Assembly: GCA_020444065.1 (NCBI GenBank) | Contig: JAHLLQ010000002.1 | Coordinates: 62,001-126,000 of the forward strand | Length of the DNA stretch: 64,000 nucleotides | Direction: 5' to 3' | Origin: a bacterium | Lineage (GTDB): Bacteria > Sumerlaeota > Sumerlaeia > SLMS01 > JAHLLQ01 | In this document: positions 1 to 64,000 of the stretch, in pieces | Layout: every line of letters starts with the position of its first letter | How positions within the stretch are numbered: position 1 is the first letter of the stretch | Program-made: the position numbers and the translations under genes | The notes under the pieces: generated by a model | The model's database searches: none | What the model saw: only the letters and a program-made list of their open reading frames with translations | Told to the model about the DNA's origin: nothing

Positions 1-149
1 GTTTCGCCATTCAAGCTAAAGAACGCCCGTTTCCCGCGAAAGGGAAATTACGACTCTCCGAGCCATTGACGGCCGGCGGGCTCCATGGGACCAATAGGGC
101 GGACGGGGCTTGTCGTCCTGGTCCCATCCAGCCCCAAAGGATCTTCCCC

Positions 150-947
150 ATGCTGGCCAAACGCATCATTCCCTGCCTGGACGTCAAAGACGGTCGTGTT
201 GTCAAAGGCATCAAATTCGTCGAGATCCGCGATGCCGGCGATCCCGTTGAGTGTGCCCGCGCATACGATGTTGCGGGGGCGGATGAACTCGTCTTCCTCG
301 ACATCACGGCCAGCCACGAGCGCCGGGGAATCATGCACGACGTCGTGCGCGAGACGGCCAGCCACTGCTTCATGCCACTCACCGTTGGCGGCGGCCTTCG
401 CACCATCGACGATATACGCGCCATGTTGAACGCCGGCGCCGACAAGGTTTCGATCAATACCCCGGCGGTCCAGAACCCGGAGTTCGTTCGCGAAGCCTCC
501 AGTCGCTTTGGCAGCCAGTGCATCGTTGTCGCGATCGACGCACGCCGTCGCACGCCGCTTCCCGAAGGCCAACTTCGCGATCTTCGTCAGCCCGATCCGG
601 CCGGATGGGAGGTCTACATCCATGGCGGCCGCACGCCGACCGGGCGCGACGTGCTTGAATGGGCGCGCGAAGTCGAAGAACTCGGTGCCGGTGAAATCCT
701 GCTGACTTCCATGGACGCCGACGGCACAAAGGCCGGCTACGACCTGGCATTGACTCGCGCCGTCAGCGAAGCCGTCACCATCCCCGTCATCGCATCCGGT
801 GGGGCGGGGACCATCGATCATCTGGCCGACGCGATAGAGATCGGCAAGGCTGACGCTGTCCTGGCCGCCAGTATCTTTCACTACGGTGAGATTCCTATCG
901 GCGAAGTCCGCGAAGCACTCAGAGCTCGGAACCTGCCGGTGCGCTAA
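150..947 (+). CDS. hisF: Imidazole glycerol phosphate synthase subunit HisF
   Basis: Cyclase subunit of imidazole glycerol phosphate synthase in histidine biosynthesis. With HisH it turns PRFAR and ammonia into IGP and AICAR in the cytoplasm. The 265-residue product is a (beta/alpha)8 barrel that opens with the classic [20 protein letters not shown] block (catalytic Asp11 in CLDV) and has the second catalytic Asp in LTSMDADGT near residue 190. Phosphate-binding loops VGGGLR and ASGGAG are present. The start is the ATG at 150, preceded by AAAGGA nine bases upstream. The reading frame stays open upstream, but that part does not look like HisF. No hisH or hisA is visible here; the only other his gene is hisI, 35 kb away. 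A small TTTCCC/GGGAAA hairpin at 30-47 may end the gene upstream of the window. The stop overlaps the convergent glycosyltransferase stop by four bases. Confidence 0.97.
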
Positions 948-2953
948 TCCGTCGGCTGCAGCCAAGCGCCCGAGAATAAGAACGTCAGCATTCGCTCGTC
1001 ATCGGAGTCTTCCATCGAGTCTCGTGGCACCCACGTCGGATGGTCGAGTTCCAGGATCAGTTGCTCGTGGCTCTTCTTGAACTCAATCTCGAATGTCCGG
1101 TCCGAAGCTCCGCTTCCGATTTCCTGCTTCCACTTCGTACTTTCCTTCGGAACGGATATCCCGAAGGTCACAGTCTCCTCAGGATACGGCGGTCGGTACA
1201 TTGCGATGGTCAACTTGTAGCGACCCGCAGGCACAGGCTTGTCGAACCGAATCCTGACCGGACCATCCACGCCCCATCGAAAGACAGCCTGCGAGTTTCC
1301 CTCGAGCCCTGACCAGCCATCGAACGCCGACTGAGCCTCTGGAGTCGCGACTGCTATTGCGTCATCGGGGACTTGACGGCTCAGGGGATTTCCTTCGGCC
1401 AAGGATCGCGCGAGGCTGTGTTTGATTCCTCGAAGTCGATAGACGGAGTATTCCTCGGCGAACCTTGGGAAATCGCCCATGTCCGTCTTCTCCGCCAGAT
1501 CCCCGCTCTCCGCGGAGGAGCGCAGCAGGCCCTCGTTGAGCCGTTCGATGTCCATCCAGATGCTTGCTCGTACGATTGTCACATCGGTGACCGAATCGGG
1601 AAGCTCCGCAAGGTCATCGATGGGGTGGACATCGAAGTCCTTCAGCGCCGGTTTCATGTAGGGGATCATTTCCTCCGGCATCATGTAGATCGCTTCCCCG
1701 GCGGGCGGAAACAGCCATGCCGATTCCTGCCTCCAGGTGTACAGACCTCCCTCCTTCAACTCGATTTGCGTCTTCTGAGTTTGTCCCAGAACGGCGGCCC
1801 CGACCCACGGAATCACAACGATCCATACCCAGACTTGCCGGCCGCCGAGTCGTGCAATTCCCCAGGCACCTAGCGCGACGAGCCCGATGATCCAAGGGCC
1901 GATTGTGAAGACGGGATAACGCGGACCATGAAAGATGGGCGCGATTTCCAGGTAATCTACTCCCCACTGGATCAGCACATTCACGATGGTCATCAGAATC
2001 CCCGCAACAGCAGTCGCCAGCAGGGGAGATGTACCGTTGCGACTCCGGCCGCAAATCACGCCCATAGCCGCCAATGCCAATGGAACAACCAAGGTCAGGA
2101 TTCCTACGATGAACATGGGCCAGTTGCTGCTCCACGGCGCATCTGCATTCAGACGCCCGAGCGGATACCAGAAGGAGAAGACATGCCAAAGATTCACCCA
2201 CGTCGCCGGCGTCATCCAGTCCGTGCCCTGACTCAGCGACCGAAGCTGGTGGCGAATGACGACTAGCCACGGAAGAAAGACCAGGAGAGCCACGACCTGT
2301 ACTCCCAATCCCCAATGAAACCACCTCGTCTTCCAACGCTTCTTCGAGATCGTTCTCACCAACCAAAGGATTCCGAGCATTCCAATCACGAGCGATGGGA
2401 AGAAGTGCGTCCACATCGCCGCAATCGCAGCTAATCCATACAGAACCCAAAGCCGTTCGGTACGTCGATCATCTGGCTCCCTGCTGTCCAGGATCATCAT
2501 GAGCAGGAAACACGTCGTCACCATCACGATGCCGATCAGGTATCCTCGAATGTCCTTGGCGCTCTGGAGGACCTGGGCTGATCCCACCAGGCACCAGGCA
2601 GCCGCGGTTCCCGCGGAACGACCGAGCAAGCGCCGCCCGCCGAACCATACGATCGCTCCGAATATCGCCAGCAACACAGAATTCAGAAGCCGGCCATAGA
2701 ACACGCTCGGCTCCGATCCCAGTGTATCTCCCAGGGCTAGCCACCCCTTGAGCAGCAGATAAAAACCCGGCGGATGACGATCGGCCGCTGTCATCTCGAT
2801 CATTTGCCGCAATGGCAAGTTCGCCATCAGAACCGAGTAGACTTCGTCGATCCAGAAGCTTTGCTGGATCGATATCCGATACAGATCGACCGGCATTACC
2901 ACTGCCAGCAGCAGCAACAGGCCTCCCCAGGATTTGCGGGTTTCGGAGTTCAT
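944..2953 (-). CDS. GT-C fold membrane glycosyltransferase (ArnT/PMT-like) with C-terminal beta-sandwich
   Basis: Integral membrane sugar transferase of the GT-C type, which normally uses polyprenyl-phosphate sugars on the outer face of the inner membrane. After a first helix near residues 10-25 comes the family's acidic motif in the first periplasmic loop (FWIDEVYS), then [15 protein letters not shown], then about ten further hydrophobic segments up to roughly residue 390. The last 150 residues or so are soluble and beta-rich ([22 protein letters not shown]), resembling a carbohydrate-binding-like sandwich. The ATG at 2953 is preferred because the 19 upstream residues are not hydrophobic and the protein then begins just before helix 1. 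Acceptor and donor are unknown. The gene is divergent from ispG across 145 bp and shares its last four bases with hisF. Confidence 0.8.
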
Positions 2954-3098
2954 GGTGGCAAAACAATCGTAAATGACGCTCGGCGGGCGCAAGGAAATCG
3001 AGCGGCACACTGCTGGCTTCGGCCTTGCAGGCGTGGGATTGTGGGGGAAAGACTACCTCGCGTCCGAAGGGGACAAAGACAGACACAGGAGCACCTTC

Positions 3099-4259
3099 AT
3101 GAGCATTACCCGTCGCAAGACGCGTCCGGTGCGCGTCGGCAACGTCCAGATCGGCGGCGGCGCCCCGGTCAGCATCCAGACCATGACCAAGACCGATACG
3201 CGGAAAGTCGACGCCACGCTCACGCAGCTCCGCGAGCTTGCCGAGGCCGGCGCTGACATCGTTCGTCTGGCGTGTCCCGATGCCAAGGCAGCCGAAGCGT
3301 TCGTCCCCATCATGAAGGAAGCCCCCGTCCCCATCATCGCCGACATTCACTTCGACTATCGGCTGGCAAACGCCGTGCTAGATGCGGGCGTCGACGGGAT
3401 TCGCCTGAACCCCGGCAACCTGGCCCGCGTAGACAAGCTGCCGGAAATCGTCGATCGGTGTCGCGAGCGCACCATCCCGATTCGCATCGGCGTCAACAAC
3501 GGCTCGCTCAGCCGACGACTGCGGAAGATGGTGTTCAGCGGCGAGATCCCCACCCACGAGGCCATGGCGGAGAGCGCCCTCGAACACATTCGTCTTCTCG
3601 AGGACCTCGACTACAACGAGATTAAGATTTCCCTCAAAGCATCCGACGTTGATACCACCGTGCGTGCCTATCGCGCTCTTGCGCCACGATGCGAGTACCC
3701 CTTCCATGTCGGACTCACCGAAGCGGGCACCGTCCGCACCGGTACGATCAAGAGTTGCATCGCCATCGGTATGCTTGCGCACGAGGGGCTTTGCGACACG
3801 ATTCGCGTATCGCTGACCGGCGATTCGAAGGAGGAGATTTTCGTTGGCCAGAAGCTGCTCCAGTTCGTCGGCCTCCGCGATGCCGGCCCGAATCTGATTT
3901 CCTGTCCGAGCTGCGGGCGCGTCGAGATCGCTCTCGAGAAAGCCGCCTACGAGGTCGAGGAGCGCCTGCGGAATTACGCGACCGAGAATATTAGTGTTTC
4001 CGTGATGGGATGCGTCGTGAATGGCCCAGGCGAGGGACAGATTGCCGACTTCGGCATCGCCGGTGGACGAGGCCAGGGCGTGATCTATCGCCTCGGCAAG
4101 GTGTTGAAGAAGTGTTCGGAAGGCGAGATGGTGGATGAGCTCTTTGTGGCCATCGATCAGTGGATTGCTGCCGGTCGCCCGCGCGAAGAAGTCGACCCGG
4201 AAATCTACGAACAGGTGCTGAACGCCCGTCCTGGATTTGAAACGGTTGAAGACCAGTAG
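3099..4259 (+). CDS. ispG: 4-hydroxy-3-methylbut-2-en-1-yl diphosphate synthase (flavodoxin/ferredoxin)
   Basis: Penultimate step of the MEP isoprenoid pathway: reductive ring opening of MEcPP to HMBPP by a [4Fe-4S] enzyme. The 386-residue product has the TIM barrel (PVSIQTMTKTDT start, DIHFDYRLA, GIRLNPGN, GVNNGSL) followed by the iron-sulfur domain. Cluster cysteines are Cys269 and Cys272 (SCPSCG) and Cys305 (MGCVVNGPGE); the Glu of the NGPGE motif is the fourth ligand in characterised homologues. The start at 3099 follows AGGAG with a seven-base spacer; the longer open frame upstream has no IspG similarity. The short form, without the central insert seen in plant and some bacterial enzymes, fits this length. 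The gene stands alone, followed by the CHC2 zinc-finger gene after 71 bp. Confidence 0.97.
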   Translation: MSITRRKTRPVRVGNVQIGGGAPVSIQTMTKTDTRKVDATLTQLRELAEAGADIVRLACPDAKAAEAFVPIMKEAPVPIIADIHFDYRLANAVLDAGVDGIRLNPGNLARVDKLPEIVDRCRERTIPIRIGVNNGSLSRRLRKMVFSGEIPTHEAMAESALEHIRLLEDLDYNEIKISLKASDVDTTVRAYRALAPRCEYPFHVGLTEAGTVRTGTIKSCIAIGMLAHEGLCDTIRVSLTGDSKEEIFVGQKLLQFVGLRDAGPNLISCPSCGRVEIALEKAAYEVEERLRNYATENISVSVMGCVVNGPGEGQIADFGIAGGRGQGVIYRLGKVLKKCSEGEMVDELFVAIDQWIAAGRPREEVDPEIYEQVLNARPGFETVEDQ

Positions 4260-4330
4260 CCGAAATTCCTCTCGCGTTCCGGCCCCAGGAACGTCTTCAT
4301 ACCATCATCTGCTCATCGGTTAGGGAAGAG

Positions 4331-4759
4331 ATGATCCACAGCGAACGAGAATTTGGAATCCTGTGCGCCCAAGTCAACGGCGCCCTCGATGCCCGGGAGG
4401 TCATCGACTTCGTCGATTACTATCCCGAGCGTGCCAATCGCGTTGGCAAGCTGTGGCGTGCATTTTGTCCCGTACACAGAGAGCGGATTTTCCGCACGCT
4501 GGTTGTGAACCCACGCCGAAACACCCACCACTGCGAACACCAGCCCTGCCCCGCGCACCAACCCGGCGACTTGATCGATCTCGTGGCTCGCGCAAAGAAA
4601 GTCTCTCGAAAGACAGCCGTGGTTCTCCTGGTCGATCACTTCGGCGCCGAGCGCCTTCGTCTCTCCGATCGCCAGGTTGACCGCCTGCGCGAGATGCTCG
4701 ACCAGGAAAACGGCGTCCCGCCGCGTCCCGGTGTCGAAGATCTACCTACCGAGGCTTAA
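4331..4759 (+). CDS. Stand-alone CHC2-type zinc-finger protein (DnaG N-domain-like)
   Basis: Small 142-residue protein whose central part resembles the zinc-ribbon (CHC2) domain at the N terminus of DnaG primases. The motif reads FCPVH near residue 45, a short strand-rich stretch, then HHCEHQPCPAH and GDLIDLVA. DnaG has CPFH, a middle beta hairpin, and YHCFGC..GD.I.F in the same order. The spacing of the second pair (Cys, four residues, Cys) is wider than the usual two. No TOPRIM or helicase-binding domain follows, so it is not a primase by itself. The C terminus (RLSDRQVDRLREML) looks helical. A role in nucleic-acid binding is inference. It is downstream of ispG on the same strand and shares its stop region with convergent fetB. 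Confidence 0.75.
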   Translation: MIHSEREFGILCAQVNGALDAREVIDFVDYYPERANRVGKLWRAFCPVHRERIFRTLVVNPRRNTHHCEHQPCPAHQPGDLIDLVARAKKVSRKTAVVLLVDHFGAERLRLSDRQVDRLREMLDQENGVPPRPGVEDLPTEA

Positions 4760-5580
4760 GCGCCTTCAGATTTCCTCTGAATCAGTTCGGACCGCAGTTG
4801 ATGGCGCTCGTTGAACAAGTGCCGGTAAACCAGCCACGCCAGCAGAATGCAGGAACCAGACGTCGACGCAGAGATCATGAACATCACCACGATCTGATAC
4901 TTCACCGCCTCCAGCGGATCCGCGCCGGCCAGGATCTGTCCCGTCATCATTCCAGGCAGCGATACGATCCCGACGACCATCATCGTGTTGATGATTGGAA
5001 TCATCCCGCGGCGAACCGCTCCTGCCATCGGACGGCGGACCGCTTCCCAACGCGTCGCCCCCAACGACAACTCCATCTCGACCTCTTCGCGTCGTTCCGC
5101 TAAGGCCTCCAGCAAGTAATCCAGACTCAATGAAATCCCAGTGAGCCCATTGCCGAGAATCATCCCCAGCAACGGAATCGTGTACTGGGGCCGAAACCAG
5201 GGCTCCACACGCACAATGGCGCCGGTCACTGTGAACATCGTCAGCAACCCCGTAAGGAGGAGCGTTGCAAACGCATAGATCGCTGCGCCGCGGAACGTGC
5301 GGCTGGGACGTTGCACCGCCGCGCGGCTTGCCGCCGCGATCATGATCCCCGCAACTCCAAATACAGCCGGTGCATTTTCCAGTTGGAAGACCCACTTCAG
5401 GATGTAACCGATCATCAACAACTGCACGACCGTGCGAATCGCCGCGATTGCCAGGCGCTTCTCCAAGTCTAACTTCATTGCGATGCTGACGATTCCAGCG
5501 ACCAGGACCAGGCCGCCGGAGATCATCAGGTCAACGGCCGACAGATCGATCGCTCCGGCTGCGAAGGTCGCGCTACTCAT
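4756..5580 (-). CDS. fetB: FetB/YbbM-family ABC permease (UPF0014; metal exporter)
   Basis: Membrane subunit of the FetAB family, implicated in iron export and peroxide tolerance in Escherichia coli. The 274-residue product has about seven hydrophobic segments and the family's conserved centre: QYTIPLLGMILGNGLTGISLSLDYL, then EVEMELSLGATRWEAVRRPM and IPIINTMMVVGIVSLPGMMTGQIL. The GATRWEA stretch is the coupling helix of this family. The ATG at 5580 was chosen over the in-frame start 24 bases upstream because it lies just inside the end of the ATPase gene, giving an eight-base overlap and probable translational coupling. Substrate is inferred from family membership only; I saw no Fur-box-like site upstream of the pair. 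Confidence 0.88.
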   Translation of the reverse strand: MSSATFAAGAIDLSAVDLMISGGLVLVAGIVSIAMKLDLEKRLAIAAIRTVVQLLMIGYILKWVFQLENAPAVFGVAGIMIAAASRAAVQRPSRTFRGAAIYAFATLLLTGLLTMFTVTGAIVRVEPWFRPQYTIPLLGMILGNGLTGISLSLDYLLEALAERREEVEMELSLGATRWEAVRRPMAGAVRRGMIPIINTMMVVGIVSLPGMMTGQILAGADPLEAVKYQIVVMFMISASTSGSCILLAWLVYRHLFNERHQLRSELIQRKSEGA

Positions 5581-6244
5581 CGGCGCCCTCCCTGGGCACG
5601 ACATGATCGCCCAAATTCACGATCCGATCCGACCAGCGATCCGCTTGCGCGCGATTGTGCGTCACAACAAGCAATGCCAATCCCGTGCGCTTCGATTCCG
5701 CATCCAACAACTCTTCGACAATTGCGACGGCCTCTTCATCCAAGGCGCTTGTCGGTTCGTCCAACAGCAACACCTTTGGCTCCACAAGTAAACTGCGCAC
5801 AAGGCACACGCGTTGTTGTTGGCCAACAGACAATTCCCGCGCGTTCTTCTCCATAACCCCGTTCTCGAGCCGCAGCTCGGCCACCAAATCCTTCGCGCGG
5901 TGTTCCGGGAATCCCGAATTCGCAATCGCGTAATCGAATGGACGCTTCAAGTTCCCCAGCACCGACTCATCCAGCAACGTCGGTCGCTGAGTCACGTAGA
6001 CGACTTGCCGCCGGAATACGGGCCAGCAATGATCCGAGGGCTGCTTGCCGTTCAGGTGAACATTCCCGTCATCTGCGTCGATCAATCCGGAGACCGTACG
6101 TAGGAATGTGGACTTTCCGCATCCCGACGGTCCGACGCACGCCACGCACTCTCCTGCGTGCAGGGAAAACGAAATGCCCTCTAGCAACCGTGTCCCCGCG
6201 ATCGCCACGGCCAGATCGTCGACTGTCAGTACGACTTCTCCCAC
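5573..6244 (-). CDS. fetA: FetA/YbbL-family ABC ATPase
   Basis: Nucleotide-binding subunit paired with the FetB-like permease. It carries Walker A (GPSGCGKST), Q-loop (YVTQRPTLLDESV), signature LSVGQQQR, Walker B (VLLLDEPTSALDE) and the switch His (VVTHN). Note LSVGQ instead of the usual LSGGQ. The frame is open far upstream, but similarity begins at VGEVVLTVDDLAVA. I therefore place the start at the GTG at 6244, which gives 223 residues, close to the usual 225 for this family. There is no strong Shine-Dalgarno sequence before it, so the start is less certain than the function. The first gene of a two-gene operon, it is divergent from the amino-acid ABC transporter across about 220 bp. Confidence 0.88.
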   Translation of the reverse strand: MGEVVLTVDDLAVAIAGTRLLEGISFSLHAGECVACVGPSGCGKSTFLRTVSGLIDADDGNVHLNGKQPSDHCWPVFRRQVVYVTQRPTLLDESVLGNLKRPFDYAIANSGFPEHRAKDLVAELRLENGVMEKNARELSVGQQQRVCLVRSLLVEPKVLLLDEPTSALDEEAVAIVEELLDAESKRTGLALLVVTHNRAQADRWSDRIVNLGDHVVPREGADE

Positions 6245-6364
6245 AGAAGTGCCCCGAATTGGAAGTCCTTCAAGACCACGTGGCACTCTGTTCTCAGTCC
6301 GACCAGCGGCGCAATGGGACAAATTGGTGAAACATCCCGCACGCCGAGCCTCGGGAATGAATCC

Positions 6365-6392
6365 TTGAACATGCCCATTCCCAGCCCATAAG
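6365..6392 (+). promoter_or_regulatory. Possible sigma70-type promoter for the amino-acid ABC operon
   Basis: TTGAAC and CATAAG are separated by 16 bases in the divergent region about 70 bases before the transporter start. Each hexamer matches the consensus at four of six positions. Nothing else in the 6245-6462 interval stands out. This is a weak call. Confidence 0.25.
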
Positions 6393-6462
6393 GTCCAGCG
6401 ACAGCGATCATTGGGAGATGGTTCGCCTCCAACAGGGGTGAGCTGTTTGAAAGGAGACCATC

Positions 6463-8679
6463 TTGCATCCCAAACGATATCTCGCGCTTCTTGTCCTGCT
6501 GATTCTGACACTGGGAAGTGTCCTCCACGCGCAGGATGAGCAATCGGCTGAGGGTGTTTCAGAGAATCAACCCTTCCGCGTTGCGCTGACCGGAAAGTAC
6601 CCACCCTTCAGCTTCTACAGCGAGCAAGGCGACCTGCAGGGCTTCGACGTCGATGTTGCGCGCGAGATTGCCCGCCGCCTCGGACGTCCCAGCGAAATCG
6701 TCACGACGGAGTGGGCCGGCATCCTCGCCGGACTGCAGGCGGGGCGCTATGACGCGATCATCGGCTCCATGGCGATCACGCCCGAACGACAGAAGGCCGT
6801 CCTCTTTTCGCGCCCCTACTACATCTCGGGGGCGCAGTTGTTTATCAACGAAAAGGACGCCGGCGAAATTCACAGCATTGACGATCTCGATGGGCAGTCC
6901 GTCGGCGCGACACTCGGATCAACGTATCAACACTACGTCGAGAATAACTACCCGGACATCACCGTTCGCTCCTATCCCGGCGAACCGGACATTTTCCAGG
7001 ACATGCGCTCCGGCCGCCTTCAAGGTTTCGTGACGGATCGCCTCGTCGGGCAGTACAACGCAAAGCTCGCAGGCGAAGACTACATCCCCGTAGGCGATCT
7101 TCTCTACCAGGAGCGCATCGGGATTCCGGTCACGTTCGACAACTCTGACCTGCAGCCGAAGATCAACGATGCGCTCGATGCGATGGAGCGCGATGGGTTC
7201 CTTCAATCGCTTCACAAGAAATGGTTCGGGACTACAAAGACATTCGTCCCGATGCTCGATGATGCGGAAGAGGCTGTACCAGGCGATGCGCAGCTCTTCC
7301 AGGTCGCGCTGACTGGCAAGTACCCACCATTCAGCTTCTACAACGACGAGGGCGAACTGCAGGGTTTCGATGTCGATGTCGCGCGAGAGATCGCTCGTCG
7401 CCTTGGGCGTCCATGCGAGATCGTGACCACAGAGTGGGCCGGCATTCTCGCGGGATTGCAGGCGGGACGCTATGATGCAATCATCGGCTCGATGGCGATT
7501 ACGCCCGACCGGCAGAAAGCCGTCCTTTTCTCGCGCCCGTATTACATCTCGGGCGCGCAGCTCTTCATCAAGTCCGATGACGCCGACAAAATCCACAGCA
7601 TCTACGATCTGAAAGGCGAATCCGTTGGAGCCACACTCGGTTCGACTTACCAGCATTACGTCGAGGAGAACTACCCCGACATCACTGTTCGTTCCTATCC
7701 GGGCGAGCCGGATATCTTCCAGGACATGCGATCCGGTCGCCTGAAAGGTTTCGTGACCGATCGCCTCGTCGGACAATACAACGCAAAACTCGCCGGCGAG
7801 GATTATATTCCAGCCGGTCCGTTGCTCTACGAAGAACGAATCGGTATCCCAGTGACCTTCGAGAACAAGGATCTGGAACCGAAGATCAGCGCTGCCCTTC
7901 GAGCGATGGAGAGCGAGGGCTTCCTGCAGGGCCTCCACAAGAAGTGGTTCGGGACGACGCGAACCTTCGTGCCGATTGAGGACTCCGAATCGGATTCGGA
8001 ACAGCAGGAAATCGAATCGGCAAATCTCTCGTGGGGTCTGATTGCATCGAAACTGCTGAAGGGCTTTGGCATCACTCTCTTGTGTGCAATCGTTGCCATC
8101 GTTTGTGGCTTCCTGCTCGCCATTCCAATGGGTGTTGGAATCAAGGGCGCTCCGGCGCCCTTCCGCACGCTTCTCATCATTGTGAACGACTTCATTCGAG
8201 GCACACCGGTCCTCGTTCAGCTCTTCTTCGTTTATGCCGGGCTGCCGGCCATAGGAATCAAACTCTCGCCTATCGAGGCGGGTATTCTGACGCTGACAAT
8301 CAACGCAATGGCCTACATGGCGGAAGTCGTTCGTTCCGGCCTGATGGCTGTGCCACAGGGACAAACGACCGGCGCTCTTGCGCTTGGCCTTTCGAAACTT
8401 CAGGCATTCATCCACGTCGTTTGGCCCCAGGCCTTCCGTATCATGGTGCCGCCACTGATGAACAGCGTCGTCGCCCTCCTGAAAGATACGGCACTGCTGA
8501 TGGTCATTTCTGTGCCGGAAGTCATCACAGAAGCGCAGAAACTCATCTCCATCACGTACAGGCCACTCTTCTTCTACGCCCTCGTGGGTCTGCTGTTCTT
8601 CATCGTTGCCTGGCCGCTCATGAAGGCCTCGCAACGCCTGGAAGATCGAATTCGCCGGAAGGGATACGAGAATGCTTGA
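6463..8679 (+). CDS. Polar amino-acid ABC transporter: signal peptide, two tandem substrate-binding domains and permease in one chain
   Basis: A 738-residue fusion. Residues 1-23 form a signal peptide ending HAQ. Residues about 36-263 and 277-503 are two SBP_bac_3 (periplasmic amino-acid binding) domains, each with the family marks YPPFSFY, GFDVDVAREIA, IIGSMAITP and FSRPYY. Residues about 520-738 are a HisMQ-type permease with several helices and the coupling motif ALALGLSKLQAFIHVVWPQA. GlnPQ of lactic acid bacteria has the same arrangement, so it likely imports a polar amino acid such as Gln, Glu or Arg; specificity is not readable. The start is TTG at 6463, supported by AAGGAG six bases before it. 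The stop overlaps the ATPase gene by eight bases. The two binding domains differ at only about 32 of 228 residues. Confidence 0.93.
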   Translation: MHPKRYLALLVLLILTLGSVLHAQDEQSAEGVSENQPFRVALTGKYPPFSFYSEQGDLQGFDVDVAREIARRLGRPSEIVTTEWAGILAGLQAGRYDAIIGSMAITPERQKAVLFSRPYYISGAQLFINEKDAGEIHSIDDLDGQSVGATLGSTYQHYVENNYPDITVRSYPGEPDIFQDMRSGRLQGFVTDRLVGQYNAKLAGEDYIPVGDLLYQERIGIPVTFDNSDLQPKINDALDAMERDGFLQSLHKKWFGTTKTFVPMLDDAEEAVPGDAQLFQVALTGKYPPFSFYNDEGELQGFDVDVAREIARRLGRPCEIVTTEWAGILAGLQAGRYDAIIGSMAITPDRQKAVLFSRPYYISGAQLFIKSDDADKIHSIYDLKGESVGATLGSTYQHYVEENYPDITVRSYPGEPDIFQDMRSGRLKGFVTDRLVGQYNAKLAGEDYIPAGPLLYEERIGIPVTFENKDLEPKISAALRAMESEGFLQGLHKKWFGTTRTFVPIEDSESDSEQQEIESANLSWGLIASKLLKGFGITLLCAIVAIVCGFLLAIPMGVGIKGAPAPFRTLLIIVNDFIRGTPVLVQLFFVYAGLPAIGIKLSPIEAGILTLTINAMAYMAEVVRSGLMAVPQGQTTGALALGLSKLQAFIHVVWPQAFRIMVPPLMNSVVALLKDTALLMVISVPEVITEAQKLISITYRPLFFYALVGLLFFIVAWPLMKASQRLEDRIRRKGYENA
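6568..7974 (+). repeat. Direct duplication of the substrate-binding domain (about 684 bp per copy)
   Basis: Copy 1 spans about 6568-7251 and copy 2 about 7291-7974, separated by a 39-bp linker that encodes an acidic stretch. The translated copies are about 86% identical by eye. Many third codon positions differ, for example throughout the segment encoding QAGRYDAIIGSMAITP. The duplication is therefore not very recent, and the protein sequence has been held constant by selection, possibly with some past gene conversion. Confidence 0.9.
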
Positions 8680-9364
8680 GATCAAGAACCTGACGAAACG
8701 TTACGGCGGCGGAACGATCGGTGTGGACGATCTGACCCTGCCCATTCCGCAAGGCGACATCTTTGCGATTCTCGGCACCAGCGGCGCGGGCAAGACGACG
8801 CTGCTGCAATGCATCGGTCGCTTCCTTGAGCCCACATCCGGCCAGATCCTCCTGCACGAGAAAGACATCTGGCAGATGCCGCGCGAGGAGTTTCGCAAAC
8901 GACTCGGGATTGTCTTCCAGCACCTCAATCTCTTTCCGCACATGACGATCATCGACAACATGATCCTCGCGCCGACCGTGGTGTACAAGGAAGAGCGATC
9001 CCACGTGATTCAACGTGCAAAGAGCGTTCTGGAACAGCTTAGCATCCCTGAGATTGCAGACAGCTATCCCGGGCAGATCAGCGGTGGCCAGGCGCAACGC
9101 GTCGCCATCGGACGCGCGCTCCTGCTGGAGCCCGACTACCTACTGCTCGACGAACCGACTTCGGCGCTCGACATCAACACAACGCGCGCCTTGGGTGAGA
9201 TGATTCTCGCTTTACGCGACAAGACGACCTTCATCGTCGTGACGCACGACCTGCCGTTCGCCAGCCATGTCGCTCAGAAGGCTGTCTTGATGGAAAGTGG
9301 AAGGATCACAAAAGAGGGAACGGTGGACGAGATCTCAGCGCAATGGACGGCATCGGAGAGCTAA
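8672..9364 (+). CDS. Amino-acid ABC transporter ATP-binding protein (GlnQ/HisP type)
   Basis: Cytoplasmic ATPase that powers the fused transporter encoded just upstream. The 230 residues contain Walker A (GTSGAGKTT), Q-loop (GIVFQHLNLFPHMT), signature ISGGQAQR, Walker B (YLLLDEPTSALD) and switch His (VVTHD). Length and the LFPHMT stretch are typical of the polar amino-acid uptake family. The ATG at 8672 lies eight bases inside the permease gene, so the two are translationally coupled and form a complete import system in two polypeptides. The gene ends back to back with the convergent glycosyltransferase at 9365, with no room for a terminator between them. Confidence 0.92.
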   Translation: MLEIKNLTKRYGGGTIGVDDLTLPIPQGDIFAILGTSGAGKTTLLQCIGRFLEPTSGQILLHEKDIWQMPREEFRKRLGIVFQHLNLFPHMTIIDNMILAPTVVYKEERSHVIQRAKSVLEQLSIPEIADSYPGQISGGQAQRVAIGRALLLEPDYLLLDEPTSALDINTTRALGEMILALRDKTTFIVVTHDLPFASHVAQKAVLMESGRITKEGTVDEISAQWTASES

Positions 9365-10504
9365 TTAGCCCTTCACAACATTCCAGAATCGCTCCGCCAT
9401 CTTCTGCCAGTTCAACTCGCCTTCCGTGCGCTTGATGCCGGCGGAACTCATCTTCTTCAGCAGGCGAGCGTCGCGCATGATTGCGACGATATTCTTCGCG
9501 ATCGCCTTCCCGGTCTCTTCCGGCGTGGCACCGTGCGGGACAAGAAAACCCTCCACGCCATCGGACATCAGATCGCGCACTCCCGGCGTATCGACCGACA
9601 CAACCGGCCGCCCCAATGCCATGTATTCGCAAATCTTAAGGACCTGGTTGTGATACAGCCATGGGCGCGGCTGATAGGCATGAAGGAAGACTGCGCAATG
9701 GGCCAACTCCCTCATGGCGTTCCCCTGGTTGCGATCGCCAAGGAATTCCAGGCCGTCCGCGCAAATATTCCGCATCTTCATTTCTGCAGCACCGATTGTC
9801 TCGCCGATCAGCGTCATCTTCATGCCCGGCAACTTCTCTCGCACCGCTGCCAGTGCATAGGCCAACTCCTCCGCACCCTTGTCCAGCGAGACGTACCCGA
9901 CATACCCCAGGCGATTTGCACTCGCCTCGTGCAGCGGCTTGCGGAATCGTTCCAGCCGCGCCAGATCGGCCGCATTTGAAAGCGCCGCGATCTTGCCCTC
10001 CGGCAATTGCAGGAAATCCAGCACGCCCGGATTGATAAACGTGACAACGCGCTTGGCGCGCGCCAGCCAGCGCTTCGTCATGAACGTGTGAAATGACCGT
10101 GCGATCCGGAGCAGTTGATTTCGATCGGCATCGCGATAGCGCTCGCCGAACGGATAATCCTCACACACAGCAAACCAGGGAACGCGCAATCGTTTGGACA
10201 ATCGCGAGGCCGTGACCAACGACCGAACGTCGAATGCCGAAACAATTCGATCAAATGGCGTATGACGGTGGGCCTCGGTGCCTTGTGCAACGGCGTCTCG
10301 TACGAACGCCTTCCGCCCTGAGGATACGGCAATCCAACGCTCGAAGTCATCGACCATATCGTCCGGTGGCGATCCGCTGCTGGCGGACAACAATGTCGTC
10401 TTCGACCGCATTAACAGTGCGCGAGGCACTTGCTGATATGCGTCCGAACGCGTGAAGTTTTCGATCGGTTCTGGCCAGATCAACAGCGTGCGCGTTTCAC
10501 TCAT
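9365..10504 (-). CDS. Glycosyltransferase family 4 (GT-B fold)
   Basis: Cytoplasmic retaining sugar transferase of 379 residues. The C-terminal half carries the nucleotide-sugar-binding features of the family: LGYVGYVSLDKGAEELAYAL, then LEFLGD near residue 245, the acceptor-loop stretch VFLHAY, and ICEYMALGRPVVSVDTPGVRDLM with the conserved Glu. Last gene of a five-gene minus-strand operon; its start overlaps the FkbM methyltransferase by eight bases. Donor and acceptor cannot be told. The linkage to a methyltransferase and other transferases suggests exopolysaccharide or another surface glycan. Confidence 0.85.
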   Translation of the reverse strand: MSETRTLLIWPEPIENFTRSDAYQQVPRALLMRSKTTLLSASSGSPPDDMVDDFERWIAVSSGRKAFVRDAVAQGTEAHRHTPFDRIVSAFDVRSLVTASRLSKRLRVPWFAVCEDYPFGERYRDADRNQLLRIARSFHTFMTKRWLARAKRVVTFINPGVLDFLQLPEGKIAALSNAADLARLERFRKPLHEASANRLGYVGYVSLDKGAEELAYALAAVREKLPGMKMTLIGETIGAAEMKMRNICADGLEFLGDRNQGNAMRELAHCAVFLHAYQPRPWLYHNQVLKICEYMALGRPVVSVDTPGVRDLMSDGVEGFLVPHGATPEETGKAIAKNIVAIMRDARLLKKMSSAGIKRTEGELNWQKMAERFWNVVKG

Positions 10505-11354
10505 GATGGAAAATCGCCCGCCACGTTTCGTTGCCCGGCAGCGCCTTGGGCAGAGGCTCTCCCTTTTCCGTTATTCCGGCATAGCGACGGTCCTCCAGCC
10601 ACCAGATCAGTTCCTCCGGCGAATGCCCGGCCTTCGTTAGAGCCTCCGGGTGAATCTCGATTGCGAACAGCGGATGATAGCGCGCGATCGTTTGCTCGGC
10701 GCCACGCAGCACCTCGAATTCGTAGCCCTCGACGTCGATCTTGATCATGTTCGGGGCCAACTTCTTCTCATGCACCAACCGGTCGATCGTCGTGGCCTCG
10801 ATTCGGCGCTTCTCGCTTTTCCGTCCTTCCAGGCCTTCCGTCGCAGGAACGGCCGTACTGTGTCCGCCGCGAAAGAAATCCGATTCGGTGACGCACGCGA
10901 ACTCGCGCCGGCCTGGAACAGAAGCCATCAAACGTCCATCCGTGGAAATGCGATCGCCCATCTCATTCAACTCGATGTGCTTCTGCAGGAACTCCGCATC
11001 CGTTGGATTGGGTTCGATCGCCAGCACACTGCCTTCTTTCCCGACGCGCCTGGCAAAGCCCAACGCAAACACGCCGCGGAATGCCCCAACGTCGATGATC
11101 GTCATTCCGGGGCGAACGCGTTTCATCGCGGCCCTGTAGAAATCGTGCTCGTACGTCAGGCGCGCGCTGTAAACGCCCAGCAATCGAAAGCGATCCATCT
11201 CGTTGACGCGCACTCGCAATCCACGCCCGAACGTCAGCAATTGAATCGCGCCGCGGTACGGCACGCGTACGCCATCCCACAGCCAGCCCAGATGCGAGAA
11301 TCCGGGTAGCTGACGCATTCCTTGGGCAATTCGAGCGCACAGCTCAGCGATCAT
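10497..11354 (-). CDS. FkbM-family SAM-dependent methyltransferase
   Basis: 285-residue methyltransferase of the FkbM family, often found in polysaccharide clusters where it O-methylates sugars. The SAM-binding motif I is TIIDVGAFRGVFALGFA near residue 85, followed by VLAIEPNP (motif II), and the family's late hallmark MIKIDVEGYEFEVLRGA. The ATG at 11354 overlaps the stop of the preceding gene (ATGA), and the stop overlaps the next glycosyltransferase. This coupling and the absence of upstream similarity decide the start. The substrate is inferred from context to be a glycan precursor. Confidence 0.88.
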   Translation of the reverse strand: MIAELCARIAQGMRQLPGFSHLGWLWDGVRVPYRGAIQLLTFGRGLRVRVNEMDRFRLLGVYSARLTYEHDFYRAAMKRVRPGMTIIDVGAFRGVFALGFARRVGKEGSVLAIEPNPTDAEFLQKHIELNEMGDRISTDGRLMASVPGRREFACVTESDFFRGGHSTAVPATEGLEGRKSEKRRIEATTIDRLVHEKKLAPNMIKIDVEGYEFEVLRGAEQTIARYHPLFAIEIHPEALTKAGHSPEELIWWLEDRRYAGITEKGEPLPKALPGNETWRAIFHHE

Positions 11355-13345
11355 GTTTCCACCGGTGCGTTCCGCGGGCCCGAGCGCTCTCGCACCCATA
11401 CACAAGCCCTGCGAAGTGTCTCCTCCGCCCCGATGCACAGCCATGGCAGCAGCACAACTTCATACTGCGGCCACTTGGTCGGCCAAAGAAACAGGAAAAT
11501 CAACGTGATCCATCCCGTGACGGCAATCACCGGCAGGCGTCGCATCGCCAACACACAACCTGCCAACCCGAAAACCAGAATCGACTGGTCGATCAGCATC
11601 CAGAATGGCCGGCCCTCGTACCCCATGAAATACCACATCCAGACGATCGGCTGATACCATTGATACTCCGCATCCACGACCAACTCGCTGTGGCTGAACT
11701 CGTTATGGAACTGGAATCGTCCCGCGATTCGCGAGACCAGATCCGAGGTCCACAAGTGCGCGTCCGTCGCAACCATCACAACGAGCGCCCCGACAACGTA
11801 CCCGATGAAGATCGGAACCAGCCACTTCCGCCGCTTCGCATCCTGCACCAGCCAAACGACCATCCCGACGGCCACACCCATCGGAGCGACCGCCGCGAGG
11901 TACTTCGTGGACACAGCCATGCCTGCACCCAGCGCAGAGATTCCCAACCATACCCATGGTACCCAACGCTTGCCTGTATTGCGCTCCACACCTTCGCGTG
12001 CTGCAACGAATCCCAACACGCAGACGACGGCAAAGAAGGCTGCCGGACTGTCCAGATAGGCAATGCTCGTGTAGAACACGCCGAGGCCGGAGCTGGCCCA
12101 GAGCACTCCTCCCAGAGGCCAACGCCACGCGATCGCCATCGCCGTGAACATCGCCAGGATCACCGCCACAAGGCGCGATGCGTAGAAGGCCTTGTCCCAA
12201 TCCTGCAGTCCATTGCCCGCGCGAATAGCTATCGCGTACAGTTCCACACCCAGCCGCGGATGCTCCGTGGTGCGCTGCTCATAGACCCACGCCGAGTAGT
12301 CGCCCGCTGCCATTGCGTGAGCGAACGTCATTGCAATCGGCACGTAGGCAAACTCATCGATTTCGTACTCATTTGAAACCATGTGATCGTAACGAACCGA
12401 GAACGCCAGGAGACCGATCCAGCCAACAATCAGAAGACGACGCCACCCCACAAGCGCAACTCCGTCCCTACTTTTGAGCAGCAGGCCGATCCCGATCAAT
12501 AATCCCGTCAGCGCGCAGAACAGCGTTGTTGTCAACATCCCCGCGCCCAATCGCGGCGGGCCGTCGATGTCCATCCCGTACTCATTCCGGGCGATCCCGA
12601 TCAACCCCTCGGCCTGCGGTGCCGGCGATCCCGAGTGACGTAGCACCGTCGCTTCATCGATTCGCTCGTGATAATCGATCCCATCCCCGCCGTTGTTGTC
12701 CCACTGCTCGTTGGGCTCCAGCAGATGGAACACATAGTCCATCGTCGAACCGCGCGGGATCGTCAGTTCCAGGACGAACCGCCCCGGCGCCGTCTGGCGC
12801 AGCGGCGTCTCCGCCGCATTCTCTCCCAGCCGGTTGCTGCCTTCCGGCATCAGTTTATCAGACGGACCCACCCATCCGTTCAGTCCCCAGATAATCGTCA
12901 TGCGATCGACGCCCGGGGCACGGTACTCGATCCGCACCGGGACGGGCTCCGTGGAAGGAGCGTCGCCCCTCTGCGTCCCAGGCGTGGCGGGAGTAACCAG
13001 CAGGATGGAGTTCTCGAACGGTTCTTGCGCTTCCGGATTATCCGGATCGGGAATCCACGTCTCGCCGTTCAGGACGAACTTGTACTCATACTCGCCCGGC
13101 TGCAGCGCCACGAGGGTCGAATACGTCCCATCGCCATCCGGATCGGTCATGGGATGAGCGATCTGGCTCCATTGATTGAACGAACCCGCGACGACGACTC
13201 GATTCACCGGCAACTCGGGCGTGAATTCGAACGTCACCCAGCGCATGCCCTCATCCGCAGCGCCACCCAGTTCGTACGCGCCGGGCGCAACCTGCGCCAG
13301 CATCACTGCCAATAGTAACGCGAACCATGTCGTCAGCTTTCCCAC
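11351..13345 (-). CDS. Fusion of a glycogen-binding (CBM48/AMPK-like) domain to a GT-C membrane glycosyltransferase
   Basis: 664 residues. A signal peptide (about 1-23) is followed by an E-set domain with the glycogen-binding signature: VAGSFNQWS near residue 53, DGDGTYSTLVALQPGEYEYKF, and NGETWIPDPDNP. This is the CBM48/AMPK-beta pattern. A second beta-rich region (about 135-240, VRIEYRAPGVDRMTIIWG, MDYVFHLLE) looks like another E-set. From about residue 265 there are roughly ten membrane helices with the GT-C acidic loop (EYEIDEFAYVP) and EHPRLGVELYAIA. The carbohydrate-binding part should face the periplasm. It is coupled to fkbM by a four-base overlap and follows a GT4 gene by 36 bp. The combination is unusual: CBM48 normally accompanies cytoplasmic alpha-glucan enzymes. 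The acceptor may be an alpha-glucan-like polymer (inference). Confidence 0.82.
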   Translation of the reverse strand: MGKLTTWFALLLAVMLAQVAPGAYELGGAADEGMRWVTFEFTPELPVNRVVVAGSFNQWSQIAHPMTDPDGDGTYSTLVALQPGEYEYKFVLNGETWIPDPDNPEAQEPFENSILLVTPATPGTQRGDAPSTEPVPVRIEYRAPGVDRMTIIWGLNGWVGPSDKLMPEGSNRLGENAAETPLRQTAPGRFVLELTIPRGSTMDYVFHLLEPNEQWDNNGGDGIDYHERIDEATVLRHSGSPAPQAEGLIGIARNEYGMDIDGPPRLGAGMLTTTLFCALTGLLIGIGLLLKSRDGVALVGWRRLLIVGWIGLLAFSVRYDHMVSNEYEIDEFAYVPIAMTFAHAMAAGDYSAWVYEQRTTEHPRLGVELYAIAIRAGNGLQDWDKAFYASRLVAVILAMFTAMAIAWRWPLGGVLWASSGLGVFYTSIAYLDSPAAFFAVVCVLGFVAAREGVERNTGKRWVPWVWLGISALGAGMAVSTKYLAAVAPMGVAVGMVVWLVQDAKRRKWLVPIFIGYVVGALVVMVATDAHLWTSDLVSRIAGRFQFHNEFSHSELVVDAEYQWYQPIVWMWYFMGYEGRPFWMLIDQSILVFGLAGCVLAMRRLPVIAVTGWITLIFLFLWPTKWPQYEVVLLPWLCIGAEETLRRACVWVRERSGPRNAPVET

Positions 13346-13381
13346 AGAAAGCTCCTCCTTCAGGCTCTTATATCGGCGACG

Positions 13382-14542
13382 CTACGAGGCGCCAGACGAC
13401 GGCGCCAATCCCAGACTCGCATGAAGCCGCGGCGCAAGCGCCCGGTAAGCGCGATCGAAATGAAAGCGCTCATCAAAGCACTTTGCCGCCGCCATGCGAT
13501 ATGCCGACTCATCGGCCAGGATTCGCTGAATCGCTTCCCGCAACTCCCCCTTCTCCACGCGCGCACAGACGCCCGCGCCGGAACCCTCTACCAGGTCCTG
13601 CAAGCTCGCCAGCGGCGTTGCGACCACCGGCAAACCAGCCTTGAAGTACTGCGCGATTTTCCCCGATGCCGTTCCGACCGATTGGAACGTCAGGCCATCT
13701 TCGCGATACAGCGCGATCCCCACGTTTGAGCCCCGACACATTCGGTGCAACTCATCAGCATCCGTGGGCTTGTCAAAGACGACGATTCGGCACTTCGCGC
13801 GCTTCTTCCATTCATCCATGGCCAACGCTTCGGTGCGGGACAGAGGCACGCGGCTGTTCAGCACCAACGTCCATTCCGCAGGCCAGTAGTCCGCCGCTTC
13901 TGCCAGAAGCTCCTTAATACGATTCGGCGGTGTCAGCGACCCTGCATACAGAATAATCGGCGCCGATGGGCTGATGGCCAGCCGTTGGGCAAACTCTCCC
14001 GTGCGAGCAGCGCCGTCCGCGTCCCCTCGCGGAGAGTTGGGTAAGGCCGCCGTCTTCTCTGCCGAGATGCCGAAGAGGCGCGAGTGCTCCGCTGCGCGTT
14101 CCGCCGAGGGGGAAATGACCATCGCAGATCGCCGCGCCAGCAATGCCTCGAACTTGTTGGCGATCTTGTTCTTCAATCCCGTGAAGACCGGCGGGACGAA
14201 GATCTCCGTCGAGAGATAAACCCGCGGACCGGCGATCCCCGCGCGGCGCTTCAATCCCGATGCCGCCAACAGCCCGCCGCGATCGATCGCCAGGACGCCC
14301 GCGAACTCGGCGGCCCGACCGGAAAGGTGCTTGTCCGCTTGCCTGACAAAATCGAGCAGGCGTCCGTCCGTTGAGAAGCGCTCGACCGTCACGCCTGCAG
14401 GATCTGATGGTTCGCCCGGTGCCTCCAGCGTCAGAAGTTCCACCCCCACGCCGTCCTCCGCCAGACACTCCAGCAGATTCCAGACGCATGGCGTCGACTC
14501 CAGGTAGGCCGACGGATACAGGGCCAGCACGCGATCAGCCAC
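13382..14542 (-). CDS. Glycosyltransferase family 4-like protein
   Basis: 386-residue GT-B enzyme. The C-terminal domain has IILYAGSLTPPNRIKELL, VVFDKPTDADELHRMCRGSNVGIALY and the donor-binding end ASGKIAQYFKAGLPVVATPLASLQDLV. The Lys in SGKIAQYF takes the place often held by the EX7E motif region, so the assignment to GT4 is by overall pattern rather than by a perfect motif. The second gene of the operon, it overlaps the upstream GT2 gene by eight bases and lies 36 bp before the CBM48/GT-C fusion. Product unknown; probably a surface glycan. Confidence 0.8.
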   Translation of the reverse strand: MADRVLALYPSAYLESTPCVWNLLECLAEDGVGVELLTLEAPGEPSDPAGVTVERFSTDGRLLDFVRQADKHLSGRAAEFAGVLAIDRGGLLAASGLKRRAGIAGPRVYLSTEIFVPPVFTGLKNKIANKFEALLARRSAMVISPSAERAAEHSRLFGISAEKTAALPNSPRGDADGAARTGEFAQRLAISPSAPIILYAGSLTPPNRIKELLAEAADYWPAEWTLVLNSRVPLSRTEALAMDEWKKRAKCRIVVFDKPTDADELHRMCRGSNVGIALYREDGLTFQSVGTASGKIAQYFKAGLPVVATPLASLQDLVEGSGAGVCARVEKGELREAIQRILADESAYRMAAAKCFDERFHFDRAYRALAPRLHASLGLAPSSGAS

Positions 14543-15449
14543 CGCCGCCTCCGTCCATCCGATACGTCGGGTTCCAGGCCTTCGGGATGTATAACGGAAG
14601 CGCCGCCAACCGCACTAATGCGCCCACGGCCAACGGCCACTCCGCCAGCGCCTTTGCGTATTGCCCCGCCGCGGCCGCCGGATGCCCAGCGTTTCGATAC
14701 AACGTACCGACAAACGTTCTTCGCGCTGCGACCGTCGAACGTCCCCAATTGGCGCGAATTTCCTCTGCGTATCGATCGCACAACATGCGATAACCTTGCG
14801 GGTTGCCCGCCGCCCGTCGCCCGGAGTGCGCATGCGTGATCGCCAGTTCCTCGGGCACGATCGCAAACTCAAACTCCTCCGCCGCCCGCAGAAGGAATTC
14901 GTACTCCTGGCAGGAGAACATGTCTGCGTTGAATTCCCCGACGCGGTCGAAGACCGCACGTCGAATCAGTAGTGTCGCCGAGGTTCCAAAAAACTGCCTC
15001 AATAGATGCACATAAGCGTCGCCGTCGATTCGAGGTTCAACGCGCCTTTGCTGGCCCGAAGAGTCTTGCTCGAAGTACCAGCAGCTCACGACTCCCGGCA
15101 TTGCCTTGCCATGTTCTTCAGCATCATGCACCAACGCCATCTGCGCCTCGAGCTTCCGAGGAAGCCATTCGTCATCCGAATCCTGAAGGGCGATCCATGG
15201 CCCGTGCGACGCATGCAGCCCCGTGTTACGCGCGGCGTTCCCCCCCCGATTCTTCTCGTGACGCAGCAGTTGAATCCGGGGATCGATCGACGCCGCGCGC
15301 TCCACGACTTCCGCCGTTGCGTCCGTCGACGCGTCATCCACGACAATCAGTTCCCAATCCTCAAACGTCTGAGCGCGCACGCTTGCGATCGCGCGCCCCA
15401 CCAGGGACTCCCGATTGTGAACTGGCAGAATCACCGAAACCGTGGGCAT
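14535..15449 (-). CDS. Glycosyltransferase family 2 (GT-A fold)
   Basis: 304-residue inverting transferase. It starts with the family's first strand and loop (VSVILPVHNRESLVGRAIAS), then LIVVDDASTD for nucleotide binding, GGNAARNTGL, and the metal-binding DSDDEW. The start at 15449 is preferred over the one 24 bases upstream because GGAG lies seven bases before it and similarity begins at once. First gene of the five-gene glycan operon on the minus strand. The 246 bp upstream of it hold the control region shared with the divergent PLD-like gene, including a perfect 10-bp palindrome at 15602-15611 of unknown meaning. Confidence 0.88.
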   Translation of the reverse strand: MPTVSVILPVHNRESLVGRAIASVRAQTFEDWELIVVDDASTDATAEVVERAASIDPRIQLLRHEKNRGGNAARNTGLHASHGPWIALQDSDDEWLPRKLEAQMALVHDAEEHGKAMPGVVSCWYFEQDSSGQQRRVEPRIDGDAYVHLLRQFFGTSATLLIRRAVFDRVGEFNADMFSCQEYEFLLRAAEEFEFAIVPEELAITHAHSGRRAAGNPQGYRMLCDRYAEEIRANWGRSTVAARRTFVGTLYRNAGHPAAAAGQYAKALAEWPLAVGALVRLAALPLYIPKAWNPTYRMDGGGGG

Positions 15450-15695
15450 CGCGTCTCTCCGCCCGGTATTCATCTCCCGGCATCGTCGCCAGCCCGGCCA
15501 CCCGCCGCAACGCCAGACTCTCGGCGGGGAGCGGCGGAATCAGATCGGATGGGCCGACGGACGGAATACTCCCCAGCCTCTGAGGCGCTGGCTTCCTGAT
15601 AACAATATTGTCACTGTGTTCCGTCTTGCGTCCCGCCTGCTCTTTGAAGGATGTGTGGGGTGTAAATAAACTCGCAAAGCTGGGGGAGATGAGGC

Positions 15696-16427
15696 ATGGC
15701 CAAGTTTCTGAACACAAGCGCAACGAACTACTTCCTGGAGGAATTGATCAAAGCCAGTCGCGAGCGGCTTGTGATCATCAGCCCGTTCCTGAAATTCAAT
15801 GAGCGCATGAAAGAGCTTCTGGAAGATAAGGATCGGATGAAGATCGATGTCAGGATTGTCTATGGAAAGAGCGAACTTAATCCCCATGAGATGAACTGGC
15901 TGCGTTCATTGGAGTTCGTACGCACGAGCTTCTGTCAGAATCTGCATGCGAAGTGCTATCTCAGCGAGCAAGCGGCGATCATTACCTCCATGAATCTCTA
16001 CGAATTCAGCCAGATCAACAACAACGAAATGGGTATCTACTTCAATCGCGAATCCGAGCCCGAACTCTATCGCGAAACACTGGAAGAGGCACAGAGATTG
16101 ATCCGAATCAGCGAGCAGGTTCGCATGAGTGCGGAGAAGATAGACGACCAGCAGCAGGAATCTCAGGATGAAGATGCCGACGAAGGTCAAGAAGCAAATG
16201 GGGAATCCGAGACAACCTACGAGAAGCTCACGACCTCAAAACTCGCAAGATCTCTTGGACTGAAGACGGCAGAACTGAATGAGAAACTCGTGGCCATGGG
16301 CTATCTGCGGAATGAAGATGGGAAATTCTTCCTAACTGATACCGGAACCGCTGCCGGAGGAGAGCTCCGAATTTCCAAGCGTTTTGGCCCCTATAATCTG
16401 TGGCCCAAGGACCTGCAGGTAGACTGA
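15696..16427 (+). CDS. PLD-like (HKD-family) protein with C-terminal winged-helix-like segment
   Basis: 243-residue protein with one phospholipase D-type half site: QNLHAKCYLSE near residue 85, then ITSMNLYEFS and NNNEMGIYF. In active HKD nucleases the motif is HxK(x)4D; here a Glu stands at the Asp position. Residues about 145-175 are a charged, Gln/Glu/Asp-rich linker. The last 65 residues (TTSKLARSLGLKTAELNEKLVAMGYL, then FFLTDTG) resemble a winged-helix DNA-binding domain. A single half site implies a dimer, as in Nuc-type nucleases. GC content is visibly lower than in flanking genes. The start follows GGGGAG closely. Function could be DNA processing or defence; I cannot tell. Confidence 0.75.
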   Translation: MAKFLNTSATNYFLEELIKASRERLVIISPFLKFNERMKELLEDKDRMKIDVRIVYGKSELNPHEMNWLRSLEFVRTSFCQNLHAKCYLSEQAAIITSMNLYEFSQINNNEMGIYFNRESEPELYRETLEEAQRLIRISEQVRMSAEKIDDQQQESQDEDADEGQEANGESETTYEKLTTSKLARSLGLKTAELNEKLVAMGYLRNEDGKFFLTDTGTAAGGELRISKRFGPYNLWPKDLQVD

Positions 16428-16488
16428 GCAATTGAATATCGCAGCCGCTATCCAGTAGGGGAGGTGGACCCCCGAGGGAGGAGCCTTT

Positions 16489-16770
16489 ATGACTTGGGTG
16501 GCACTGATCGTTTGCAATATCCCAATCTACTGTCTGCTGGGATGGATCATGTTCAAGGACTGGGCGGAGTTCGCCGAGGGGACAGTGGGCGCCATCTATC
16601 GCTCATTCGAGCTTTGGGAGTTTTGGAGCGTTGGAACAGGGGAGGCTGAGTTCAACCTGGCGGCTGTTCTGAAGTCAGCCTTCTGGATTCTGATCAGCGC
16701 CGCCATCGTCTTCGGCGAATACGTCTTTTTCGGCGAGCAATTCGGCGCCTGGGTTCAGTCCCTGATCTGA
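16489..16770 (+). CDS. Small two-helix membrane protein, unknown function
   Basis: 93-residue protein with a hydrophobic N-terminal helix (ALIVCNIPIYCLLGWIMF) and a second one near residues 60-80 (SAFWILISAAIVFGEYVFF), joined by an acidic loop rich in Trp and Phe. A strong Shine-Dalgarno sequence (GGGAGGAG) six bases upstream supports the start. It lies 61 bp behind the PLD-like gene on the same strand and may be cotranscribed. I do not recognise the family. Confidence 0.7.
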   Translation: MTWVALIVCNIPIYCLLGWIMFKDWAEFAEGTVGAIYRSFELWEFWSVGTGEAEFNLAAVLKSAFWILISAAIVFGEYVFFGEQFGAWVQSLI

Positions 16771-16790
16771 TCTCCCACAAATGAGAAACT

Positions 16791-16820
16791 GCCGCGCCCA
16801 ATCGGACGCGGCGGCTTTGC
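16791..16820. terminator. Bidirectional hairpin terminator between convergent genes
   Basis: GCCGCG at 16791-16796 pairs with CGCGGC at 16807-16812, with two further G-C pairs toward the loop after one mismatch. It is followed on the plus strand by GGCTTTGCTTTC and flanked on the minus strand by CAGTTTCTCATTT. It sits between the small membrane protein gene and the end of the glycyl-tRNA synthetase gene and could serve both. Confidence 0.6.
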
Positions 16821-16841
16821 TTTCTTGTTCGCGAAGAGCCC

Positions 16842-18383
16842 TTATTCCTGTCCCAGCTTCTCGCGGATGTAGCCCACAACCTTGTCGAGCCCGATGCGCT
16901 CTTGCTCCATGGTGTCGCGATCGCGAACCGTGACCGCCTGGTCGTCGAGCGATTCCACATCGACCGTCAGACAGAACGGCGTGCCGATCTCGTCCTGGCG
17001 ACGATACAGCTTCCCGATGCTGCCCGTGTCGTCGTACGCCGCATCCATGTGGCGCTTCAGATCCGTCGTCAGCTTGCGCGCCATCTCGACCAGTTCCGGC
17101 CGGTTCTGTAGCAGCGGCAACACGGCCGCCTTGATCGGCGCAAGGTCATTGTGAAGCGCAAGCACCACGCGCTTGCGGCCCTTCACTTCCTCTTCGCGAT
17201 ACGCATCTACAAGGAACGCCAGCGTCGAACGATCCGCGCCCGCGCTCGGCTCGATCACGTACGGCACGTAGTGCTGCTCCAGTTCCGGATCGAAGTAGCG
17301 CAGATCCTTGCCGCTGTGTTCCATGTGCTGCTTCAGATCGAAGTCCGTGCGGTTCGCGATGCCCTCCAGTTCCTGCCAGCCAATCGGGAACAGGTACTCG
17401 ACGTCGCAGCACGCCAGTGCGTAGTGAGCCAGCTCGTCGCTGTCGTGATCGCGCAGGCGAAGGTTCTCCTCGCGGATGCCGTAGCGTACGTACCAGTTGA
17501 AGCGCTCGTTGCGCCAGTAGTCGTACCAGTCCGCGTCGGTGCGCTCGCCCTCCTTACAAACCGAACCCGGCTTGCAGAAGAACTCGACTTCCATCTGCTC
17601 GAACTCGCGTGTGCGGAAGATGAAGTTACGCGGCGTGATCTCATTACGGAATGACTTGCCCTGCTGCGCGATTCCAAACGGTACCTTGCGACGCGCCGTC
17701 GTGCGGACATTGTCGAAGTTCACGAAAATGCCCTGCGCCGTCTCGGGGCGCAGATAGACGCGCGCACCACTTTCCTCGACCGGACCGACGATCGTCGACA
17801 GCATCAGGTTGAACATACGCGGCTCGGTCAGCAGGCCGCCATCGTCCGGGCTGAACTTCCCGACCTTCGTCGAACCCTCGACTTCTTCAATCTTCACGCG
17901 CTTGTCTTCCAGATCCAGCGCCTTCTCCCACCACTCTTTGAAGAATTGCTTCGCCTGCTTCTTCGACCCCGCCCAAATCTCCGCGTTCGGGATCGTTACC
18001 GGCTCGTCGCCGGACACATCGACCAGAATGTACTGCGTGGCTTCCGTTTCCTCGATGTGGTCGGCGCGATAACGCTTCTTGGACGGCCCCATCGTGTCGC
18101 ACAGGGGATCCGTGAATCCATCCACGTGCCCCGATGCCCGCCAAGTCTGCGGGTGCATCAGAATCGCCGCATCGACCCCCTCAATGTCGAAACGCTCCTG
18201 AACCATGGCGCGCCACCAGGCCGCCTTGACGTTGCGCTTCAGTTGCACGCCGATCGGACCGTAGTCGAACGTCCCCTGCAGCCCACCGTAAATTTCCGAG
18301 CCGGGGTAAATGATGCCGCGCCGTTTGCACAGCGATACGATTGTATCCAGCGTCACGTCCGAGCGTTGCGTCTTGTCAGCCAT
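16842..18383 (-). CDS. glyQS: Glycyl-tRNA synthetase, alpha2 dimer type
   Basis: Class II aminoacyl-tRNA synthetase charging tRNA-Gly, of the single-chain dimeric type rather than the GlyQ/GlyS tetramer. The 513-residue product contains GIIYPGSEIYGGLQGTFDYGP at the N terminus, class II motif 2 (GKSFRNEITPRNFIFRTREFEQME), the glycine-site stretch RPETAQGIFVNF, and the C-terminal anticodon-binding domain (VVLALHNDLAPIKAAVLPLL, then RRQDEIGTPFCLTVD). The start ATG at 18383 begins MADKTQ. GC-rich sequence upstream, 18384-18532, has a hairpin whose loop only superficially resembles a T-box. It ends at a shared bidirectional terminator. Confidence 0.97.
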   Translation of the reverse strand: MADKTQRSDVTLDTIVSLCKRRGIIYPGSEIYGGLQGTFDYGPIGVQLKRNVKAAWWRAMVQERFDIEGVDAAILMHPQTWRASGHVDGFTDPLCDTMGPSKKRYRADHIEETEATQYILVDVSGDEPVTIPNAEIWAGSKKQAKQFFKEWWEKALDLEDKRVKIEEVEGSTKVGKFSPDDGGLLTEPRMFNLMLSTIVGPVEESGARVYLRPETAQGIFVNFDNVRTTARRKVPFGIAQQGKSFRNEITPRNFIFRTREFEQMEVEFFCKPGSVCKEGERTDADWYDYWRNERFNWYVRYGIREENLRLRDHDSDELAHYALACCDVEYLFPIGWQELEGIANRTDFDLKQHMEHSGKDLRYFDPELEQHYVPYVIEPSAGADRSTLAFLVDAYREEEVKGRKRVVLALHNDLAPIKAAVLPLLQNRPELVEMARKLTTDLKRHMDAAYDDTGSIGKLYRRQDEIGTPFCLTVDVESLDDQAVTVRDRDTMEQERIGLDKVVGYIREKLGQE

Positions 18384-18532
18384 GGTTCGAGTACTTCTCC
18401 AGGAAATTGCCGCCGCACCACCCTGGGCCGGCGGGGCGGATTAACTGGCGCATGGCGGGGCCACGTGCCAACCGGGAAATTGAGAGACTTGGTCTTAGGA
18501 AGAATCTGAGGGGGAGAATTTCATCTGCTAAG

Positions 18533-19678
18533 CTACTGGCGCCATACGTCTTTCAACTCGCCCAGGCCTGCTTTCAAGATCCTTCGGCGGTTCTGAATCT
18601 CGAGGACGTGGCAATCCTGACAGGGCTTCGGCTTGATCCCACTGTGCAGATCGGCCCGCAGCTTCCGCCATTCCGGCCCATTCCACAGCGTTCCGAAGTC
18701 ATCCTTCGTCAGATCGCCGATTTCGCCCTCCGTCCAGAAGCAGCAGAACTTGATCCGACCGCGCACATCCACGTGGATCTGGTGCCAGATGTTGTCGCAG
18801 TGATAATGCGGCCGCGCGCCGTTCTGCTTGGCAGGCTCTTCCTCAAGGTCCGACGTCTCGGCGCTCAGGGCCCCATAGCTGCCCCCGGCCGAGCCGCGAT
18901 CCTCGATCGATTCGCCCATTGGGAACCAGTCGATCCGGATTCCGTGGGGTTCCGCACGGCGCCGGGCCTTGCTGATTGCCTCGCGACAGGCCTTCAGGTC
19001 CCGCACGCGCGCATCATCCATCAGCTTATTGTAGGGGTACATGTTCTGGAAGGTCACGACGGCCGCGCCGGCTTCAGCGGCCAGGTCCACGATCTGCTCC
19101 ACCTCGCCGATCGTGTCCTTCATCAGGCACGTGATGAAGGTGACGACGGGGAAGGGCGATCCGACCTTCTCCTTCGCCGCGCGTAACTCGCGCAGATTCT
19201 CCCGCACTTCGTCCCAATTCGCCCGCTTGCGCCACTTCTCGAACGTCTCGCGCGTTCCTCCGTCGATGCTGACATTCATCAGCATTGGCCCCATCCCTGC
19301 AATCTTGTCAATCATCCCACGCTTCTTCCACAGCGTCGCGTTGCTGATCACCGATGGCGTCGCGCCGGCCCGCGTGATGATCTCCAGAATCTCAATGATG
19401 TCCGGGTGCAGGAACGGTTCGCCGTTGCCGGCCAGGCCCACGTAGGTTGTCCGCTTGAACCACGGTTCCAGATTTCGGATCGCCTCGATCGGGATATGCC
19501 CTGTGTTGATCGGAATATCCGGATTCTCGCGCGGACAATGGGGGCACTTCAAGTTGCAGAAGTCGTTCACCTCTAGGTGAATCCGCAGCGGATTCGCCCA
19601 CACACGATCCCGACCTGCCAACTTGTCCGTCAGCGACAGCGCCGTGTTCCACAACCGACTCAGCTTCTGCGTGTTCAT
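18533..19678 (-). CDS. Radical SAM protein with SPASM-like C-terminal domain
   Basis: 381-residue enzyme. The radical SAM motif is FCNLKCPHCPR (CxxxCxxC) near residue 45, followed by GNGEPFLHP and ISNATL, the family's SAM- and cluster-supporting motifs. The C terminus has a SPASM-like set of cysteines: YHCDNIWHQIHVD, GRIKFCCFW, then KPCQDCHV, probably binding auxiliary Fe-S. The ATG at 19678 is chosen because the long upstream extension (to 19792) is unlike the family. No peptide precursor or obvious substrate gene is adjacent, so the reaction is unknown. It resembles the second radical SAM gene at 28422 in layout. Confidence 0.88.
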   Translation of the reverse strand: MNTQKLSRLWNTALSLTDKLAGRDRVWANPLRIHLEVNDFCNLKCPHCPRENPDIPINTGHIPIEAIRNLEPWFKRTTYVGLAGNGEPFLHPDIIEILEIITRAGATPSVISNATLWKKRGMIDKIAGMGPMLMNVSIDGGTRETFEKWRKRANWDEVRENLRELRAAKEKVGSPFPVVTFITCLMKDTIGEVEQIVDLAAEAGAAVVTFQNMYPYNKLMDDARVRDLKACREAISKARRRAEPHGIRIDWFPMGESIEDRGSAGGSYGALSAETSDLEEEPAKQNGARPHYHCDNIWHQIHVDVRGRIKFCCFWTEGEIGDLTKDDFGTLWNGPEWRKLRADLHSGIKPKPCQDCHVLEIQNRRRILKAGLGELKDVWRQ

Positions 19679-19808
19679 TCCGTGCCTGAATTCCTTACTC
19701 GACTCTGCACCCAACCCAGGGGGCGACACCTTCGGTGGGCCGCCCCTCCTTAGCAAGGCCCTTTCCTTGCCCGCCGGGCTGAGAAAAGCCATTGCCCTCG
19801 CCGGGCAG

Positions 19809-19834
19809 GCGTTATGTCATTTCAAACATAACGC
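19809..19834 (+). promoter_or_regulatory. ModE-like molybdate operator upstream of modA
   Basis: A perfect 9-bp inverted repeat, GCGTTATGT and ACATAACGC, separated by eight bases, ends 30 bases before the modA start. The known ModE consensus is CGTTATATA-N6-TATATAACG, 24 bp in total. The site here has the same 24-bp frame from CGTTATGT to ACATAACG, with the CGTTAT/ATAACG ends conserved. ModE normally represses modABC when molybdate is plentiful. No modE gene is in the window. Confidence 0.7.
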
Positions 19835-19864
19835 TCTGCTGGATGCAACCCGGGGAATGATCCG

Positions 19865-20626
19865 ATGACGCTACGTAGAATCCCACTTCTGACCTTCGTT
19901 TGCCTCGCAGTCGCCACTCTCGCGATTTCTTGCGGCAAGCCCAAGCCTCCCCGTACCGAGCTCACCGTCGCCACCGCGGCGAACTTCGCGCCCACCATGG
20001 AGAAGCTGGCCGGGGCGTACGAGCCCGAAAACAACGTCCAAATCGTGATTTCTCAGGGGTCTTCGGGCGTTTTGCAGCGCCAGGCAAAGGAAGGCGCCCC
20101 CTTCGATCTCCTCATCAGCGCCGACATGCGCCGGGTCGAAGAGTTGGCTGCGGATCAGGTTATTCTGCCGGAATCGGTAGCGCCCTACGCCAAGGGCATC
20201 CTGGTTCTCGCCCAGACTCGGGGCCCAGAGGTCGACAAGCCGGCTGGCCTGGCGCACTCCGGCCATCGCATCGCGATCGCCAATCCGGAGCACGCCCCCT
20301 ACGGCACGGCAGCGAAGCAGGCGCTCACCAAGATGGGCATCTGGGAGGACGTCGAACCGCGGGTTGTTTACGGAGAAAGCGTCGGCCAGGTTTTGCAGTT
20401 CCTCGAAACCGGCAACGTCGATGTCGCGTTTCTGCCCCTCTCCCTGGTCAAGGACCGGATCGAGGAATTCACGCCGATCGACCCGGAGACCTACGACCCG
20501 ATCCTGCAGGGCTTGGGCGTGATCGCCGCCACGACGCATCCGGAAAAAGCACAGGAACTTCGCGACTGGCTGTTGGGCCCGGAGGCTCAGAACATCATCC
20601 TCGCCGCCGGCTACGAAGCCCCCTAA
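19865..20626 (+). CDS. modA: Molybdate ABC transporter substrate-binding lipoprotein
   Basis: 253-residue periplasmic binding protein. A lipoprotein signal ends in the lipobox LAISC (Cys about residue 23), so it is probably tethered to the membrane. The mature part begins ELTVATAANFAPTMEKLA and continues with VQIVISQGSSGVLQRQ, APFDLLISADMRRVEEL, GTAAKQALTKMGIW and NVDVAFLPLSLV, the ModA order. The Ser in SQGSSG and in the first loop are the usual oxyanion contacts. Its control by a ModE-like site supports molybdate (or tungstate) as ligand. No permease or ATPase gene follows; the next gene is on the other strand, so modBC must be elsewhere or it works with another system. Confidence 0.9.
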   Translation: MTLRRIPLLTFVCLAVATLAISCGKPKPPRTELTVATAANFAPTMEKLAGAYEPENNVQIVISQGSSGVLQRQAKEGAPFDLLISADMRRVEELAADQVILPESVAPYAKGILVLAQTRGPEVDKPAGLAHSGHRIAIANPEHAPYGTAAKQALTKMGIWEDVEPRVVYGESVGQVLQFLETGNVDVAFLPLSLVKDRIEEFTPIDPETYDPILQGLGVIAATTHPEKAQELRDWLLGPEAQNIILAAGYEAP

Positions 20627-20629
20627 CCG

Positions 20630-22870
20630 TCAGGGGTCCAGGATCGTCACTTTTTCGATCACATCTTCGGCCACGATTTCATCGAGGAAGTCCGGATCGA
20701 TCTTTGCCCCTTGGGCTTCCTGGGGCATATCGTCGGAATCCATGATCATTCGACCAAACACCGTGTACCCGCCGTCCAGATGCGGCTGCGGCGAGTGGCA
20801 GATGAAGAACTGCGATCCGCCGGTGTCCTTGCCGGCGTGCGCCATTCCAACCGATCCGCGATCAAATCGATCTGAGTTGATTTCGCACGGAATCATGTAG
20901 CCTGGTCCGCCCCAACCATCGCCGTGCGGATCGCCACCTTGAACGACGAAGTCCGGGACAACACGGTGGAACGGGATGCCGTTGTAAGTTCCCTTCTTGG
21001 CAAGGTGAACGAAGTTATTCACTGTCAGGGGCGCCTGCTTCGGAAGCAGTTCCAGCACAATCCGTCCGCGATCCTGGATGTCGACCACCGCCACCACGCG
21101 CGTGTTCTCCAACTCTGCCGCGTCGCCGTAGAACTTCCAGGGCTCCTGCGCCGCTTCGGCTGCCAGGTCCGGCCCTGTTCCCCGCAGGAACTTGCCGTAA
21201 TTCTCCGGCGTGCCCTGATCCAGAATCTTCAGCGCGTACCGACGGACGATCGGGCTCGGATCGCCCAACGCATCCTCAAACGCTTCGTGTACTTCCTCCA
21301 GCCCCAGCCCGGCCCTCAGAGCCTCCAGGAGCGCTAGACGCGCTTCCGGATCCTTCGACGTATCCGCTCGGTAAGCCGTGATCAGGTTCTTTGCCAATCC
21401 CGCAGGATAGTTCTCCAGTTCTTCCTCATCCGGCGCCAATTCCGCCGCTGCCACTGCACGAACCAGGGGATTCTTCGACGCCTGCAGCACGCCCAGCAGG
21501 AAATCCATGCGCTCGTCGTACTTTCCGAAGCCGTACATCGACTTGGAAATGGCACCGACCAGATGCGGCTTGATTGCCTCGACCCGCTTCTTGACCACTG
21601 CCGGGGCATCCTTCGCATCGTACAGGCGGAAGAGCTCGAAATTGGTTCGCTGCGACCCCACCTCGGCCAGAGCTGCCACGTGCGCCCGAAGAGCGGGGAT
21701 CGTATTGAGGCGATAGCCGTCGGGAAACTCCATCGCGCGTTCCGGCGTCTCGAGCGCTCTCATCACCAGGGAGTAGCTCTCCATGGCCTGGAAACCCACC
21801 TGGTTCGGCAGCGCCCGCAGACGATTCATGCGATCCAGTGTTTCCTCAGAGAGCGCCTTCGCCAGTTCCTCATCATCAACGGCCAATCCTTGCAGCAGAA
21901 CGATCAGCCGATTCGCGGCGGATCCCTGCTTCACCACCCACTTTTCATCGGCCAACGCCTCATCGGCCAGCACCGCGAATGCATCCTGCAGTTGCTTTGC
22001 TCCGCCCAGTGCCGCCACGGCCCGTGTCGCTTCGATTCCCAGGTGTTGATTCGGCCGATCGATCAACTGCGCCAGTCCAGCGACATCCTCTGCGGATCCA
22101 AGCTGCCCCAATGCCTTGGCTGCTTCCGCCTGCATCTGGTCGTCCACCTGCGGCATTGCCTCCCAGGGCGCGCCGCCCAGCTTTGCTCGAACTGCTTCTG
22201 CAGCCCGCTTGCGCGTCGCTTCGTCCATGCTCTTCGCCATGCGGCCCAGCATGGTCACGGCGACGGCCTGCACCGCGGGCGACGGGTGATTTGCGGCTTC
22301 AATCAGCACATCGACCTGATCGGCAGCCTTGAGCCGCATCAGTGCCGTCGCCAGCAAGCGAGCCCGCGCATCCACTTCGGGCGATTCTTCATTCGGGAGC
22401 GCGCCCAGCATCGGTCCGATCAGCTTGCCTGCACCGTCGGCGCCAATCTTGCCGAGCGCCTCGGCTGCGAGCGCCGCGACAGACTCGTCGGAATCCGCCA
22501 ATGCTCTCTCCAGCGCCTCGACGACCGCCTCGTTCGCTTCTCCGCCATAGGTTTGCACATTGCGCTGATCGAACATCAGGCCGAGTGAAAACGCTGCAGC
22601 CCCCCGCAGCTCCGCCGACGAATCCTGCAAGTAAGGCAGAATCGCCTCCGCATCGTTCGGATCGCCAATGCGCCCCAGGGCCAGCAGCACACGTTCGCGT
22701 TGCACCGGGCTCTCCGATTCCAGCAGTGAACTCAGGGTGCTGGAGTCCCGCAGCGCCTCCGCTTCCAGGATATTCGCTTCTACATTTTCCGTGGAAGCCT
22801 CCTGCGCTGGAGATAAACTCGCTAGAATCAGTATAATAGGAAGTGCAAGGGTGGACAGTTTGCGGATCAT
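20630..22870 (-). CDS. Secreted HEAT-repeat protein fused to a cyclophilin-type peptidyl-prolyl isomerase
   Basis: 746 residues. Signal peptide at about 1-22 ([11 protein letters not shown]). Residues about 30-560 are helical HEAT-like repeats of roughly 30-35 residues ([72 protein letters not shown]). From about residue 595 comes a cyclophilin domain with [17 protein letters not shown], catalytic Arg in [14 protein letters not shown], and [23 protein letters not shown]. The Trp that binds cyclosporin in eukaryotic enzymes is His here (PHLDG), as in many bacterial ones. It probably assists folding of exported proteins, with the repeats as a docking surface (inference). Convergent with modA; only three bases separate their stops. 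Confidence 0.9.
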
Positions 22871-22985
22871 TCTGTTCGCTCTTTGAGTATTGGGATTGCA
22901 GGCCTCACGCCGGTACGAAACAGACCCCCAATGCCTCTGGGCGGTTTGGGACGGCCTGCATCCGGCAGCCTGAGACGATGCGGAA

Positions 22986-23016
22986 GGGGCGCTCCCGGAT
23001 CAACCGAAAGCGCCCC
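22986..23016 (-). terminator. Hairpin downstream of the dockerin-like protein gene
   Basis: GGGGCGCT at 22986-22993 pairs perfectly with AGCGCCCC at 23009-23016, and a three-pair inner stem (CGG/CCG) shortens the loop to ATCAA. It lies about 30 bases beyond the stop of the gene on the minus strand. The following run is only moderately T-rich on that strand (TTCCGCATCG), so strength is uncertain. Confidence 0.5.
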
Positions 23017-23044
23017 CTGATGCCTCTTCAAGCCTTGAAAGACC

Positions 23045-25279
23045 TCACGGCGATGGCAGCGTTGGGTAGGCAACCATCCCGATCGACCACCCCAGCAGAA
23101 CTTCCGCATCGACCCGATCGACAACGCCATCCGAGTTCACGTCCCATTCGAATGTGTAGGTTAGCAGTCCGCCCGCAGCCAGGACTGCCCGGGCCATCTC
23201 AATCCCATCCGTCATGTTGGTTACCCCGTCGCCATTGTAGTCGCCGTACGACGGTTTCTTATTCGGATTGTGCGGATTCGATCCCAGCAGATCCTCAATC
23301 TGGTCCGTGAACCCATCGCCATCCGTATCCGTGTAATCGATGGGGGTTGGAGACGGTGTGACCGACGGCGTTGGGCTGGGAGTATCGGACGGTGTCGGCG
23401 ATGGCGTATCCGATGGCGTTGGGCTGGGCGTATCACTTGGAGTCGGCGATGGCGTATCGCTTGGCGTCGCAGTCGGCGTGTCTGAAGGCGTTGGTGTTGG
23501 GGTATCCGACGGCGTTGGACTTGGTGTGTCGGAAGGAGTTGGGCTGGGTGTGTCGCTCGGAGTGGGAGACGGCGTATCGCTTGGCGTCGCAGTCGGTGTG
23601 TCCGATGGCGTTGGTGTTGGCGTATCCGAGGGTGTTGGACTTGGAGTATCCGACGGAGTCGGGCTGGGAGTGTCGCTGGGAGTTGGCGACGGCGTATCGC
23701 TTGGCGTCGCAGTCGATGTGTCCGATGGCGTTGGTGTTGGGGTATCCGATGGTGTTGGACTTGGAGTATCCGACGGAGTCGGGCTGGGAGTGTCGCTCGG
23801 AGTCGCAGTCGGAGTGTCTGAAGGCGTGGGTGTGGGAGTGTCCGACGGTGTTGGACTCGGAGTATCTGACGGCGTGGGACTTGGTGTATCGCTTGGCGTC
23901 GGCGAAGGCGTATCGCTCGGCGTCGCGGTTGGAGTTTCCGTGGGAGTCGGGCTCGGCGTTGGCGTCGGCGTCGCGGCGCCGGGCAACTCCAGCGTCAGGA
24001 TGTTCGCAAATCCGAACCCGCTATAGGAAGGAAACGCAATGATCCGGCCGCCGTCCGCTGACTGACGAATCGACATTTTGGTGAATTGCCCGCCCGGAAA
24101 GTAGGTCTTCCGCGTGATCCACGACGTATTTGTCCCTGTGACAGAAGTATCGAAGGAATAAAGTCGGCTCTCCGCAGTAGCGCTGCTTGCCGAAGTCTTC
24201 ATCATGAACGCGCCGTAGCTGCCGTCGCCGGTCAAAACCAGCGGGTCGACGTTCTCCTCGCCCAGGTGCAGATCGGCCGACTCGGGCATGAAGCTGCCCC
24301 GATACGTCAAAGTCCCATTGCTATTGATCGTCAGGTAATTAACGCCGACGGGCAATCCACCCGCAGGCGATTGGCCTACGAAGGCCAGCGTGTTACCCCG
24401 TGCCAGCATGAAGTCGCCATCCCGGATCGTACCCGCCGTCGTGATATCGCCGGTAATCGAAGTCAACGTCCCCGTCTGGCTTGCATCGAATCCCATCAGC
24501 AGCGAGCCATTCGGGATCGCGAGATAAAGGTAAGCCGAATCGTCGGAGAAACACGTCGCCCCCCCCGTCAGAATCGACAGCGATCGCGTGTAAGTCGCCA
24601 CTTCGGTCAGTGCGTACGTCGTGGGATCGACCGAGTAGAGATAGAGTTGGGCTTCGCTGCTTCGGCCCGGCTGAAACAGCGCCACCTTCGACCCGTCCAG
24701 CGAGATATCGATGTCGTAGATCAACCCATTGCGATTCTGGAAGTTGGCGAATTCGCCGTCGGGCGAGACCCCGAAGACATATCCGTACGTTTTGCTGCCG
24801 GTCGTATAGCCGCGAAGGATCACGAATCGCCCGAGCGGATCCACCTCCATTTCTTCCCAGTAGTCCGGGGGCGTCGAAACCGTCACCGTCCCCGCATTGC
24901 TGATCGCTCCAGTTCCTGGAATGATATCGAAGAAATCGACATTCCCTGATGGCAGCGATGTTGCCACGCCCAGGATCCCGTTTCGCGAAATCGCGCTCTG
25001 CGTCGAATTCGGAGACGATGCGGCGGTTCCCAGCGTCGTTGAGAACGTCCCAGTCCCGTTGGCATCGGCTGTCACACCCTTGCCGCCGGTCGATGGGTCA
25101 GTCCCCGCGCTGAACAGCAGATTCCCGCTCCCGTCCAGCGAATGAAAGAACATCTCCGACTGGCTGAACGTGCCAGTGCTGGTCAGATCCCCGGGCGCGG
25201 CCACCAGCGTGGCGGCCCCCGAAAGAAGCGCAAATGATAGTATCGGCGCCGCGATCCGGCGCAGGGCAGAGTTTCGCAT
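23045..25279 (-). CDS. Secreted beta-propeller-like protein with Ser/Asp/Thr/Pro octapeptide repeat and C-terminal dockerin-like module
   Basis: 744 residues. Signal peptide (about 1-28, ending VAA). Residues about 30-430 are beta-rich with blade-like units ([45 protein letters not shown]), resembling a lactonase/WD-type propeller. A Thr/Pro linker leads into 24 copies of an eight-residue unit, SDTPSPTP and variants. The end has a thrombospondin-3-like [19 protein letters not shown], then two calcium-binding loops spaced as in type I dockerins: [22 protein letters not shown] and [19 protein letters not shown]. The ATG at 25279 fits the signal peptide; a TTG 18 bases upstream is possible and neither has a clear Shine-Dalgarno. 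Probably a surface or secreted adhesin-like protein. No cohesin gene is seen here. Confidence 0.82.
23342..23917 (-). repeat. 24 tandem copies of a 24-bp coding repeat with a 120-bp higher-order period
   Basis: The repeat encodes SDTPSPTP units. Read from the protein N terminus, variants occur in order: three or so SDTPSPTP, one SDTPTPTP, one SDTPTATP. This block of five units recurs, giving block sizes 5, 4, 5, 5 and a final run of 5 ending SVTPSPTP. One unit reads SDTSTATP. A further 20 residues of irregular Thr/Pro sequence precede it. Silent differences between units show it is not a fresh expansion throughout. Confidence 0.93.
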
Positions 25280-25526
25280 GTGGACAACGATCCCCAAATC
25301 GGAATGAAAGCAGGAAGAAAGCCTATAAGCTCTAAGGGGTTAATGCTAGCCCGATTCCAGGGTTTTACTCCGACTTGCCCCGCGTCCACACAATCGCTAG
25401 ACTTCACTTCGTGTTGAGATGGAATGGCTCTCGCAAACCCCGGCATTTCGGGGCCGATTGCGTGCGAGAGTGTGTCATCCCGCCCAAGTATGCCCTCGGG
25501 CGCGAGCCTGGAAGGAGCAGTCCGGC

Positions 25527-25973
25527 ATGAGCGAAAGCAAGAAACGCCGACACCCGTCCCGTCCCTCCGGCGGGCCGTTCGACCCCCTCGCGACGCCTGT
25601 TCGGCCATGGTTCTCCCTAGCCGGCCAGCCCTGGGTCCCCCAGACCGACGTCGCTGAATCCGAGGAGTTTATCCTCATCCGGATGGAGGTCGCCGGCATC
25701 TCGATGGACGAGTTGTCCGTCACTCAGGAGGAGCAGACGATCGTCGTCCAGGGCTATCGCTCTCCACCGCCCCGAGAGGAACACTGCAGTTACCAATTGA
25801 TGGAGATTCAGTACGGCCCCTTCGAACGCGTCTTCGAGTTCCCCGCGTCCCTGGAACTGGAGGAAATCACCGCCACGTACGATGCCGGCTTTTTGAATAT
25901 CCGCATCCGAAAGACTGCCAAGGCACCGCGCAAACCCATCTCTCTTCGTATCAAGGTTCAGGAGGAATCGTGA
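25527..25973 (+). CDS. Small heat-shock protein (Hsp20/alpha-crystallin family)
   Basis: 148-residue ATP-independent holdase chaperone. The alpha-crystallin domain runs from about residue 38 (PQTDVAESEEFILIRMEVAGISMDELSV) to the C terminus, with the late hallmark ATYDAGFLNIRIRK matching the family's A.y.nGvL.i..pK pattern. The N-terminal arm is short and rich in Arg and Pro. The start at 25527 follows GGAG by about nine bases; upstream in-frame residues are non-family. Its stop overlaps the GTG start of lon, so chaperone and protease are translationally coupled, consistent with a joint role in handling damaged proteins. I looked for a CIRCE element upstream and found none. Confidence 0.92.
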   Translation: MSESKKRRHPSRPSGGPFDPLATPVRPWFSLAGQPWVPQTDVAESEEFILIRMEVAGISMDELSVTQEEQTIVVQGYRSPPPREEHCSYQLMEIQYGPFERVFEFPASLELEEITATYDAGFLNIRIRKTAKAPRKPISLRIKVQEES

Positions 25974-28417
25974 GCAAGTCCGACGACATTCTGCCGATCA
26001 AGCCGTTGGAAACGCACCAGGAGGGCATCCCCTTCCCGGAGCAGGTCCCCATTCTGCCGACGAACAACCCGATCGTCTTCCCGCATATGATCGCGCCCGT
26101 GATCCTGGAAGACGAAGCCATGAAGGGTCCCATCGACGACGTGCTGCAAGGCGATCGCCTGATTGGCCTGTTTCCGACGCTTCCGAGTGAAACAGACGAA
26201 GACGAGCAGGAAGCCACGCTCTTTCGTGTCGGGACGCTCTGCGCCGTCCTGCGAATGCTGAAGATTCCCGACGGAACGATGCGTTTGCTCGTGCATGGTG
26301 CGGCCCGCATCAAGATCGAAGAAATCGTTCAGCAGGAGCCCTATCCGATCGCGCGCATCAAGCGACTCGACGAGCGTGAAGTCGAGGACATGGAAGTCGA
26401 GGCGCTCAAGAAGCAGACTCTCGATACATTGCGCCGCGCCGTCGATCTGGCGAATCTGCCGGAGGATTTGTTTGTTGCCGCACTGAACGTCGAGGACGCC
26501 GGAAAGCTGGCCGACCTCGTTGCGACAAACACGAATCTGAACCAGGAACAGCAGCGCGAGATTCTCGCCGAGATGAACACAAAGCGTCGTCTCCGCAAGG
26601 TCTTCGAGATGCTGACGCGCGAAGTCCAGGTGATGGAGATCGGCTCCAACATCTCGGAGAAGGTCCGCGAAAGCGTCGACAAGAACCAGCGCGAATTCTT
26701 CCTGCGTGAGCAGATCAAAGCGCTGCAGACCGAACTCGGCGAGCAGGATCCTCATCAGCAGGAAATGAATGAACTGCGCCTTCGCCTCGAACAGAAGGCG
26801 ATGCCCGATCATGCACGCGAGACCGCCGAGAAGGAACTCGGACGCCTCGCCGTGTTGGCTCCGCAGGCAGCCGAGTACAGCGTCATTCGCACGTACCTCG
26901 ATTGGATTCTTGACCTGCCGTGGGAAGAGAAGACTGACGACCACATCGATCTGCAGAAAGCCGCGAAGATCCTGGACGAGGACCACTACGGCCTTGAGAA
27001 AGTCAAAGAGCGTATCCTCGAATTCCTCGCCGTGATTCGTCTGAAGGGCGGCGACCTTAAGGGCCCGATCCTGTGCCTGGTCGGTCCTCCGGGAGTTGGC
27101 AAGACCAGCCTTGGGCGCTCCATCGCGCGCGCCACCGGCCGGCATTTCAATCGCTTCTCGCTCGGCGGCATGCGGGACGAGGCCGAAATCCGTGGTCATC
27201 GCCGGACTTACATCGGAGCAATGCCTGGCCGCATCATCAAGGCCCTCAAGGAAGCTGGAACGATCAATCCCCTGATCATGCTCGACGAAGTTGACAAACT
27301 CGGCGCTGATTTCCGCGGAGATCCGGCCTCCGCCCTGCTCGAGGTTCTCGACCCCGAACAGAACGACACCTTTGCCGATCACTATATGGATATGCCCGTG
27401 GATCTCAGCAAGGTCATGTTTATTACGACAGCGAACTCGCTCGACACAATCCCCGGTCCGCTGCGCGATCGCATGGAGATCATCCGTCTCGCCGGCTATA
27501 CGCTCGAAGAGAAAGTCGAAATCGCGAAGCGCTTTCTCGTGCCTCGCGAAATCGGGAACAACGGCCTGAAGAAGTCGGAGATATCATTCCATCTGGCCGC
27601 ACTGCGGCACATGGTCGACAACTACACGAACGAAGCAGGCGTGCGTTCGCTGCAGAAACAAATCGCTTCGATCTGTCGCAAGGTTGCGCGCCTGAACGCC
27701 GAGCAGGACAGCGCCGACGAAGCAGCCGGCAAGAAGCTTCGCAAGCACAAGCGCATCCCCGTGGATGCGGACAAAGTCGAAGAGTTCCTCGGCCCGCCGC
27801 GGGGCTACAAAGAAGTCGCCGAACGCATGGGACGTCCGGGCGTTGCCGTCGGGCTCGCATGGACGCCGGTTGGTGGAGAGATTCTCTTCATCGAATGCAC
27901 GCGCTTCCCTGGAAAAGGCAACCTGCGCCTGACGGGGCAACTCGGCGACGTGATGAAAGAGTCCGCCACCGCCGCGATGACTTACCTGCGCTCGAATCTT
28001 GACCTGATCGGAGTCGAAGATAAAGAGTTCTCCGAATATGACTTCCACTTGCACGTGCCCGCCGGTGCCACGCCCAAGGACGGTCCCTCTGCCGGCGTCG
28101 GCATGGTGTCCGTGCTGGCGTCACTTGTCACGGGCCGTCGCGTGAATGATTATCTTGCCATGACAGGCGAGATCACCCTGCGCGGCAGCGTCTTGCCCAT
28201 CGGTGGTGTGAAGGAAAAGTGCCTTGCGGCCTATCGCGCCGGCATCAAGGACGTTTGCCTGCCGGGCAAGAACAAGAACGACCTGGAAGACGTTCCCGAG
28301 CAGGTACGCAAAGCCGTGGACTTCCACTTCGTCGATCGAATCGAGGAATTGCTCCCCCTGGCACTCGAGGGGGGCTCCAAGAAGCCGAGCAGGAAGAAGG
28401 GGAAGCGTAAGAAGTAG
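25970..28417 (+). CDS. lon: ATP-dependent Lon protease
   Basis: 815-residue AAA+ serine protease degrading misfolded and regulatory proteins in the cytoplasm. Order of domains: LonN substrate-binding domain (about 20-215, starting FPEQVPILPTNNPIVFP), coiled linker, AAA+ module with Walker A GPPGVGKTSLG near 372 and Walker B LIMLDEVDKL, then the protease domain with catalytic Ser in DGPSAG (about 707) and Lys in GGVKEK (about 748). The start is GTG at 25970 with GGAGG five bases upstream, and it overlaps the hsp20 stop (GTGA). The C terminus is a Lys-rich tail (KKPSRKKGKRKK). Convergent with the radical SAM gene at 28422. Confidence 0.97.
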   Translation: MSKSDDILPIKPLETHQEGIPFPEQVPILPTNNPIVFPHMIAPVILEDEAMKGPIDDVLQGDRLIGLFPTLPSETDEDEQEATLFRVGTLCAVLRMLKIPDGTMRLLVHGAARIKIEEIVQQEPYPIARIKRLDEREVEDMEVEALKKQTLDTLRRAVDLANLPEDLFVAALNVEDAGKLADLVATNTNLNQEQQREILAEMNTKRRLRKVFEMLTREVQVMEIGSNISEKVRESVDKNQREFFLREQIKALQTELGEQDPHQQEMNELRLRLEQKAMPDHARETAEKELGRLAVLAPQAAEYSVIRTYLDWILDLPWEEKTDDHIDLQKAAKILDEDHYGLEKVKERILEFLAVIRLKGGDLKGPILCLVGPPGVGKTSLGRSIARATGRHFNRFSLGGMRDEAEIRGHRRTYIGAMPGRIIKALKEAGTINPLIMLDEVDKLGADFRGDPASALLEVLDPEQNDTFADHYMDMPVDLSKVMFITTANSLDTIPGPLRDRMEIIRLAGYTLEEKVEIAKRFLVPREIGNNGLKKSEISFHLAALRHMVDNYTNEAGVRSLQKQIASICRKVARLNAEQDSADEAAGKKLRKHKRIPVDADKVEEFLGPPRGYKEVAERMGRPGVAVGLAWTPVGGEILFIECTRFPGKGNLRLTGQLGDVMKESATAAMTYLRSNLDLIGVEDKEFSEYDFHLHVPAGATPKDGPSAGVGMVSVLASLVTGRRVNDYLAMTGEITLRGSVLPIGGVKEKCLAAYRAGIKDVCLPGKNKNDLEDVPEQVRKAVDFHFVDRIEELLPLALEGGSKKPSRKKGKRKK

Positions 28418-28421
28418 CGCG

Positions 28422-29489
28422 CTACTCTTTCGTCTGCATGCGATTCAGATTCACGCAGCCGTAGCACGCCTTCGGCACTTCGCCGCGTTTCCACTGGCGC
28501 CGGAACCGGTCGTATTCGTCTGAATCCAGAAGCTCGACGAACTTCGTCAGGCTCAGATTTCCGATGACGCCGTCTTCCGTCGGGCGATCTTCCGGTGCGA
28601 TGTAGGGCTTCACGTCCAGCTTATTCAGATAGCAGCACGTCGATACGTTGCCCTTGTAGTCGACGAAGATCATGTTCGTCGGCCGCACCAGGCACTCGCC
28701 ATTCACCTCAAACCGGCGTGGATGCACAATCAGTTCGATGCCGACCTCTTCTGCGACCTTGCGAGCTTCTGCGACCGTCGCCGCGTACTTCTCATTCCAT
28801 TCCGGCGTCAGATCAGCAGCGATGCCGGTATCCCACATCGCATGATCCAGATCGGAGCGATCGATTCCCGTCTCCATGTGCTTCGCGGTGAAGCGCTCGA
28901 AATTCTTCTCTGCCGCCAAACGAATCGCGTCCGGCAACTGATGCAGGTTCGTCTTCATCATGACGAACGTCCACTCCAGTCGGGTCGGTGCGTTCATTTC
29001 CTTGCGCAACGCATCCATGTGCGCCATGCGTTCCATCAGAATCTTGAACGTGCCCTTGCCGCGAACCTGCTCGTAGACCTCCGGCTCCGACGCATCACAC
29101 GAGATGTTGATCGTATCCACGCCGGTTTCCAGCACACGGCGCGACAATGGCTCCTTCAGCAGCAAGCCGTTCGTCGTAAAGCAGGACCAGACGCCGGCTT
29201 CCTTCGCCAGCCTCAGCATCTCCACCAGGTCCTTGTTCATCAGCGGTTCGCCCCACCCGGTCAGATGGAGATACTTGAACCGCGGAAGCACCGGCAGGAT
29301 GCGATCCTTGAACATCTGCAACTGGAACATGCCCTGAAGCGACTCGTCGAAATGCCGCGGACACATCACGCACTTCAGATTGCACGCGTACGACGACTCA
29401 ATGCTCAGCGTTTCCGGAAACGGCAGCGGTTCCTCGCGTCCAGCCAAGCGTTTGCCCAACCCCTTCAGTTTGTTGATCACAGCAGCCAT
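28422..29489 (-). CDS. Radical SAM protein with SPASM-like C-terminal domain
   Basis: 355 residues. Radical SAM motif YACNLKCVMCPR near residue 35, supporting motif GWGEPLMNKDLVEML, and NISCDASEPEVYEQVRG, all common in SPASM/Twitch-type enzymes. Three or more late cysteines (GECLVRPTN, VSTCCYLN, KACYGCVN) suggest auxiliary Fe-S binding. The long upstream open frame to 29975 is an Arg-rich artefact, so the start is the ATG at 29489. No precursor peptide or partner is adjacent. It shares architecture with the protein at 18533, and both end with a CxxC near the C terminus, but the two are clearly distinct in sequence. Substrate unknown. Confidence 0.88.
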   Translation of the reverse strand: MAAVINKLKGLGKRLAGREEPLPFPETLSIESSYACNLKCVMCPRHFDESLQGMFQLQMFKDRILPVLPRFKYLHLTGWGEPLMNKDLVEMLRLAKEAGVWSCFTTNGLLLKEPLSRRVLETGVDTINISCDASEPEVYEQVRGKGTFKILMERMAHMDALRKEMNAPTRLEWTFVMMKTNLHQLPDAIRLAAEKNFERFTAKHMETGIDRSDLDHAMWDTGIAADLTPEWNEKYAATVAEARKVAEEVGIELIVHPRRFEVNGECLVRPTNMIFVDYKGNVSTCCYLNKLDVKPYIAPEDRPTEDGVIGNLSLTKFVELLDSDEYDRFRRQWKRGEVPKACYGCVNLNRMQTKE

Positions 29490-29668
29490 CCAGTTGTCCG
29501 ATCCTGATATCACCCGGTGTCGCAAACGCGCCCCCGAAACTAGCCTGAAAGTCTGAGGCCGCCCCCCAGCCCTGTCAACCACTGGGGCTCTGGCGCGGGC
29601 CGGGCGCCTGCACACTGCCCTTGCCTCGGTTCGGCCCGATCGGTTCCATGGGCCGCGAAAGGATACAC

Positions 29669-30844
29669 ATGCTTCGCACGCCCCACACAGCCTTCCTGTT
29701 CCTTGTCTTAGCAACCCTCGCGCTAGCCGGATGCGCACGAGATAAGCCGCTTCGCGCCAATCCGGCATCCCTGGGGTTTGTGCCCGACACCAACGTCGGG
29801 CTGGATGTGCTGCTGAACCAGGCGGTTCGGGATGGCTCTGTTCCCGGTGCTGTTCTCTCCGTCGCGCGCGATGGGCGAATTCTCTATGAGCGCGCCGTTG
29901 GCTATCGGGATCCTTCCGGCAAGCATCCTCTCCCAATGACCCGCGCGACGTTGTTCGACGTCGCCTCGCTGACAAAGCCCGTCGCCACGGCCCCCGCGAC
30001 TCTGCTGCTCAACTGCCACCAGCATCTGTCACTCACCGATCCCGCCGGGCCATTCACGCCGCGCGAACTGCTCCTCCACACCTCCGGGCTGAACGCCTAC
30101 ATCGACTGGCGCGACCTGCAGGCTCTTGGTAAGGGCAGTTCACCGGCGGAGAGCATCCTGGCCGCGTCTGTGAATGCGCGCGAAATCCCCGACGGGCGCG
30201 GCTACTTCGCGTACAGCAACCTCGGTTACGTCATCCTGGCGAGCGTCGACGAGGACGCCGCCGGCGAGAGCCTCGAGTCTTTTCTGCGCCGTGAGCTCTG
30301 GGATCCTCTCGGCATGACGCACACCACCTTCTATCCTCCCACGCCCACCAAAGAGAATAGGATCGTCTTTGCGCGCACCAGCGACGACCAGCAGCCCGGC
30401 CGCCCCTTCGATCCGCTCGCCGACTACATTCTCTCCGTCTACGAGAATCGCTGCCCCGGGCACAGTGGCCTCTTCTCAACCGCCGGCGACTTGACGATCT
30501 ACTGCCAGGCTCTTCTGCAGCCACGGACCTTTCATGTCGAATCCCTCGATTGCCTCTCCAAGCAACTGATCTCCAATCCGGTCGATCTTGGCAGTTGGGA
30601 CGGCGAGGGCGCGCTTGTGCTTTCCACCGGGAAGGTTCGTCGGACGCTCGGATTCGCTATCGATCCGCGAGTCGAAGGCGATGCGGCCCTCTTCCACACA
30701 GGGTACACTGGAACGGCGATCTGGTTGAATCGCGAAACGGGCGTGTCGGTTGTCTTGCTGACAAACGCGGTCTACACCGGCGATGATCGTTGGCAGACGC
30801 TGATGCGCGAAGTCATTGCTCTCGTGCAGCGCAACACACTCTGA
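29669..30844 (+). CDS. Beta-lactamase-fold serine hydrolase lipoprotein (class C/PBP4-like)
   Basis: 391 residues. Lipoprotein signal with lipobox LAGC near residue 20. The penicillin-binding/beta-lactamase fold follows: catalytic Ser and Lys in ASLTKPVAT (SxxK), Tyr in YSNLGY (YxN), and HTGYTG near the C terminus in the KTG position. HTG in place of KTG is common in esterase- and peptidase-type members, so a true beta-lactamase is less likely than a D-peptidase or esterase acting on the cell wall or exported substrates. The start at 29669 follows AAAGGA. It lies 11 bp before moaC on the same strand, with which it may share a transcript, though no functional tie is evident. Confidence 0.88.
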   Translation: MLRTPHTAFLFLVLATLALAGCARDKPLRANPASLGFVPDTNVGLDVLLNQAVRDGSVPGAVLSVARDGRILYERAVGYRDPSGKHPLPMTRATLFDVASLTKPVATAPATLLLNCHQHLSLTDPAGPFTPRELLLHTSGLNAYIDWRDLQALGKGSSPAESILAASVNAREIPDGRGYFAYSNLGYVILASVDEDAAGESLESFLRRELWDPLGMTHTTFYPPTPTKENRIVFARTSDDQQPGRPFDPLADYILSVYENRCPGHSGLFSTAGDLTIYCQALLQPRTFHVESLDCLSKQLISNPVDLGSWDGEGALVLSTGKVRRTLGFAIDPRVEGDAALFHTGYTGTAIWLNRETGVSVVLLTNAVYTGDDRWQTLMREVIALVQRNTL

Positions 30845-30855
30845 CGGAGTTTCCC

Positions 30856-31344
30856 ATGGCAGACTCGAAGAAGTCTCTCACGCACCTCGACCCCAAGGGC
30901 GACGTTCATATGGTTGACGTTGGTGAGAAAGACAGGACCGCTCGCGAAGCCATCGCCGAGGGAGAACTCCATGCCCGCCCCGATGTCCTCGACGCGCTCT
31001 TCGGGGGAGAACTGAAAAAGGGCGATGCACTCGCAGCCGCTCGAGTGGCGGGCATTCTCGCATCGAAGCGGACGCCGGATCTCATTCCCCTCTGTCATCC
31101 CATCGCGACGAGCTATGCATCGATCGACATCACGCGAGCCACCGATCGCGACTGCGCAATCGTGAGAGCGACCGTTCGTGTGACGGAGCGCACCGGCGCC
31201 GAAATGGAAGCCCTCACCGCGGCCTCAGTCGCATTGCTGACGCTGTACGACATGGCGAAGGCGCTTCAGAAAGATATGCGAATCGAAGCAGTTCGCCTGC
31301 GCAAGAAAACCGGGGGAAAAAGCGGCGATCTAGAACTCCCCTGA
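30856..31344 (+). CDS. moaC: Cyclic pyranopterin monophosphate synthase
   Basis: Acts after MoaA in molybdenum cofactor synthesis, forming cPMP. The 162-residue length is typical. Hallmarks are LTHLDPKGDVHMVDVGEKDRTAREA at the N terminus, AGILASKRTPDLIPLCHPI (with the conserved Cys-His), and TGAEMEALTAASVALLTLYDM with KALQKDM. The ATG at 30856 has GGAG nearby and begins with the family sequence. No moaA, moaB or moaE is adjacent. In the window it connects with the ModA-like protein at 19865 and the molybdopterin oxidoreductase at 44103. Confidence 0.96.
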   Translation: MADSKKSLTHLDPKGDVHMVDVGEKDRTAREAIAEGELHARPDVLDALFGGELKKGDALAAARVAGILASKRTPDLIPLCHPIATSYASIDITRATDRDCAIVRATVRVTERTGAEMEALTAASVALLTLYDMAKALQKDMRIEAVRLRKKTGGKSGDLELP

Positions 31345-31372
31345 CCGAACATCTCGAACGAACTTGAGGTGA

Positions 31373-31392
31373 CTTGAGCATCCTTGCTCAAG
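31373..31392. terminator. Perfect hairpin between convergent moaC and histidine kinase genes
   Basis: CTTGAGCA and TGCTCAAG form an eight-pair stem with a TCCT loop. There is no T-run on either side, so it is only a possible terminator or mRNA-end stabiliser. Confidence 0.4.
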
Positions 31393-31441
31393 CCCAGCAG
31401 GCGCCAGCCCTCTTCGCCGGCGCTTTCATGTTCAAGAAATC

Positions 31442-32635
31442 TCAGCCCACCCCAACCTCGCGCGCAAACGAGTCCTCTTCCTCAGCTCTGTAGGGGAATT
31501 CCAAACAGAACCGCGACGAGGGAAGTGAAGTCTGATCGAGCCGAATCCGGCCGCCCTTTGAGGAGATAATCCGATCCACGATCGACAAGCCAAGACCCGT
31601 TCCCGTGTCTCGAGTCGAGAAGAACGGCTCGAAGATGCGCGACGCCATATCCGCTCGAATTCCCGGGCCGGAGTCCTCGACGGACACCATTGCGAATTCT
31701 GCCTTTCGCGCTAGTCCCACGCGAATCCACCCGTTCTTTCCGACTGCATCCATCGCGTTCAGGAGGAGATTGAGGAAAACCTGACGAATATGAGGCTCCG
31801 CATACGGCACTTCGACAGATTCTTCAGAGAACTCCAATCGAATCTCGATCCCGCGCTTCTCAGCTTCGTGGATCAGAAGATCGCGCGTCTTGCGAATGGC
31901 CTCATCCACGAGGCACGTCGCGCGCACATCTTCAGACTGGTTCTTTTCCTGCCGCGCAAACTCCAGAAAGCGTTCGACCGTCTTGTTCAGACGCTCTGTT
32001 TCCTCGATCAGGATTTCATAGAAATCCGGATCGTCATCCTCGCCGCTCGCGCCTTCCGGTGCTTCCTGGCACTCGTGGCGCCAGCGATCGCGCAGGATCT
32101 CCACCGAGGTCTTGATGCTCGCGAGTGGATTGCGAATCTCGTGGGCGAAACCGGCGCTCAATCGTCCCAGCGCCGCCAGGCGATCCGATCGCCGCAACTG
32201 TTCCTCCAGCGTGAAGAGCTCTTCCGTGCGCTCGCGCAATCGCTCGTAGGCCTGCTCTCGACCGAGTCGCGCGCTCTGCTCCTGCGCACGCGCTTCCTTC
32301 TCGGCATCCAGTGCGGCCTCCTCTCGTTCAGACAAGAAGCCGGTGAGGCCGCCGATCACATGGAACATCACCATTTCGAGAATGCGAAAGGGCAGAGTGG
32401 TATGTGGCATGTGCCATCCGTGCAGTGCATGCGGGAAGTACGCGATGCTGATCAGCCCTGCCGTGATCAGGCCCCAACGGCACCCGAACCAAAGCCCCGC
32501 CAGAACGATTGGAATGTAGTACACACGCTGCAGAAGTTCGTGCGTTCCACTCGCATCCGGCGAAATCACATAATGCGCCACCGTTACGCCGATGGCGAAG
32601 AAAGCGACAATCCCGATGCGAACTCCCTTCGTCAT
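31442..32635 (-). CDS. Membrane sensor histidine kinase (NtrB/PilS-like class)
   Basis: 397 residues. Four or so hydrophobic segments in the first 110 residues make a compact membrane sensor. A coiled stretch follows (about 115-170, rich in Glu, Arg, Ala). HisKA has the phosphorylated His in GRLSAGFAHEIRNPLASIKTS. The HATPase domain shows the N box (QVFLNLLLNAMDAV), G1 (VEDSGPGI), F box (IFEPFFST) and G2 (GTGLGLSI). The ATG at 32635 overlaps the regulator stop (ATGA), so both are made from one transcript. The signal is unknown. Confidence 0.93.
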   Translation of the reverse strand: MTKGVRIGIVAFFAIGVTVAHYVISPDASGTHELLQRVYYIPIVLAGLWFGCRWGLITAGLISIAYFPHALHGWHMPHTTLPFRILEMVMFHVIGGLTGFLSEREEAALDAEKEARAQEQSARLGREQAYERLRERTEELFTLEEQLRRSDRLAALGRLSAGFAHEIRNPLASIKTSVEILRDRWRHECQEAPEGASGEDDDPDFYEILIEETERLNKTVERFLEFARQEKNQSEDVRATCLVDEAIRKTRDLLIHEAEKRGIEIRLEFSEESVEVPYAEPHIRQVFLNLLLNAMDAVGKNGWIRVGLARKAEFAMVSVEDSGPGIRADMASRIFEPFFSTRDTGTGLGLSIVDRIISSKGGRIRLDQTSLPSSRFCLEFPYRAEEEDSFAREVGVG

Positions 32636-34044
32636 CTTGCTTCTGCTTTCGTCTTGTCGCCGTATTGGGGAATAATCCCGTACTTCTGCAGTCGGTAAAT
32701 GAATGCCTGGCGGGGGAGATTCAACAACTCCGCGCCCTTCTTCTGATTGTGCTGACTCTTCTCCCAAGCCGCTTCGAGGAGTTGCCGCTCGATTTCTTCA
32801 AACTCCACGCCTTCGTCGGGAATCTCGATCCCGCCGCCCGCCAGGAGATTCGATTGTCCCGGCGCCTTGGGCCCACGGCCGATCGCCAGATCGCTTGCCT
32901 CCAACGTTTCCAGCCCCGGCCTTAGAGCGCACGCCCGCGCGATCACGTTCTCCAACTCGCGAATATTCCCAGGCCAGTTGTGGGCCTTCATCTCTTCCAT
33001 CGCGTCGTCGGAAATTCCCGCGCCAGGAGCTCCATACCGCGCCAGAAAATGCTTCACCAACATCGGCAGATCGTCCCGGCGCGCTCGCAACGGCGGCAAT
33101 TCCACCGGCACAACGGCCAGGCGATAGTACAAGTCCTGGCGGAACGCGCCTTCCTCGACGCGCGCTTCCAGCGGCTGATTCGTCGCCGCCACCACACGCA
33201 CATCCACGCGGCGAGCCTTGTTCTCGCCGATCGGCGTCACCTCGCCTTCCTGCAACGCGCGGAGCAACTTCGCCTGAAGCGCCATTGGCATGTCGCCGAT
33301 TTCATCCAGAAACAGCGTTCCGTTGTGGGCCGCCTCGAACTTTCCCGTGTGATCCACGACGGCGCCCGTGAACGAGCCTTTTCGATGGCCGAACAACTCA
33401 GACTCGAGCAACTCGCCCGGAATCGCCGCGCAGTTGAGAACCACGAACTGCCCCGAGGCCGACCGCGGTCCATCGAAGTGCAACGCTCGCGCGGCCAATT
33501 CCTTGCCCACGCCGGACTCGCCACGCAGCAGCACCGTGGCTTCCGACTCCGCCAGGCGCTGAAGCGTCTCGCGCAGCTTCTTGATCGCCGGCGAGGTGCC
33601 GATCATTCGATCGGCCGTCGGGCGACCGCCGACCTTCTCCCGCAGCAGCCTGTTCTCGCGCCGCAGCCGGCTGCTCTCCGTGACGCGCTCGATCGCGAAT
33701 CGCAACGCATCGCGATTCACCGGCTTGGTCACGTAGTCCGACGCGCCGGCCGTCATCGCATCCACCGCGTTCTCGATACTCCCGAATGCCGTCACCACGA
33801 TCACGGGCGGTGGATCCTGGATGCGCTCCTTCACGGCCGCCAGGAACTCGATCCCGTCCATGACTGGCATTTTCACATCGCAAAGTACCACGTCCGGGCG
33901 ATTCGCGGCGAGAGCCTCCAGGCCCTCCTGTCCGTTGGCAGCCGTGGTCACCTCATAGCCTGCCTCGCGCAGGGCGAAGGCCGTGACCTTGCGGAAATTC
34001 TTGTCGTCGTCGATGAAGAGCAGGCGGATTTTTGACGTGGCCAT
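32632..34044 (-). CDS. NtrC-family sigma54-dependent response regulator
   Basis: 470 residues. The receiver domain has the acidic pocket (FIDDDKNF), phospho-acceptor Asp in VVLCDVKMP, Thr in VTAFGS and Lys in YVTKPV. The AAA+ domain has Walker A GESGVGKE, the sigma54-contact loop as GSFTGA instead of GAFTGA, and FLDEIGDMP. A Fis-type helix-turn-helix ends the protein (KKGAELLNLPRQAFIYRLQKYGI). The ATG at 34044 is preceded by GGAGG; the long upstream frame is unlike the family. First gene of the operon with the kinase at 31442. A sigma54-like promoter lies just upstream, suggesting autoregulation. Confidence 0.95.
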   Translation of the reverse strand: MATSKIRLLFIDDDKNFRKVTAFALREAGYEVTTAANGQEGLEALAANRPDVVLCDVKMPVMDGIEFLAAVKERIQDPPPVIVVTAFGSIENAVDAMTAGASDYVTKPVNRDALRFAIERVTESSRLRRENRLLREKVGGRPTADRMIGTSPAIKKLRETLQRLAESEATVLLRGESGVGKELAARALHFDGPRSASGQFVVLNCAAIPGELLESELFGHRKGSFTGAVVDHTGKFEAAHNGTLFLDEIGDMPMALQAKLLRALQEGEVTPIGENKARRVDVRVVAATNQPLEARVEEGAFRQDLYYRLAVVPVELPPLRARRDDLPMLVKHFLARYGAPGAGISDDAMEEMKAHNWPGNIRELENVIARACALRPGLETLEASDLAIGRGPKAPGQSNLLAGGGIEIPDEGVEFEEIERQLLEAAWEKSQHNQKKGAELLNLPRQAFIYRLQKYGIIPQYGDKTKAEAR

Positions 34045-34074
34045 GTGGACCTCCAGTGTCTTGCTTCCGAACAA

Positions 34075-34091
34075 GGCACGCCCTGTGCCAG
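34075..34091 (-). promoter_or_regulatory. Candidate sigma54 (-24/-12) promoter of the two-component operon
   Basis: On the minus strand the sequence reads CTGGCACAGGGCGTGCC, matching TGGCAC-N5-TTGC with the required GG-N10-GC spacing; the first T of the -12 element is G. Transcription would begin near 34064, about 20 bases before the regulator start and upstream of its GGAGG. The element is partly dyad symmetric (GGCAC/GTGCC), so it also fits the plus strand, where the distance to tsaD is less natural. Confidence 0.4.
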
Positions 34092-34257
34092 CCCGAAACC
34101 TCCCACAACCAGCCCGTTTCCCATCATTCGCTTCCCGCAATAACGCGGCCAATGCTGGAAATGAAGCAGAGATGGCGGGAGGGATGCTGCCTCGGAAGTC
34201 GAAAACCGACAGCCCCGTCCATCTGTCCCATTGCGCCCGGCCCGGCCCCTCGGCACG

Positions 34258-35340
34258 ATGCCGCCCATGTTGGTTTTGGGCATCGAAAGCTCCTGCGATG
34301 AGACGGCTTTCTCCGTTGTGGAGAATGGCACCCGCGTGCTTTCCAACGCCATCGCCTCGCAGATCGACCTGCACCGCAGATTCGGCGGCGTCGTGCCCGA
34401 AATCGCCAGCCGAGCCCACCTGGAGTGCTGCGTACCACTGATGCGGCAATCCCTGGAAGAGGCCGGCGCCAGCCTGGACGACGTGGACGCGCTGGCGGTG
34501 ACGCGGGGGCCCGGGCTCGCCGGGTGCCTGCTTGTCGGCGTCGAGTACGCCAAGGGCCTTGCCCTGCGCCGCGGAAAGCCCCTGATCGCCGTTCACCACA
34601 TCGCTGGACACCTGTACTCACCGTTCATTGGTCGCGAAACGAACGCCTGGGGTGAGCCGACTGATGGACCCGCCTCGACGAGCGAACCGTACCTCGGACT
34701 CGTGATCAGCGGAGGCCACAGCAGCCTGGTTCACGTGCAAGGCCCGACCGAATTCGAAATCCTCGGCGAGACCCTCGATGATGCGGTGGGGGAGGCCTAC
34801 GACAAGGTAGCAAAGCTCCTGGGACTCGGCTATCCAGGCGGACCGCTGATCGATCAGGCGGCCACGAATGGCGATCCGAAGGCTTTCGACCTGCCCCGGC
34901 CCGTCATGCACACGAAGGATTTCAACTTCTCGTTCTCGGGACTGAAGACCGCCGTGGCACGCCTCGTCGAAGAACGCGAAGCCGGCGGGCACAACGCGCT
35001 CGACGAGCAATTCGTCGCGGATGTGGCAGCATCGTTCCAGGCTGCGGCCATCGATGTCCTACTGAAGAAGACCGGCCGGGCGCTCAAGCAAACTGGCCTG
35101 AGCCGTCTGGCGCTCGCCGGCGGTGTTGCCTGCAATCGCGGCCTTCGAGCCGCCGTCGCGAAGCGATTCGCGAAGATTCAGGTCGCGATTCCCGACCCGG
35201 AATACTGCACGGACAACGCCGCCATGATCGCCGGATTAGGCTATCACCTGGCCGCGGAGACGTCGAAAGATGCGAATTTTGGAATGAACGCCGCCCCGTC
35301 CATGAACCTGGTTCCGGCGGCGAAGTGGCGCGACGGCTAA
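34258..35340 (+). CDS. tsaD: tRNA N6-threonylcarbamoyladenosine transferase TsaD
   Basis: Transfers the threonylcarbamoyl group to A37 of ANN-decoding tRNAs, with TsaB and TsaE as partners. About 360 residues of the ASKHA fold: [44 protein letters not shown], the metal ligands in [20 protein letters not shown], and [12 protein letters not shown]. Two ATGs (34258 and 34267) could start it; neither has a clear Shine-Dalgarno and the second fits most homologues. It is divergent from the NtrC-type regulator and convergent with def, sharing four bases at the stops. Confidence 0.97.
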
Positions 35341-35909
35341 CCTTCCATCATCGCCATCGTTGCCTTCTTGATGCGATTCAGCTTCCCAGCCAGCAGCTTG
35401 CGCTTCACCGTGCCGAGGTGATCGACAAACAGCACCCCGTTCAGGTGATCGATCTCGTGCTGCAGCACCCTCGCGCGTATCTCATCCACTTCTTCCTCGT
35501 GGATTTCGCCGTCCAGATCCATCCAGCGCAGTTTGATCGACAGCGGGCGATAGACTTCCCCTTCTACCTCCGGGATCGACAGACAGCCCTCCGTGTAGGG
35601 GCCGTCCAACTCGCTCGATTCAAGAATCTCGGGGTTCAGGTAGACTTCCAGGTGGCGCGGCCGATCGCCCGAGCGTTTCGCCTTTCGGGCCCGCGGCGTG
35701 TCCGCATCGTCGGACTGCCGAACGTCAATCACAAGAATCCGGCGCAGGTCTCCGACCTGATTCGCGGCGAGGCCAATCCCTGCCGCCGAGTACATCGTTT
35801 CGCCCATGTCCTCGGCCAGTCGCCGCAACTCATCGGTCACTTCCTCAATCGGTTTCGCCGTCTCCCGCAGGACTGGATCGCCGTACTTCCGAATTTCCAG
35901 AATCGCCAT
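35337..35909 (-). CDS. def: Peptide deformylase
   Basis: Removes the formyl group from nascent proteins; a metalloenzyme of about 190 residues. All three family motifs are present: GIGLAANQ (motif 1), EGCLS with the metal-binding Cys (motif 2), and QHEIDHLNG with the two His ligands and catalytic Glu (motif 3). An insert of Arg/Lys/Asp residues (about 65-85) lengthens the segment between motifs 1 and 2. The start [15 protein letters not shown] at 35909 matches the family; an ATG four codons earlier (35921) is possible. Usual partner fmt is not adjacent. Confidence 0.97.
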
Positions 35910-36116
35910 CTTGTTACCCATCAGAAAAATCGCGCTCTTGCCACGCCGCGAGAAGCATACCCGCTCGATCGTCTCAGGCAAGCGGAGTTGAAGCCCGATT
36001 CCTCGACGCGTTCGTTGTCCCCAATTCCACATTCTCCTTGCTCGGAGCATCCCCAGCGGCCGACCCTTGCGGCCTTGCATTGTCGCAGGGAAACCCATTT
36101 GTCGGAAGGATTGCGC

Positions 36117-36518
36117 GTGAGCACCGAAGAGCTGATCGATCTCGTCAAATTCGACGACCGGGGACTCGTTCCCGCCATCTGCCAGGACGCCGAGACCGGC
36201 GAAGTTCTTATGATGGCCTGGATGAATCGCGAGAGCCTTGCTCTCACCCTCGAGAAGCGCACGGCCTGCTATTGGTCCCGCTCGCGCCAGAAGCTCTGGT
36301 TGAAGGGCGAATCCAGCGGCCACGTCCAGAAAGTCAAGGACGTGCGGCTCGACTGTGACGCGGACTGTGTGTTGATTCGGGTGGAACAGGAAGGGCCCGC
36401 GTGTCACACTGGTTTCCGCTCCTGCTTCTATCGCCATGTCGAAGACGGCGAGTGGCGCGACGACGGCGAACGTCTCGTGACACAGGAAGCAATGGACCGC
36501 AAATACGGGCGCTCCTGA
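36117..36518 (+). CDS. hisI: Phosphoribosyl-AMP cyclohydrolase
   Basis: Third step of histidine biosynthesis, opening the adenine ring of PR-AMP. The 133 residues include [44 protein letters not shown], the zinc/magnesium-binding DCDADC block and [11 protein letters not shown]. It is the monofunctional form, without a HisE domain. The start is GTG at 36117, with GGAAGGA seven bases before; the open frame continues upstream through def on the other strand and is not used. Next gene is trpE, 33 bp on. Confidence 0.96.
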
Positions 36519-36551
36519 GGCCCCCTCCCGATTGAACGTCGGAGCCGATCA

Positions 36552-38081
36552 ATGATCACCCCAAGTTTCGAAGAGTTTTGCCGGCGCGCAGAGCGCGGCA
36601 ATCTGGTCCCCATTTCGCGCGAGATTCTCGCCGATCTCGAAACGCCCGTCTCCGTTTTCCGGAAGCTCAACAGCAGCCATTTTGCCTTCCTGCTTGAGTC
36701 CGTCGAGAACGGCGATCAACTCGGACGCTACTCGTTCCTTGGCGCCGATCCGTTTCTGATTTTTAAAGCCCGCGGCCATGAGCAGGAAGTCATCTTCCAG
36801 AACGAAGAGCGCGACTTCCGCACAGAAGATTCGCCCCTCAAGACGCTGCGGCACCTGATGAATCATTACGTCCCCGTTCCGGACCCGGACCTGCCCCCCT
36901 TCACCGGTGGCGCCGTGGGTTTCATGTCCTATGACGTGGTTCGCTACTTCGAGGAAATCCCCGACGAGAATCCGGACGACCTGAATCTGCCGGACTGCCT
37001 GTTCATGGTGGCGGATTCGCTCGTCGCATTCGATCACGTGAAGCGTCGCATGATCCTGATCGTGAATGCGCACGTTGAGGATGATCTTCAGCGTTCCTAC
37101 GATCGCGCCGTGTACAAGTTGGACAAACTGCACGAGCGCGTTGTCGCGCCGTCCGTTCCTCCGACGCCGACTGCGTCCGACGATCCGCGCGAACTCGTGA
37201 CGAAGTCGACATACTCGAAGGAGGCCTTCGAGAAGGCGGTCGAAAGCGCGAAGGAATACATCAAGGCCGGCGACATCTTCCAGGTCGTTCTCAGCCAGCG
37301 TCTGCAGACAGAGATCGATTGCGAGCCGTTCGATGTTTACCGCGCACTGCGAGCCGTCAATCCATCGCCCTACATGTTCTATCTCAGTTGCGGCGACTTG
37401 AAGCTCGCCGGTTCTTCCCCCGAGATTCTCGTTCGTTGCGGGGAAAAACGCGTCAACGTCCGGCCGATTGCGGGTACCCGCAAGCGTGGCGCGACGATCG
37501 AGGAAGACAAGGCGCTCGAGAAGGATCTGCTTGCCGACGAGAAAGAACTGGCCGAGCACGTCATGCTCGTGGATCTCGGCCGCAACGATGTCGGTCGCGT
37601 GTCGAAGTACGGCAGCGTCCATGTTACCGACTTCAAGATCATCGAACGCTACAGCCACGTCATGCACATCGTCTCGAATGTGGAAGGCGAACTGCAGGAC
37701 GGCAAGGATGCGTTCGATGTGCTGGCAGCATGTTTCCCGGCCGGCACTGTGAGCGGCGCGCCCAAGATACGTGCGATGGAAATCATCGATGAACTCGAGC
37801 CCGTCCGACGCGGTCCGTATGCCGGCGCCGTCGTGTACTTCGGCTTCAACGGCACGATGGATTCCTGCATCACGATCCGCACGGCCGTGATCAAAGGCCA
37901 GACCGTCTACGTCCAAGCCGGTGCCGGTCTTGTGGCCGACAGCGTCCCCGCGACGGAGTACGAGGAAACGCTGAACAAGGCCCGCGGTCTGCTGAGTGCG
38001 CTCGAGATGGCGAACCAGGGCCTCGACCAGGCGCCGCGTCCCGCCGCCGGCGAAGAAGTGGGCGCCCAGGAGCTTTCATGA
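36552..38081 (+). CDS. trpE: Anthranilate synthase component I
   Basis: Converts chorismate to anthranilate with the glutamine amidotransferase TrpG, first step of tryptophan synthesis. 509 residues. The N-terminal domain carries the feedback site LLESVENGDQLGRYSFLG (LLES motif typical of Trp-inhibited enzymes). The chorismate-binding domain has FQVVLSQR, NPSPYMFYL, SSPEILVR, RPIAGTRKRG, ELAEHVMLVDLGRNDVGRV, PAGTVSGAPKIRAMEIIDELEP and RRGPYAGAVVYFG. No trpG or trpD is adjacent. It overlaps the dehydrogenase gene by four bases (ATGA). Confidence 0.96.
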   Translation: MITPSFEEFCRRAERGNLVPISREILADLETPVSVFRKLNSSHFAFLLESVENGDQLGRYSFLGADPFLIFKARGHEQEVIFQNEERDFRTEDSPLKTLRHLMNHYVPVPDPDLPPFTGGAVGFMSYDVVRYFEEIPDENPDDLNLPDCLFMVADSLVAFDHVKRRMILIVNAHVEDDLQRSYDRAVYKLDKLHERVVAPSVPPTPTASDDPRELVTKSTYSKEAFEKAVESAKEYIKAGDIFQVVLSQRLQTEIDCEPFDVYRALRAVNPSPYMFYLSCGDLKLAGSSPEILVRCGEKRVNVRPIAGTRKRGATIEEDKALEKDLLADEKELAEHVMLVDLGRNDVGRVSKYGSVHVTDFKIIERYSHVMHIVSNVEGELQDGKDAFDVLAACFPAGTVSGAPKIRAMEIIDELEPVRRGPYAGAVVYFGFNGTMDSCITIRTAVIKGQTVYVQAGAGLVADSVPATEYEETLNKARGLLSALEMANQGLDQAPRPAAGEEVGAQELS

Positions 38082-39055
38082 AAGTCCTTGTCACACGCCC
38101 CATTCCGGAAATCGGCGTCACGCGGCTGCGCGATGCCGGCCACGAAGTCATTGTGCGCGAAGAGGATTCGCCGATTCCGCGCGAGGAACTACTGCGCCTG
38201 CTCGATGGCTGCGAAGCGGCCGTCACAATGTTGACGGAACGCATCGACGAGGATCTCCTCGCGCAGCACGAACAACTGCGTGTCGTTGCGAACTTCGCCG
38301 TCGGATTTGACAACATCGACGTTCCAGCAGCAACAAAGCACAATGTCGCCGTTACGAACACGCCGGATGTGCTGACCGACGCGACGGCTGACCTCGCGTG
38401 GGCTCTGATGCTCGCGGCCGCACGGCGCGTCGTTGAAGGCGACGCCTACGTTCGTTCCGGCGAATGGACCGGTTGGGGGCCGTTGCAGATGCGCGGATTT
38501 CATATCACGGGCAAGACGCTCGGCATTGTCGGCCCCGGACGCATCGGCGGCGCAATGGGCAAGCGCGCCGGGGGCTTTGGTATGAAGGTCCTCTACGCTG
38601 GCAACGCGCGTCGTCCCGAATTCGAAAGTCAAACCGGCGGCGAGATGGTTTCGCTCGAAGAGCTCCTGGCCAAGTCGGACTTCGTGTCGCTGCACTGTCC
38701 GTTGACGCCGAAGACACGCCACCTGCTTGGGGCGGAGCAATTCAAACTGATGAAGTCTACCGCTGTCCTCGTGAATACAGCGCGCGGCGCAGTCATCGAC
38801 GAGAACGCGCTGGTCGACGCACTTCGCTCAGGAGAGATCGGCGCGGCCGGCCTTGATGTGTTCGAGCAGGAACCGAAGATTCATTCCGGCCTCTTCGAAC
38901 TAAAGAATGTCGTGATGCTTCCGCATCTCGGCAGCGCCACGCATCAGACCCGCGACGTTATGGCGGAGCTTTGTGCCGAGAACATCCTCGCAATCGATCG
39001 CGGCGACTGGCCAAAGACGATCCTGAATCCGGATGTTCTCGAAACGCAGATTTAA
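38078..39055 (+). CDS. D-isomer-specific 2-hydroxyacid dehydrogenase (glyoxylate/hydroxypyruvate reductase-like)
   Basis: 325 residues, NAD(P)-dependent. The substrate domain shows VVANFAVGFDNIDVPAA. The nucleotide domain has GKTLGIVGPGRIGGAMGKRA. Catalytic residues are Arg in VNTARGAVID, Glu in FEQEP and His in MLPHLGSAT. The pattern resembles GyaR/GhrB glyoxylate or hydroxypyruvate reductases more than PGDH, since no ACT domain follows. Start overlaps the trpE stop, so it is made from the same transcript. Its link to aromatic synthesis is not obvious. Confidence 0.92.
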   Translation: MKVLVTRPIPEIGVTRLRDAGHEVIVREEDSPIPREELLRLLDGCEAAVTMLTERIDEDLLAQHEQLRVVANFAVGFDNIDVPAATKHNVAVTNTPDVLTDATADLAWALMLAAARRVVEGDAYVRSGEWTGWGPLQMRGFHITGKTLGIVGPGRIGGAMGKRAGGFGMKVLYAGNARRPEFESQTGGEMVSLEELLAKSDFVSLHCPLTPKTRHLLGAEQFKLMKSTAVLVNTARGAVIDENALVDALRSGEIGAAGLDVFEQEPKIHSGLFELKNVVMLPHLGSATHQTRDVMAELCAENILAIDRGDWPKTILNPDVLETQI

Positions 39056-39066
39056 AGAGGGACGCA

Positions 39067-39807
39067 GTGAGCGCCTACGAGAATCTGGCCCGCTATTACT
39101 CCGACATCTTTCCCCTGTCGGAAAAGCTCTGTAACTTTCTCAATCCCCTTGTTGAGCAATGTCAGGACACCAACAAGGCGTGGCTCGACGTGGGAGCTGG
39201 AACGGGAAACCTGATCGTCTGGTTGGAGGAGAATCACGTCGAGGCTCATGGGCTCGAACCAGATCCCGACTTCGTCGCTGAGGCACAGCGCCGCCTCAAT
39301 GGCTCTCCAGAACGCATCGTGCGGGGAGCTTTACAAGACCTTGGTAACTTCTACGGAAGTGGGCAGTTTGGCGCCATCACTTGTCTCGGCAATGTACTTG
39401 CCCATGTGGATTCTCTGGATGAAGTTCGGGCTTTCTTCAGCCATACGGCATCCCTCCTAGCCTCGGGGGGCGCAGCCATCGTGCAGGTCGTGAACTTCGA
39501 TCGAGTGCTGGCTCGAAGGACCTGGGAGTTCCCCGTTCTCAAACGGAATGCTGCCGACGGCACCCCGATCGACTTCCAACGAGCCTACACGCCCCAGGGC
39601 GAGCACCTTCTCTTCACAACTGCCTTGCATGCCGGCGGTGTGGAATACCAAAACGAAGTCAGGCTTCTCCCACTCCATCGCGCGGACTTGATGGATATCG
39701 CGAAGACATGCTTTGATCGCGTCGACCTGTTTGGCGACTACGGCTCCCCGTGGAGTCTCGACGCGCCGGCCACAATCCTCTACGTCACAGTGGAGCCGGA
39801 ATCATGA
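39067..39807 (+). CDS. Class I SAM-dependent methyltransferase
   Basis: 246 residues. Motif I is AWLDVGAGTGNLIVWL near residue 38, followed by GLEPDPDFVAEAQRR and FGAITCLGNVLAHVDSLDEVRAFF, then LLASGGAAIVQVVNFDRV, the methyltransf_25/11-type pattern. The GTG at 39067 has GAGGGA upstream; no ATG fits. The stop overlaps the WaaP-like kinase by four bases, so the two may act on the same molecule, perhaps a lipid or surface glycan (inference). Substrate unknown. Confidence 0.88.
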   Translation: MSAYENLARYYSDIFPLSEKLCNFLNPLVEQCQDTNKAWLDVGAGTGNLIVWLEENHVEAHGLEPDPDFVAEAQRRLNGSPERIVRGALQDLGNFYGSGQFGAITCLGNVLAHVDSLDEVRAFFSHTASLLASGGAAIVQVVNFDRVLARRTWEFPVLKRNAADGTPIDFQRAYTPQGEHLLFTTALHAGGVEYQNEVRLLPLHRADLMDIAKTCFDRVDLFGDYGSPWSLDAPATILYVTVEPES

Positions 39808-40574
39808 CCGCCAAGATGTCCCCCAAGCCCTGGCAACGCGAAGCCCTCCGCGGTCTCGTTTTGCCCGGCTACGAGGATCTCGACCCCGCCGGGTTGCCTT
39901 GGGAAGACGCTGCTGCAAAGCGGCCCCTGGAAGGCGAACACAGTGTCGCGAAACGTTCCCGCTCCCGACTTGTCATCCGCATCGAGCATGAGGGCGAGAC
40001 GCTTTACGTCAAGCGCGCCCTTGCCCGGACACTTCCCCGTGTTGTTTCCGCTTTCCTTCTCGGCCCGAAGACCTTTCGCGAGTGGCGTACGGCGCACGAG
40101 TGGCTGGATCAGGGCCTTCGCGTGCCGGAGCCCGTCCTTGTTGCATCGCAGGGAAAGCGTCTCTCGTACTTGGTAACTCGCGGGCTGCCGGAGTCCTGGA
40201 CCCCACTCAACGAATGGCTGAAAACGAACGGCCTCGACCTCGAAATGCTAAAGGACGTTGGACGACTGGCGCGCGCGCTGCACGATCGGCCTGCCTATCA
40301 CGCCGATTATCGCACGGACCACATCTACCGCACCGACGCGCCTGCAGATGCTCCCCTTTTCGAGCGCTTCGCATTCATCGATCTCGATGGCGCGTTTATC
40401 GGCAAGCCGGTGAGCACAGAACAGCGCCGTCAGGCACTCGTGCAGTTTCTTGTTTCCCTCAAACGTCGCGACGCTTCCGTCGAGCACGCCGCCGCGCTCG
40501 TCGCTGGATATGAAGAGGCGTCGCCCATTGGTCTCGACCCGGCTGCCCTCTTCAAACTCGCCGCTTCCACTTAA
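39804..40574 (+). CDS. Lipopolysaccharide kinase-like (WaaP/InaA-type) protein
   Basis: 256 residues of a small protein-kinase-like fold. An ATP-site Lys appears in ETLYVKRALA near residue 75, a helix with Glu in TFREWRTAHEWLDQGLRVPEPV, a catalytic-loop-like HADYRTDHIYR near 170, and a metal-binding FIDLDGAF near 195 in place of DFG. WaaP and InaA relatives use HxD-xxxxN; here the Asn position is His (TDHIY). It may phosphorylate a lipid A/core or similar sugar. The ATG overlaps the methyltransferase stop. It ends the hisI-trpE-dehydrogenase-methyltransferase-kinase series. Confidence 0.75.
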   Translation: MTAKMSPKPWQREALRGLVLPGYEDLDPAGLPWEDAAAKRPLEGEHSVAKRSRSRLVIRIEHEGETLYVKRALARTLPRVVSAFLLGPKTFREWRTAHEWLDQGLRVPEPVLVASQGKRLSYLVTRGLPESWTPLNEWLKTNGLDLEMLKDVGRLARALHDRPAYHADYRTDHIYRTDAPADAPLFERFAFIDLDGAFIGKPVSTEQRRQALVQFLVSLKRRDASVEHAAALVAGYEEASPIGLDPAALFKLAAST

Positions 40575-40591
40575 TCGGTTTACTCGCGGAA

Positions 40592-40629
40592 GTTTCTCAC
40601 TCCCACGGTCCAAAAACCGTGTGTGAAAC
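40592..40629. repeat. Imperfect inverted repeat in the leader of the cupredoxin-like gene
   Basis: CACGGT (40604-40609) and ACCGTG (40616-40621) form a perfect six-pair stem with loop CCAAAA. Outer arms GTTTCTCAC and GTGAAAC extend it with a bulge. There is no T-run behind it. It lies between the kinase gene end and a strongly ribosome-bound start at 40724, so it could be a weak terminator or a regulatory site. Confidence 0.5.
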
Positions 40630-40723
40630 TCGTCAAGTCAATGAAAGCACTTTTCGCGGTCCCCGAGGTGTGCTACGTTATCAATGTTTTTGAGGCGAGA
40701 AACACTCTCCTCGGGAGGAGACA

Positions 40724-41134
40724 ATGACTACATCGTACGAAGACCTTCCTGCTGTTTCGGAAGAGTCCACCAAGCTCAACCTGAACCTCAGCTTGAGTGA
40801 AGACGGCCCGGATACACTGCGAATTCCAGCAGGTGAGCGGGTCACCCTTTCCCTTTTCAATACATCGGACGAAACACTGGAGATGGCCGCCGGTCACAAC
40901 GCTTTCGCCGATGCCAGCGACTTCGAAGACGCTCTCTTTGAAGCTCCCAACATGCAAACGACAGCCATCGGCATGACAGCGGGCACACGCCGCGCAAAGG
41001 TCAAACTTGAACCCGGCCAGCAAGGCACGATGCAGTTCACGCTGCCGTTCGAGAAGCGCGGCCGTTGGCAGATGGTCATCTTCCGTCCTGGCCGCTTCAG
41101 TGCCGGCCGGCACGTGAATGTGATTGTCGACTAA
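40724..41134 (+). CDS. Cupredoxin-like fold protein without obvious copper ligands or signal peptide
   Basis: 136 residues. Beta-strand pattern of a plastocyanin-type domain: LRIPAGERVTLSLFNTSDETLEMAAGHN, RAKVKLEPGQQGTMQFTLPFEKRGRWQMVIFRPG, then RHVNVIVD. In copper proteins a Cys sits in the last loop; here it is absent, and only scattered His and Met remain. No signal peptide or lipobox is seen, so it should be cytoplasmic, which is odd for the fold. The Shine-Dalgarno GGGAGGAG is excellent and suggests high expression. Convergent with the gene at 41144. Function unknown. Confidence 0.7.
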   Translation: MTTSYEDLPAVSEESTKLNLNLSLSEDGPDTLRIPAGERVTLSLFNTSDETLEMAAGHNAFADASDFEDALFEAPNMQTTAIGMTAGTRRAKVKLEPGQQGTMQFTLPFEKRGRWQMVIFRPGRFSAGRHVNVIVD

Positions 41135-41143
41135 GTTCGACTG

Positions 41144-43012
41144 TCAGTCGCTGATGTAATCCGCCGCCCAGGTTCGCGCCTGACGATTGCCCAGGATGTG
41201 AACCTGGCGCAGGCGCTTGAGCGTCTTGCGTGAGAACGACGCGAGCGGCAGATAGATTATGCCCACATTGTATTGTCGGGCATATTCGACAAGATCGCGA
41301 TCCGGCGGCGTTGGTGCAACCCATGCCACGTACTTCTCCTCGCACAGCAGAATTGCTGAAGCGAGTAGCAGCCGTGCGCTCGTCCGCCACTGATATAGCT
41401 CCTGCACCGTCCAAACATCCGGGATTCCCCTCGCAGGGAACACCGAGAGGATTCCGTGGTACTCCGTGCGGGCGATCATGGGGCCAACCATCTCTTTGCC
41501 CAACGGCGCGCAATAGACCGAGATGTCCGATTCGTTCTGATTTTCGGCATAGAGCGTTGTGCGCCAAAGCTGTTCAGTCAGCAGGCAATCTTTCCAGACC
41601 AGAACAACCGGGCCGACATTGCCCGGCGGAACGCGTTCGCGTCGAACGTATAGCCGACCGCGATGCCAGTTGCGCATCGTCTCGCGAAAGTCCAGGCCGT
41701 CCAACATCGACGACGTGAACTCCTCGACGGTCGTGTGATCTTCCGAGATCGACTGCAGAGCACGCTTTCGCAGGAAGTCGAAGAAGTTCTCGATCCGCTC
41801 ATCTTCCGGTGGCCACGAGCAAATCCCCAGGCCGAAGAAATACTGCGACGCGAAATCCTGTTGCCACTGCAGACGATCTCTCTGCGAGTGCCGGCGTCGC
41901 TTAAAGTTGAACTCCACCGTGTGCAACTCGGGCCGCGGATAGGCCGGCTCCGCGCGATCGAGTCCCTCGCCGACATCGACGTACAGATCCAGGCTGCGAT
42001 GGCGACTCGGGTCTTCGGAGGGATCGCGTTCCTGATCCTCCTGGTTGGGCGGATAGGACGCAGCAATCTCCAACGCAATCGCGCCAAAGTCATCGTCCAC
42101 GCATCCCTTCGACGCGATGACCAGTTCATAGATTCCCGGCACGAGACGTCCTCGCACCAGCGACAGATTTCGTCCGAACTGGTAGAGCGCCCGCCACTCC
42201 GTCAGGTTCACCTCTTCGTCAAACTCGTCGCGATATTGCGCGGAGGCCTTGTTCAGGATTTCAGAAAGTGCCGGCAGGACTTCAAACTGCTCATCGCCGC
42301 TTGCCTGTTGACGGAAGTTCTCGTATAGGTACGTCAGGTACGGCATCTCGCCCAGCAGCAGCGGCAAAAGGCGCTCGCCCATCGGCAGCAGACGAACCAA
42401 TTCACGTTCCGCATCGATGTCCGGCAGGTTCGCTGCCTTCTTTCGATCGGCCAGCAAACGCCTGAACGCCGCCGTGTGCTGGACATCCGCAACCACGAGC
42501 GTGCGCGTCTCACCGGCCAGCCGAGCGATCCGTCCTGCCATGATCTTCTGCCGGGTTGTTTCGGCAACATCCGGCATCGCTTTCATCCATTGCTCGGCGA
42601 ACGCCGCCGCCCCGATGCGCTCCAGAGCCAGCGGATCCGGATGCGAGCGATACGTTTCGCCGCGACCTGCATCCAGCGTGTCCACCAGTTCCACGCGAAT
42701 GCCGTTTTCCAGCGCGAGCCGCGCCGCTTCGATCCGCGCATCGCAGGGATCCATGGCCAGCACCAGAGGCGAGCGCCCCTTCGGCTCCTTGAACGCAATC
42801 ATCCCGACCCGCGGCAACTCCTCAAGGCCCTGGAGGAATGCCGCTCGTACAGCCCGCGGCACCTCGATTGCCACGCACTGCGGCTGAAATGCGAACAGCG
42901 CCCGCCGCGCCTCATTCGCACCACTGAGCGAATGCAGCAGCGTCGGCGCCATCGCCACATCCGGCGACAGCTCCATGTACGGCAGCGTTGGCAGGTCGAC
43001 TCGCTCGCTCAT
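41144..43012 (-). CDS. Large soluble protein of unknown function, TraB/ChaN-like at the N terminus
   Basis: 622 residues with no signal peptide or membrane helix. The first 80 residues (LLHSLSGANEARRALFAFQPQCVAIEVPRAVRAAFLQGL) recall the start of TraB/PrgY and related proteins, where a GTxH line is followed by a DVVAVEL strand; the match is loose. The middle (about 190-330) is helical and charged; FDEEVNLTEWRALYQFGRNLSLVRGRLVPGIYELVIASKG follows. The C-terminal third includes a run from VRRERVPPGNVGPVVLVWKD to WTVQELYQWRTSARLLLASAILLCEEKYVAWVAPTP. I cannot assign a function. An in-frame GTG at 43018 is an alternative start. Convergent with the cupredoxin-like gene; purU lies upstream-to-downstream on the same strand at 43105. 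Confidence 0.8.
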   Translation of the reverse strand: MSERVDLPTLPYMELSPDVAMAPTLLHSLSGANEARRALFAFQPQCVAIEVPRAVRAAFLQGLEELPRVGMIAFKEPKGRSPLVLAMDPCDARIEAARLALENGIRVELVDTLDAGRGETYRSHPDPLALERIGAAAFAEQWMKAMPDVAETTRQKIMAGRIARLAGETRTLVVADVQHTAAFRRLLADRKKAANLPDIDAERELVRLLPMGERLLPLLLGEMPYLTYLYENFRQQASGDEQFEVLPALSEILNKASAQYRDEFDEEVNLTEWRALYQFGRNLSLVRGRLVPGIYELVIASKGCVDDDFGAIALEIAASYPPNQEDQERDPSEDPSRHRSLDLYVDVGEGLDRAEPAYPRPELHTVEFNFKRRRHSQRDRLQWQQDFASQYFFGLGICSWPPEDERIENFFDFLRKRALQSISEDHTTVEEFTSSMLDGLDFRETMRNWHRGRLYVRRERVPPGNVGPVVLVWKDCLLTEQLWRTTLYAENQNESDISVYCAPLGKEMVGPMIARTEYHGILSVFPARGIPDVWTVQELYQWRTSARLLLASAILLCEEKYVAWVAPTPPDRDLVEYARQYNVGIIYLPLASFSRKTLKRLRQVHILGNRQARTWAADYISD

Positions 43013-43104
43013 AACCACATTCTACACACGCCGGAGCGCCCCAAGACAAGTGCCGTTAAGGCATCCTGGTAACATGCGCCCCACACCGGTTGGAGGGGGG
43101 ACTC

Positions 43105-43998
43105 TCAGAACGAGTGGAACTTCTTGAAGAAGTCGTACCCTGGTTTGAAGACAACCTTGTTGTCCTTCACCATCAGTTCGCCGTTCACGAAGAGTTGCAC
43201 CGCTTTCGAGAGCACTTTCGCCTCCAGCGTCTGGCCGCGATCTTTCACGTCATCCAGCGTGTCGTTGCCGTAATCGATGTGGAAAACGTCCTGGAGGATG
43301 ATCGGCCCCTCATCCAAATCTTCCGTCACGAAGTGCGCCGTGCAACCCGCCACGCGGCGTCCGGTGTCGAAGGCCTGTTTGTACGCATTCGCTCCGGGAT
43401 GGTAGGGGAGGAGCGAGGGGTGGATGTTAATGATGCGGCTCGGGAAGGCCTGAACAAACTCCGGTGTCAGAATTTGCATGTATCGCGCAAGAACGATGAG
43501 GTCGGGCTTCAGAGCCTGCAACTCCGCCAGCATCTCCTTGTCGCGTGCGGCCCGGTCCTTTTCATCGAAGACCCGGAACGGCAGGCCACGCTTCTCGACC
43601 ATCGGCTCCAGGTCTGGCCGATTGGACCAGACGGCAGAAATCTCCGCCTCGATCGCGCCCGACTCCGCATCGTCCAGCAACGTCTTTAGGCAATGCGGTT
43701 CCTTTGTGCAGAGAATCACGATGCGCCGTTCGCGCCGGCGCCCCAGCAGACGGACCTCGATCTCCATGTTGATCTTCTGACCCAGATCGCCCAGGCCGTT
43801 GATCAACTGGTCCAGCGGCAACTCCAGGTCGGACAAGTCCACCAGCATGTTCATGAAGAACATGCCCTGCAGAACCTTCTGCTCGATGTCCTCGATATTG
43901 ACGTCGCGCTCGGCCAGGAACGTCGACACGCGTGCCACCACGCCCTTCTGGTCCTGGCCGACGACGGAAACGATGGCGAGTATCTGTTTGTCCGGCAC
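43105..43998 (-). CDS. purU: Formyltetrahydrofolate deformylase
   Basis: Hydrolyses 10-formyl-THF to formate and THF, balancing one-carbon pools and feeding PurT. 297 residues: an N-terminal ACT domain (AIVSVVGQDQKGVVARVSTFLAERDVNIEDIEQ) and a formyltransferase-like domain. Catalytic features are VLARYMQILTPEF, INIHPSLLPYHPGANAY and AHFVTEDLDEGPII (Asp), matching PurU rather than PurN because of the ACT domain. The ATG at 43998 begins MPDKQ. It lies 92 bp from the start of the unknown gene at 43012 on the same strand and could be its operon leader. Confidence 0.95.
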   Translation of the reverse strand: MPDKQILAIVSVVGQDQKGVVARVSTFLAERDVNIEDIEQKVLQGMFFMNMLVDLSDLELPLDQLINGLGDLGQKINMEIEVRLLGRRRERRIVILCTKEPHCLKTLLDDAESGAIEAEISAVWSNRPDLEPMVEKRGLPFRVFDEKDRAARDKEMLAELQALKPDLIVLARYMQILTPEFVQAFPSRIINIHPSLLPYHPGANAYKQAFDTGRRVAGCTAHFVTEDLDEGPIILQDVFHIDYGNDTLDDVKDRGQTLEAKVLSKAVQLFVNGELMVKDNKVVFKPGYDFFKKFHSF

Positions 43999-44102
43999 AA
44001 CTGGCTCCTCGATCGAGTCTGAGTCCCCATCCCCAGGGGAACGCTCATTGCGCCAGATACTCGCAGCCTAACTCCAGCAAAAAGAATCGAATGACAGAAT
44101 TG

Positions 44103-44726
44103 CTACTCGGAGAAGCGCTGTTCCTTCCACGGATCGCCGTAGTTGTGATAGCCGTGTCGCTCCCAGAATCCCGGCTGATCCTCGCGCATAAACTCGATGC
44201 CATTCAGCCACTTCGCGCTCTTCCAGAAGTAGAGCTTTGGCAGAACCAGCCGCACGGGTCCGCCGTGCTCGCGGTCCAGGGGTCGGCCCTCGTAAGTATG
44301 GGCCAGCAGCACCTCGTCCTCCAGGAAATCCGCCAGCGGGACGTTCGTTGTGTACCCGCCATAGCTGTGCTGCATCACGTGGGCGGCGCCCTCAGCCAAC
44401 CCGCCCGTCCGCTCCTCGATCGCCGCGAGGAAGTCCTTCACCCGCACGCCTGTCCACGTCGTATCGAGCTTCGACCACGTCGTCACGCAGTGGATATCGC
44501 GCGTCAGCGTCGTTTGGGGCATCGCCATCAACTCATCCCAACTCACGACCGTTTCTTCTTTGACCAGCCCGAACACGCGACAGGTCCACTCCTGCTGGGC
44601 GATCTCGGGCGTCGGTCCGTAGGTCAGAACCGGAAACCCCTTGGTCAGGTGCTGCCCGGCCGGCACGCGGTCCGCATTCGGATCCGGCTCTGTGCTGGCT
44701 TTCTTGAGCTTGTTGAATAGCGACAT
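44103..44726 (-). CDS. Sulfite oxidase-family molybdopterin oxidoreductase
   Basis: 207 residues of the oxidoreductase molybdopterin-binding domain (YedY/MsrP relatives). The Mo-coordinating Cys is in DIHCVTTWSKLDTTWTGVRV near residue 80. Other family marks are VKDFLAAI, HVMQHSYGGYTTNVPL, GGPVRLVLPKLYFWKSAKWLNGIEF and RHGYHNYGDPW. No Tat or Sec signal is present (MSLFNKLKK start), so it is cytoplasmic, unlike MsrP. No heme subunit gene is adjacent. Substrate unknown. It depends on Moco, consistent with moaC and modA elsewhere in the window. Divergent from the acetyltransferase gene. Confidence 0.9.
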   Translation of the reverse strand: MSLFNKLKKASTEPDPNADRVPAGQHLTKGFPVLTYGPTPEIAQQEWTCRVFGLVKEETVVSWDELMAMPQTTLTRDIHCVTTWSKLDTTWTGVRVKDFLAAIEERTGGLAEGAAHVMQHSYGGYTTNVPLADFLEDEVLLAHTYEGRPLDREHGGPVRLVLPKLYFWKSAKWLNGIEFMREDQPGFWERHGYHNYGDPWKEQRFSE

Positions 44727-44898
44727 GGTGGCTTTCTCGTGCGGTGGATTTGTCGGAGAAGGGAGCAAGACCCGGACCGGCGCAACGGTAAGCGCTCAAG
44801 CCCCTCCCATGACAGGAAAAACCCGCTCACCACCCAGCTTTTCCTTGTCCCAAAGGCCTCTCTCTGCGCCAGATAGAACGTTGAGGAAAGGACACATC

Positions 44899-45381
44899 AT
44901 GCAAATCCAGCGGCTGCGAAAAGGCGATGAGGAGCGCGTCCAGGCCATTGCCGAGGCCTTCAAGGAGACTCGCCTCGATCCCGAGAGTGCGTCCGAAATC
45001 CTAGATCGGAACGATACGATCCTACTCGTTGCTATTCAACGGAACGAAGTCCTCGGCTTCGCCCTGGGATTCGTTCTTCCGCGCATCGACCACGCCGGCC
45101 GCATGTTATTCCTTTACGAAATCACCGTGAAGCCCGGCTATCGTCGCCGCGGCATCGCTCGTAACCTCTTCGGCGAATTCCTTCGCATCGGAAACGACAG
45201 CGGCGTCGTGAAGATGTTCGTCGTCACCAACGAGAATAACTACCCAGCCATGAGCCTCTGCCGATCCATGGGCGGAAAGCGCAAGAGCGCCGATGACGTG
45301 ATCTACGAATTCTACTTCAACGACACGCCGATCGAAATCTCCGAATCCAGCGGACTCCACAGACGACTGAAAGGCCTCTAG
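44899..45381 (+). CDS. GNAT N-acetyltransferase, similar to the AAC(3)-I group
   Basis: 160 residues. The acetyl-CoA site is in ITVKPGYRRRGIARNLFGEFLR (RRxGIA, motif A), followed by VFVVTNENNYPAMSLCRSMGGKR (motif B). Motif order and the stretch VLGFALGFVLPRIDHAGRMLFLYEITV recall the aminoglycoside 3-N-acetyltransferase I group, where a similar FVLPKFE..SEIYIYDLAV segment occurs. The resemblance is a pattern only; the true substrate may be a small amine or protein N terminus. The ATG at 44899 follows GGAAAGGA. No resistance-type context surrounds it. Confidence 0.8.
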   Translation: MQIQRLRKGDEERVQAIAEAFKETRLDPESASEILDRNDTILLVAIQRNEVLGFALGFVLPRIDHAGRMLFLYEITVKPGYRRRGIARNLFGEFLRIGNDSGVVKMFVVTNENNYPAMSLCRSMGGKRKSADDVIYEFYFNDTPIEISESSGLHRRLKGL

Positions 45382-45463
45382 TCCCTCCCAACTTCCTTGC
45401 TCCTCTGTCCGGTATGTCGGTACGATCTTTCCGCCGCTGAATCTTCGCGGAAGGAAAGGTGTC

Positions 45464-46024
45464 ATGCCCTGGTTTGTCCCCGTACTCGTCTTTATCGCAC
45501 GCATCATGGACGTTTCGATCGGAACCGTCCGCATTATCACGGTCACGAAGGGCCACAAGGCTCTGTCGGCCGTCCTCGGTTTCTGCGAAGTCACCATCTG
45601 GATCTTCGCCGTCTCCGCCGTCATTGTGAACATCCGAGAGAGCCTCTGGACGGTCTTTGCCTACGCCTCCGGCTTCTCGGTCGGGACGTTGGTCGGGATG
45701 GTCATCGAGGAGAAACTGGCGATCGGCACGCAGGTCATCCGAATCGTCAATCGCACCTCAGAGTTCGACCTGTCGGAGCTCCTTCGCCAGAAGGGCTTCA
45801 TGGTCACCAAGGTGGAGGCCGCCGGCGGCCTCGGGCCCAGCGAACTCTGCTTCCTGGTCGTCCCGCGAAAGCGCACTCAGTCCGTCCTGGACGTCGTCGA
45901 GCAGAACTGTCCTTCCGCCTTCATCACGGTCGAAGATGTCCGCCGGAGTTCCGTCGAGACACGCCTTTTTCCCGGCCCTCGCAGTCAGACCCCCTTCTGG
46001 AAGCGCCTCACGAAGTTCAAGTAA
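45464..46024 (+). CDS. DUF2179/UPF0316 (YebE-type) membrane protein
   Basis: 186 residues. About three N-terminal helices (VLVFIARIMDVSIGTVRIITV, VLGFCEVTIWIFAVSAVI, FAYASGFSVGTLVGMVI) precede a cytoplasmic DUF2179 domain with GFMVTKVEAAGGLGPSELCFLVVPRK. This family of unknown function is widespread in bacteria. The start MPWFVPVLVF at 45464 follows GGAAAGG. It stands alone between the acetyltransferase and the lipoprotein gene. Confidence 0.85.
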   Translation: MPWFVPVLVFIARIMDVSIGTVRIITVTKGHKALSAVLGFCEVTIWIFAVSAVIVNIRESLWTVFAYASGFSVGTLVGMVIEEKLAIGTQVIRIVNRTSEFDLSELLRQKGFMVTKVEAAGGLGPSELCFLVVPRKRTQSVLDVVEQNCPSAFITVEDVRRSSVETRLFPGPRSQTPFWKRLTKFK

Positions 46025-46114
46025 CCCCGTCCGCGCCTGTTGACGTCCACCGGCCGCACCCCGCATGATCCCTGCGGCTCGGAGTCGGGCCCATCTCACT
46101 GGAAGGATCTCATT

Positions 46115-46609
46115 GTGACGATCAGCCGCTGGATTTCCATGGCCACATTCGCCTTGGCGGTCGCGCTCGTCGGCTGCTCGACGACCCCGACGAAGTCCGC
46201 CGCGAAGACCGGTCCGGAAACCCCAGCCCGCCCGGTTGTGACCGAGGAGGACTTCCTCCGCCTTGCCGGTGGCGGAGTCCCCGATATTCTTAAGAACACC
46301 ATCGAGATCCGCCACTACTCTGTTGAGATCACTCGCGATGAAGAGCTTCCAGAGCTGCGCCTTGAGCTCTTCAATCGTCTCGAAGACGAGCCCCTCCACC
46401 TTGAATTGCGCACGCTCTGGTTCCGCCAGGATGGGTCGCTGATCGATGCCTCGACCTGGGCACATGCGCTGATTCCGCCGCGCCGCGCCTATCGCTATCG
46501 CTGCCTGGCCTACTCGCCCTATGCCGTTCGCGAGCAGGTCCAACTCCGCCGCCTCTACGTCGGCGACGCCTCCGAAGAATTCCCGCCGCTGGAGGATGCC
46601 GCTCCGTGA
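46115..46609 (+). CDS. Lipoprotein with DUF1425 (YcfL)-like domain
   Basis: 164 residues. A lipoprotein signal with lipobox LVGC (Cys about 20) is followed by a linker rich in Thr, Pro and Ala. The C-terminal 100 residues form a beta-sandwich-like pattern (IRHYSVEITRDEELPELRLELFNRLEDEPLHLELRTLWF), near that of YcfL (DUF1425), proteins acting with LpoB/penicillin-binding protein partners. The start is GTG at 46115 with GGAAGGA before it. It overlaps the DppB-type gene by four bases (GTGA). Confidence 0.7.
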   Translation: MTISRWISMATFALAVALVGCSTTPTKSAAKTGPETPARPVVTEEDFLRLAGGGVPDILKNTIEIRHYSVEITRDEELPELRLELFNRLEDEPLHLELRTLWFRQDGSLIDASTWAHALIPPRRAYRYRCLAYSPYAVREQVQLRRLYVGDASEEFPPLEDAAP

Positions 46610-47619
46610 CCTGGTGGCTCTCCATGCTTCTGCCCATCGCGGTAGTGGCTGTGCTCGGGATTGCGATCTTCCCGCGCCAGGCTTGGCTCTTCGTCCAATC
46701 GTTCTTCCCCATGTTGCTCCGCAAGCTCCCTATGGCGCTGGCGACGCTCTGGTTTGTCGCAACCATGGTTTTTCTTCTGACCAAGGCGGCAGGCGGCGAG
46801 GAAATGTGGGGCGAAGGTCGCATCGATCCACTCGTTCGCCAGACCATGATCGAGCAATGGGGACTCGACCAACCGCTGTGGAAGCAGTACGTCATCCACA
46901 TGAGCCAGTTGGCCCAGTTTAACACCATGCCCTCGCGCATGCAGCGCAACAAGACGCTTCGCGACATCCTGGCCGATCACCTGCCCTACTCTATGGCGCT
47001 CGGGCTACGCTCGATCGTGCTTGCGGTTATCCTCGGAATTCCAATCGGCGTCCTGTGCGCGCTCTTCCACAATCGCTGGATCGATCAGAGCGGAACGGTC
47101 CTGGCCCTGATTGGAGTGTCCGTTCCCAGCTTCATCCTCGCCTCGCTCGGCGTGTACTTCCTCGCGCGAAAGTGGCAGCTCTTCCCGGCCTCCGAATGGA
47201 CCGGGCCATGGGCGCTGTGGATTCCCGCGGCTTGCCTCGGAGCGTTCCCCTTCGCGGCCGTCCTGCGCCTGACCCGCGCCTCGATGCTCGAGGCCCTTCG
47301 AGAAGACTACATCCGGACGGCCCGTGCGAAAGGCGTCGCCGAGTGGAAGGTTGTCCTGCGTCACGCGCTCAGAAATTCACTCAGCTCCGTCGTGACCTAT
47401 ATCGGTCCCGTCGTCGCTGGCGTACTCCTCGGCAGCCTCGTGGTGGAGAAGATCTTCGTGATTCCCGGGCTTGGCGACTTCTTCGTAAAGACGGTCAGCA
47501 ATCGTGATATGCCACTGATATTGGGGTTGACCGTTTTCTACAGCGCACTCTTGATCTTTATGAACTTACTGGTGGATGCACTGTATCCGGTCCTGAATCC
47601 GCGCTTGCGCGATGAATAG
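46606..47619 (+). CDS. ABC transporter permease, DppB/OppB family, without adjacent partner subunits
   Basis: 337 residues with about seven helices. The hallmark coupling segment is ALREDYIRTARAKGVAEWKVVLRHALRNS, and the N-terminal half has DQPLWKQYVIHMSQ, typical of oligopeptide permeases. The extra N-terminal helix (WLSMLLPIAVVAVLGIAIF) lengthens it. No DppC, ATPase or peptide-binding gene follows; the next gene is the FHA-kinase. The start GTG overlaps the lipoprotein stop. Perhaps the remaining subunits lie elsewhere, or the protein now has another role. Confidence 0.88.
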   Translation: MTWWLSMLLPIAVVAVLGIAIFPRQAWLFVQSFFPMLLRKLPMALATLWFVATMVFLLTKAAGGEEMWGEGRIDPLVRQTMIEQWGLDQPLWKQYVIHMSQLAQFNTMPSRMQRNKTLRDILADHLPYSMALGLRSIVLAVILGIPIGVLCALFHNRWIDQSGTVLALIGVSVPSFILASLGVYFLARKWQLFPASEWTGPWALWIPAACLGAFPFAAVLRLTRASMLEALREDYIRTARAKGVAEWKVVLRHALRNSLSSVVTYIGPVVAGVLLGSLVVEKIFVIPGLGDFFVKTVSNRDMPLILGLTVFYSALLIFMNLLVDALYPVLNPRLRDE

Positions 47620-47751
47620 GGGGTCAACAATCGACCGGCTTGACAGTTGGAAGGTTTATCTGCTTCGGTAGAACTGCAACCGACAGACGAACAGCAGATG
47701 GAACGGTCCAGGGTCTGAAACTGGCTTACGACGTTGCTGGCATTTTGGGTA

Positions 47752-47768
47752 CTCTGAGATGCTCAGAG
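47752..47768 (+). repeat. Perfect hairpin upstream of the FHA-kinase start
   Basis: CTCTGAG and CTCAGAG form a seven-pair stem with an ATG loop, 31 bases before the probable TTG start at 47799. It may shape the mRNA leader. A TTGACA hexamer at 47640-47645 lacks a good -10 partner. Confidence 0.4.
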
Positions 47769-47798
47769 GCAGCCTGGAGCTGGAAGATTGGTGTTGAG

Positions 47799-49172
47799 TT
47801 GAGTAAAGAGAACTACATCTGCGTCGCGATCACGGGCAAAGGCTACGTGCCCACGACATTCGTTCTCGACGACCCGCTGATTCGCGTCGGTCGCTCCTCC
47901 AGCAACGACATCGTCCTCGATCCCTATCTGAACGCCGCGGTCTCACGGCGCCACCTGGTCCTTCGTCGAAAGGCCGCTAACAGTTGGTTCGTCGTCGACC
48001 TGGAAAGCACCCGTGGCACTTATCTGAATGGCAAGCGTGTGACGGAAGAGACCGAGATCTTCCCGCGCGACGTCATTCAATTGGGGCTCGATGGTCCGAT
48101 GATGATGGTGACCTGGCGCACGGGCGACGAAACCAGTTCCACGCTGCACCGCCCGGCAGGAAGTCGACTCTCCCCGCTTCCATTCCCACTTGCGCTATAT
48201 GGGGATTTCCCCTATAAGTATCGTGTTTTCCAGAAACTCGGCGAAGGCGGATACGGACAGGTCTGGCGTGCGCTCAGCCGCCAGGATCGTAAATGGGTCG
48301 CCGTGAAGTTCCTCCGTCCCGAACTCCTGCTGAGTGAGGGAAGCGACTCTACCATCCGAATCGACAACCTGGTTCAGCGGTTCCGCCGTGAAGCCGAACT
48401 GACGCGTCGCCTGGCAGAGATGGGGACGCCTGGAATCGCGCAGGTCTACGAAGTCGGCGGCGAACCCGAGGAAGGCTTCCTCTATATGGTTCTCGAATAC
48501 ATCGAGGGCCGTTCGCTCGATCGCATTCTCGCTAAGCACGGCCCATTGCCGGCCAAGCTGGTTTGCCGCTACATGCTGCAGGTGGCGCGCAGTCTGGACG
48601 CCGCGCACAATGTCCGCTGGAAATCTTCAGAGGATACCCACGAGATGCGTGGGATCGTTCACCGCGATGTGAAGCCCAGCAACATGATCATTCGCAAAAA
48701 GGATAACACGGCAATCCTCTGCGACTTCGGCATCGCTGCCATCGAGGAAGGGGCTGACCGCCTGACTTTGCCCCAGGTGCGCGTGATGACCTACAAGTTC
48801 ACATCGCCGGAGGTCCTGATCGAGAACACCATCGCACCGGCAACGGACCTCTGGGGATTGGCGGTCACGACGTTCATCCTGCTGACCGGTGGGCATTTCC
48901 CTTACGATGGAATCGACGCGGCGGAGACCCTGCGCCAAATCAGGCAGGGACACATGAATCCTCTCGGCGGATACCGGCGCGGTCTTCACCCACGGCTGCT
49001 CGAACTGGTTCACCAGGCGTTGAGTCCGCGCCCCGAGGAACGTCCCCTCTCTGCGCGCGAGTGGATATCTGAGCTCGAATGGCTGGAGGCCACCGTGATC
49101 GAGGAGCCCGATCCGCTGAACTCCGCGGAGACACAGGCCGACTCCGAAGAATCAGCCCCTTCTCATCCATGA
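47799..49172 (+). CDS. FHA domain fused to an N-terminally located Ser/Thr protein kinase-type catalytic domain
   Basis: About 457 residues. The FHA domain comes first: LDDPLIRVGRSSSNDIVLDPYLNAAVSRRHLVLRR with the phospho-peptide-binding RVGRSSSNDI and SRRH motifs. The kinase domain follows from about residue 130 (YRVFQKLGEGGYGQVWRA), with ATP-site Lys in WVAVKFL, HRDVKPSN, CDFGIAAI and FTSPE; all key catalytic residues are present. Bacterial kinases of this class often regulate cell wall, secretion or development. FHA on the N terminus suggests self-recruitment to phosphoproteins. No transmembrane helix is seen. There is no ATG near the start; TTG at 47799 is my best guess and the open frame continues to 47640. 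The type II secretion-like cluster lies 2.8 kb downstream. Confidence 0.88.
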   Translation: MSKENYICVAITGKGYVPTTFVLDDPLIRVGRSSSNDIVLDPYLNAAVSRRHLVLRRKAANSWFVVDLESTRGTYLNGKRVTEETEIFPRDVIQLGLDGPMMMVTWRTGDETSSTLHRPAGSRLSPLPFPLALYGDFPYKYRVFQKLGEGGYGQVWRALSRQDRKWVAVKFLRPELLLSEGSDSTIRIDNLVQRFRREAELTRRLAEMGTPGIAQVYEVGGEPEEGFLYMVLEYIEGRSLDRILAKHGPLPAKLVCRYMLQVARSLDAAHNVRWKSSEDTHEMRGIVHRDVKPSNMIIRKKDNTAILCDFGIAAIEEGADRLTLPQVRVMTYKFTSPEVLIENTIAPATDLWGLAVTTFILLTGGHFPYDGIDAAETLRQIRQGHMNPLGGYRRGLHPRLLELVHQALSPRPEERPLSAREWISELEWLEATVIEEPDPLNSAETQADSEESAPSHP

Positions 49173-49196
49173 TTTGATCAAGAAATCCGTGTGTGC

Positions 49197-49739
49197 TTAC
49201 TTCGAGCGCGTGTCTTCGGCGTCCGCGGGGAAGGTCTCCTGGCGGGTCGGCATGTCCGCGAACATTCCCTCCACGTCATCGTCATCGCGCATGACTCGAT
49301 TGCTTTCCGGAGCAACGAGTTCCTCGCCTCGGGCCGGAGTCTCCAGGGCCCGATTGAACATCTTCCAATCCACGCTGCTCTGACGCTCGTCCGCCGCGGG
49401 ACGCGCATCGATGCGGGTCTCCATCATGGCAGGATCCACGATGCGTTGGCTGTCGCCCGGGCGGTATTCCTCACCTAGATCGAATCGAGGACCTCCCGGT
49501 CCTTGACGAACCTGCCAGTTCGAGTCGCTCGCTGTGTCGTCCACCCCCGCCTCGCGCCGCAGTGTCGCCAGGTACATCTGGAAGAAGGCCACTTCCCTCT
49601 GCATCACGTCGATCGCCACACGCGCCTGGCTGCCATTCGGCCAATCGCGCGATAGACGCTGGAGCTCACTGACGTCCGCGTTCATCCCCTCCAGATTGCG
49701 CTGGAGATTCTTCAACACCAGGCGGATGTTCGTTTCCAT
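49197..49739 (-). CDS. Hypothetical cytoplasmic protein
   Basis: 180 residues. The first 90 residues are helical with a possible coiled coil (ETNIRLVLKNLQRNLEGMNADVSELQRLSRD and MQREVAFFQMYLATLRREAG). The C-terminal half is charged and probably disordered (DDTASDSNWQVRQGPGG, RVMRDDDDVEG). The start at 49739 follows GAAGG. A longer frame up to 50072 is not supported. Convergent with the FHA-kinase and divergent from the GT-C gene at 49883. I do not recognise the family. Confidence 0.6.
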   Translation of the reverse strand: METNIRLVLKNLQRNLEGMNADVSELQRLSRDWPNGSQARVAIDVMQREVAFFQMYLATLRREAGVDDTASDSNWQVRQGPGGPRFDLGEEYRPGDSQRIVDPAMMETRIDARPAADERQSSVDWKMFNRALETPARGEELVAPESNRVMRDDDDVEGMFADMPTRQETFPADAEDTRSK

Positions 49740-49838
49740 ATCGTCAACCTTCTTTGCCTGCAGGCGATCAGGCGGAGTTTTCCCGTAGCGCCCGACGGCG
49801 GGGGCTGCTGAGAATGCTTCCGTGCTATTAGAATGCAC

Positions 49839-49863
49839 AAATCCCTCGCCGTCGAGGGGATTT
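49839..49863. repeat. Inverted repeat in the leader before the GT-C gene
   Basis: AAATCCCTCG at 49839-49848 pairs with CGAGGGGATTT at 49853-49863 with one bulged base and a four-base loop. It lies 20 bases before the start at 49883, immediately ahead of the ribosome site, in the divergent region. It may be an operator or an mRNA hairpin that hinders translation. Confidence 0.5.
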
Positions 49864-49882
49864 CCTCCTCCTTGCAGCAAGG

Positions 49883-51820
49883 ATGCCTGGATTGAAAGAC
49901 ACCTCATCGGAAACGCGTCAAACTTGGGGGCTTTTTGCCCTACTGCTCGTTGCAGGGCTGCTCGTTTTTGCCGGCCAACTTGGCTCAAGCGACGAACTCT
50001 TGATGGCAATGACGACGCGGTCGATCGTCTTCGACTTAAGCCTCCGATTCCCCGAAACCTACGGCCAGACATTCACCGGATACGGCCTCGGAATGCCGTT
50101 GGCAGGAATTCCCGCTTTCCTGCTCGAGTTCCTCATCCGGAAGGCCGGCCTCCTCTCCACGACTGACGTCAGCCTTCTTCCGCTGACGAATGTCGTGCTG
50201 TTTGCGCTGACCGGAGTACTCGCCGCGGGGATCGTTCGCCGGCTGTATCCCGACAAGCAGAAATGCTTGTCGACTTGCATTGCTATCTCCTTTATCGCCA
50301 GCCCTCTACTGCCTGCATCACAGACATTCTACAGTGAAGTTCCTTCCGCTTTCGGACTGGTTGGAATGGCGTGGGCGCTCTTGCAGCCAGCCGACTCAGG
50401 CCCCTGGCGCAAGTGGATCGCTCCCGTCTTCTTTCCCGCCGTCGCAATGCTCGCCCGAGTCGCCATGCTACCCTCGCTCCTGCTGGTTCTTGCATGGGGC
50501 TGGGTCGCTTGCCCGGACAAGAAGCGCCTCGTTCTGGCCGGTGCAGGAATCGCCATCGGCATCGCTGGGCGCCTGGCCCAAAACGCTGTCCTACGCGGTT
50601 CGCCTTTCGACCAAGGTTACAGCGGCCAGGAGTTTGTAACGCCTTTATTCACAGGGATTCACGGTCTGATTCTATCACCCGAACGCGGCCTTTTGCTCTT
50701 CTATCCTGTCCTCTTATGGGCCCTCTTCCCATTCCGCAGCTCAAACTCAGCGACTCGGGCCTTCGAACGCCTGGCGATCGCTGTCCTGCTCTTCGCCGTC
50801 GTGTTTCACGCAAGCTTTTGGACTTGGCACGGTGGCTGGACCTCCGGACCGCGGTTCCTGCTGCCATCCGTCGCGCTTGGAACGCCGCTGGTCGCGATTC
50901 TGCTCTCCAGGATCGCCGAGTTTCGCCCCCGCCTTCGTTTGCTCCTGGTGCTCGTCGCCGGTTGGGGACTCCTGGCGGCGATCCTCTACTCGGCGTTCAG
51001 CGCGATCGACGTCTGGAACGAGATGTGGGGCTTTCACCAGGTCGAGAGCCGCTGGCTTTTTGAGCCTCAGCTTAGTCTCTGGCATCATTGGACTTCCCTG
51101 GCGGCGGCGGGCGAATTCCAGCCCGTCTGGCTCCGCGCATTCATGGGCATCCTGCCGGACGGTTATCCCTCTTTCCTGCCCCTCCGCTTCATCTCTGTCG
51201 CGACGATCCTTCTGGCGATCTGCGCGCTGCTTTGGGTGCGCCGCCGCTTCCCGGCGACCAATCGCTGGGCACTCGCGACCGGCGGCGTTGTTCTGTTGCT
51301 GGGCGGCGCGATCGCCCTCTCCGGCCCACGCGGTTGGCAGACCGCGGATTCTCCGGACGCGCCCGAGAGGTTTCCCGTCATGCGGTTGGATGGGCCTGCA
51401 CAGGGCGGCGAGTTTGTCACTTATGTCAACCTGCGTCCCCACGGAAAGTACACGCTGGCTGTCAAGTCGAACGGCTTGTATGACGTGCAGCTCGATGACG
51501 AGACGCTTCTTCAGCAGACTACCCCCGGACCGCAGCACATGCGCGTCGCTCCCGTGGAAATCGACGAGTCCGGGCTTCGCGAGTTGCGAGTCGCGGTCAG
51601 TCCCCAGCCGGGAGAACCTCTGCTGTTCCGAATGTACTGGACCTGGCCGGGCGAGGGCCGCGTGCTCGACCCGCTCGGCGGCCGTTACACCCAGCCACGG
51701 ACCTTCTCCGGGCTGGAGTCCTTTGCCTATTCCATCGCCCGCCGCGCGCATTTGCTGTTCGCCGCGTGGCTGGCTCTCGTCTTGCTCCTCTGGCCTGTCG
51801 GAGAGGTCAAACGCCCCTGA
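49883..51820 (+). CDS. GT-C-like multi-pass membrane protein with extracytoplasmic C-terminal beta domain
   Basis: 645 residues. A first helix (WGLFALLLVAGLLVFAGQL) is followed by an acidic first loop, GSSDELLMAMTTRSIVFD, and about ten more helices, the layout of GT-C polyprenyl-phosphate-sugar transferases. The loop FTGYGLGMPLAGIPAFLLEFL and later RFLLPSVALGTPL are typical. After about residue 475 comes a soluble beta-rich segment (FVTYVNLRPHGKYTLAVKSNGLYDVQLDD) and a final hydrophobic helix. Compare the glycosyltransferase at 944, which also has a C-terminal beta domain. Substrate unknown. Confidence 0.75.
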   Translation: MPGLKDTSSETRQTWGLFALLLVAGLLVFAGQLGSSDELLMAMTTRSIVFDLSLRFPETYGQTFTGYGLGMPLAGIPAFLLEFLIRKAGLLSTTDVSLLPLTNVVLFALTGVLAAGIVRRLYPDKQKCLSTCIAISFIASPLLPASQTFYSEVPSAFGLVGMAWALLQPADSGPWRKWIAPVFFPAVAMLARVAMLPSLLLVLAWGWVACPDKKRLVLAGAGIAIGIAGRLAQNAVLRGSPFDQGYSGQEFVTPLFTGIHGLILSPERGLLLFYPVLLWALFPFRSSNSATRAFERLAIAVLLFAVVFHASFWTWHGGWTSGPRFLLPSVALGTPLVAILLSRIAEFRPRLRLLLVLVAGWGLLAAILYSAFSAIDVWNEMWGFHQVESRWLFEPQLSLWHHWTSLAAAGEFQPVWLRAFMGILPDGYPSFLPLRFISVATILLAICALLWVRRRFPATNRWALATGGVVLLLGGAIALSGPRGWQTADSPDAPERFPVMRLDGPAQGGEFVTYVNLRPHGKYTLAVKSNGLYDVQLDDETLLQQTTPGPQHMRVAPVEIDESGLRELRVAVSPQPGEPLLFRMYWTWPGEGRVLDPLGGRYTQPRTFSGLESFAYSIARRAHLLFAAWLALVLLLWPVGEVKRP

Positions 51821-52008
51821 TTCCGGGTGTTTTGCCGTGAATCTCCAATTGGCGTTTCGTGATTTCACGGTTCGGCGCCGATCGGGTTTGTGTGCGACGG
51901 GAAATCTAACTTCCTCAGTCATCCACAGGTCCCTTTCGGCGAACTGAAGAAATGTCAAATCCCCCGAGGGCCTGCCCGGGCGGGCACGCGAGAAGGACGG
52001 CAAACACC

Positions 52009-53802
52009 ATGATTCGCGCAACGAACAAAGAGCTCGGAATGATCCTCGTCGAGAAGGGCCTGATCGACCCCGATAACCTCGACGCCGCCATCCGCGAAGC
52101 CCACAAGACCGGCGATCGAATCGGCAATATCCTGATCAAGATGGGCCTCTGCGAGCAGGACCATGTGCTCGAGGCCCTGGCCGAGCAGTTGGGCGTTCCG
52201 TACATGAAGCTGACCGGCGTCCAGCCCGATCGCCAGTTACTGGAACTGGTCCCCGCCCGCTTTGCTGAGCACTACAACCTTGTTCCTGTCGCGATGGAGG
52301 ACGGCACGCTGAAAGTCGCCCTCTCCGATCCCCTCGATATTCACACGCTCGATGAACTTCGGCGCATGTTGAACCTCGAGGTCGAACCGATCGTCGCGAC
52401 CGACGCGGAGATCGACAAAGCACGCAATCGGTTCTACGGAATCGGCGGCGCCACCATGATGGGGTTGGAGGAGGAGCGCCAGGCCTCTGGCAAGGACGAC
52501 GAAGTTATCCTGGATGGCAACATCGACATCGACGATGAAAACGCCGCCGAAGACGCCTCGATCGTTCGCTTCGTGAACCAGGTTGTGCAGGAGGCGTTCC
52601 GCGACCGCGCGACGGACATCCACGTCGAGCCGATGGACAAGGAACTGCGGATTCGCTACCGCATCGACGGTATGCTTTACGAGGCGCCTATCCCGCCGGC
52701 CATCAAGCGCTATCAGCAGGCGATCATCAGCCGTATCAAGATCATGTCGGACCTGAACATCGCCGAGCGGCGCCTGCCCCAGGACGGTAAGATCAAAATC
52801 AAAATGCACGGCAAGGAGTTCGACCTTCGTGTGTCGACCGTCCCGACGCCCCACGGCGAATCGGCGGCCATTCGTATTCTCTCCCGCGACAGCGAACTCT
52901 GCACGCTGGAGCGACTCGGCTTCTCCGACTATCACAACGAAACCATGCGGGCGATGATCCAGAAGCCTCACGGGATCGTTCTGATCACTGGCCCGACCGG
53001 TTCCGGCAAGTCGACGACGCTCTATGCATCGCTTTCGGAAATCAACACCCCGGAGCGCAAGATCATCACCGTCGAAGATCCGATCGAGTATCGCATCCCC
53101 GGCGTGACTCAGGTGCAGGTCAGCCCCTCGATCGGCCTGACGTTCGCACGTGTTCTCCGCACCCTGCTGCGCCAGGACCCCGACGTCATCATGGTTGGCG
53201 AGACGCGTGACCCCGAGACGGCCAAGATCACGATCCAGACGGCTCTCACGGGCCACCTCGTGTTCTCGACGCTCCACACGAACGATGCCTCCGGCGCTGT
53301 CACGCGACTGGAAGACATGGGCATCGAGCCCTTCCTGATCTCCTCGTCGGTCGAAGGCGTGCTGGCTCAGCGACTTGTTCGCGTCCTCTGTTCGGCGTGC
53401 AAGAAGCAGTACGATCCCGAGCCGGGATTGATCAAGCAGGTCAACGTGCTGCGCGAAGACACTTCCGGCATCAAGTTCTTCCGTCCGGTCGGTTGCGAAA
53501 TGTGCCGCTACACCGGCTTCCGAGGCCGTACCGCACTCGTTGAGATGGTGAAGTTCAACGAGCCGTTGCGGCGCGCGATTGTCGACGGCGCATCCGCCAA
53601 CGAGATTAAGCGCGAAGCCACGAAGAACGGCATGCGGCCGATTCGCTGGGATGGCTGGGACAAGGTCAAGCAGGGCGTCTCGACCATCGAGGAAGTCCTG
53701 CGCGTGACGATGGAAGACGAATTCAGCGACGAAGATCAGGTCGCCCAGTTGATGGAAAACTCCGTCGAACTGCGCCAGCAGTTGGTGGCGGAAGAAGAGT
53801 AA
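52009..53802 (+). CDS. gspE: Type II secretion/type IV pilus assembly ATPase (GspE/PilB)
   Basis: Cytoplasmic hexameric ATPase driving pseudopilus assembly. 597 residues. The N-terminal MshEN/GspE-N domain (LGMILVEKGLIDPDNLDAAIREA) is followed by a second such segment (VPARFAEHYNLVPVAMEDG). The AAA core has Walker A GPTGSGKSTT, Asp box, Walker B DPDVIMVGETRDPETA and His box TGHLVFSTLHTND. A zinc-binding CxxC...CxxC (CSACKK, CEMCRYTGFRGR) is present. The start MIRATNKELG at 52009 is chosen; GAGAAGGA lies 10-15 bases upstream. First gene of nine collinear secretion genes. Confidence 0.96.
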   Translation: MIRATNKELGMILVEKGLIDPDNLDAAIREAHKTGDRIGNILIKMGLCEQDHVLEALAEQLGVPYMKLTGVQPDRQLLELVPARFAEHYNLVPVAMEDGTLKVALSDPLDIHTLDELRRMLNLEVEPIVATDAEIDKARNRFYGIGGATMMGLEEERQASGKDDEVILDGNIDIDDENAAEDASIVRFVNQVVQEAFRDRATDIHVEPMDKELRIRYRIDGMLYEAPIPPAIKRYQQAIISRIKIMSDLNIAERRLPQDGKIKIKMHGKEFDLRVSTVPTPHGESAAIRILSRDSELCTLERLGFSDYHNETMRAMIQKPHGIVLITGPTGSGKSTTLYASLSEINTPERKIITVEDPIEYRIPGVTQVQVSPSIGLTFARVLRTLLRQDPDVIMVGETRDPETAKITIQTALTGHLVFSTLHTNDASGAVTRLEDMGIEPFLISSSVEGVLAQRLVRVLCSACKKQYDPEPGLIKQVNVLREDTSGIKFFRPVGCEMCRYTGFRGRTALVEMVKFNEPLRRAIVDGASANEIKREATKNGMRPIRWDGWDKVKQGVSTIEEVLRVTMEDEFSDEDQVAQLMENSVELRQQLVAEEE

Positions 53803-53841
53803 CGACTCCCACAATAAAACCCAATCGGGACAGACACAGGA

Positions 53842-55146
53842 ATGCCCCAGTTCATCTACAAAGCGAAAGACAAGAAGGGCGCCTCGGTCGAGGGCGTAAT
53901 CGAGGCGGAAGCGCGTTCGGCCGTCATCACTCGTCTGCAGCAGATGGGGTACTTCCCCGTCAGTATCGAGAGCGGCCAGCGAAAGGGCGGCAAGATTGTC
54001 TCAACGGAATCAAAGCCGTCGCGCAGCCGCACATCTGTTTCGAAAATCGCTCCGAAGCCGAAAGAGAAAGCGGCTTCCGGCGGCGGAATGTCATTTCGGA
54101 GGAAGAAGGTCAAGACGGCCGACGTCGCCTCCTTCAACCGCCAGATGGCCGATCTGCTCGGCGCCGGCATTGCCTTGGTAAAGGCGCTGACGATTCTCGG
54201 CAAGCAAACCGAAAACGAAGAACTGCGCGAGATCATTCTTGAGATTAACAGCGATGTTCAGGGCGGCGCGACGTTCGCAGACGCACTGGCGCGTCACCCC
54301 AAGATCTTCTCGAAGCTCTACGTCGCGATGGTGCGTTCCGGCGAGGCTGGCGGCATGCTGGACGAAGTGCTCCTTCGTCTCGCCGACTTCAGCGAACAGG
54401 AAGAGCAACTGAAAGGCCGAATCAAGTCAGCTCTGGCCTATCCCGTCGTGATGATCGTCGCCGGTGGCGGCGCCGTGTTCGTCATGTTCGCCTACGTGGT
54501 ACCAAAAATCGTGGCCACGTTCCGCGAACTGAACCAGACGCTTCCGATGATGACGCAAATCCTCATCAAGATCAGCGACTTCGCCTCGCACTACTGGTGG
54601 GCCGTGATCTCCGCGCTGATTCTTCTGGCGGGTGGCTTCTGGCGCTTCACACACAGCGACGAGGGCCGCGTTCTCTGGCATCGCCTCCAATTGAAGATCC
54701 CTGTCCTTGGCGACCTTGTCCAGAAGCGCGAAGTGGCTCGTTTCACCCGAACGTTGGGTTCGTTGCTGAAGAACGGTGTTTCGATTCTCACGGCTCTCGG
54801 CATTACGCGCGAAGTCGTGAATAACACACTCGTGCAGCAGGAAGTCGACAAGGTTATCGAAGAGATCACACAAGGCGCCGGCATCGCGCGGCCGCTGAAG
54901 GACAGCGCCATCTTTCCACCAGTCACCGTCAACATGATGGCCGTCGGTGAGGAAACGGGCCAGCTCGAAAGCGTCCTGCTGCGCATCAGCGACTCGTACG
55001 AGCTCGAAGTCGACCGGCGTGTCAAGACGCTCACGTCATTGATCGAGCCGCTCATCATTGTTGTGATGGGCCTGATCGTGGGCTTCATCGTGATCTCGAT
55101 GTTGCTTCCGATCTTCACCTTGGATCCGTCGGGGGCGACCGGATGA
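53842..55146 (+). CDS. gspF: Type II secretion/type IV pilus inner-membrane platform protein (GspF/PilC)
   Basis: 434 residues. MPQFIYKAKDKKGASVEGVIEA is the family start, then two T2SSF domains, each ending in helices (SALAYPVVMIVAGGGAVFVMFAYVVPKIV and the C-terminal EPLIIVVMGLIVGFIVISMLLPIF). The linker near residues 45-80 is unusually long and basic. It connects the ATPase to the pseudopilus. Shine-Dalgarno ACAGGA lies before 53842; the stop overlaps the next gene by four bases. Confidence 0.95.
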   Translation: MPQFIYKAKDKKGASVEGVIEAEARSAVITRLQQMGYFPVSIESGQRKGGKIVSTESKPSRSRTSVSKIAPKPKEKAASGGGMSFRRKKVKTADVASFNRQMADLLGAGIALVKALTILGKQTENEELREIILEINSDVQGGATFADALARHPKIFSKLYVAMVRSGEAGGMLDEVLLRLADFSEQEEQLKGRIKSALAYPVVMIVAGGGAVFVMFAYVVPKIVATFRELNQTLPMMTQILIKISDFASHYWWAVISALILLAGGFWRFTHSDEGRVLWHRLQLKIPVLGDLVQKREVARFTRTLGSLLKNGVSILTALGITREVVNNTLVQQEVDKVIEEITQGAGIARPLKDSAIFPPVTVNMMAVGEETGQLESVLLRISDSYELEVDRRVKTLTSLIEPLIIVVMGLIVGFIVISMLLPIFTLDPSGATG

Positions 55147-55895
55147 TGATTCGCACGCGCGATAGAGCCATGACGATGATCGAGCTCATGCTCGTCGTCA
55201 CCATTCTCGGCATCTTGATGGCAGTGACGCTGCCTAAAATGTCGGGCACGAATCGTCGTGCGGCGCTGCAGACTACAGCACGCGATATCGCGAAGCTCTC
55301 CGCCTATGCGCGCCAGTCCGCCATCAGCATGCAGGCCGACACGAAACTTGTCTTCGATAAGGAACAGAACCAGTGGTGGCTGGAACTGCCGGAAGACGAA
55401 GACAACTGGCGCAGACGCGAGGCGAAATCCGACGAGGAAAGCGTTCACACGCTGAATCCACGAATTCTGTTCCATGAATTCTCGCGTTCCGGCGAAGAAA
55501 TCCACGATGATCCGGTCGAAGTGTCCTTTCGCCCGAACGGGTCGAGCACTGGCCTGGTAATACTCCTCGCCACCGACAAGAATGCAACGATGACGGTCGA
55601 GATCGAAGCCGCAACGGGGCGTGCCGAGGCTTACATGGGCGAGCCGAAGACGTTCGCCGAGAAGTTGGAAGAGCGTGGCGTCGATCCTTCTGCGTATGCC
55701 GGCGTCACCGAGACAGGAGGCGGCCCGGTCGAAAGCACGCCGGGTGAGGGCTTCTATCGCATCGGTCAAACAGAAGAAGAGCGCGTAAGCTCCTACGCCG
55801 ATGCCGCCGCGCGCATCATGGGGCGCGTGCGAAACGACTACGATCGCCAACAAGAGAACGAAGACCAGCGCGGCGTACCAATTCCCAGGCGATAG
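55143..55895 (+). CDS. gspH: Minor pseudopilin (GspH-like)
   Basis: 250 residues. The prepilin signal reads RDRAMTMIELMLVVTILGIL, with Ala at the cleavage -1 position and Glu at +5. The GspH-type soluble domain has VSFRPNGSSTGLVILLA near the middle. At about 250 residues it is longer than the usual 160-190, because of an acidic segment around 85-100 and a charged C-terminal extension. An ATG at 55146 is an alternative start. Overlaps gspF. Confidence 0.85.
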   Translation: MMIRTRDRAMTMIELMLVVTILGILMAVTLPKMSGTNRRAALQTTARDIAKLSAYARQSAISMQADTKLVFDKEQNQWWLELPEDEDNWRRREAKSDEESVHTLNPRILFHEFSRSGEEIHDDPVEVSFRPNGSSTGLVILLATDKNATMTVEIEAATGRAEAYMGEPKTFAEKLEERGVDPSAYAGVTETGGGPVESTPGEGFYRIGQTEEERVSSYADAAARIMGRVRNDYDRQQENEDQRGVPIPRR

Positions 55896-55907
55896 CCAAG
55901 AGGTTTG

Positions 55908-56396
55908 ATGTTGAGCAGCACGCCAGTCCAGAGCAAGCAACGGCCGGCCTTCGTCCTTCTGGAGGTCATGCTCGCGCTTGTGATTCTGTCGGTTGCGATG
56001 ACGGCACTGCTGCGGGGTTTCATTCTCTCGATCCACACCATCCGCGAGAACAACATCGTGGCGACTGCGACCTTGCTGGCGGAAACGCTGATGGAAGACT
56101 ACGAACTGGAACCGCCGGTCGAGGGACAGGACGAAGGGTTCTTCACAGACGATGAACGCTTTGGCGAAGACTTTAAGAACTACGCCTGGGAGCGCGAAGT
56201 CGAAGAGTCGGACGTCGACTACAGCGATGCACCCCGCGTGGAATTGCAGGACCCCGAGCCGATTTACGAGATGAAGCTGCAAATCATCTACGACGATGGC
56301 GAGAACCGTCGCTTCGTTCCGATCGCCATCGATACGTACCTGCTGGAAACACAACTCTTCAGCGACAAGGCGCTGGAGAAGAACCAGTTGTTCTAA
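55908..56396 (+). CDS. gspI: Minor pseudopilin (GspI-like)
   Basis: 162 residues. Prepilin-type N terminus QRPAFVLLEVMLALVILSVAM; the presumed cleavage is Ala-Phe with Glu at +5. Then a small soluble domain carrying LLAETLMEDYEL (the typical A..l...E motif of GspI) and an acidic insert DDERFGEDFKNYAWEREVEESDVD. The start ATG at 55908 follows AGAGG by five bases; a TTG lies three bases earlier. It precedes gspJ by seven bases. Confidence 0.82.
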   Translation: MLSSTPVQSKQRPAFVLLEVMLALVILSVAMTALLRGFILSIHTIRENNIVATATLLAETLMEDYELEPPVEGQDEGFFTDDERFGEDFKNYAWEREVEESDVDYSDAPRVELQDPEPIYEMKLQIIYDDGENRRFVPIAIDTYLLETQLFSDKALEKNQLF

Positions 56397-56403
56397 GGAC
56401 TCT

Positions 56404-57465
56404 ATGAAGACGCGCACCACATACGGCTTTACGATCCTCGAGATCATCCTCGCGACCACCCTGTTCGCGTTGATCTCGGTTGCTGTCTTCGGTGTCTTTC
56501 GCACCGGGACGCGTGCCTATCGGGATGCCCAGCGCGAAGCCGCCGTCCTGCAGCGCACGCGATTCATCTTCGACACGCTCGAGAGTGACATCGCAAACCT
56601 GTACTACATGGACGAAACGTCCTACAACATCCAGGCAGAGAAGATGATCAAGGAGTATGAGAAGGAGCGTCTGGAGGCCGAGGAAGACAACGACTGGGAC
56701 GCCTTCGAGCAGAAGTACGGTCCGCGTGAGGATGACCGCGAGGCCGATAACGACCCGAACTACGTCGGTAATCCATTCGAGCAGGTCCGCATGATCGACT
56801 TGCAGTTCGCGGGCGAAGATCGCGAAGAGGCCGACGGGATGTCGTTCGCCATCTACAACAAACTGCAGGTTGGTGGGAATTACTACCTGGCTGGGTTGGA
56901 GCGCGTCCATTATACCGTCGACAACGGCGTGTTGATTCGCTCCGTCGAATCCGTCGAATCCAATCCTCGCACCTGGACCGGTGAAGTGATCGAGAAGGAG
57001 AATCCTCCGCAGCACATGATCGTTGCCGAGGGCGTCGTGACGCTCGATTTCAAGTATGCCTTCTGGGTCGACAATCAGTGGTACGAAACGGACGCGTGGA
57101 ATTCCGCAAACCGGCAACTTCGAAATCCACAATACCTGCTCGGCGAATATGAGTTTGAGGAGGATGACGACGGGCGGATTGTCTTTGGCCCGGGCGCACC
57201 GGGTTGGAACGATTACCTGAACGATCTGGAAAATCAGCCACTCGATCGGGTGCCGGCATACATCCGCGTGCGGCTGCAAGTGGCCGATCCGGAAAGCCCG
57301 GCGCGCACGCACACTTTCGAGCGAATCTTCCGCGTCCCCAACTCCCAGGAAACGTGGTTCATCAACACGAACCTCGAAGAAGAAGAACAAGAGATGGAGC
57401 GCCAGGAGCGCGACCAGGAATTCACTCCGGTCTATCCCGGCGCCTTGCGAAAGGAGAGTCGATGA
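56404..57465 (+). CDS. gspJ: Minor pseudopilin (GspJ-like)
   Basis: 353 residues, far longer than the roughly 200 usual for GspJ. Prepilin signal TTYGFTILEIILATTLFALIS (Gly-Phe cleavage, Glu at +5). Then RTRFIFDTLESDIANLYY, typical of GspJ, followed by an acidic insert (about 85-130, KERLEAEEDNDWDAFEQ) and FAIYNKLQVGGNYYLAGLERVHYTV. The C-terminal tail is again acidic (TNLEEEEQEMERQERDQ). Start MKTRTTYGFTILE at 56404; the frame further upstream is unused. Overlaps gspK. Confidence 0.85.
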   Translation: MKTRTTYGFTILEIILATTLFALISVAVFGVFRTGTRAYRDAQREAAVLQRTRFIFDTLESDIANLYYMDETSYNIQAEKMIKEYEKERLEAEEDNDWDAFEQKYGPREDDREADNDPNYVGNPFEQVRMIDLQFAGEDREEADGMSFAIYNKLQVGGNYYLAGLERVHYTVDNGVLIRSVESVESNPRTWTGEVIEKENPPQHMIVAEGVVTLDFKYAFWVDNQWYETDAWNSANRQLRNPQYLLGEYEFEEDDDGRIVFGPGAPGWNDYLNDLENQPLDRVPAYIRVRLQVADPESPARTHTFERIFRVPNSQETWFINTNLEEEEQEMERQERDQEFTPVYPGALRKESR

Positions 57466-58799
57466 TGAGTCGTCGGACTGAGATTCGCCGTCCCTCCGCT
57501 TGGGTGGATGCTTTGCCGGAGCGTGAACGTCGCGGTCGTCGCCGTACTTCGCGTCGTCGGGCCGTGATCTTGATTCTGGTGCTCTGGATCACGACGGTTT
57601 TGTCGCTTCTGGCCTATTCGGTCATCTATCAGATGACAATGGAGACGCGCCTCACGTCGACGCGCAAGAAGACCGTCCAGGCGCGTGCTCTCGCGCGTGC
57701 GGGCCTGGCGCGCGGATTTGTCGATCTGCGCAATGACATGATTTTCGATCGCTCCGACGAGTACGATGGACCTTTCGATGCCGAGGGCGACATCTGGGCG
57801 GATCCGGAAGAAGGCAAGGAAGACGTCGAGATGGGCGAGGGAACCTTCAACGTCGTCATCCGTGACGAGGAACGCTTCTTCAACATCAACAAGTTCCGCC
57901 GTATCAATCGCGACCTCCTACAGGAGATCATTGAGGAAATCGGCTACGAAGAGGAAGACGCAAAGATCGTTGCGTGTGCGATCATCGATTACGGCGATTC
58001 GGACGATGTGCCCGTTCTGGATTCCGCACCGGCGACCGAGGGGCTCGCATACGGAACTCTTCGGGCTGAAGACCAGGGCCTGTCCGAGCGCGAAGAAGAC
58101 ATCGAGCGCATGGTTTTTCCGAACGAGGGCTACTTGACCGTCGATGAACTGCTGGAAGTCTACGGCGTGACGCCCGAACTCTACTTCGGCCCCGGAACGC
58201 CGGAGGCCGAGTACTTCCGCGAGAAGATTGGCCCGCCGGCAGGCGATAGGTTCCAGATCAAGGAGAGACGCAGTCGCCGGAATGAAGAGGTCCATGGCCT
58301 GCGCGACTACTTCACGGTCCACGGCGACGGAGATCTGAATATCAATACGGCTCCGCAGCACGTCCTGCAGGTCCTCCTTTCCGCCGCCGGAGCTTCCGAT
58401 GGCGAACGGATGGCCGAGAACATCATCAAGGATCGCCGAGGCGGCAAGAACCGTCACATCGACAACGACGATGCCTTCCAGACAAAGGCCGACATGCAGA
58501 GCAACGGCGATCTGGTCGGATTATTGGGGGCAATCCAGCAACTTTGCCCTCTGGACGTCCAATCGACGGTATTCACTTTGACCTCCACCGGTCAGATCGG
58601 GCAGGTCAAGCAGACCCTCGAAGTGACCGTGGATCGCGACATGGTGACTTTGCAGCGTGACGAGACCTTCGAGGCCATCGATCGAGCCCGTGAACGCGAG
58701 GAACGTTACGAAGATCGGCGACAGCGCCGGCAAGACAAGGACGACGAATTACTGGTGCGAATGCCCAACATCCGAATCATCCAGTGGAATCGCCAATGA
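57462..58799 (+). CDS. gspK: Minor pseudopilin GspK-like
   Basis: 445 residues; usual GspK is about 320. Hydrophobic N terminus RRRAVILILVLWITTVLSLLAYSV has no Glu at +5, as normal for GspK, which caps the pseudopilus tip. The T2SSK domain has ARAGLARGFVDLRNDM, FFNINKFRRINRDLLQEII and DYFTVHGDGDLNINTAPQHVLQVLLSA, the hallmark sequence. Acidic inserts DPEEGKEDVEMGEG and a charged tail (RAREREERYEDRRQRRQDKDDE) lengthen it. ATG at 57462 overlaps gspJ (ATGA) after AAAGGAG. Confidence 0.88.
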   Translation: MMSRRTEIRRPSAWVDALPERERRGRRRTSRRRAVILILVLWITTVLSLLAYSVIYQMTMETRLTSTRKKTVQARALARAGLARGFVDLRNDMIFDRSDEYDGPFDAEGDIWADPEEGKEDVEMGEGTFNVVIRDEERFFNINKFRRINRDLLQEIIEEIGYEEEDAKIVACAIIDYGDSDDVPVLDSAPATEGLAYGTLRAEDQGLSEREEDIERMVFPNEGYLTVDELLEVYGVTPELYFGPGTPEAEYFREKIGPPAGDRFQIKERRSRRNEEVHGLRDYFTVHGDGDLNINTAPQHVLQVLLSAAGASDGERMAENIIKDRRGGKNRHIDNDDAFQTKADMQSNGDLVGLLGAIQQLCPLDVQSTVFTLTSTGQIGQVKQTLEVTVDRDMVTLQRDETFEAIDRAREREERYEDRRQRRQDKDDELLVRMPNIRIIQWNRQ

Positions 58800-58867
58800 A
58801 CCGATTCCCGCGGGGGAGGGATCGCAAGTCCCACCGCGCAAATCCGTGCGAGTGAAACTGACAATCC

Positions 58868-60550
58868 ATGCCTAGAGCGATTGCCATCGAACTGAGCGAA
58901 GCGGACGCCAAAGTCCTGCAACTTCGCCACCAGAAAAAGAAGGGAATGCGATTGGAGCGCATTCTCCGTGTGTCCTTCGAGGGCATTGAACGTGGCGAGG
59001 AAGCCACCGAGCAGCGAGGCGCCCGGCTGCGGGACGCGCTGAAATCGCTGCGCCTGTCATCGGCGCCGATCTCGCTCGTTATCCCGAAGCAGTCCACCAC
59101 CGTGCGCAAGGTCCACCTGCCTTCAACGGAGCCGAGCGAGATTGCTTCGATGGCGCACTTTGAGGCCGAGAAGTTCATCCCTTTCAACGTCGAGCGCCAC
59201 ATCATTGGCCACCAGGTCATGGAGACGAAAGGCCTTGAGGGCTCCGAGGTGATGCTGGCCGCCGTCGATGAAGAGGTCATGCAGCAGTGGTACAACGTCA
59301 CCCATGCGGCGGGTCTCGACCCCAGCTTCGGCGATGTTTCTACCCTGGCCCAGACCTACGGCTTCCTGGCCGGATCGACGGAAGACGACCTGAAAGGCAC
59401 GGTCGCGCTGGTCAACATTGGCATCGTTCATACGGACATCACGCTGCTGCGCGATGGCGAAATCGTCACGACGCGCAGCATGATGCACGGCCTGCAGAAT
59501 CTTCTTCGCGAACTCGGCGAAGCTTTCCATCTGGATCGACCTCTTCACATCGAGGAACTGAAGAACCTCAACGTCCTGGAGCCCGATGGGTTCCGTCTGC
59601 CGACGCCTGCCGCGCCGTCTGTCGGGACCGAGGATCAGCCGACCGACGAAGAGCTTCAGGTCATTGGCCCTGGCGAGCGCGAGAACGGCACGACAAACGT
59701 CGGCGACCGCGTCCGCGGCTGGGTCCAGAAGCTGATCATCAACTTGCAGCGGACCTATGAGTTTGCGCTTCGGGAGTTTTCCGTCCCCTCTGTTGAGCGC
59801 GTCTGCATTTCCGGCGAGGGAACGATCCTGGACGGCATCGAGCACGCGCTTGTCCTGCATCTCGGCGTGTCGGTGTCCTTCTACAATCCGCTTGAGAAGA
59901 TCGAGCGTGATGCCAAGGCCGAGATCGATCCGGAACTCTTACCCGCGTTCGCGGCGGTTTACGGCGCAGCGCGGCGCCTGGCCCTCGAGGAAGAAGACAG
60001 CGGAATCAACCTTCTGCCGCAGAGCGTCATGGAAGCGCAGGAGCAATCCGAACGCCGCTTCCAACTGATCATCTCCGGCACCATGGTTGTAATCGCGTGT
60101 GTGATGGGCTTCCTGCTGTATTCCGCCGGCGCCGAGCACCGTACTCTGAAGGCCGAGCGATTCGAAGAAGATATCGACAAGATCAACGTCGTGCTGAGCG
60201 ATGTCGACGACATGCGCCAACGGCTCGACTTCCTGAAGGGCAACTACTCGGATCGCTCGCGCGCGATGGATATTCTCGAAGCCATCAGCGCGTATCCGCA
60301 GATCGGTCCTCAGCCTCGGGGACGCCTGACGCTCGACGAATTCCAGTTCAAGCTCGGCGATGAAGTGCAGATCGATGGCACAGCGATGAGCATCGAGGAC
60401 ATCAATAAGTTCCTCGTTTATCTGCAGAAGCAAGAAAACGAAAGCGGTCCGCTGTTCACCAGCGCCGACACGCGAAACCAGAACACAACGACCCTGCCCG
60501 GTCGCAATCAGGCCGTATATCAATTCCAGATCGTCGGCCGAATGGACTGA
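58868..60550 (+). CDS. gspL: GspL-like protein: PilM-type actin-like domain fused to PilN-type membrane segment
   Basis: 560 residues. Residues about 1-350 are the PilM/GspL actin-like fold: AIAIELSEADAKVLQL, MAHFEAEKFIPFNVERH (PilM hallmark E.e..iPf), GTVALVNIGIVHTDITLL and VERVCISGEGTILDGIEHAL. Near residue 378 comes the PilN N-terminal motif INLLPQSV, then a membrane helix (about 398-420) and a periplasmic coiled-coil and ferredoxin-like domain. GspL in secretion systems is by nature a PilM-PilN fusion, so this fits GspL, but the retained INLLP motif is pilus-like. It links the ATPase to GspM and GspC. Confidence 0.85.
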   Translation: MPRAIAIELSEADAKVLQLRHQKKKGMRLERILRVSFEGIERGEEATEQRGARLRDALKSLRLSSAPISLVIPKQSTTVRKVHLPSTEPSEIASMAHFEAEKFIPFNVERHIIGHQVMETKGLEGSEVMLAAVDEEVMQQWYNVTHAAGLDPSFGDVSTLAQTYGFLAGSTEDDLKGTVALVNIGIVHTDITLLRDGEIVTTRSMMHGLQNLLRELGEAFHLDRPLHIEELKNLNVLEPDGFRLPTPAAPSVGTEDQPTDEELQVIGPGERENGTTNVGDRVRGWVQKLIINLQRTYEFALREFSVPSVERVCISGEGTILDGIEHALVLHLGVSVSFYNPLEKIERDAKAEIDPELLPAFAAVYGAARRLALEEEDSGINLLPQSVMEAQEQSERRFQLIISGTMVVIACVMGFLLYSAGAEHRTLKAERFEEDIDKINVVLSDVDDMRQRLDFLKGNYSDRSRAMDILEAISAYPQIGPQPRGRLTLDEFQFKLGDEVQIDGTAMSIEDINKFLVYLQKQENESGPLFTSADTRNQNTTTLPGRNQAVYQFQIVGRMD

Positions 60551-60564
60551 GGAGAGGCGCCCCC

Positions 60565-61146
60565 ATGAATCAACGCGAAAAAGTCCTGATGATCGCAACT
60601 ATCGTCGCCATCCTCGTCTACGTGGGTTGGCAATTCGGCGGCGTCTCCGACTTGTTTGACCAAACCGCGCCGACATCCGCCGAAGTGGAAGATCTCGAGA
60701 ACGAATGGAATCAGCGGAAGAGCGAACTGATCGATGCGCCGCGCGTCACGATCGAGTATCGCGACATGATCGGCGAAGAGCGCGAGGATGTTGGCCCCAA
60801 CGGCGAACGCCTTCGCCCTGACCTGCGCTTCCAGCAGGAAGTCGCAAGCTGGGCCCGCAAGCACGGCTTTCCCTCGCCGAACATCAGCAAGGACATCGAA
60901 GATATCCGCGATGTGGAGGAATACCAGCTCGTGCTCGTCACGTTGGATTTCCGCGAGGCGAGCTTCCGCCAGGTTGCAGACTTGATGAAGGAATTCGACC
61001 AGCGCGGCCTGATCTTCGAGGAAGTCGAACTGCGCTCTTCCCGACGGGCGGGAACGCTCGGCGGGCGAATCACCGTTGCTCGACTTGTTGAAGCCTTCTA
61101 CCAGACGCGCCGCCGGCGATTGGCCGGCTGGGAACCGCCCGCCTGA
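60565..61146 (+). CDS. GspM/PilO-like inner-membrane protein
   Basis: 193 residues. A single N-terminal helix (LMIATIVAILVYVGWQFG), a short coiled segment (EVEDLENEWNQRKSELI) and a periplasmic ferredoxin-like domain (EEYQLVLVTLDFREASFRQVADLMKEFDQRGLIFEEVELR), the layout of GspM and PilO. Its position after the GspL-like gene supports this. Start ATG at 60565 with GAGGAGAGG upstream. Residues are too variable to decide between GspM and PilO. Confidence 0.7.
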   Translation: MNQREKVLMIATIVAILVYVGWQFGGVSDLFDQTAPTSAEVEDLENEWNQRKSELIDAPRVTIEYRDMIGEEREDVGPNGERLRPDLRFQQEVASWARKHGFPSPNISKDIEDIRDVEEYQLVLVTLDFREASFRQVADLMKEFDQRGLIFEEVELRSSRRAGTLGGRITVARLVEAFYQTRRRRLAGWEPPA

Positions 61147-61180
61147 CCCGTTGACAGGAATCTCCAGGAGAGACCACGGA

Positions 61181-61732
61181 ATGTTTCAGAATCTCGCTTT
61201 CGAGCAGCGCATGCTCATCCTAAACATGGTCCTGTTCGTCTTTATCGGCGCACTGGGGTACCTTCTGCTGACGGAGCAACGCACCGTTCCTGCGCCGGAG
61301 AACCCGGAGGCCTTCATGGAGTCGCAGATGGCCATGGCCCAGGATCGGCGTCCCGAAGTGGAGGACACGCAGGACGCCTATCCGAAGATTGGTAACGAGG
61401 CCGTTTTCTCCGTTCTGATGCCCACCCCGCGCCCGACTCCGACTCCCAAGCCGACCCCTCCTCCCGACCCGAAGTTGGAAGATGCAATCCAGTATTGGAA
61501 GCTGAACGGCATGGCCGATGGCGTCGTCTTCATGGCCGATAAGCGCGGTCGCGAGGATTGGCTGATGGATATTGACAATCCCGAATCGCGGACAAAGACC
61601 ATCAAGTTCCAGGGTCAGGACATGGACGTTCGCCTGGATAGAATCGACGACATCATGATGGAAGTGTTCTTCACCTACGAAGGCCGCGAGGGAAAGCAGG
61701 AAGTCAAGAAGAGCGTCTTCGACGAAAACTGA
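61181..61732 (+). CDS. GspC/PilP-like protein (tentative)
   Basis: 183 residues. A helix near 11-29 (ILNMVLFVFIGALGYLLL), a Pro-rich linker PTPRPTPTPKPTPPPD, and a beta-rich C-terminal domain (WKLNGMADGVVFMADKRG, TIKFQGQDMDVRLDRIDDIMMEVFFTYEG), the layout of GspC homology regions and PilP. These link the inner-membrane platform to the secretin. Shine-Dalgarno CAGGAG lies before the ATG at 61181. Last gene of the cluster; its stop is one base from the convergent GH3 gene end. No secretin gene accompanies it. Confidence 0.5.
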   Translation: MFQNLAFEQRMLILNMVLFVFIGALGYLLLTEQRTVPAPENPEAFMESQMAMAQDRRPEVEDTQDAYPKIGNEAVFSVLMPTPRPTPTPKPTPPPDPKLEDAIQYWKLNGMADGVVFMADKRGREDWLMDIDNPESRTKTIKFQGQDMDVRLDRIDDIMMEVFFTYEGREGKQEVKKSVFDEN

Positions 61733-61733
61733 T

Positions 61734-63353
61734 CTAGGGTCGAGCAAACCAGTCTTCGCGCAAATCCAATTCCACAGGGCTCTTCCCGGCGGCGGAGATC
61801 TTCCCCTGCAGATAATCCGCCACGGCCCGCTGCGTCACGACATCCGGCGAGTAAGCGTTCAGCAACGCCGGCAGCCGCGGGAAGTCGTGTAGTAAGTACG
61901 GCGTTCCATAAGAGATGAACACGACGCGCCGATCGTGGAACGGGATGTGCAGAATGATGTCCCGCAGGTAATTCCCAACGGGTCGGATGCGATTCGAGTT
62001 CCAGCTTGGTCCGAAGATCATGTGAATCAGGATTGCATCGAACAGATCGAATTCGCTCTGCCATGGCAGCGCTTTTCCATCCGATTCATCGTGTCGCGTC
62101 ACCTCCATGCCCGCTTCTCGCAGCATGTCATCAATTGCATCCACCTGGTAGAGCGCATCGCCGCGCACGTGCACAGACAGTACCTTGCTGCCAGGCTTCA
62201 GGTTCATCGGCAGCGCATCGTGTCGATCCACCGCCACCGTCAGGGCATTGTGAGCAATCTCGATGCTTGCCGACCGGTGCCGCTCGATGTCGGCGGGGGA
62301 GACCTGATCGCCGTGCGTGCGCTCGAACAGGCCGAGCTTCTGCTTGAACGCCAGGACTCTTCGCACTGCATCGTCGAGCCGGTCCATCGAGAGCCGCCCA
62401 TCTTCCACGGCACGCATCAGGATCGGGAAATCGATATCGAGTTCGCAGAACAGCACCTGGTCGCAGCCGGCTTCCAGTAGCGCCGGCACGATGTGCTCGC
62501 GTGGGCCCCAACTGCTGATTCCGCCCATCGCGGATGCGTCGCTGACGATCATCCCATCGAATCCCAATTCCCCCCGCAGGAGATCCGTCGTCAGTCGCTT
62601 GCTGAGCGTTGCTGGGGGAGCGGCGGAAAGCGAAGTCCCATCGCCCGGATCGATGCAAGGCAGCGCGATATGCCCAATCATCAGGCTCCACACGCCGTCT
62701 GCGATCACACGCCGATACAGGCCGCCACTCAAGCGCTCCCAGTCCTCTCGCGACAACGGATTGATTGTCGTGCAGATGTGCTGGTCCCGCGCATCATAGC
62801 CATCGCCGGGGAAATGCTTCGCGCATCCCGCCATCCCATGTTCCTGCATGCCGCGAATGAACGCTGTCGCCAGGCGGCCGATCAACTCCGGTTCGTCGCC
62901 CAGGCTGCGCGTATTGGTGATCGGGTTCTGCGGGTTTTTGTTGATGTCGATGACCGGCGCGAAATTCCAGTGCACGCCCGCTTCCAGGCCTTCGAGAGCT
63001 GCCGCGCGTCCCATCGTCCAGGCCAGCTCCTCGTTTCCTGTCGCCGCCACGGCCATCATGTCCGGAAAGACCGTCGCGTCCTGGATCATGCGTCCGGGAC
63101 CGCACTCCAGATCCGACGACACAACGATCGGCACCTTTGCGTTCGACTGGAAGTGCTCCGAGTGCGTGCGGAACGACTCCTTTGTTCCAGGCATGATAAA
63201 GATCCCGCCCGGTTCTATATCGCCGAGGTAATCGTCCACTTCGTCCAGCGTTTGTCCCGGGCGAATAAACGGGTGCAGTATCTGGCCGACCTTTTGCGCG
63301 ATTGTCATCGTGGCCAGAAGTGTCTCGATATCGGCGGTCACAAAAGTCGTCAT
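61734..63353 (-). CDS. Glycoside hydrolase family 3 (beta-N-acetylhexosaminidase/beta-glucosidase)
   Basis: 539 residues without signal peptide. N-terminal TIM barrel with MTIAQKVGQILHPF, WNFAPVIDINKNPQNPI, KHFPGDGYDARDQHICTT (KHFPGDG, with the His and Asp supporting catalysis), and the nucleophile Asp in GMIVSDASAMGG. The C-terminal domain (about 370-539) is the alpha/beta sandwich. The KHFPGDG...SDA pattern is closer to NagZ/hexosaminidase members. The ATG at 63353 has GGGAGGG before it. Upstream frame to 63620 lacks family sequence. Its regulation may involve the motif sites in the region upstream. Confidence 0.92.
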   Translation of the reverse strand: MTTFVTADIETLLATMTIAQKVGQILHPFIRPGQTLDEVDDYLGDIEPGGIFIMPGTKESFRTHSEHFQSNAKVPIVVSSDLECGPGRMIQDATVFPDMMAVAATGNEELAWTMGRAAALEGLEAGVHWNFAPVIDINKNPQNPITNTRSLGDEPELIGRLATAFIRGMQEHGMAGCAKHFPGDGYDARDQHICTTINPLSREDWERLSGGLYRRVIADGVWSLMIGHIALPCIDPGDGTSLSAAPPATLSKRLTTDLLRGELGFDGMIVSDASAMGGISSWGPREHIVPALLEAGCDQVLFCELDIDFPILMRAVEDGRLSMDRLDDAVRRVLAFKQKLGLFERTHGDQVSPADIERHRSASIEIAHNALTVAVDRHDALPMNLKPGSKVLSVHVRGDALYQVDAIDDMLREAGMEVTRHDESDGKALPWQSEFDLFDAILIHMIFGPSWNSNRIRPVGNYLRDIILHIPFHDRRVVFISYGTPYLLHDFPRLPALLNAYSPDVVTQRAVADYLQGKISAAGKSPVELDLREDWFARP

Positions 63354-63384
63354 GAATCCCTCCCAGAAATTCAGTGCCTGTGTA

Positions 63385-63395
63385 GTTATCGATAC
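63385..63395. promoter_or_regulatory. LacI-type operator candidate, site 1
   Basis: GTTATCGATAC with central TATCGATA palindrome. It lies 32-42 bases upstream of the GH3 start and just downstream of a minus-strand TTGACG hexamer, where a repressor would block initiation. Confidence 0.4.
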
Positions 63396-63510
63396 CTTTT
63401 TGCCCCACGCGAGCGTCAACGCGAAACTCCTCCCTAACCGATTTTCACCGCACTTGCAGTACATCTCATTCATGCCAAATCGGACATGGTTTGGCGGGAA
63501 TGTCGGATCA

Positions 63511-63523
63511 GATAACGATAACT
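63511..63523. promoter_or_regulatory. LacI-type operator candidate, site 2
   Basis: GATAACGATAACT, whose complement carries GTTATCGTTA, one base from the shared GTTATCGATA motif. It sits 118 bases from site 1. Confidence 0.35.
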
Positions 63524-63800
63524 GCAAAGGGGCGTTGGTCTCATTTTGCCCCCTTTGGAAGACGCGGAACAGACTTGGGCCAAATGCCAAGCAGGCGCCC
63601 TTCAGCCCCTTGGAGTCCAACGCCCTCCGTTCCTATAAGTCTTGAAAATACAATGGAAAACCAAGCGAATTCAGCACTTGGACGCGTCGGCACATCGGTG
63701 CTTGCTTCATGGATTACGAGTCCACGGATGGGCCGTGGAGAAAAAAACTTCCTTGGACCGGTCCTTTTTCTCTTGCGCGAGGCGGGGCTGCTGAGGAGAG

Positions 63801-63810
63801 TTATCGATAG
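63801..63810. promoter_or_regulatory. LacI-type operator candidate, site 3
   Basis: GTTATCGATA, identical over ten bases to site 1, 89 bases before the prepilin gene start. Confidence 0.35.
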
Positions 63811-63898
63811 CAACGGCACGGCGGGAACACAGCCCCCTTACCCGCCTGGCACCACCAAAAGGCGAAGCCCGCCGCAAAATCTCAGGAGGTTCCCCACC

Positions 63899-64000
63899 AT
63901 GCAGCACACAACCGCCCCGACACGCCGCCGGGGGTTCACCCTCATCGAACTCCTCATCGTTGTGGCCATCATTGCCATTCTGGCCGCGATCGCAGTCCCC
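63899..64000 (+). CDS. Type II secretion/type IV prepilin-like protein, cut by the window end
   Basis: Only the first 34 codons are present. MQHTTAPTRRRGFTLIELLIVVAIIAIL is a textbook class III prepilin signal: basic leader, Gly-Phe cleavage site, Glu at +5 and a hydrophobic helix. It may be the major pseudopilin GspG missing from the cluster at 52-61.7 kb, or a DUF1559-type secreted protein with the same signal. AGGAGG lies nine bases upstream of the ATG. The rest is outside the window. Confidence 0.85.
   Translation, partial: MQHTTAPTRRRGFTLIELLIVVAIIAILAAIAVP

Follow-up and report, generated by a model that had tools for sequence, protein, structure and literature searches.

An AMPK-type carbohydrate-binding module joined to a predicted GT-C transferase in a glycan-assembly operon of a Sumerlaeota bacterium

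The DNA analysed here, referred to throughout as the window, is a stretch of 64,000 nucleotides (contig JAHLLQ010000002.1, positions 62,001 to 126,000) from a bacterium of the Sumerlaeota (assembly GCA_020444065.1). Five reverse-strand genes, coding in order for a GT2 and a GT4 glycosyltransferase, a fusion protein, an FkbM-family methyltransferase and a second GT4 glycosyltransferase, form a coupled operon in which three of the four junctions are overlaps of 4 to 8 nt (Table 1). The probable ATG start of the fkbM-type gene overlaps the stop codon of the fusion gene (ATGA). No gene for a transporter, an amylase or a flippase was found among the five, and the operon is a general glycan-assembly operon. 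The initial annotation had described the third gene product as a signal peptide, a CBM48/AMPK-type domain and a GT-C enzyme encoded within a glycan operon, and all these elements were recovered in the open reading frame 13345-11351(−). The order of parts, that is, signal sequence, AMPK1_CBM domain, second beta domain, helix and GT-C core, is real.

Table 1. Genes of the operon and parts of the fusion protein (positions in the window; aa, residues of the fusion protein)
Feature	Position	Strand	Details
GT2 glycosyltransferase, first operon gene	14535..15473	−	Pfam, E 1.5e-34
GT4-like glycosyltransferase	13382..14542	−	8-nt overlap with the GT2 gene
CBM–beta domain–GT-C fusion protein	11351..13345	−	664 aa, GTG start
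Signal sequence/N-terminal hydrophobic helix, aa 1-22	13280..13345	−	MGKLTTWFALLLAVMLAQVAPGA; putative cleavage
AMPK1_CBM (CBM48-like) domain, aa 34-118	12992..13246	−	Pfam, PDB alignment
Second beta domain, aa 133-232, weakly Ig_N_CWD1-like	12650..12949	−	Pfam below cut-off, model strands
Extra transmembrane helix, aa 266-290	12476..12550	−	Model helix, hydropathy, loop charge
GT-C core, aa 298-652 (predicted)	11390..12454	−	pLDDT ~95, Foldseek, family alignment
D330-E331, first periplasmic loop	12353..12358	−	Invariant across GT-C family alignments
E361-H362-P363 motif	12257..12265	−	H and P invariant, E >90%
WPTKWPQY family signature, aa 621-628	11462..11485	−	Family alignment
FkbM-family methyltransferase	10497..11354	−	TIGR01444, E 2.5e-27
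GT4 glycosyltransferase, last operon gene	9365..10504	−	Pfam, E 3.7e-17; 8-nt overlap with the fkbM-type gene

As anticipated, the first beta domain matched the AMPK1_CBM profile (PF16561) over residues 47-110 (37.6 bits, above the cut-off of 26.8; E 2.5e-9); with the CBM_48 model it scored 22.2 bits, marginally (0.2 bit) short of the cut-off of 22.4. The best sequence matches in the PDB were to a type II pullulanase (E 2e-6) and to the CBMs of AMPK-beta (E 1e-4). In AMPK beta 1, W100, K126, W133 and N150 are critical in glucan binding (PMC4032982); in our alignment these residues correspond to W59, K89, W97 and N112 of the fusion protein. The initial annotation had staked its reading on a CBM48-type match and on glucan-binding aromatic residues, and both the AMPK1_CBM match and the two tryptophans, W59 and W97, are present. 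The same four residues are kept by nearly all the AMPK-type CBMs that we aligned, including that of an anti-sigma-like protein, and are therefore not specific proof of glucan binding; as judged from the sequence, they indicate competence for glucan binding rather than its use. Matches from viral contigs, which look like T9SS-type repeat proteins, served as alignment rows only. Structure prediction gave a divided answer: the AlphaFold2 model of residues 25-262 was weak overall (pLDDT 59), and within this low-confidence model the first domain fitted the AMPK CBM 1z0m with an rmsd of 1.8 Å over 61 residues. A Foldseek search with this model, weak as it is, matched it to maltogenic amylase, branching enzyme and AMPK beta. 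The domain is like the glycogen-binding domain of AMPK-beta (CBM48) in its above-cut-off AMPK1_CBM score and in having all four contact residues, and differs from it in its predicted extracytoplasmic location and in being carried by a GT-C enzyme.

For the second beta domain, the sole Pfam match was to Ig_N_CWD1, from alpha-glucan water dikinase (24.4 bits, below the cut-off of 27); no Pfam match to CBM25 or CBM53 and no PDB sequence match was obtained. Strands are present in this part of the AlphaFold2 model, which is poorly modelled. The segment WDNNGGDGIDYH (residues 215-226) bears what we take to be a resemblance to the starch-binding motifs of CBM25/53. It also resembles the sequence FDNNGGNGVDW, found in a secreted GH13 enzyme that the genome encodes as well (locus L048) and that itself matches CBM53 below cut-off (E 0.006). 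On these sequence likenesses, the second domain is probably of a starch-binding type.

The initial annotation had also held that CBM48/AMPK-type domains normally sit in the cytoplasm. The source genome, in which we found at least 19 AMPK1_CBM matches, shows the opposite: all 16 of the other proteins that we read look extracytoplasmic, with a signal peptide or lipobox (recognized by eye) or with the domain placed in a periplasmic loop, and six of the 16 are secreted GH13 enzymes (amylases). An extracytoplasmic AMPK-type CBM is therefore the rule in this genome, and the unusual part is the fusion to a GT-C enzyme. The module is widespread and promiscuous in the clade, where it also occurs on endonuclease/phosphatase-like, thioredoxin-like and FGE-like proteins. 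A MalG-like ABC permease encoded in the source genome (L042/L163, contig C2, ~559.2-560.7 kb; BPD_transp_1, E 1e-12) has a CBM48/AMPK1_CBM inserted in its first periplasmic loop, and its gene adjoins those for a binding protein and a MalF-like protein. A 163-residue lipoprotein made up of little more than a single AMPK-type CBM is encoded 1.3-1.8 kb before the start of the window (L164, 8208-8699).

A linker follows the second beta domain and leads to the extra helix. The loop charges of the GT-C core fit the expected topology (hydropathy and loop charge). We infer that the beta domains lie in the periplasm and that helix 266-290 of the model returns the chain to the cytoplasm before the core begins, which would link a periplasmic N terminus to the right membrane side of the core. 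The core itself was modelled by AlphaFold2 with a pLDDT of ~95 (45 sequences). Its best Foldseek match was ArnT (5ezm; E 2.5e-5, probability 1.00), followed by Pmt4, ALG12, Pmt1-Pmt2, OST and EmbB, and the top 23 PDB matches were all GT-C enzymes (probability 0.99-1.00). Judged by its model, the multi-pass part has a GT-C fold. The PMT_2 match that the initial annotation had looked to for this part was not obtained: neither PMT_2 (PF13231) nor PMT matched the protein at E ≤ 1, and the core falls in a separate family. D330-E331 and E361-H362-P363 lie in the first periplasmic loop of the core, which is acidic. In family alignments of 58 and 45 sequences D330 and E331 are invariant and E361 is conserved in more than 90%; by analogy with other GT-C enzymes, D330-E331 is the predicted catalytic acid pair. 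The fusion protein therefore shares with ArnT/PMT_2 and Pmt (GT83, GT39) its best fold matches and acidic residues in the first periplasmic loop, and differs from them in belonging to a family of its own, marked by WPTKWPQY. A further GT-C enzyme, this one of the PMT_2 type and with a soluble C-terminal domain, is encoded ~8 kb from the fusion gene (window 1000-2960, reverse strand).

Among 386 genomes only two relatives of the core were found (E 1.8e-14 and 2.4e-12), in genomes that match Oscillochloris (Chloroflexota) and Citreicoccus (Myxococcota). With a GT-C-only alignment of the fusion protein and these two relatives as the query, 65 family loci were collected from named genomes, mostly of Chloroflexota, some of Myxococcota and one of Acidobacteriota; a contig scan of named genomes with the whole fusion protein gave no match. 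The hallmarks of the family are the motifs DE..Y, EHPPL and WPTKWPQY, and none of its invariant residues is missing from the fusion protein. By sequence, the core is a member of this distinct family of Chloroflexota and Myxococcota. From the source genome, which has over 30 GT-C genes and more than 30 PMT_2 matches, the family profile, which includes the fusion protein, picked that protein only (E 1.9e-98); in 38 class relatives it found no member. As to the distribution of the fusion, to which the initial annotation had pointed as a check, no second case of a CBM joined to a GT-C enzyme was seen in the 38 class relatives, the 386 genomes or the 65 family loci. Two frames of similar length considered as orthologous fusions proved to be an esterase with CBMs (672 residues; genome G022, L037) and an FGE-like protein (671 residues; genome G002, L012), neither of them a GT-C enzyme. 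A match in genome G156 (L174) was set aside as a generic GT39-like protein lacking the family signature, and a long N-terminal extension of an Archangium member (L144) was attributed to an overlong frame rather than to a further domain.

Of the 65 family loci, 28 code for a GT-C domain with a MalF-like sugar permease fused to its C terminus, usually followed by a MalG-like gene (MalF being the nearest NCBIfam, matched below its equivalog cut-off), and 22 for one with a Reg_prop beta-propeller, also C-terminal; the remaining members are standalone or cut. The permease fusions are those of loci L115, L117, L119-L121, L123-L127, L129, L131, L133, L135-L138, L142, L145, L146, L148-L150, L152-L155 and L159 (Chloroflexota). 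The propeller fusions (L098-L114, L116, L118, L122, L130 and L162) often lie between GH13 and GH57 genes, and their 65 neighbours include 21 GH13 enzymes, 17 ABC permeases, nine GH57 enzymes and four binding proteins. A GH13 or GH57 gene is nearby at 16 of the 22 propeller loci, 7 of the 28 permease loci and 1 of the 15 standalone loci, and for the GH13 enzyme adjoining locus L100 the nearest relative is a maltodextrin glucosidase. Several of the permease fusions lie in a conserved housekeeping region (uvrC-prfA-prmC-tsaC), so that the maltodextrin context is not universal in the family. These proteins share the GT-C family and its invariant residues with the fusion protein; they differ in carrying a C-terminal permease or propeller instead of an N-terminal CBM and in often being encoded in maltodextrin operons. 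Some of the permease fusions are encoded within an SBP-MalF-MalG-GH13 operon, which then holds a second MalFG pair. At three loci (L119, 4781-5950; L125, 4819-5919; L128, 218-1309) a standalone GT-C paralogue lies directly upstream of the GT-C–MalF gene, placed as if the two worked as a pair.

We suggest, with a probability of about one half, that the fusion protein is a GT-C transferase that uses a polyprenyl-phosphate sugar and holds an alpha-glucan-like acceptor outside the membrane. The signal sequence would carry the two beta domains into the periplasm, with the one extra helix tying them to a core whose active site would face the same side. There, a sugar would be taken from a polyprenyl-phosphate carrier, a donor that the modelled fold points to, through D330/E331 and E361. 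The beta domains would hold an alpha-1,4-glucan-like chain as acceptor or anchor; this chain could be starch, maltodextrin or an alpha-glucan-like product of the operon itself. Topology, donor, acceptor and glucan binding are predictions in this proposal. The proposal draws on the AMPK1_CBM match with its contact residues, on the second-domain match from an alpha-glucan protein, on the GT-C fold, and on the company that AMPK-type CBMs keep elsewhere in the genome, where secreted GH13 amylases carry them and a MalG-like permease holds one in a loop. The maltodextrin context of the GT-C family uses no CBM and lends the alpha-glucan part independent support.

Precedents exist for the arrangement. 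In the CBM-bearing GT-C enzymes EmbC, AftD and ORF12, the founder of GT136, it is the CBM that binds the acceptor (PMC11127046), as we propose for the beta domains here. The mycobacterial and corynebacterial arabinosyltransferases EmbA/B/C and AftD likewise combine a GT-C core with extracytoplasmic CBMs; their CBMs, however, are of other families and in other positions, the acceptor is an arabinan, and EmbB is only a weak fold match to the core (Foldseek E 4e-3). ORF12 of Citrobacter youngae shares a GT-C enzyme, a CBM that binds the modified glycan and a polyprenyl-phosphate-linked donor (PMC11127046), but its CBM is C-terminal rather than N-terminal and its donor is a pentofuranose supplied by partner genes, of which the five-gene operon has none.

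A less probable, still tentative, explanation gives the CBM-like domains, as beta-sandwiches, a structural or protein-docking role; the GT-C enzyme would modify the operon's non-glucan surface glycan, and the alpha-glucan signature would be inherited and unused. The promiscuity of the module in the clade and the general nature of the operon fit such a role, and secreted CBM48 modules on CE1 esterases bound none of the glycans offered to them and have close relatives without starch binding (PMC8040265). Retention of all four contact residues in the fusion protein argues against it, and it would leave the link between the GT-C family and maltodextrin transport in another phylum as a coincidence. 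That link bears on the alpha-glucan-binding transferase with some uncertainty: in a maximum-likelihood tree of the family the fusion protein stands apart on a long end branch (2.7) with no firm place, so that the family function may not carry over to it, and the absence of a transporter and an amylase from the operon makes the transfer uncertain as well. The protein may have changed in function and now act on the glycan that its operon makes.

The presence of Pmt4 and Pmt1-Pmt2 among the nearest folds raises the further idea of a PMT-like protein O-glycosyltransferase, by which exported proteins such as secreted CBM/GH13 enzymes or binding proteins are glycosylated, the CBMs recruiting them through shared glucan chains. 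PMT_2 (PF13231) is matched by 10 of 58 family members and PMT (PF02366) by three, and the Chloroflexota copies adjoin binding proteins and permeases. Yet ArnT, ALG12 and OST match about as well, no peptide-binding feature was identified in the fusion protein, and the operon is made of glycan-assembly genes; we consider this role quite improbable. That the fusion is absent from all other genomes examined might also be explained by a gene-model or assembly artefact joining two adjacent genes. This is scarcely credible, as the gene is a single open frame with a strong Shine-Dalgarno sequence (AAGGAGGAG) close 5′ of its GTG start and a coupled downstream gene, and the predicted topology requires the extra helix. 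Its two halves are uniform in GC (0.63 and 0.60) and in GC3, and it lies on an 864-kb contig, leaving no sign of a chimera.

Beyond the alpha-glucan-binding transferase itself, a broader and rather unlikely idea is that one lineage of GT-C enzymes has specialized in alpha-glucan outside the cytoplasm. A lipid-linked sugar would pass to maltodextrin or starch chains at the membrane, or be exchanged with them, and this step would be coupled to the MalFG importer by permease fusion in Chloroflexota and to the substrate by the N-terminal starch-binding domains here. If true, this would add to starch use a lipid-linked membrane step that is absent from current models. GT-C transferases with acceptor-binding modules have so far been tied to a few cell-wall and O-antigen glycans; here an AMPK-type glucan module is found on one, and its family recurs, even fused to the permease, in maltodextrin import operons, where a transferase of lipid-linked sugars is unexpected. 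Identifying the product would uncover either an overlooked modification of extracellular alpha-glucans or a part played by the GT-C fold in sugar uptake that is new. Among the papers searched, none joined CBM48, GT-C and periplasm, and none joined GT39, maltose and Chloroflexi.

Two other genes of the window have unusual layouts. One (6463-8679, forward strand), which adjoins an ATPase gene, codes for two near-identical tandem solute-binding domains followed by a permease domain. The other (23045-25297, reverse strand) codes for a secreted protein with a long linker of SDTPSPTP repeats, and the repeat gives rise to long false open reading frames on the opposite strand.

What the first reader, a model, noticed from the sequence alone, without database searches (positions are those of the whole stretch)
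19809..19834. ModE-like operator before an orphan modA
The perfect 9-bp inverted repeat has the ModE half-site ends and the same 24-bp frame as the consensus, 30 bases before a ModA lipoprotein. ModE boxes have been described mainly in Proteobacteria, green sulfur bacteria and Archaea; finding one here would extend the regulon. No modBC or modE is adjacent.
Basis: partly seen in the sequence, partly recalled or inferred. Interest (0 to 1): 0.55.

Follow-up and report, generated by a model that had tools for sequence, protein, structure and literature searches.

The report
Molybdenum-control DNA switch before modA
A short mirror-image DNA site in front of a molybdate-uptake gene is very probably the docking site of a small ModE-type regulator that lies elsewhere in the same genome and also controls two other molybdenum genes; it is a known kind of switch in a bacterial group where it was not expected.

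Summary
GCGTTATGT-N8-ACATAACGC (19809-19834) ends 30 bases before a modA lipoprotein gene. On its own the repeat is not beyond chance, but its context makes it real. The 5.2-Mb genome has only three exact CGTTAT-N12-ATAACG sites. All three are CGTTATGT-N8-ACATAACG, and they lie 28-41 bases before modA (window), modB (directly behind a modE gene, another contig) and moaA. So a ModE-type regulator exists and its regulon is split over three places. In relatives the operon is intact (modE-box-modA-modB in 3 of 4 same-family genomes). A box also precedes moaA in 3 of 4, with a degenerate one in the fourth. A TTGAC promoter-like element lies within 40 bases upstream of 11 of 12 boxes, as expected for a repressor that covers the promoter. 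This ModE is only the DNA-binding domain (122 aa), and no molybdate-binding TOBE domain was found in this genome or its four family relatives, so how it senses molybdenum is open, as noted in 2004 for Desulfovibrio. ModE-DNA binding and response to molybdate remain inferred.

The parts
19809..19834 (.). ModE-type operator: perfect 9-bp inverted repeat, 8-bp spacer (24-bp frame CGTTATGT-N8-ACATAACG)
   Evidence: identical frame at modE-modB and moaA in the same genome and before modA/moaA in relatives
19792..19797 (+). Candidate -35 element TTGCCC, 18 bases before the box; the other 11 boxes collected all have TTGAC 15-36 bases upstream
   Evidence: position -18 read from the printed flank; inference, no promoter mapping
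19865..20626 (+). modA, molybdate ABC transporter substrate-binding lipoprotein (253 aa)
   Evidence: TIGR01256 154.4 bits; PF13531; PDB ModA relatives 9wgd, 1atg; signal with Cys at residue 23 read from sequence
18533..19792 (-). Divergent radical-SAM/SPASM-like gene; shares the intergenic region, could be affected by the same operator
   Evidence: Only sub-cut-off NCBIfam hits (best TIGR04311, 103 of 400 bits); inference only

Best explanation
The repeat is the operator of a single-domain ModE-type repressor encoded on another contig of the same assembly (G000:C5, 122 aa). ModE, presumably as a dimer, binds the 24-bp palindrome, which overlaps or directly follows the -10 region of the modA promoter, and keeps modA off when molybdenum is sufficient. 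The same protein serves sites of the same form before modB and moaA, so binding protein, permease and the first enzyme of cofactor synthesis are co-regulated although the operon has been split. Shown: the site, its two genomic twins, the modE gene, and conservation before modA and moaA in relatives. Inferred: physical binding, repression rather than activation, and response to molybdate.
For: Three exact boxes in 5.2 Mb, all upstream of Mo genes; the backwards control gives 0 in this genome and 2 in all 40 genomes against 9 forward sites. ModE present: TIGR00637 E 1.6e-25, PDB relatives 2ijl E 6e-23 and E. coli ModE 1b9m E 1.7e-11. modE-box-modA-modB in G001, G002, G004. moaA boxes with at most 3 of 16 mismatches in G001, G002, G004 and a degenerate one in G003. 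TTGAC within 40 bases upstream in 11 of 12 boxes against 130 of 5740 background 40-mers. In 80 named single-domain ModE loci, a mismatch-free CGNTAT-N12-ATANCG lies near the 3' end of modE (40 bases before to 250 behind) in 19 of 80, against 5 of 1420 control windows.
Against: The modE hit is just below the curated cut-off (91.2 of 98.5 bits). No TOBE/Mop domain in G000-G004, so the molybdate-sensing step has no known part. G003 has modE but no box at modE and no modA. The divergent ModE of G034 has no box nearby. The window modA itself has TTGCC, not TTGAC. In 47 of the 80 named loci no box with at most 1 mismatch was found near the end of modE. No modC above cut-off. One exact box in a ModE-negative genome (G023) and one in G024 (C5) lie inside or across ORFs and look like chance.
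Confidence: 0.9

Rival explanations
1. The box is a ModE activator site (as ModE activates the moa operon in E. coli), at least at moaA, rather than a repressor site.
For: PMC11980592 (passages) states that ModE represses modABCD and activates moaABCED in E. coli; moaA carries a box here.
Against: The boxes lie downstream of or over the candidate promoter: TTGAC starts 15-36 bases before the box in 11 of 12, a position where activators usually do not act.
Confidence: 0.12
2. The repeat is the binding site of a different, unrelated regulator that happens to control Mo genes, and the HTH-only ModE uses another sequence.
For: Single-domain ModE of Desulfovibrio was predicted to use a different box, CGGTCACG-N14-CGTGACCG (PMC545781, passages); G003 keeps modE without a box at modE.
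Against: Box and modE are adjacent in 6 of 8 ModE-positive genomes of the phylum (1 of these with a core mismatch), while 31 of 32 ModE-negative genomes lack an exact box. The box has the E. coli frame, and many other single-domain modE genes carry such boxes.
Confidence: 0.05
3. Chance inverted repeat or transcription terminator/hairpin without a regulator.
For: A perfect 9-8-9 repeat occurs twice in this window.
Against: Two twins of the same form before other Mo genes, conservation in relatives, no T-run after the repeat, position upstream of genes.
Confidence: 0.01

Closest known systems
E. coli ModE and its operator (consensus ATCGNTATATA-N6-TATATANCGAT as quoted in PMC545781)
   Same: Homologous winged-HTH domain (1b9m, E 1.7e-11); half-site CGTTAT at the same 24-bp spacing; targets molybdate transporter and moa genes
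   Different: Here no TOBE/di-Mop domain; arms read CGTTATGT rather than CGNTATATA; modA, modB and moaA each have their own copy
Single-domain (HTH-only) ModE proteins, e.g. PDB 2ijl (135 aa, 'Molybdenum-binding transcriptional repressor')
   Same: Nearest solved relative (E 6e-23, aligned over residues 5-116); same architecture; 80 of 80 best named genome hits are short proteins of this kind (100-136 codons from match start to stop), many with a box directly behind modE
   Different: modA has left the modE locus in the window's genome, taking or keeping its own box
Desulfovibrio single-domain ModE (Rodionov et al. 2004, PMC545781)
   Same: DNA-binding domain alone, molybdate sensing unexplained
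   Different: Predicted operator there is CGGTCACG-N14-CGTGACCG, and MOP domains exist fused to an integrase-type domain; no TOBE found in G000-G004

Membership tests
ModE operator (ModE box) | Palindrome with CGNTAT / ATANCG half-sites at 24-bp frame | tested here: met
ModE operator (ModE box) | Lies upstream of molybdate transport or cofactor genes, repeated in the genome | tested here: met
   modA, modB, moaA; conserved in relatives
ModE operator (ModE box) | A ModE protein exists in the genome and binds the site | tested here: inconclusive
   Presence shown; binding not testable with these tools
ModE regulator | N-terminal winged-HTH domain of the ModE family (TIGR00637) | tested here: met
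   E 1.6e-25 over positions 2-84 of 100, 91.2 bits, below curated cut-off 98.5; PF00126 above its cut-off
ModE regulator (E. coli type) | Two C-terminal TOBE (Mop) molybdate-binding domains | tested here: not met
   122-aa protein, no TOBE; no PF03459 match in the whole genome nor in G001-G004, while 12 of 14 control genomes ring
ModE regulator | Molybdate-dependent DNA binding | not testable with these tools
   Needs gel shift or footprint with and without molybdate
ModA | Match to TIGR01256 above cut-off, secreted/lipoprotein signal | tested here: met
   154.4 bits against 62.5; signal read from sequence

The most novel reading that the evidence does not exclude
In this family of bacteria a ModE regulon works without any TOBE/Mop molybdate-binding domain in the genome. 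Molybdenum status would then be sensed by the bare winged-HTH ModE itself through an unrecognised oxyanion site, or by an unknown partner protein.
Probability: 0.45. Interest if true: 0.55.

Novelty: new member of a known kind. Interest (0 to 1): 0.3.

Why it matters
It gives a clean, three-site ModE regulon in a bacterial phylum represented by 40 genomes here. It also shows that an operator accompanies modA after the operon is broken up. Because the regulator has no molybdate-binding domain and none was found elsewhere in the genome, this regulon is a simple setting to ask how single-domain ModE proteins, which are common in Proteobacteria, sense molybdenum. That question was left open in the literature read here.

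Tried and rejected
Tried without result: naming the organism. Sumerlaeota is only a guess from general features, untested; the Sumerlaeota paper PMC8092238 was checked only by passages, which say nothing on ModE. Studholme & Pau 2003 is not held; its title was seen in a reference list. A possible link to TunR gave no papers. Taveirne et al. 2009 on a Campylobacter ModE-like protein was seen only as a reference. Passages of PMC5517513, PMC10102598 and PMC4178425 added nothing on single-domain ModE.

Considered and rejected: (a) chance repeat; (b) terminator; (c) recent lateral gain of modA as shown fact. The window modA is only 33-37% identical to the modA of G001, G002 and G004, but modA differs as much between those genera themselves (36-39% between G001 and G002/G004), while modB stays at 62-65%. 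So relocation of the resident gene is as likely as replacement, and the data do not decide. (d) A wider regulon: the listed sites with up to 2 core mismatches (54 places counted, list cut) do not coincide with the xanthine-dehydrogenase-type or sulfite-oxidase-type genes found.

ModC: each of the 8 genomes searched has ABC ATPase matches to TIGR02142, none above its cut-off. Since only 1 of 14 control genomes passes that cut-off, absence of modC is not shown; only that none was seen next to modA or modB.

Full report
Observation. The repeat is present as described: perfect arms GCGTTATGT and ACATAACGC, spacer CATTTCAA, 19809-19834, with 30 bases to the ATG of a modA gene at 19865. The protein is ModA by TIGR01256 (154.4 bits, cut-off 62.5) and by its PDB relatives. 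As a bare inverted repeat it would not stand out: two perfect 9-8-9 repeats exist in the 64-kb window, and with up to 2 core mismatches 2 matches were found in the window where shuffles give 0.74.

Genome-wide context. The genome (5.2 Mb, 14 contigs, 97% complete) contains three exact CGTTAT-N12-ATAACG sites, and all three have the longer form CGTTATGT-N8-ACATAACG. At 60% GC the expectation is 0.11 for the core and 0.0004 for the long form. One is the window site. The second lies 13 bases behind the stop of a modE gene and 41 bases before modB (TTG start; L006 7778-8146, 8160-8183, 8225-8905). ModB is confirmed by TIGR02141 (202.6 bits, cut-off 182.6). The third lies 28 bases before moaA (L007 8062-8085, 8114-9151; TIGR02666 291.2 bits, cut-off 284.05).

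The regulator. TIGR00637 (ModE DNA-binding domain) finds one gene in the genome, E 1.6e-25, 91.2 bits, slightly below the curated cut-off of 98.5. The 122-aa protein is the DNA-binding domain plus a short tail. Its nearest solved relatives are 2ijl (135 aa) and E. coli ModE 1b9m. Pfam sees only the HTH. PF03459 (TOBE), the molybdate-binding domain of ordinary ModE, has no match at E 0.001 in this genome or in G001-G004, while it rings in 12 of 14 control genomes and in G024 and G033.

Relatives. I searched 61 genomes for ModE. In the own phylum (40 of these genomes, own included) 8 have it: G000-G004 (all five of the family), G024, G033 and the divergent G034. The exact core box is in 7 of the 40 phylum genomes (9 sites), and its backwards control gives 2 sites in 40. 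Seven of the nine sites are next to Mo genes or modE; the other two, in G023 (no ModE) and G024:C5, lie inside or across ORFs and look like background. In G001, G002 and G004 the order is modE-box-modA-modB. G008, same order but without modE, has modA-modB with no modE match and no box in the 12-kb stretch. So the window's modA is a relocated member of this operon, or a replacement, that has its own copy of the operator, and modB kept another.

moaA. moaA was found in all 5 family genomes. A box with at most 3 of 16 mismatches lies just upstream of it in G000 (0 mismatches), G001, G002 and G004. By my arithmetic, the chance that one of the remaining 5, 17 and 3 such sites falls within 150 bases before moaA in G001, G002 and G004 is about 2e-4, 5e-4 and 1e-4. 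G003 has no such site under that search. By eye its moaA upstream region shows CGTTATTTCCCGCCGGAGCCAACG, 4 of 16 mismatches, in the same place, which looks like a decaying copy. G003 also has no modA match and no box at modE.

Promoter geometry. In the 12 boxes I collected (3 own, 3 before modA in relatives, 4 before moaA in relatives including the G003 relic, 2 behind modE in G024 and G033), TTGAC begins 15-36 bases before the box in 11 of 12. Background is 130 of 5740 40-base windows. The exception is the window site, which has TTGCCC at -18. A -35 element at that distance puts the -10 region or start site inside or at the edge of the box, the geometry of a repressor. This is inference; no start sites are known.

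Wider setting. All 80 are short (100-136 codons from match start to stop), mostly Pseudomonadota, with single cases labelled Verrucomicrobiaceae, Myxococcaceae and Nitrospina. In 19 of 80 a mismatch-free CGNTAT-N12-ATANCG lies between 40 bases before and 250 bases behind the end of modE (33 of 80 with at most 1 mismatch), against 5 and 17 of 1420 control windows. The remaining 47 of 80 show none. In a tree of 89 ModE rows, 7 of the phylum's 8 group together (99/94), the long-branched G034 apart (few columns). This fits one old acquisition within the phylum, in this sample of best hits.

Other branch of the regulon. In G033 and, with one core mismatch, G024, the box behind modE is followed by a pilin-like gene (by reading) and then a DUF364-type gene and a FecCD-type permease gene; in G033, where Pfam was run, a periplasmic binding protein follows. 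A molybdate transporter MolBC-A is known (PMC4031551, search listing only; that it is of the FecCD type is recalled). The ModE box may thus have switched transporter type there.

What molybdenum is for. The only PF00384 match sits in an ORF between what read as complex-I genes (L163; NuoG by my reading, no family call). Four reading frames with MoCoBD_1 (xanthine-dehydrogenase type) and two Oxidored_molyb genes, one of them inside the window at 44163-44618, indicate real molybdoenzymes.

Literature. PMC545781 (passages) gives the E. coli consensus ATCGNTATATA-N6-TATATANCGAT, a Geobacter site, single-domain ModE in Desulfovibrio with a different box, and says the mechanism of Mo-sensing there is not clear. 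PMC11980592 (passages) describes TOBE-bearing ModE forms and E. coli targets. The searches listed no paper on a ModE regulon in this phylum; as its name is not established, that is weak evidence of novelty.

Verdict. It belongs to a known kind. The part worth attention is the absence of a molybdate-binding domain in a genome with a clean ModE regulon.

Noticed in passing
44163-44618 (-): A sulfite-oxidase-type molybdoenzyme domain (PF00174, 146.7 bits, G000:C2:106163-106618) lies in the same window, without a ModE box among the listed near-matches.
   Followed up: partly
18533-19792 (-): Divergently transcribed radical-SAM/SPASM-like gene whose best NCBIfam hits are metalloenzyme and tungsten-cofactor maturases, all far below cut-off; it shares the intergenic region with the operator.
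   Followed up: partly
L036 5907-8510 and L035 5992-8523: In two class-level relatives (G033, G024) the modE box is followed by a type-IV-pilin-like gene and then a DUF364 + FecCD transporter cluster, suggesting the ModE box controls another transporter type there.
   Followed up: partly
L006 7778-8905 and window 19865-20626: modA and modB without an adjacent modC; the best ABC ATPase match in the genome (G000:C3:562492) is well below the modC cut-off, so the ATPase partner is unknown.
   Followed up: partly
23045-25297 (-): A 750-aa secreted-looking protein with a long [13 protein letters not shown] repeat and a dockerin-like end (by reading).
   Followed up: no
20630-22870 (-): Peptidyl-prolyl isomerase domain behind a long HEAT-repeat-like region, convergent with modA.
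   Followed up: no
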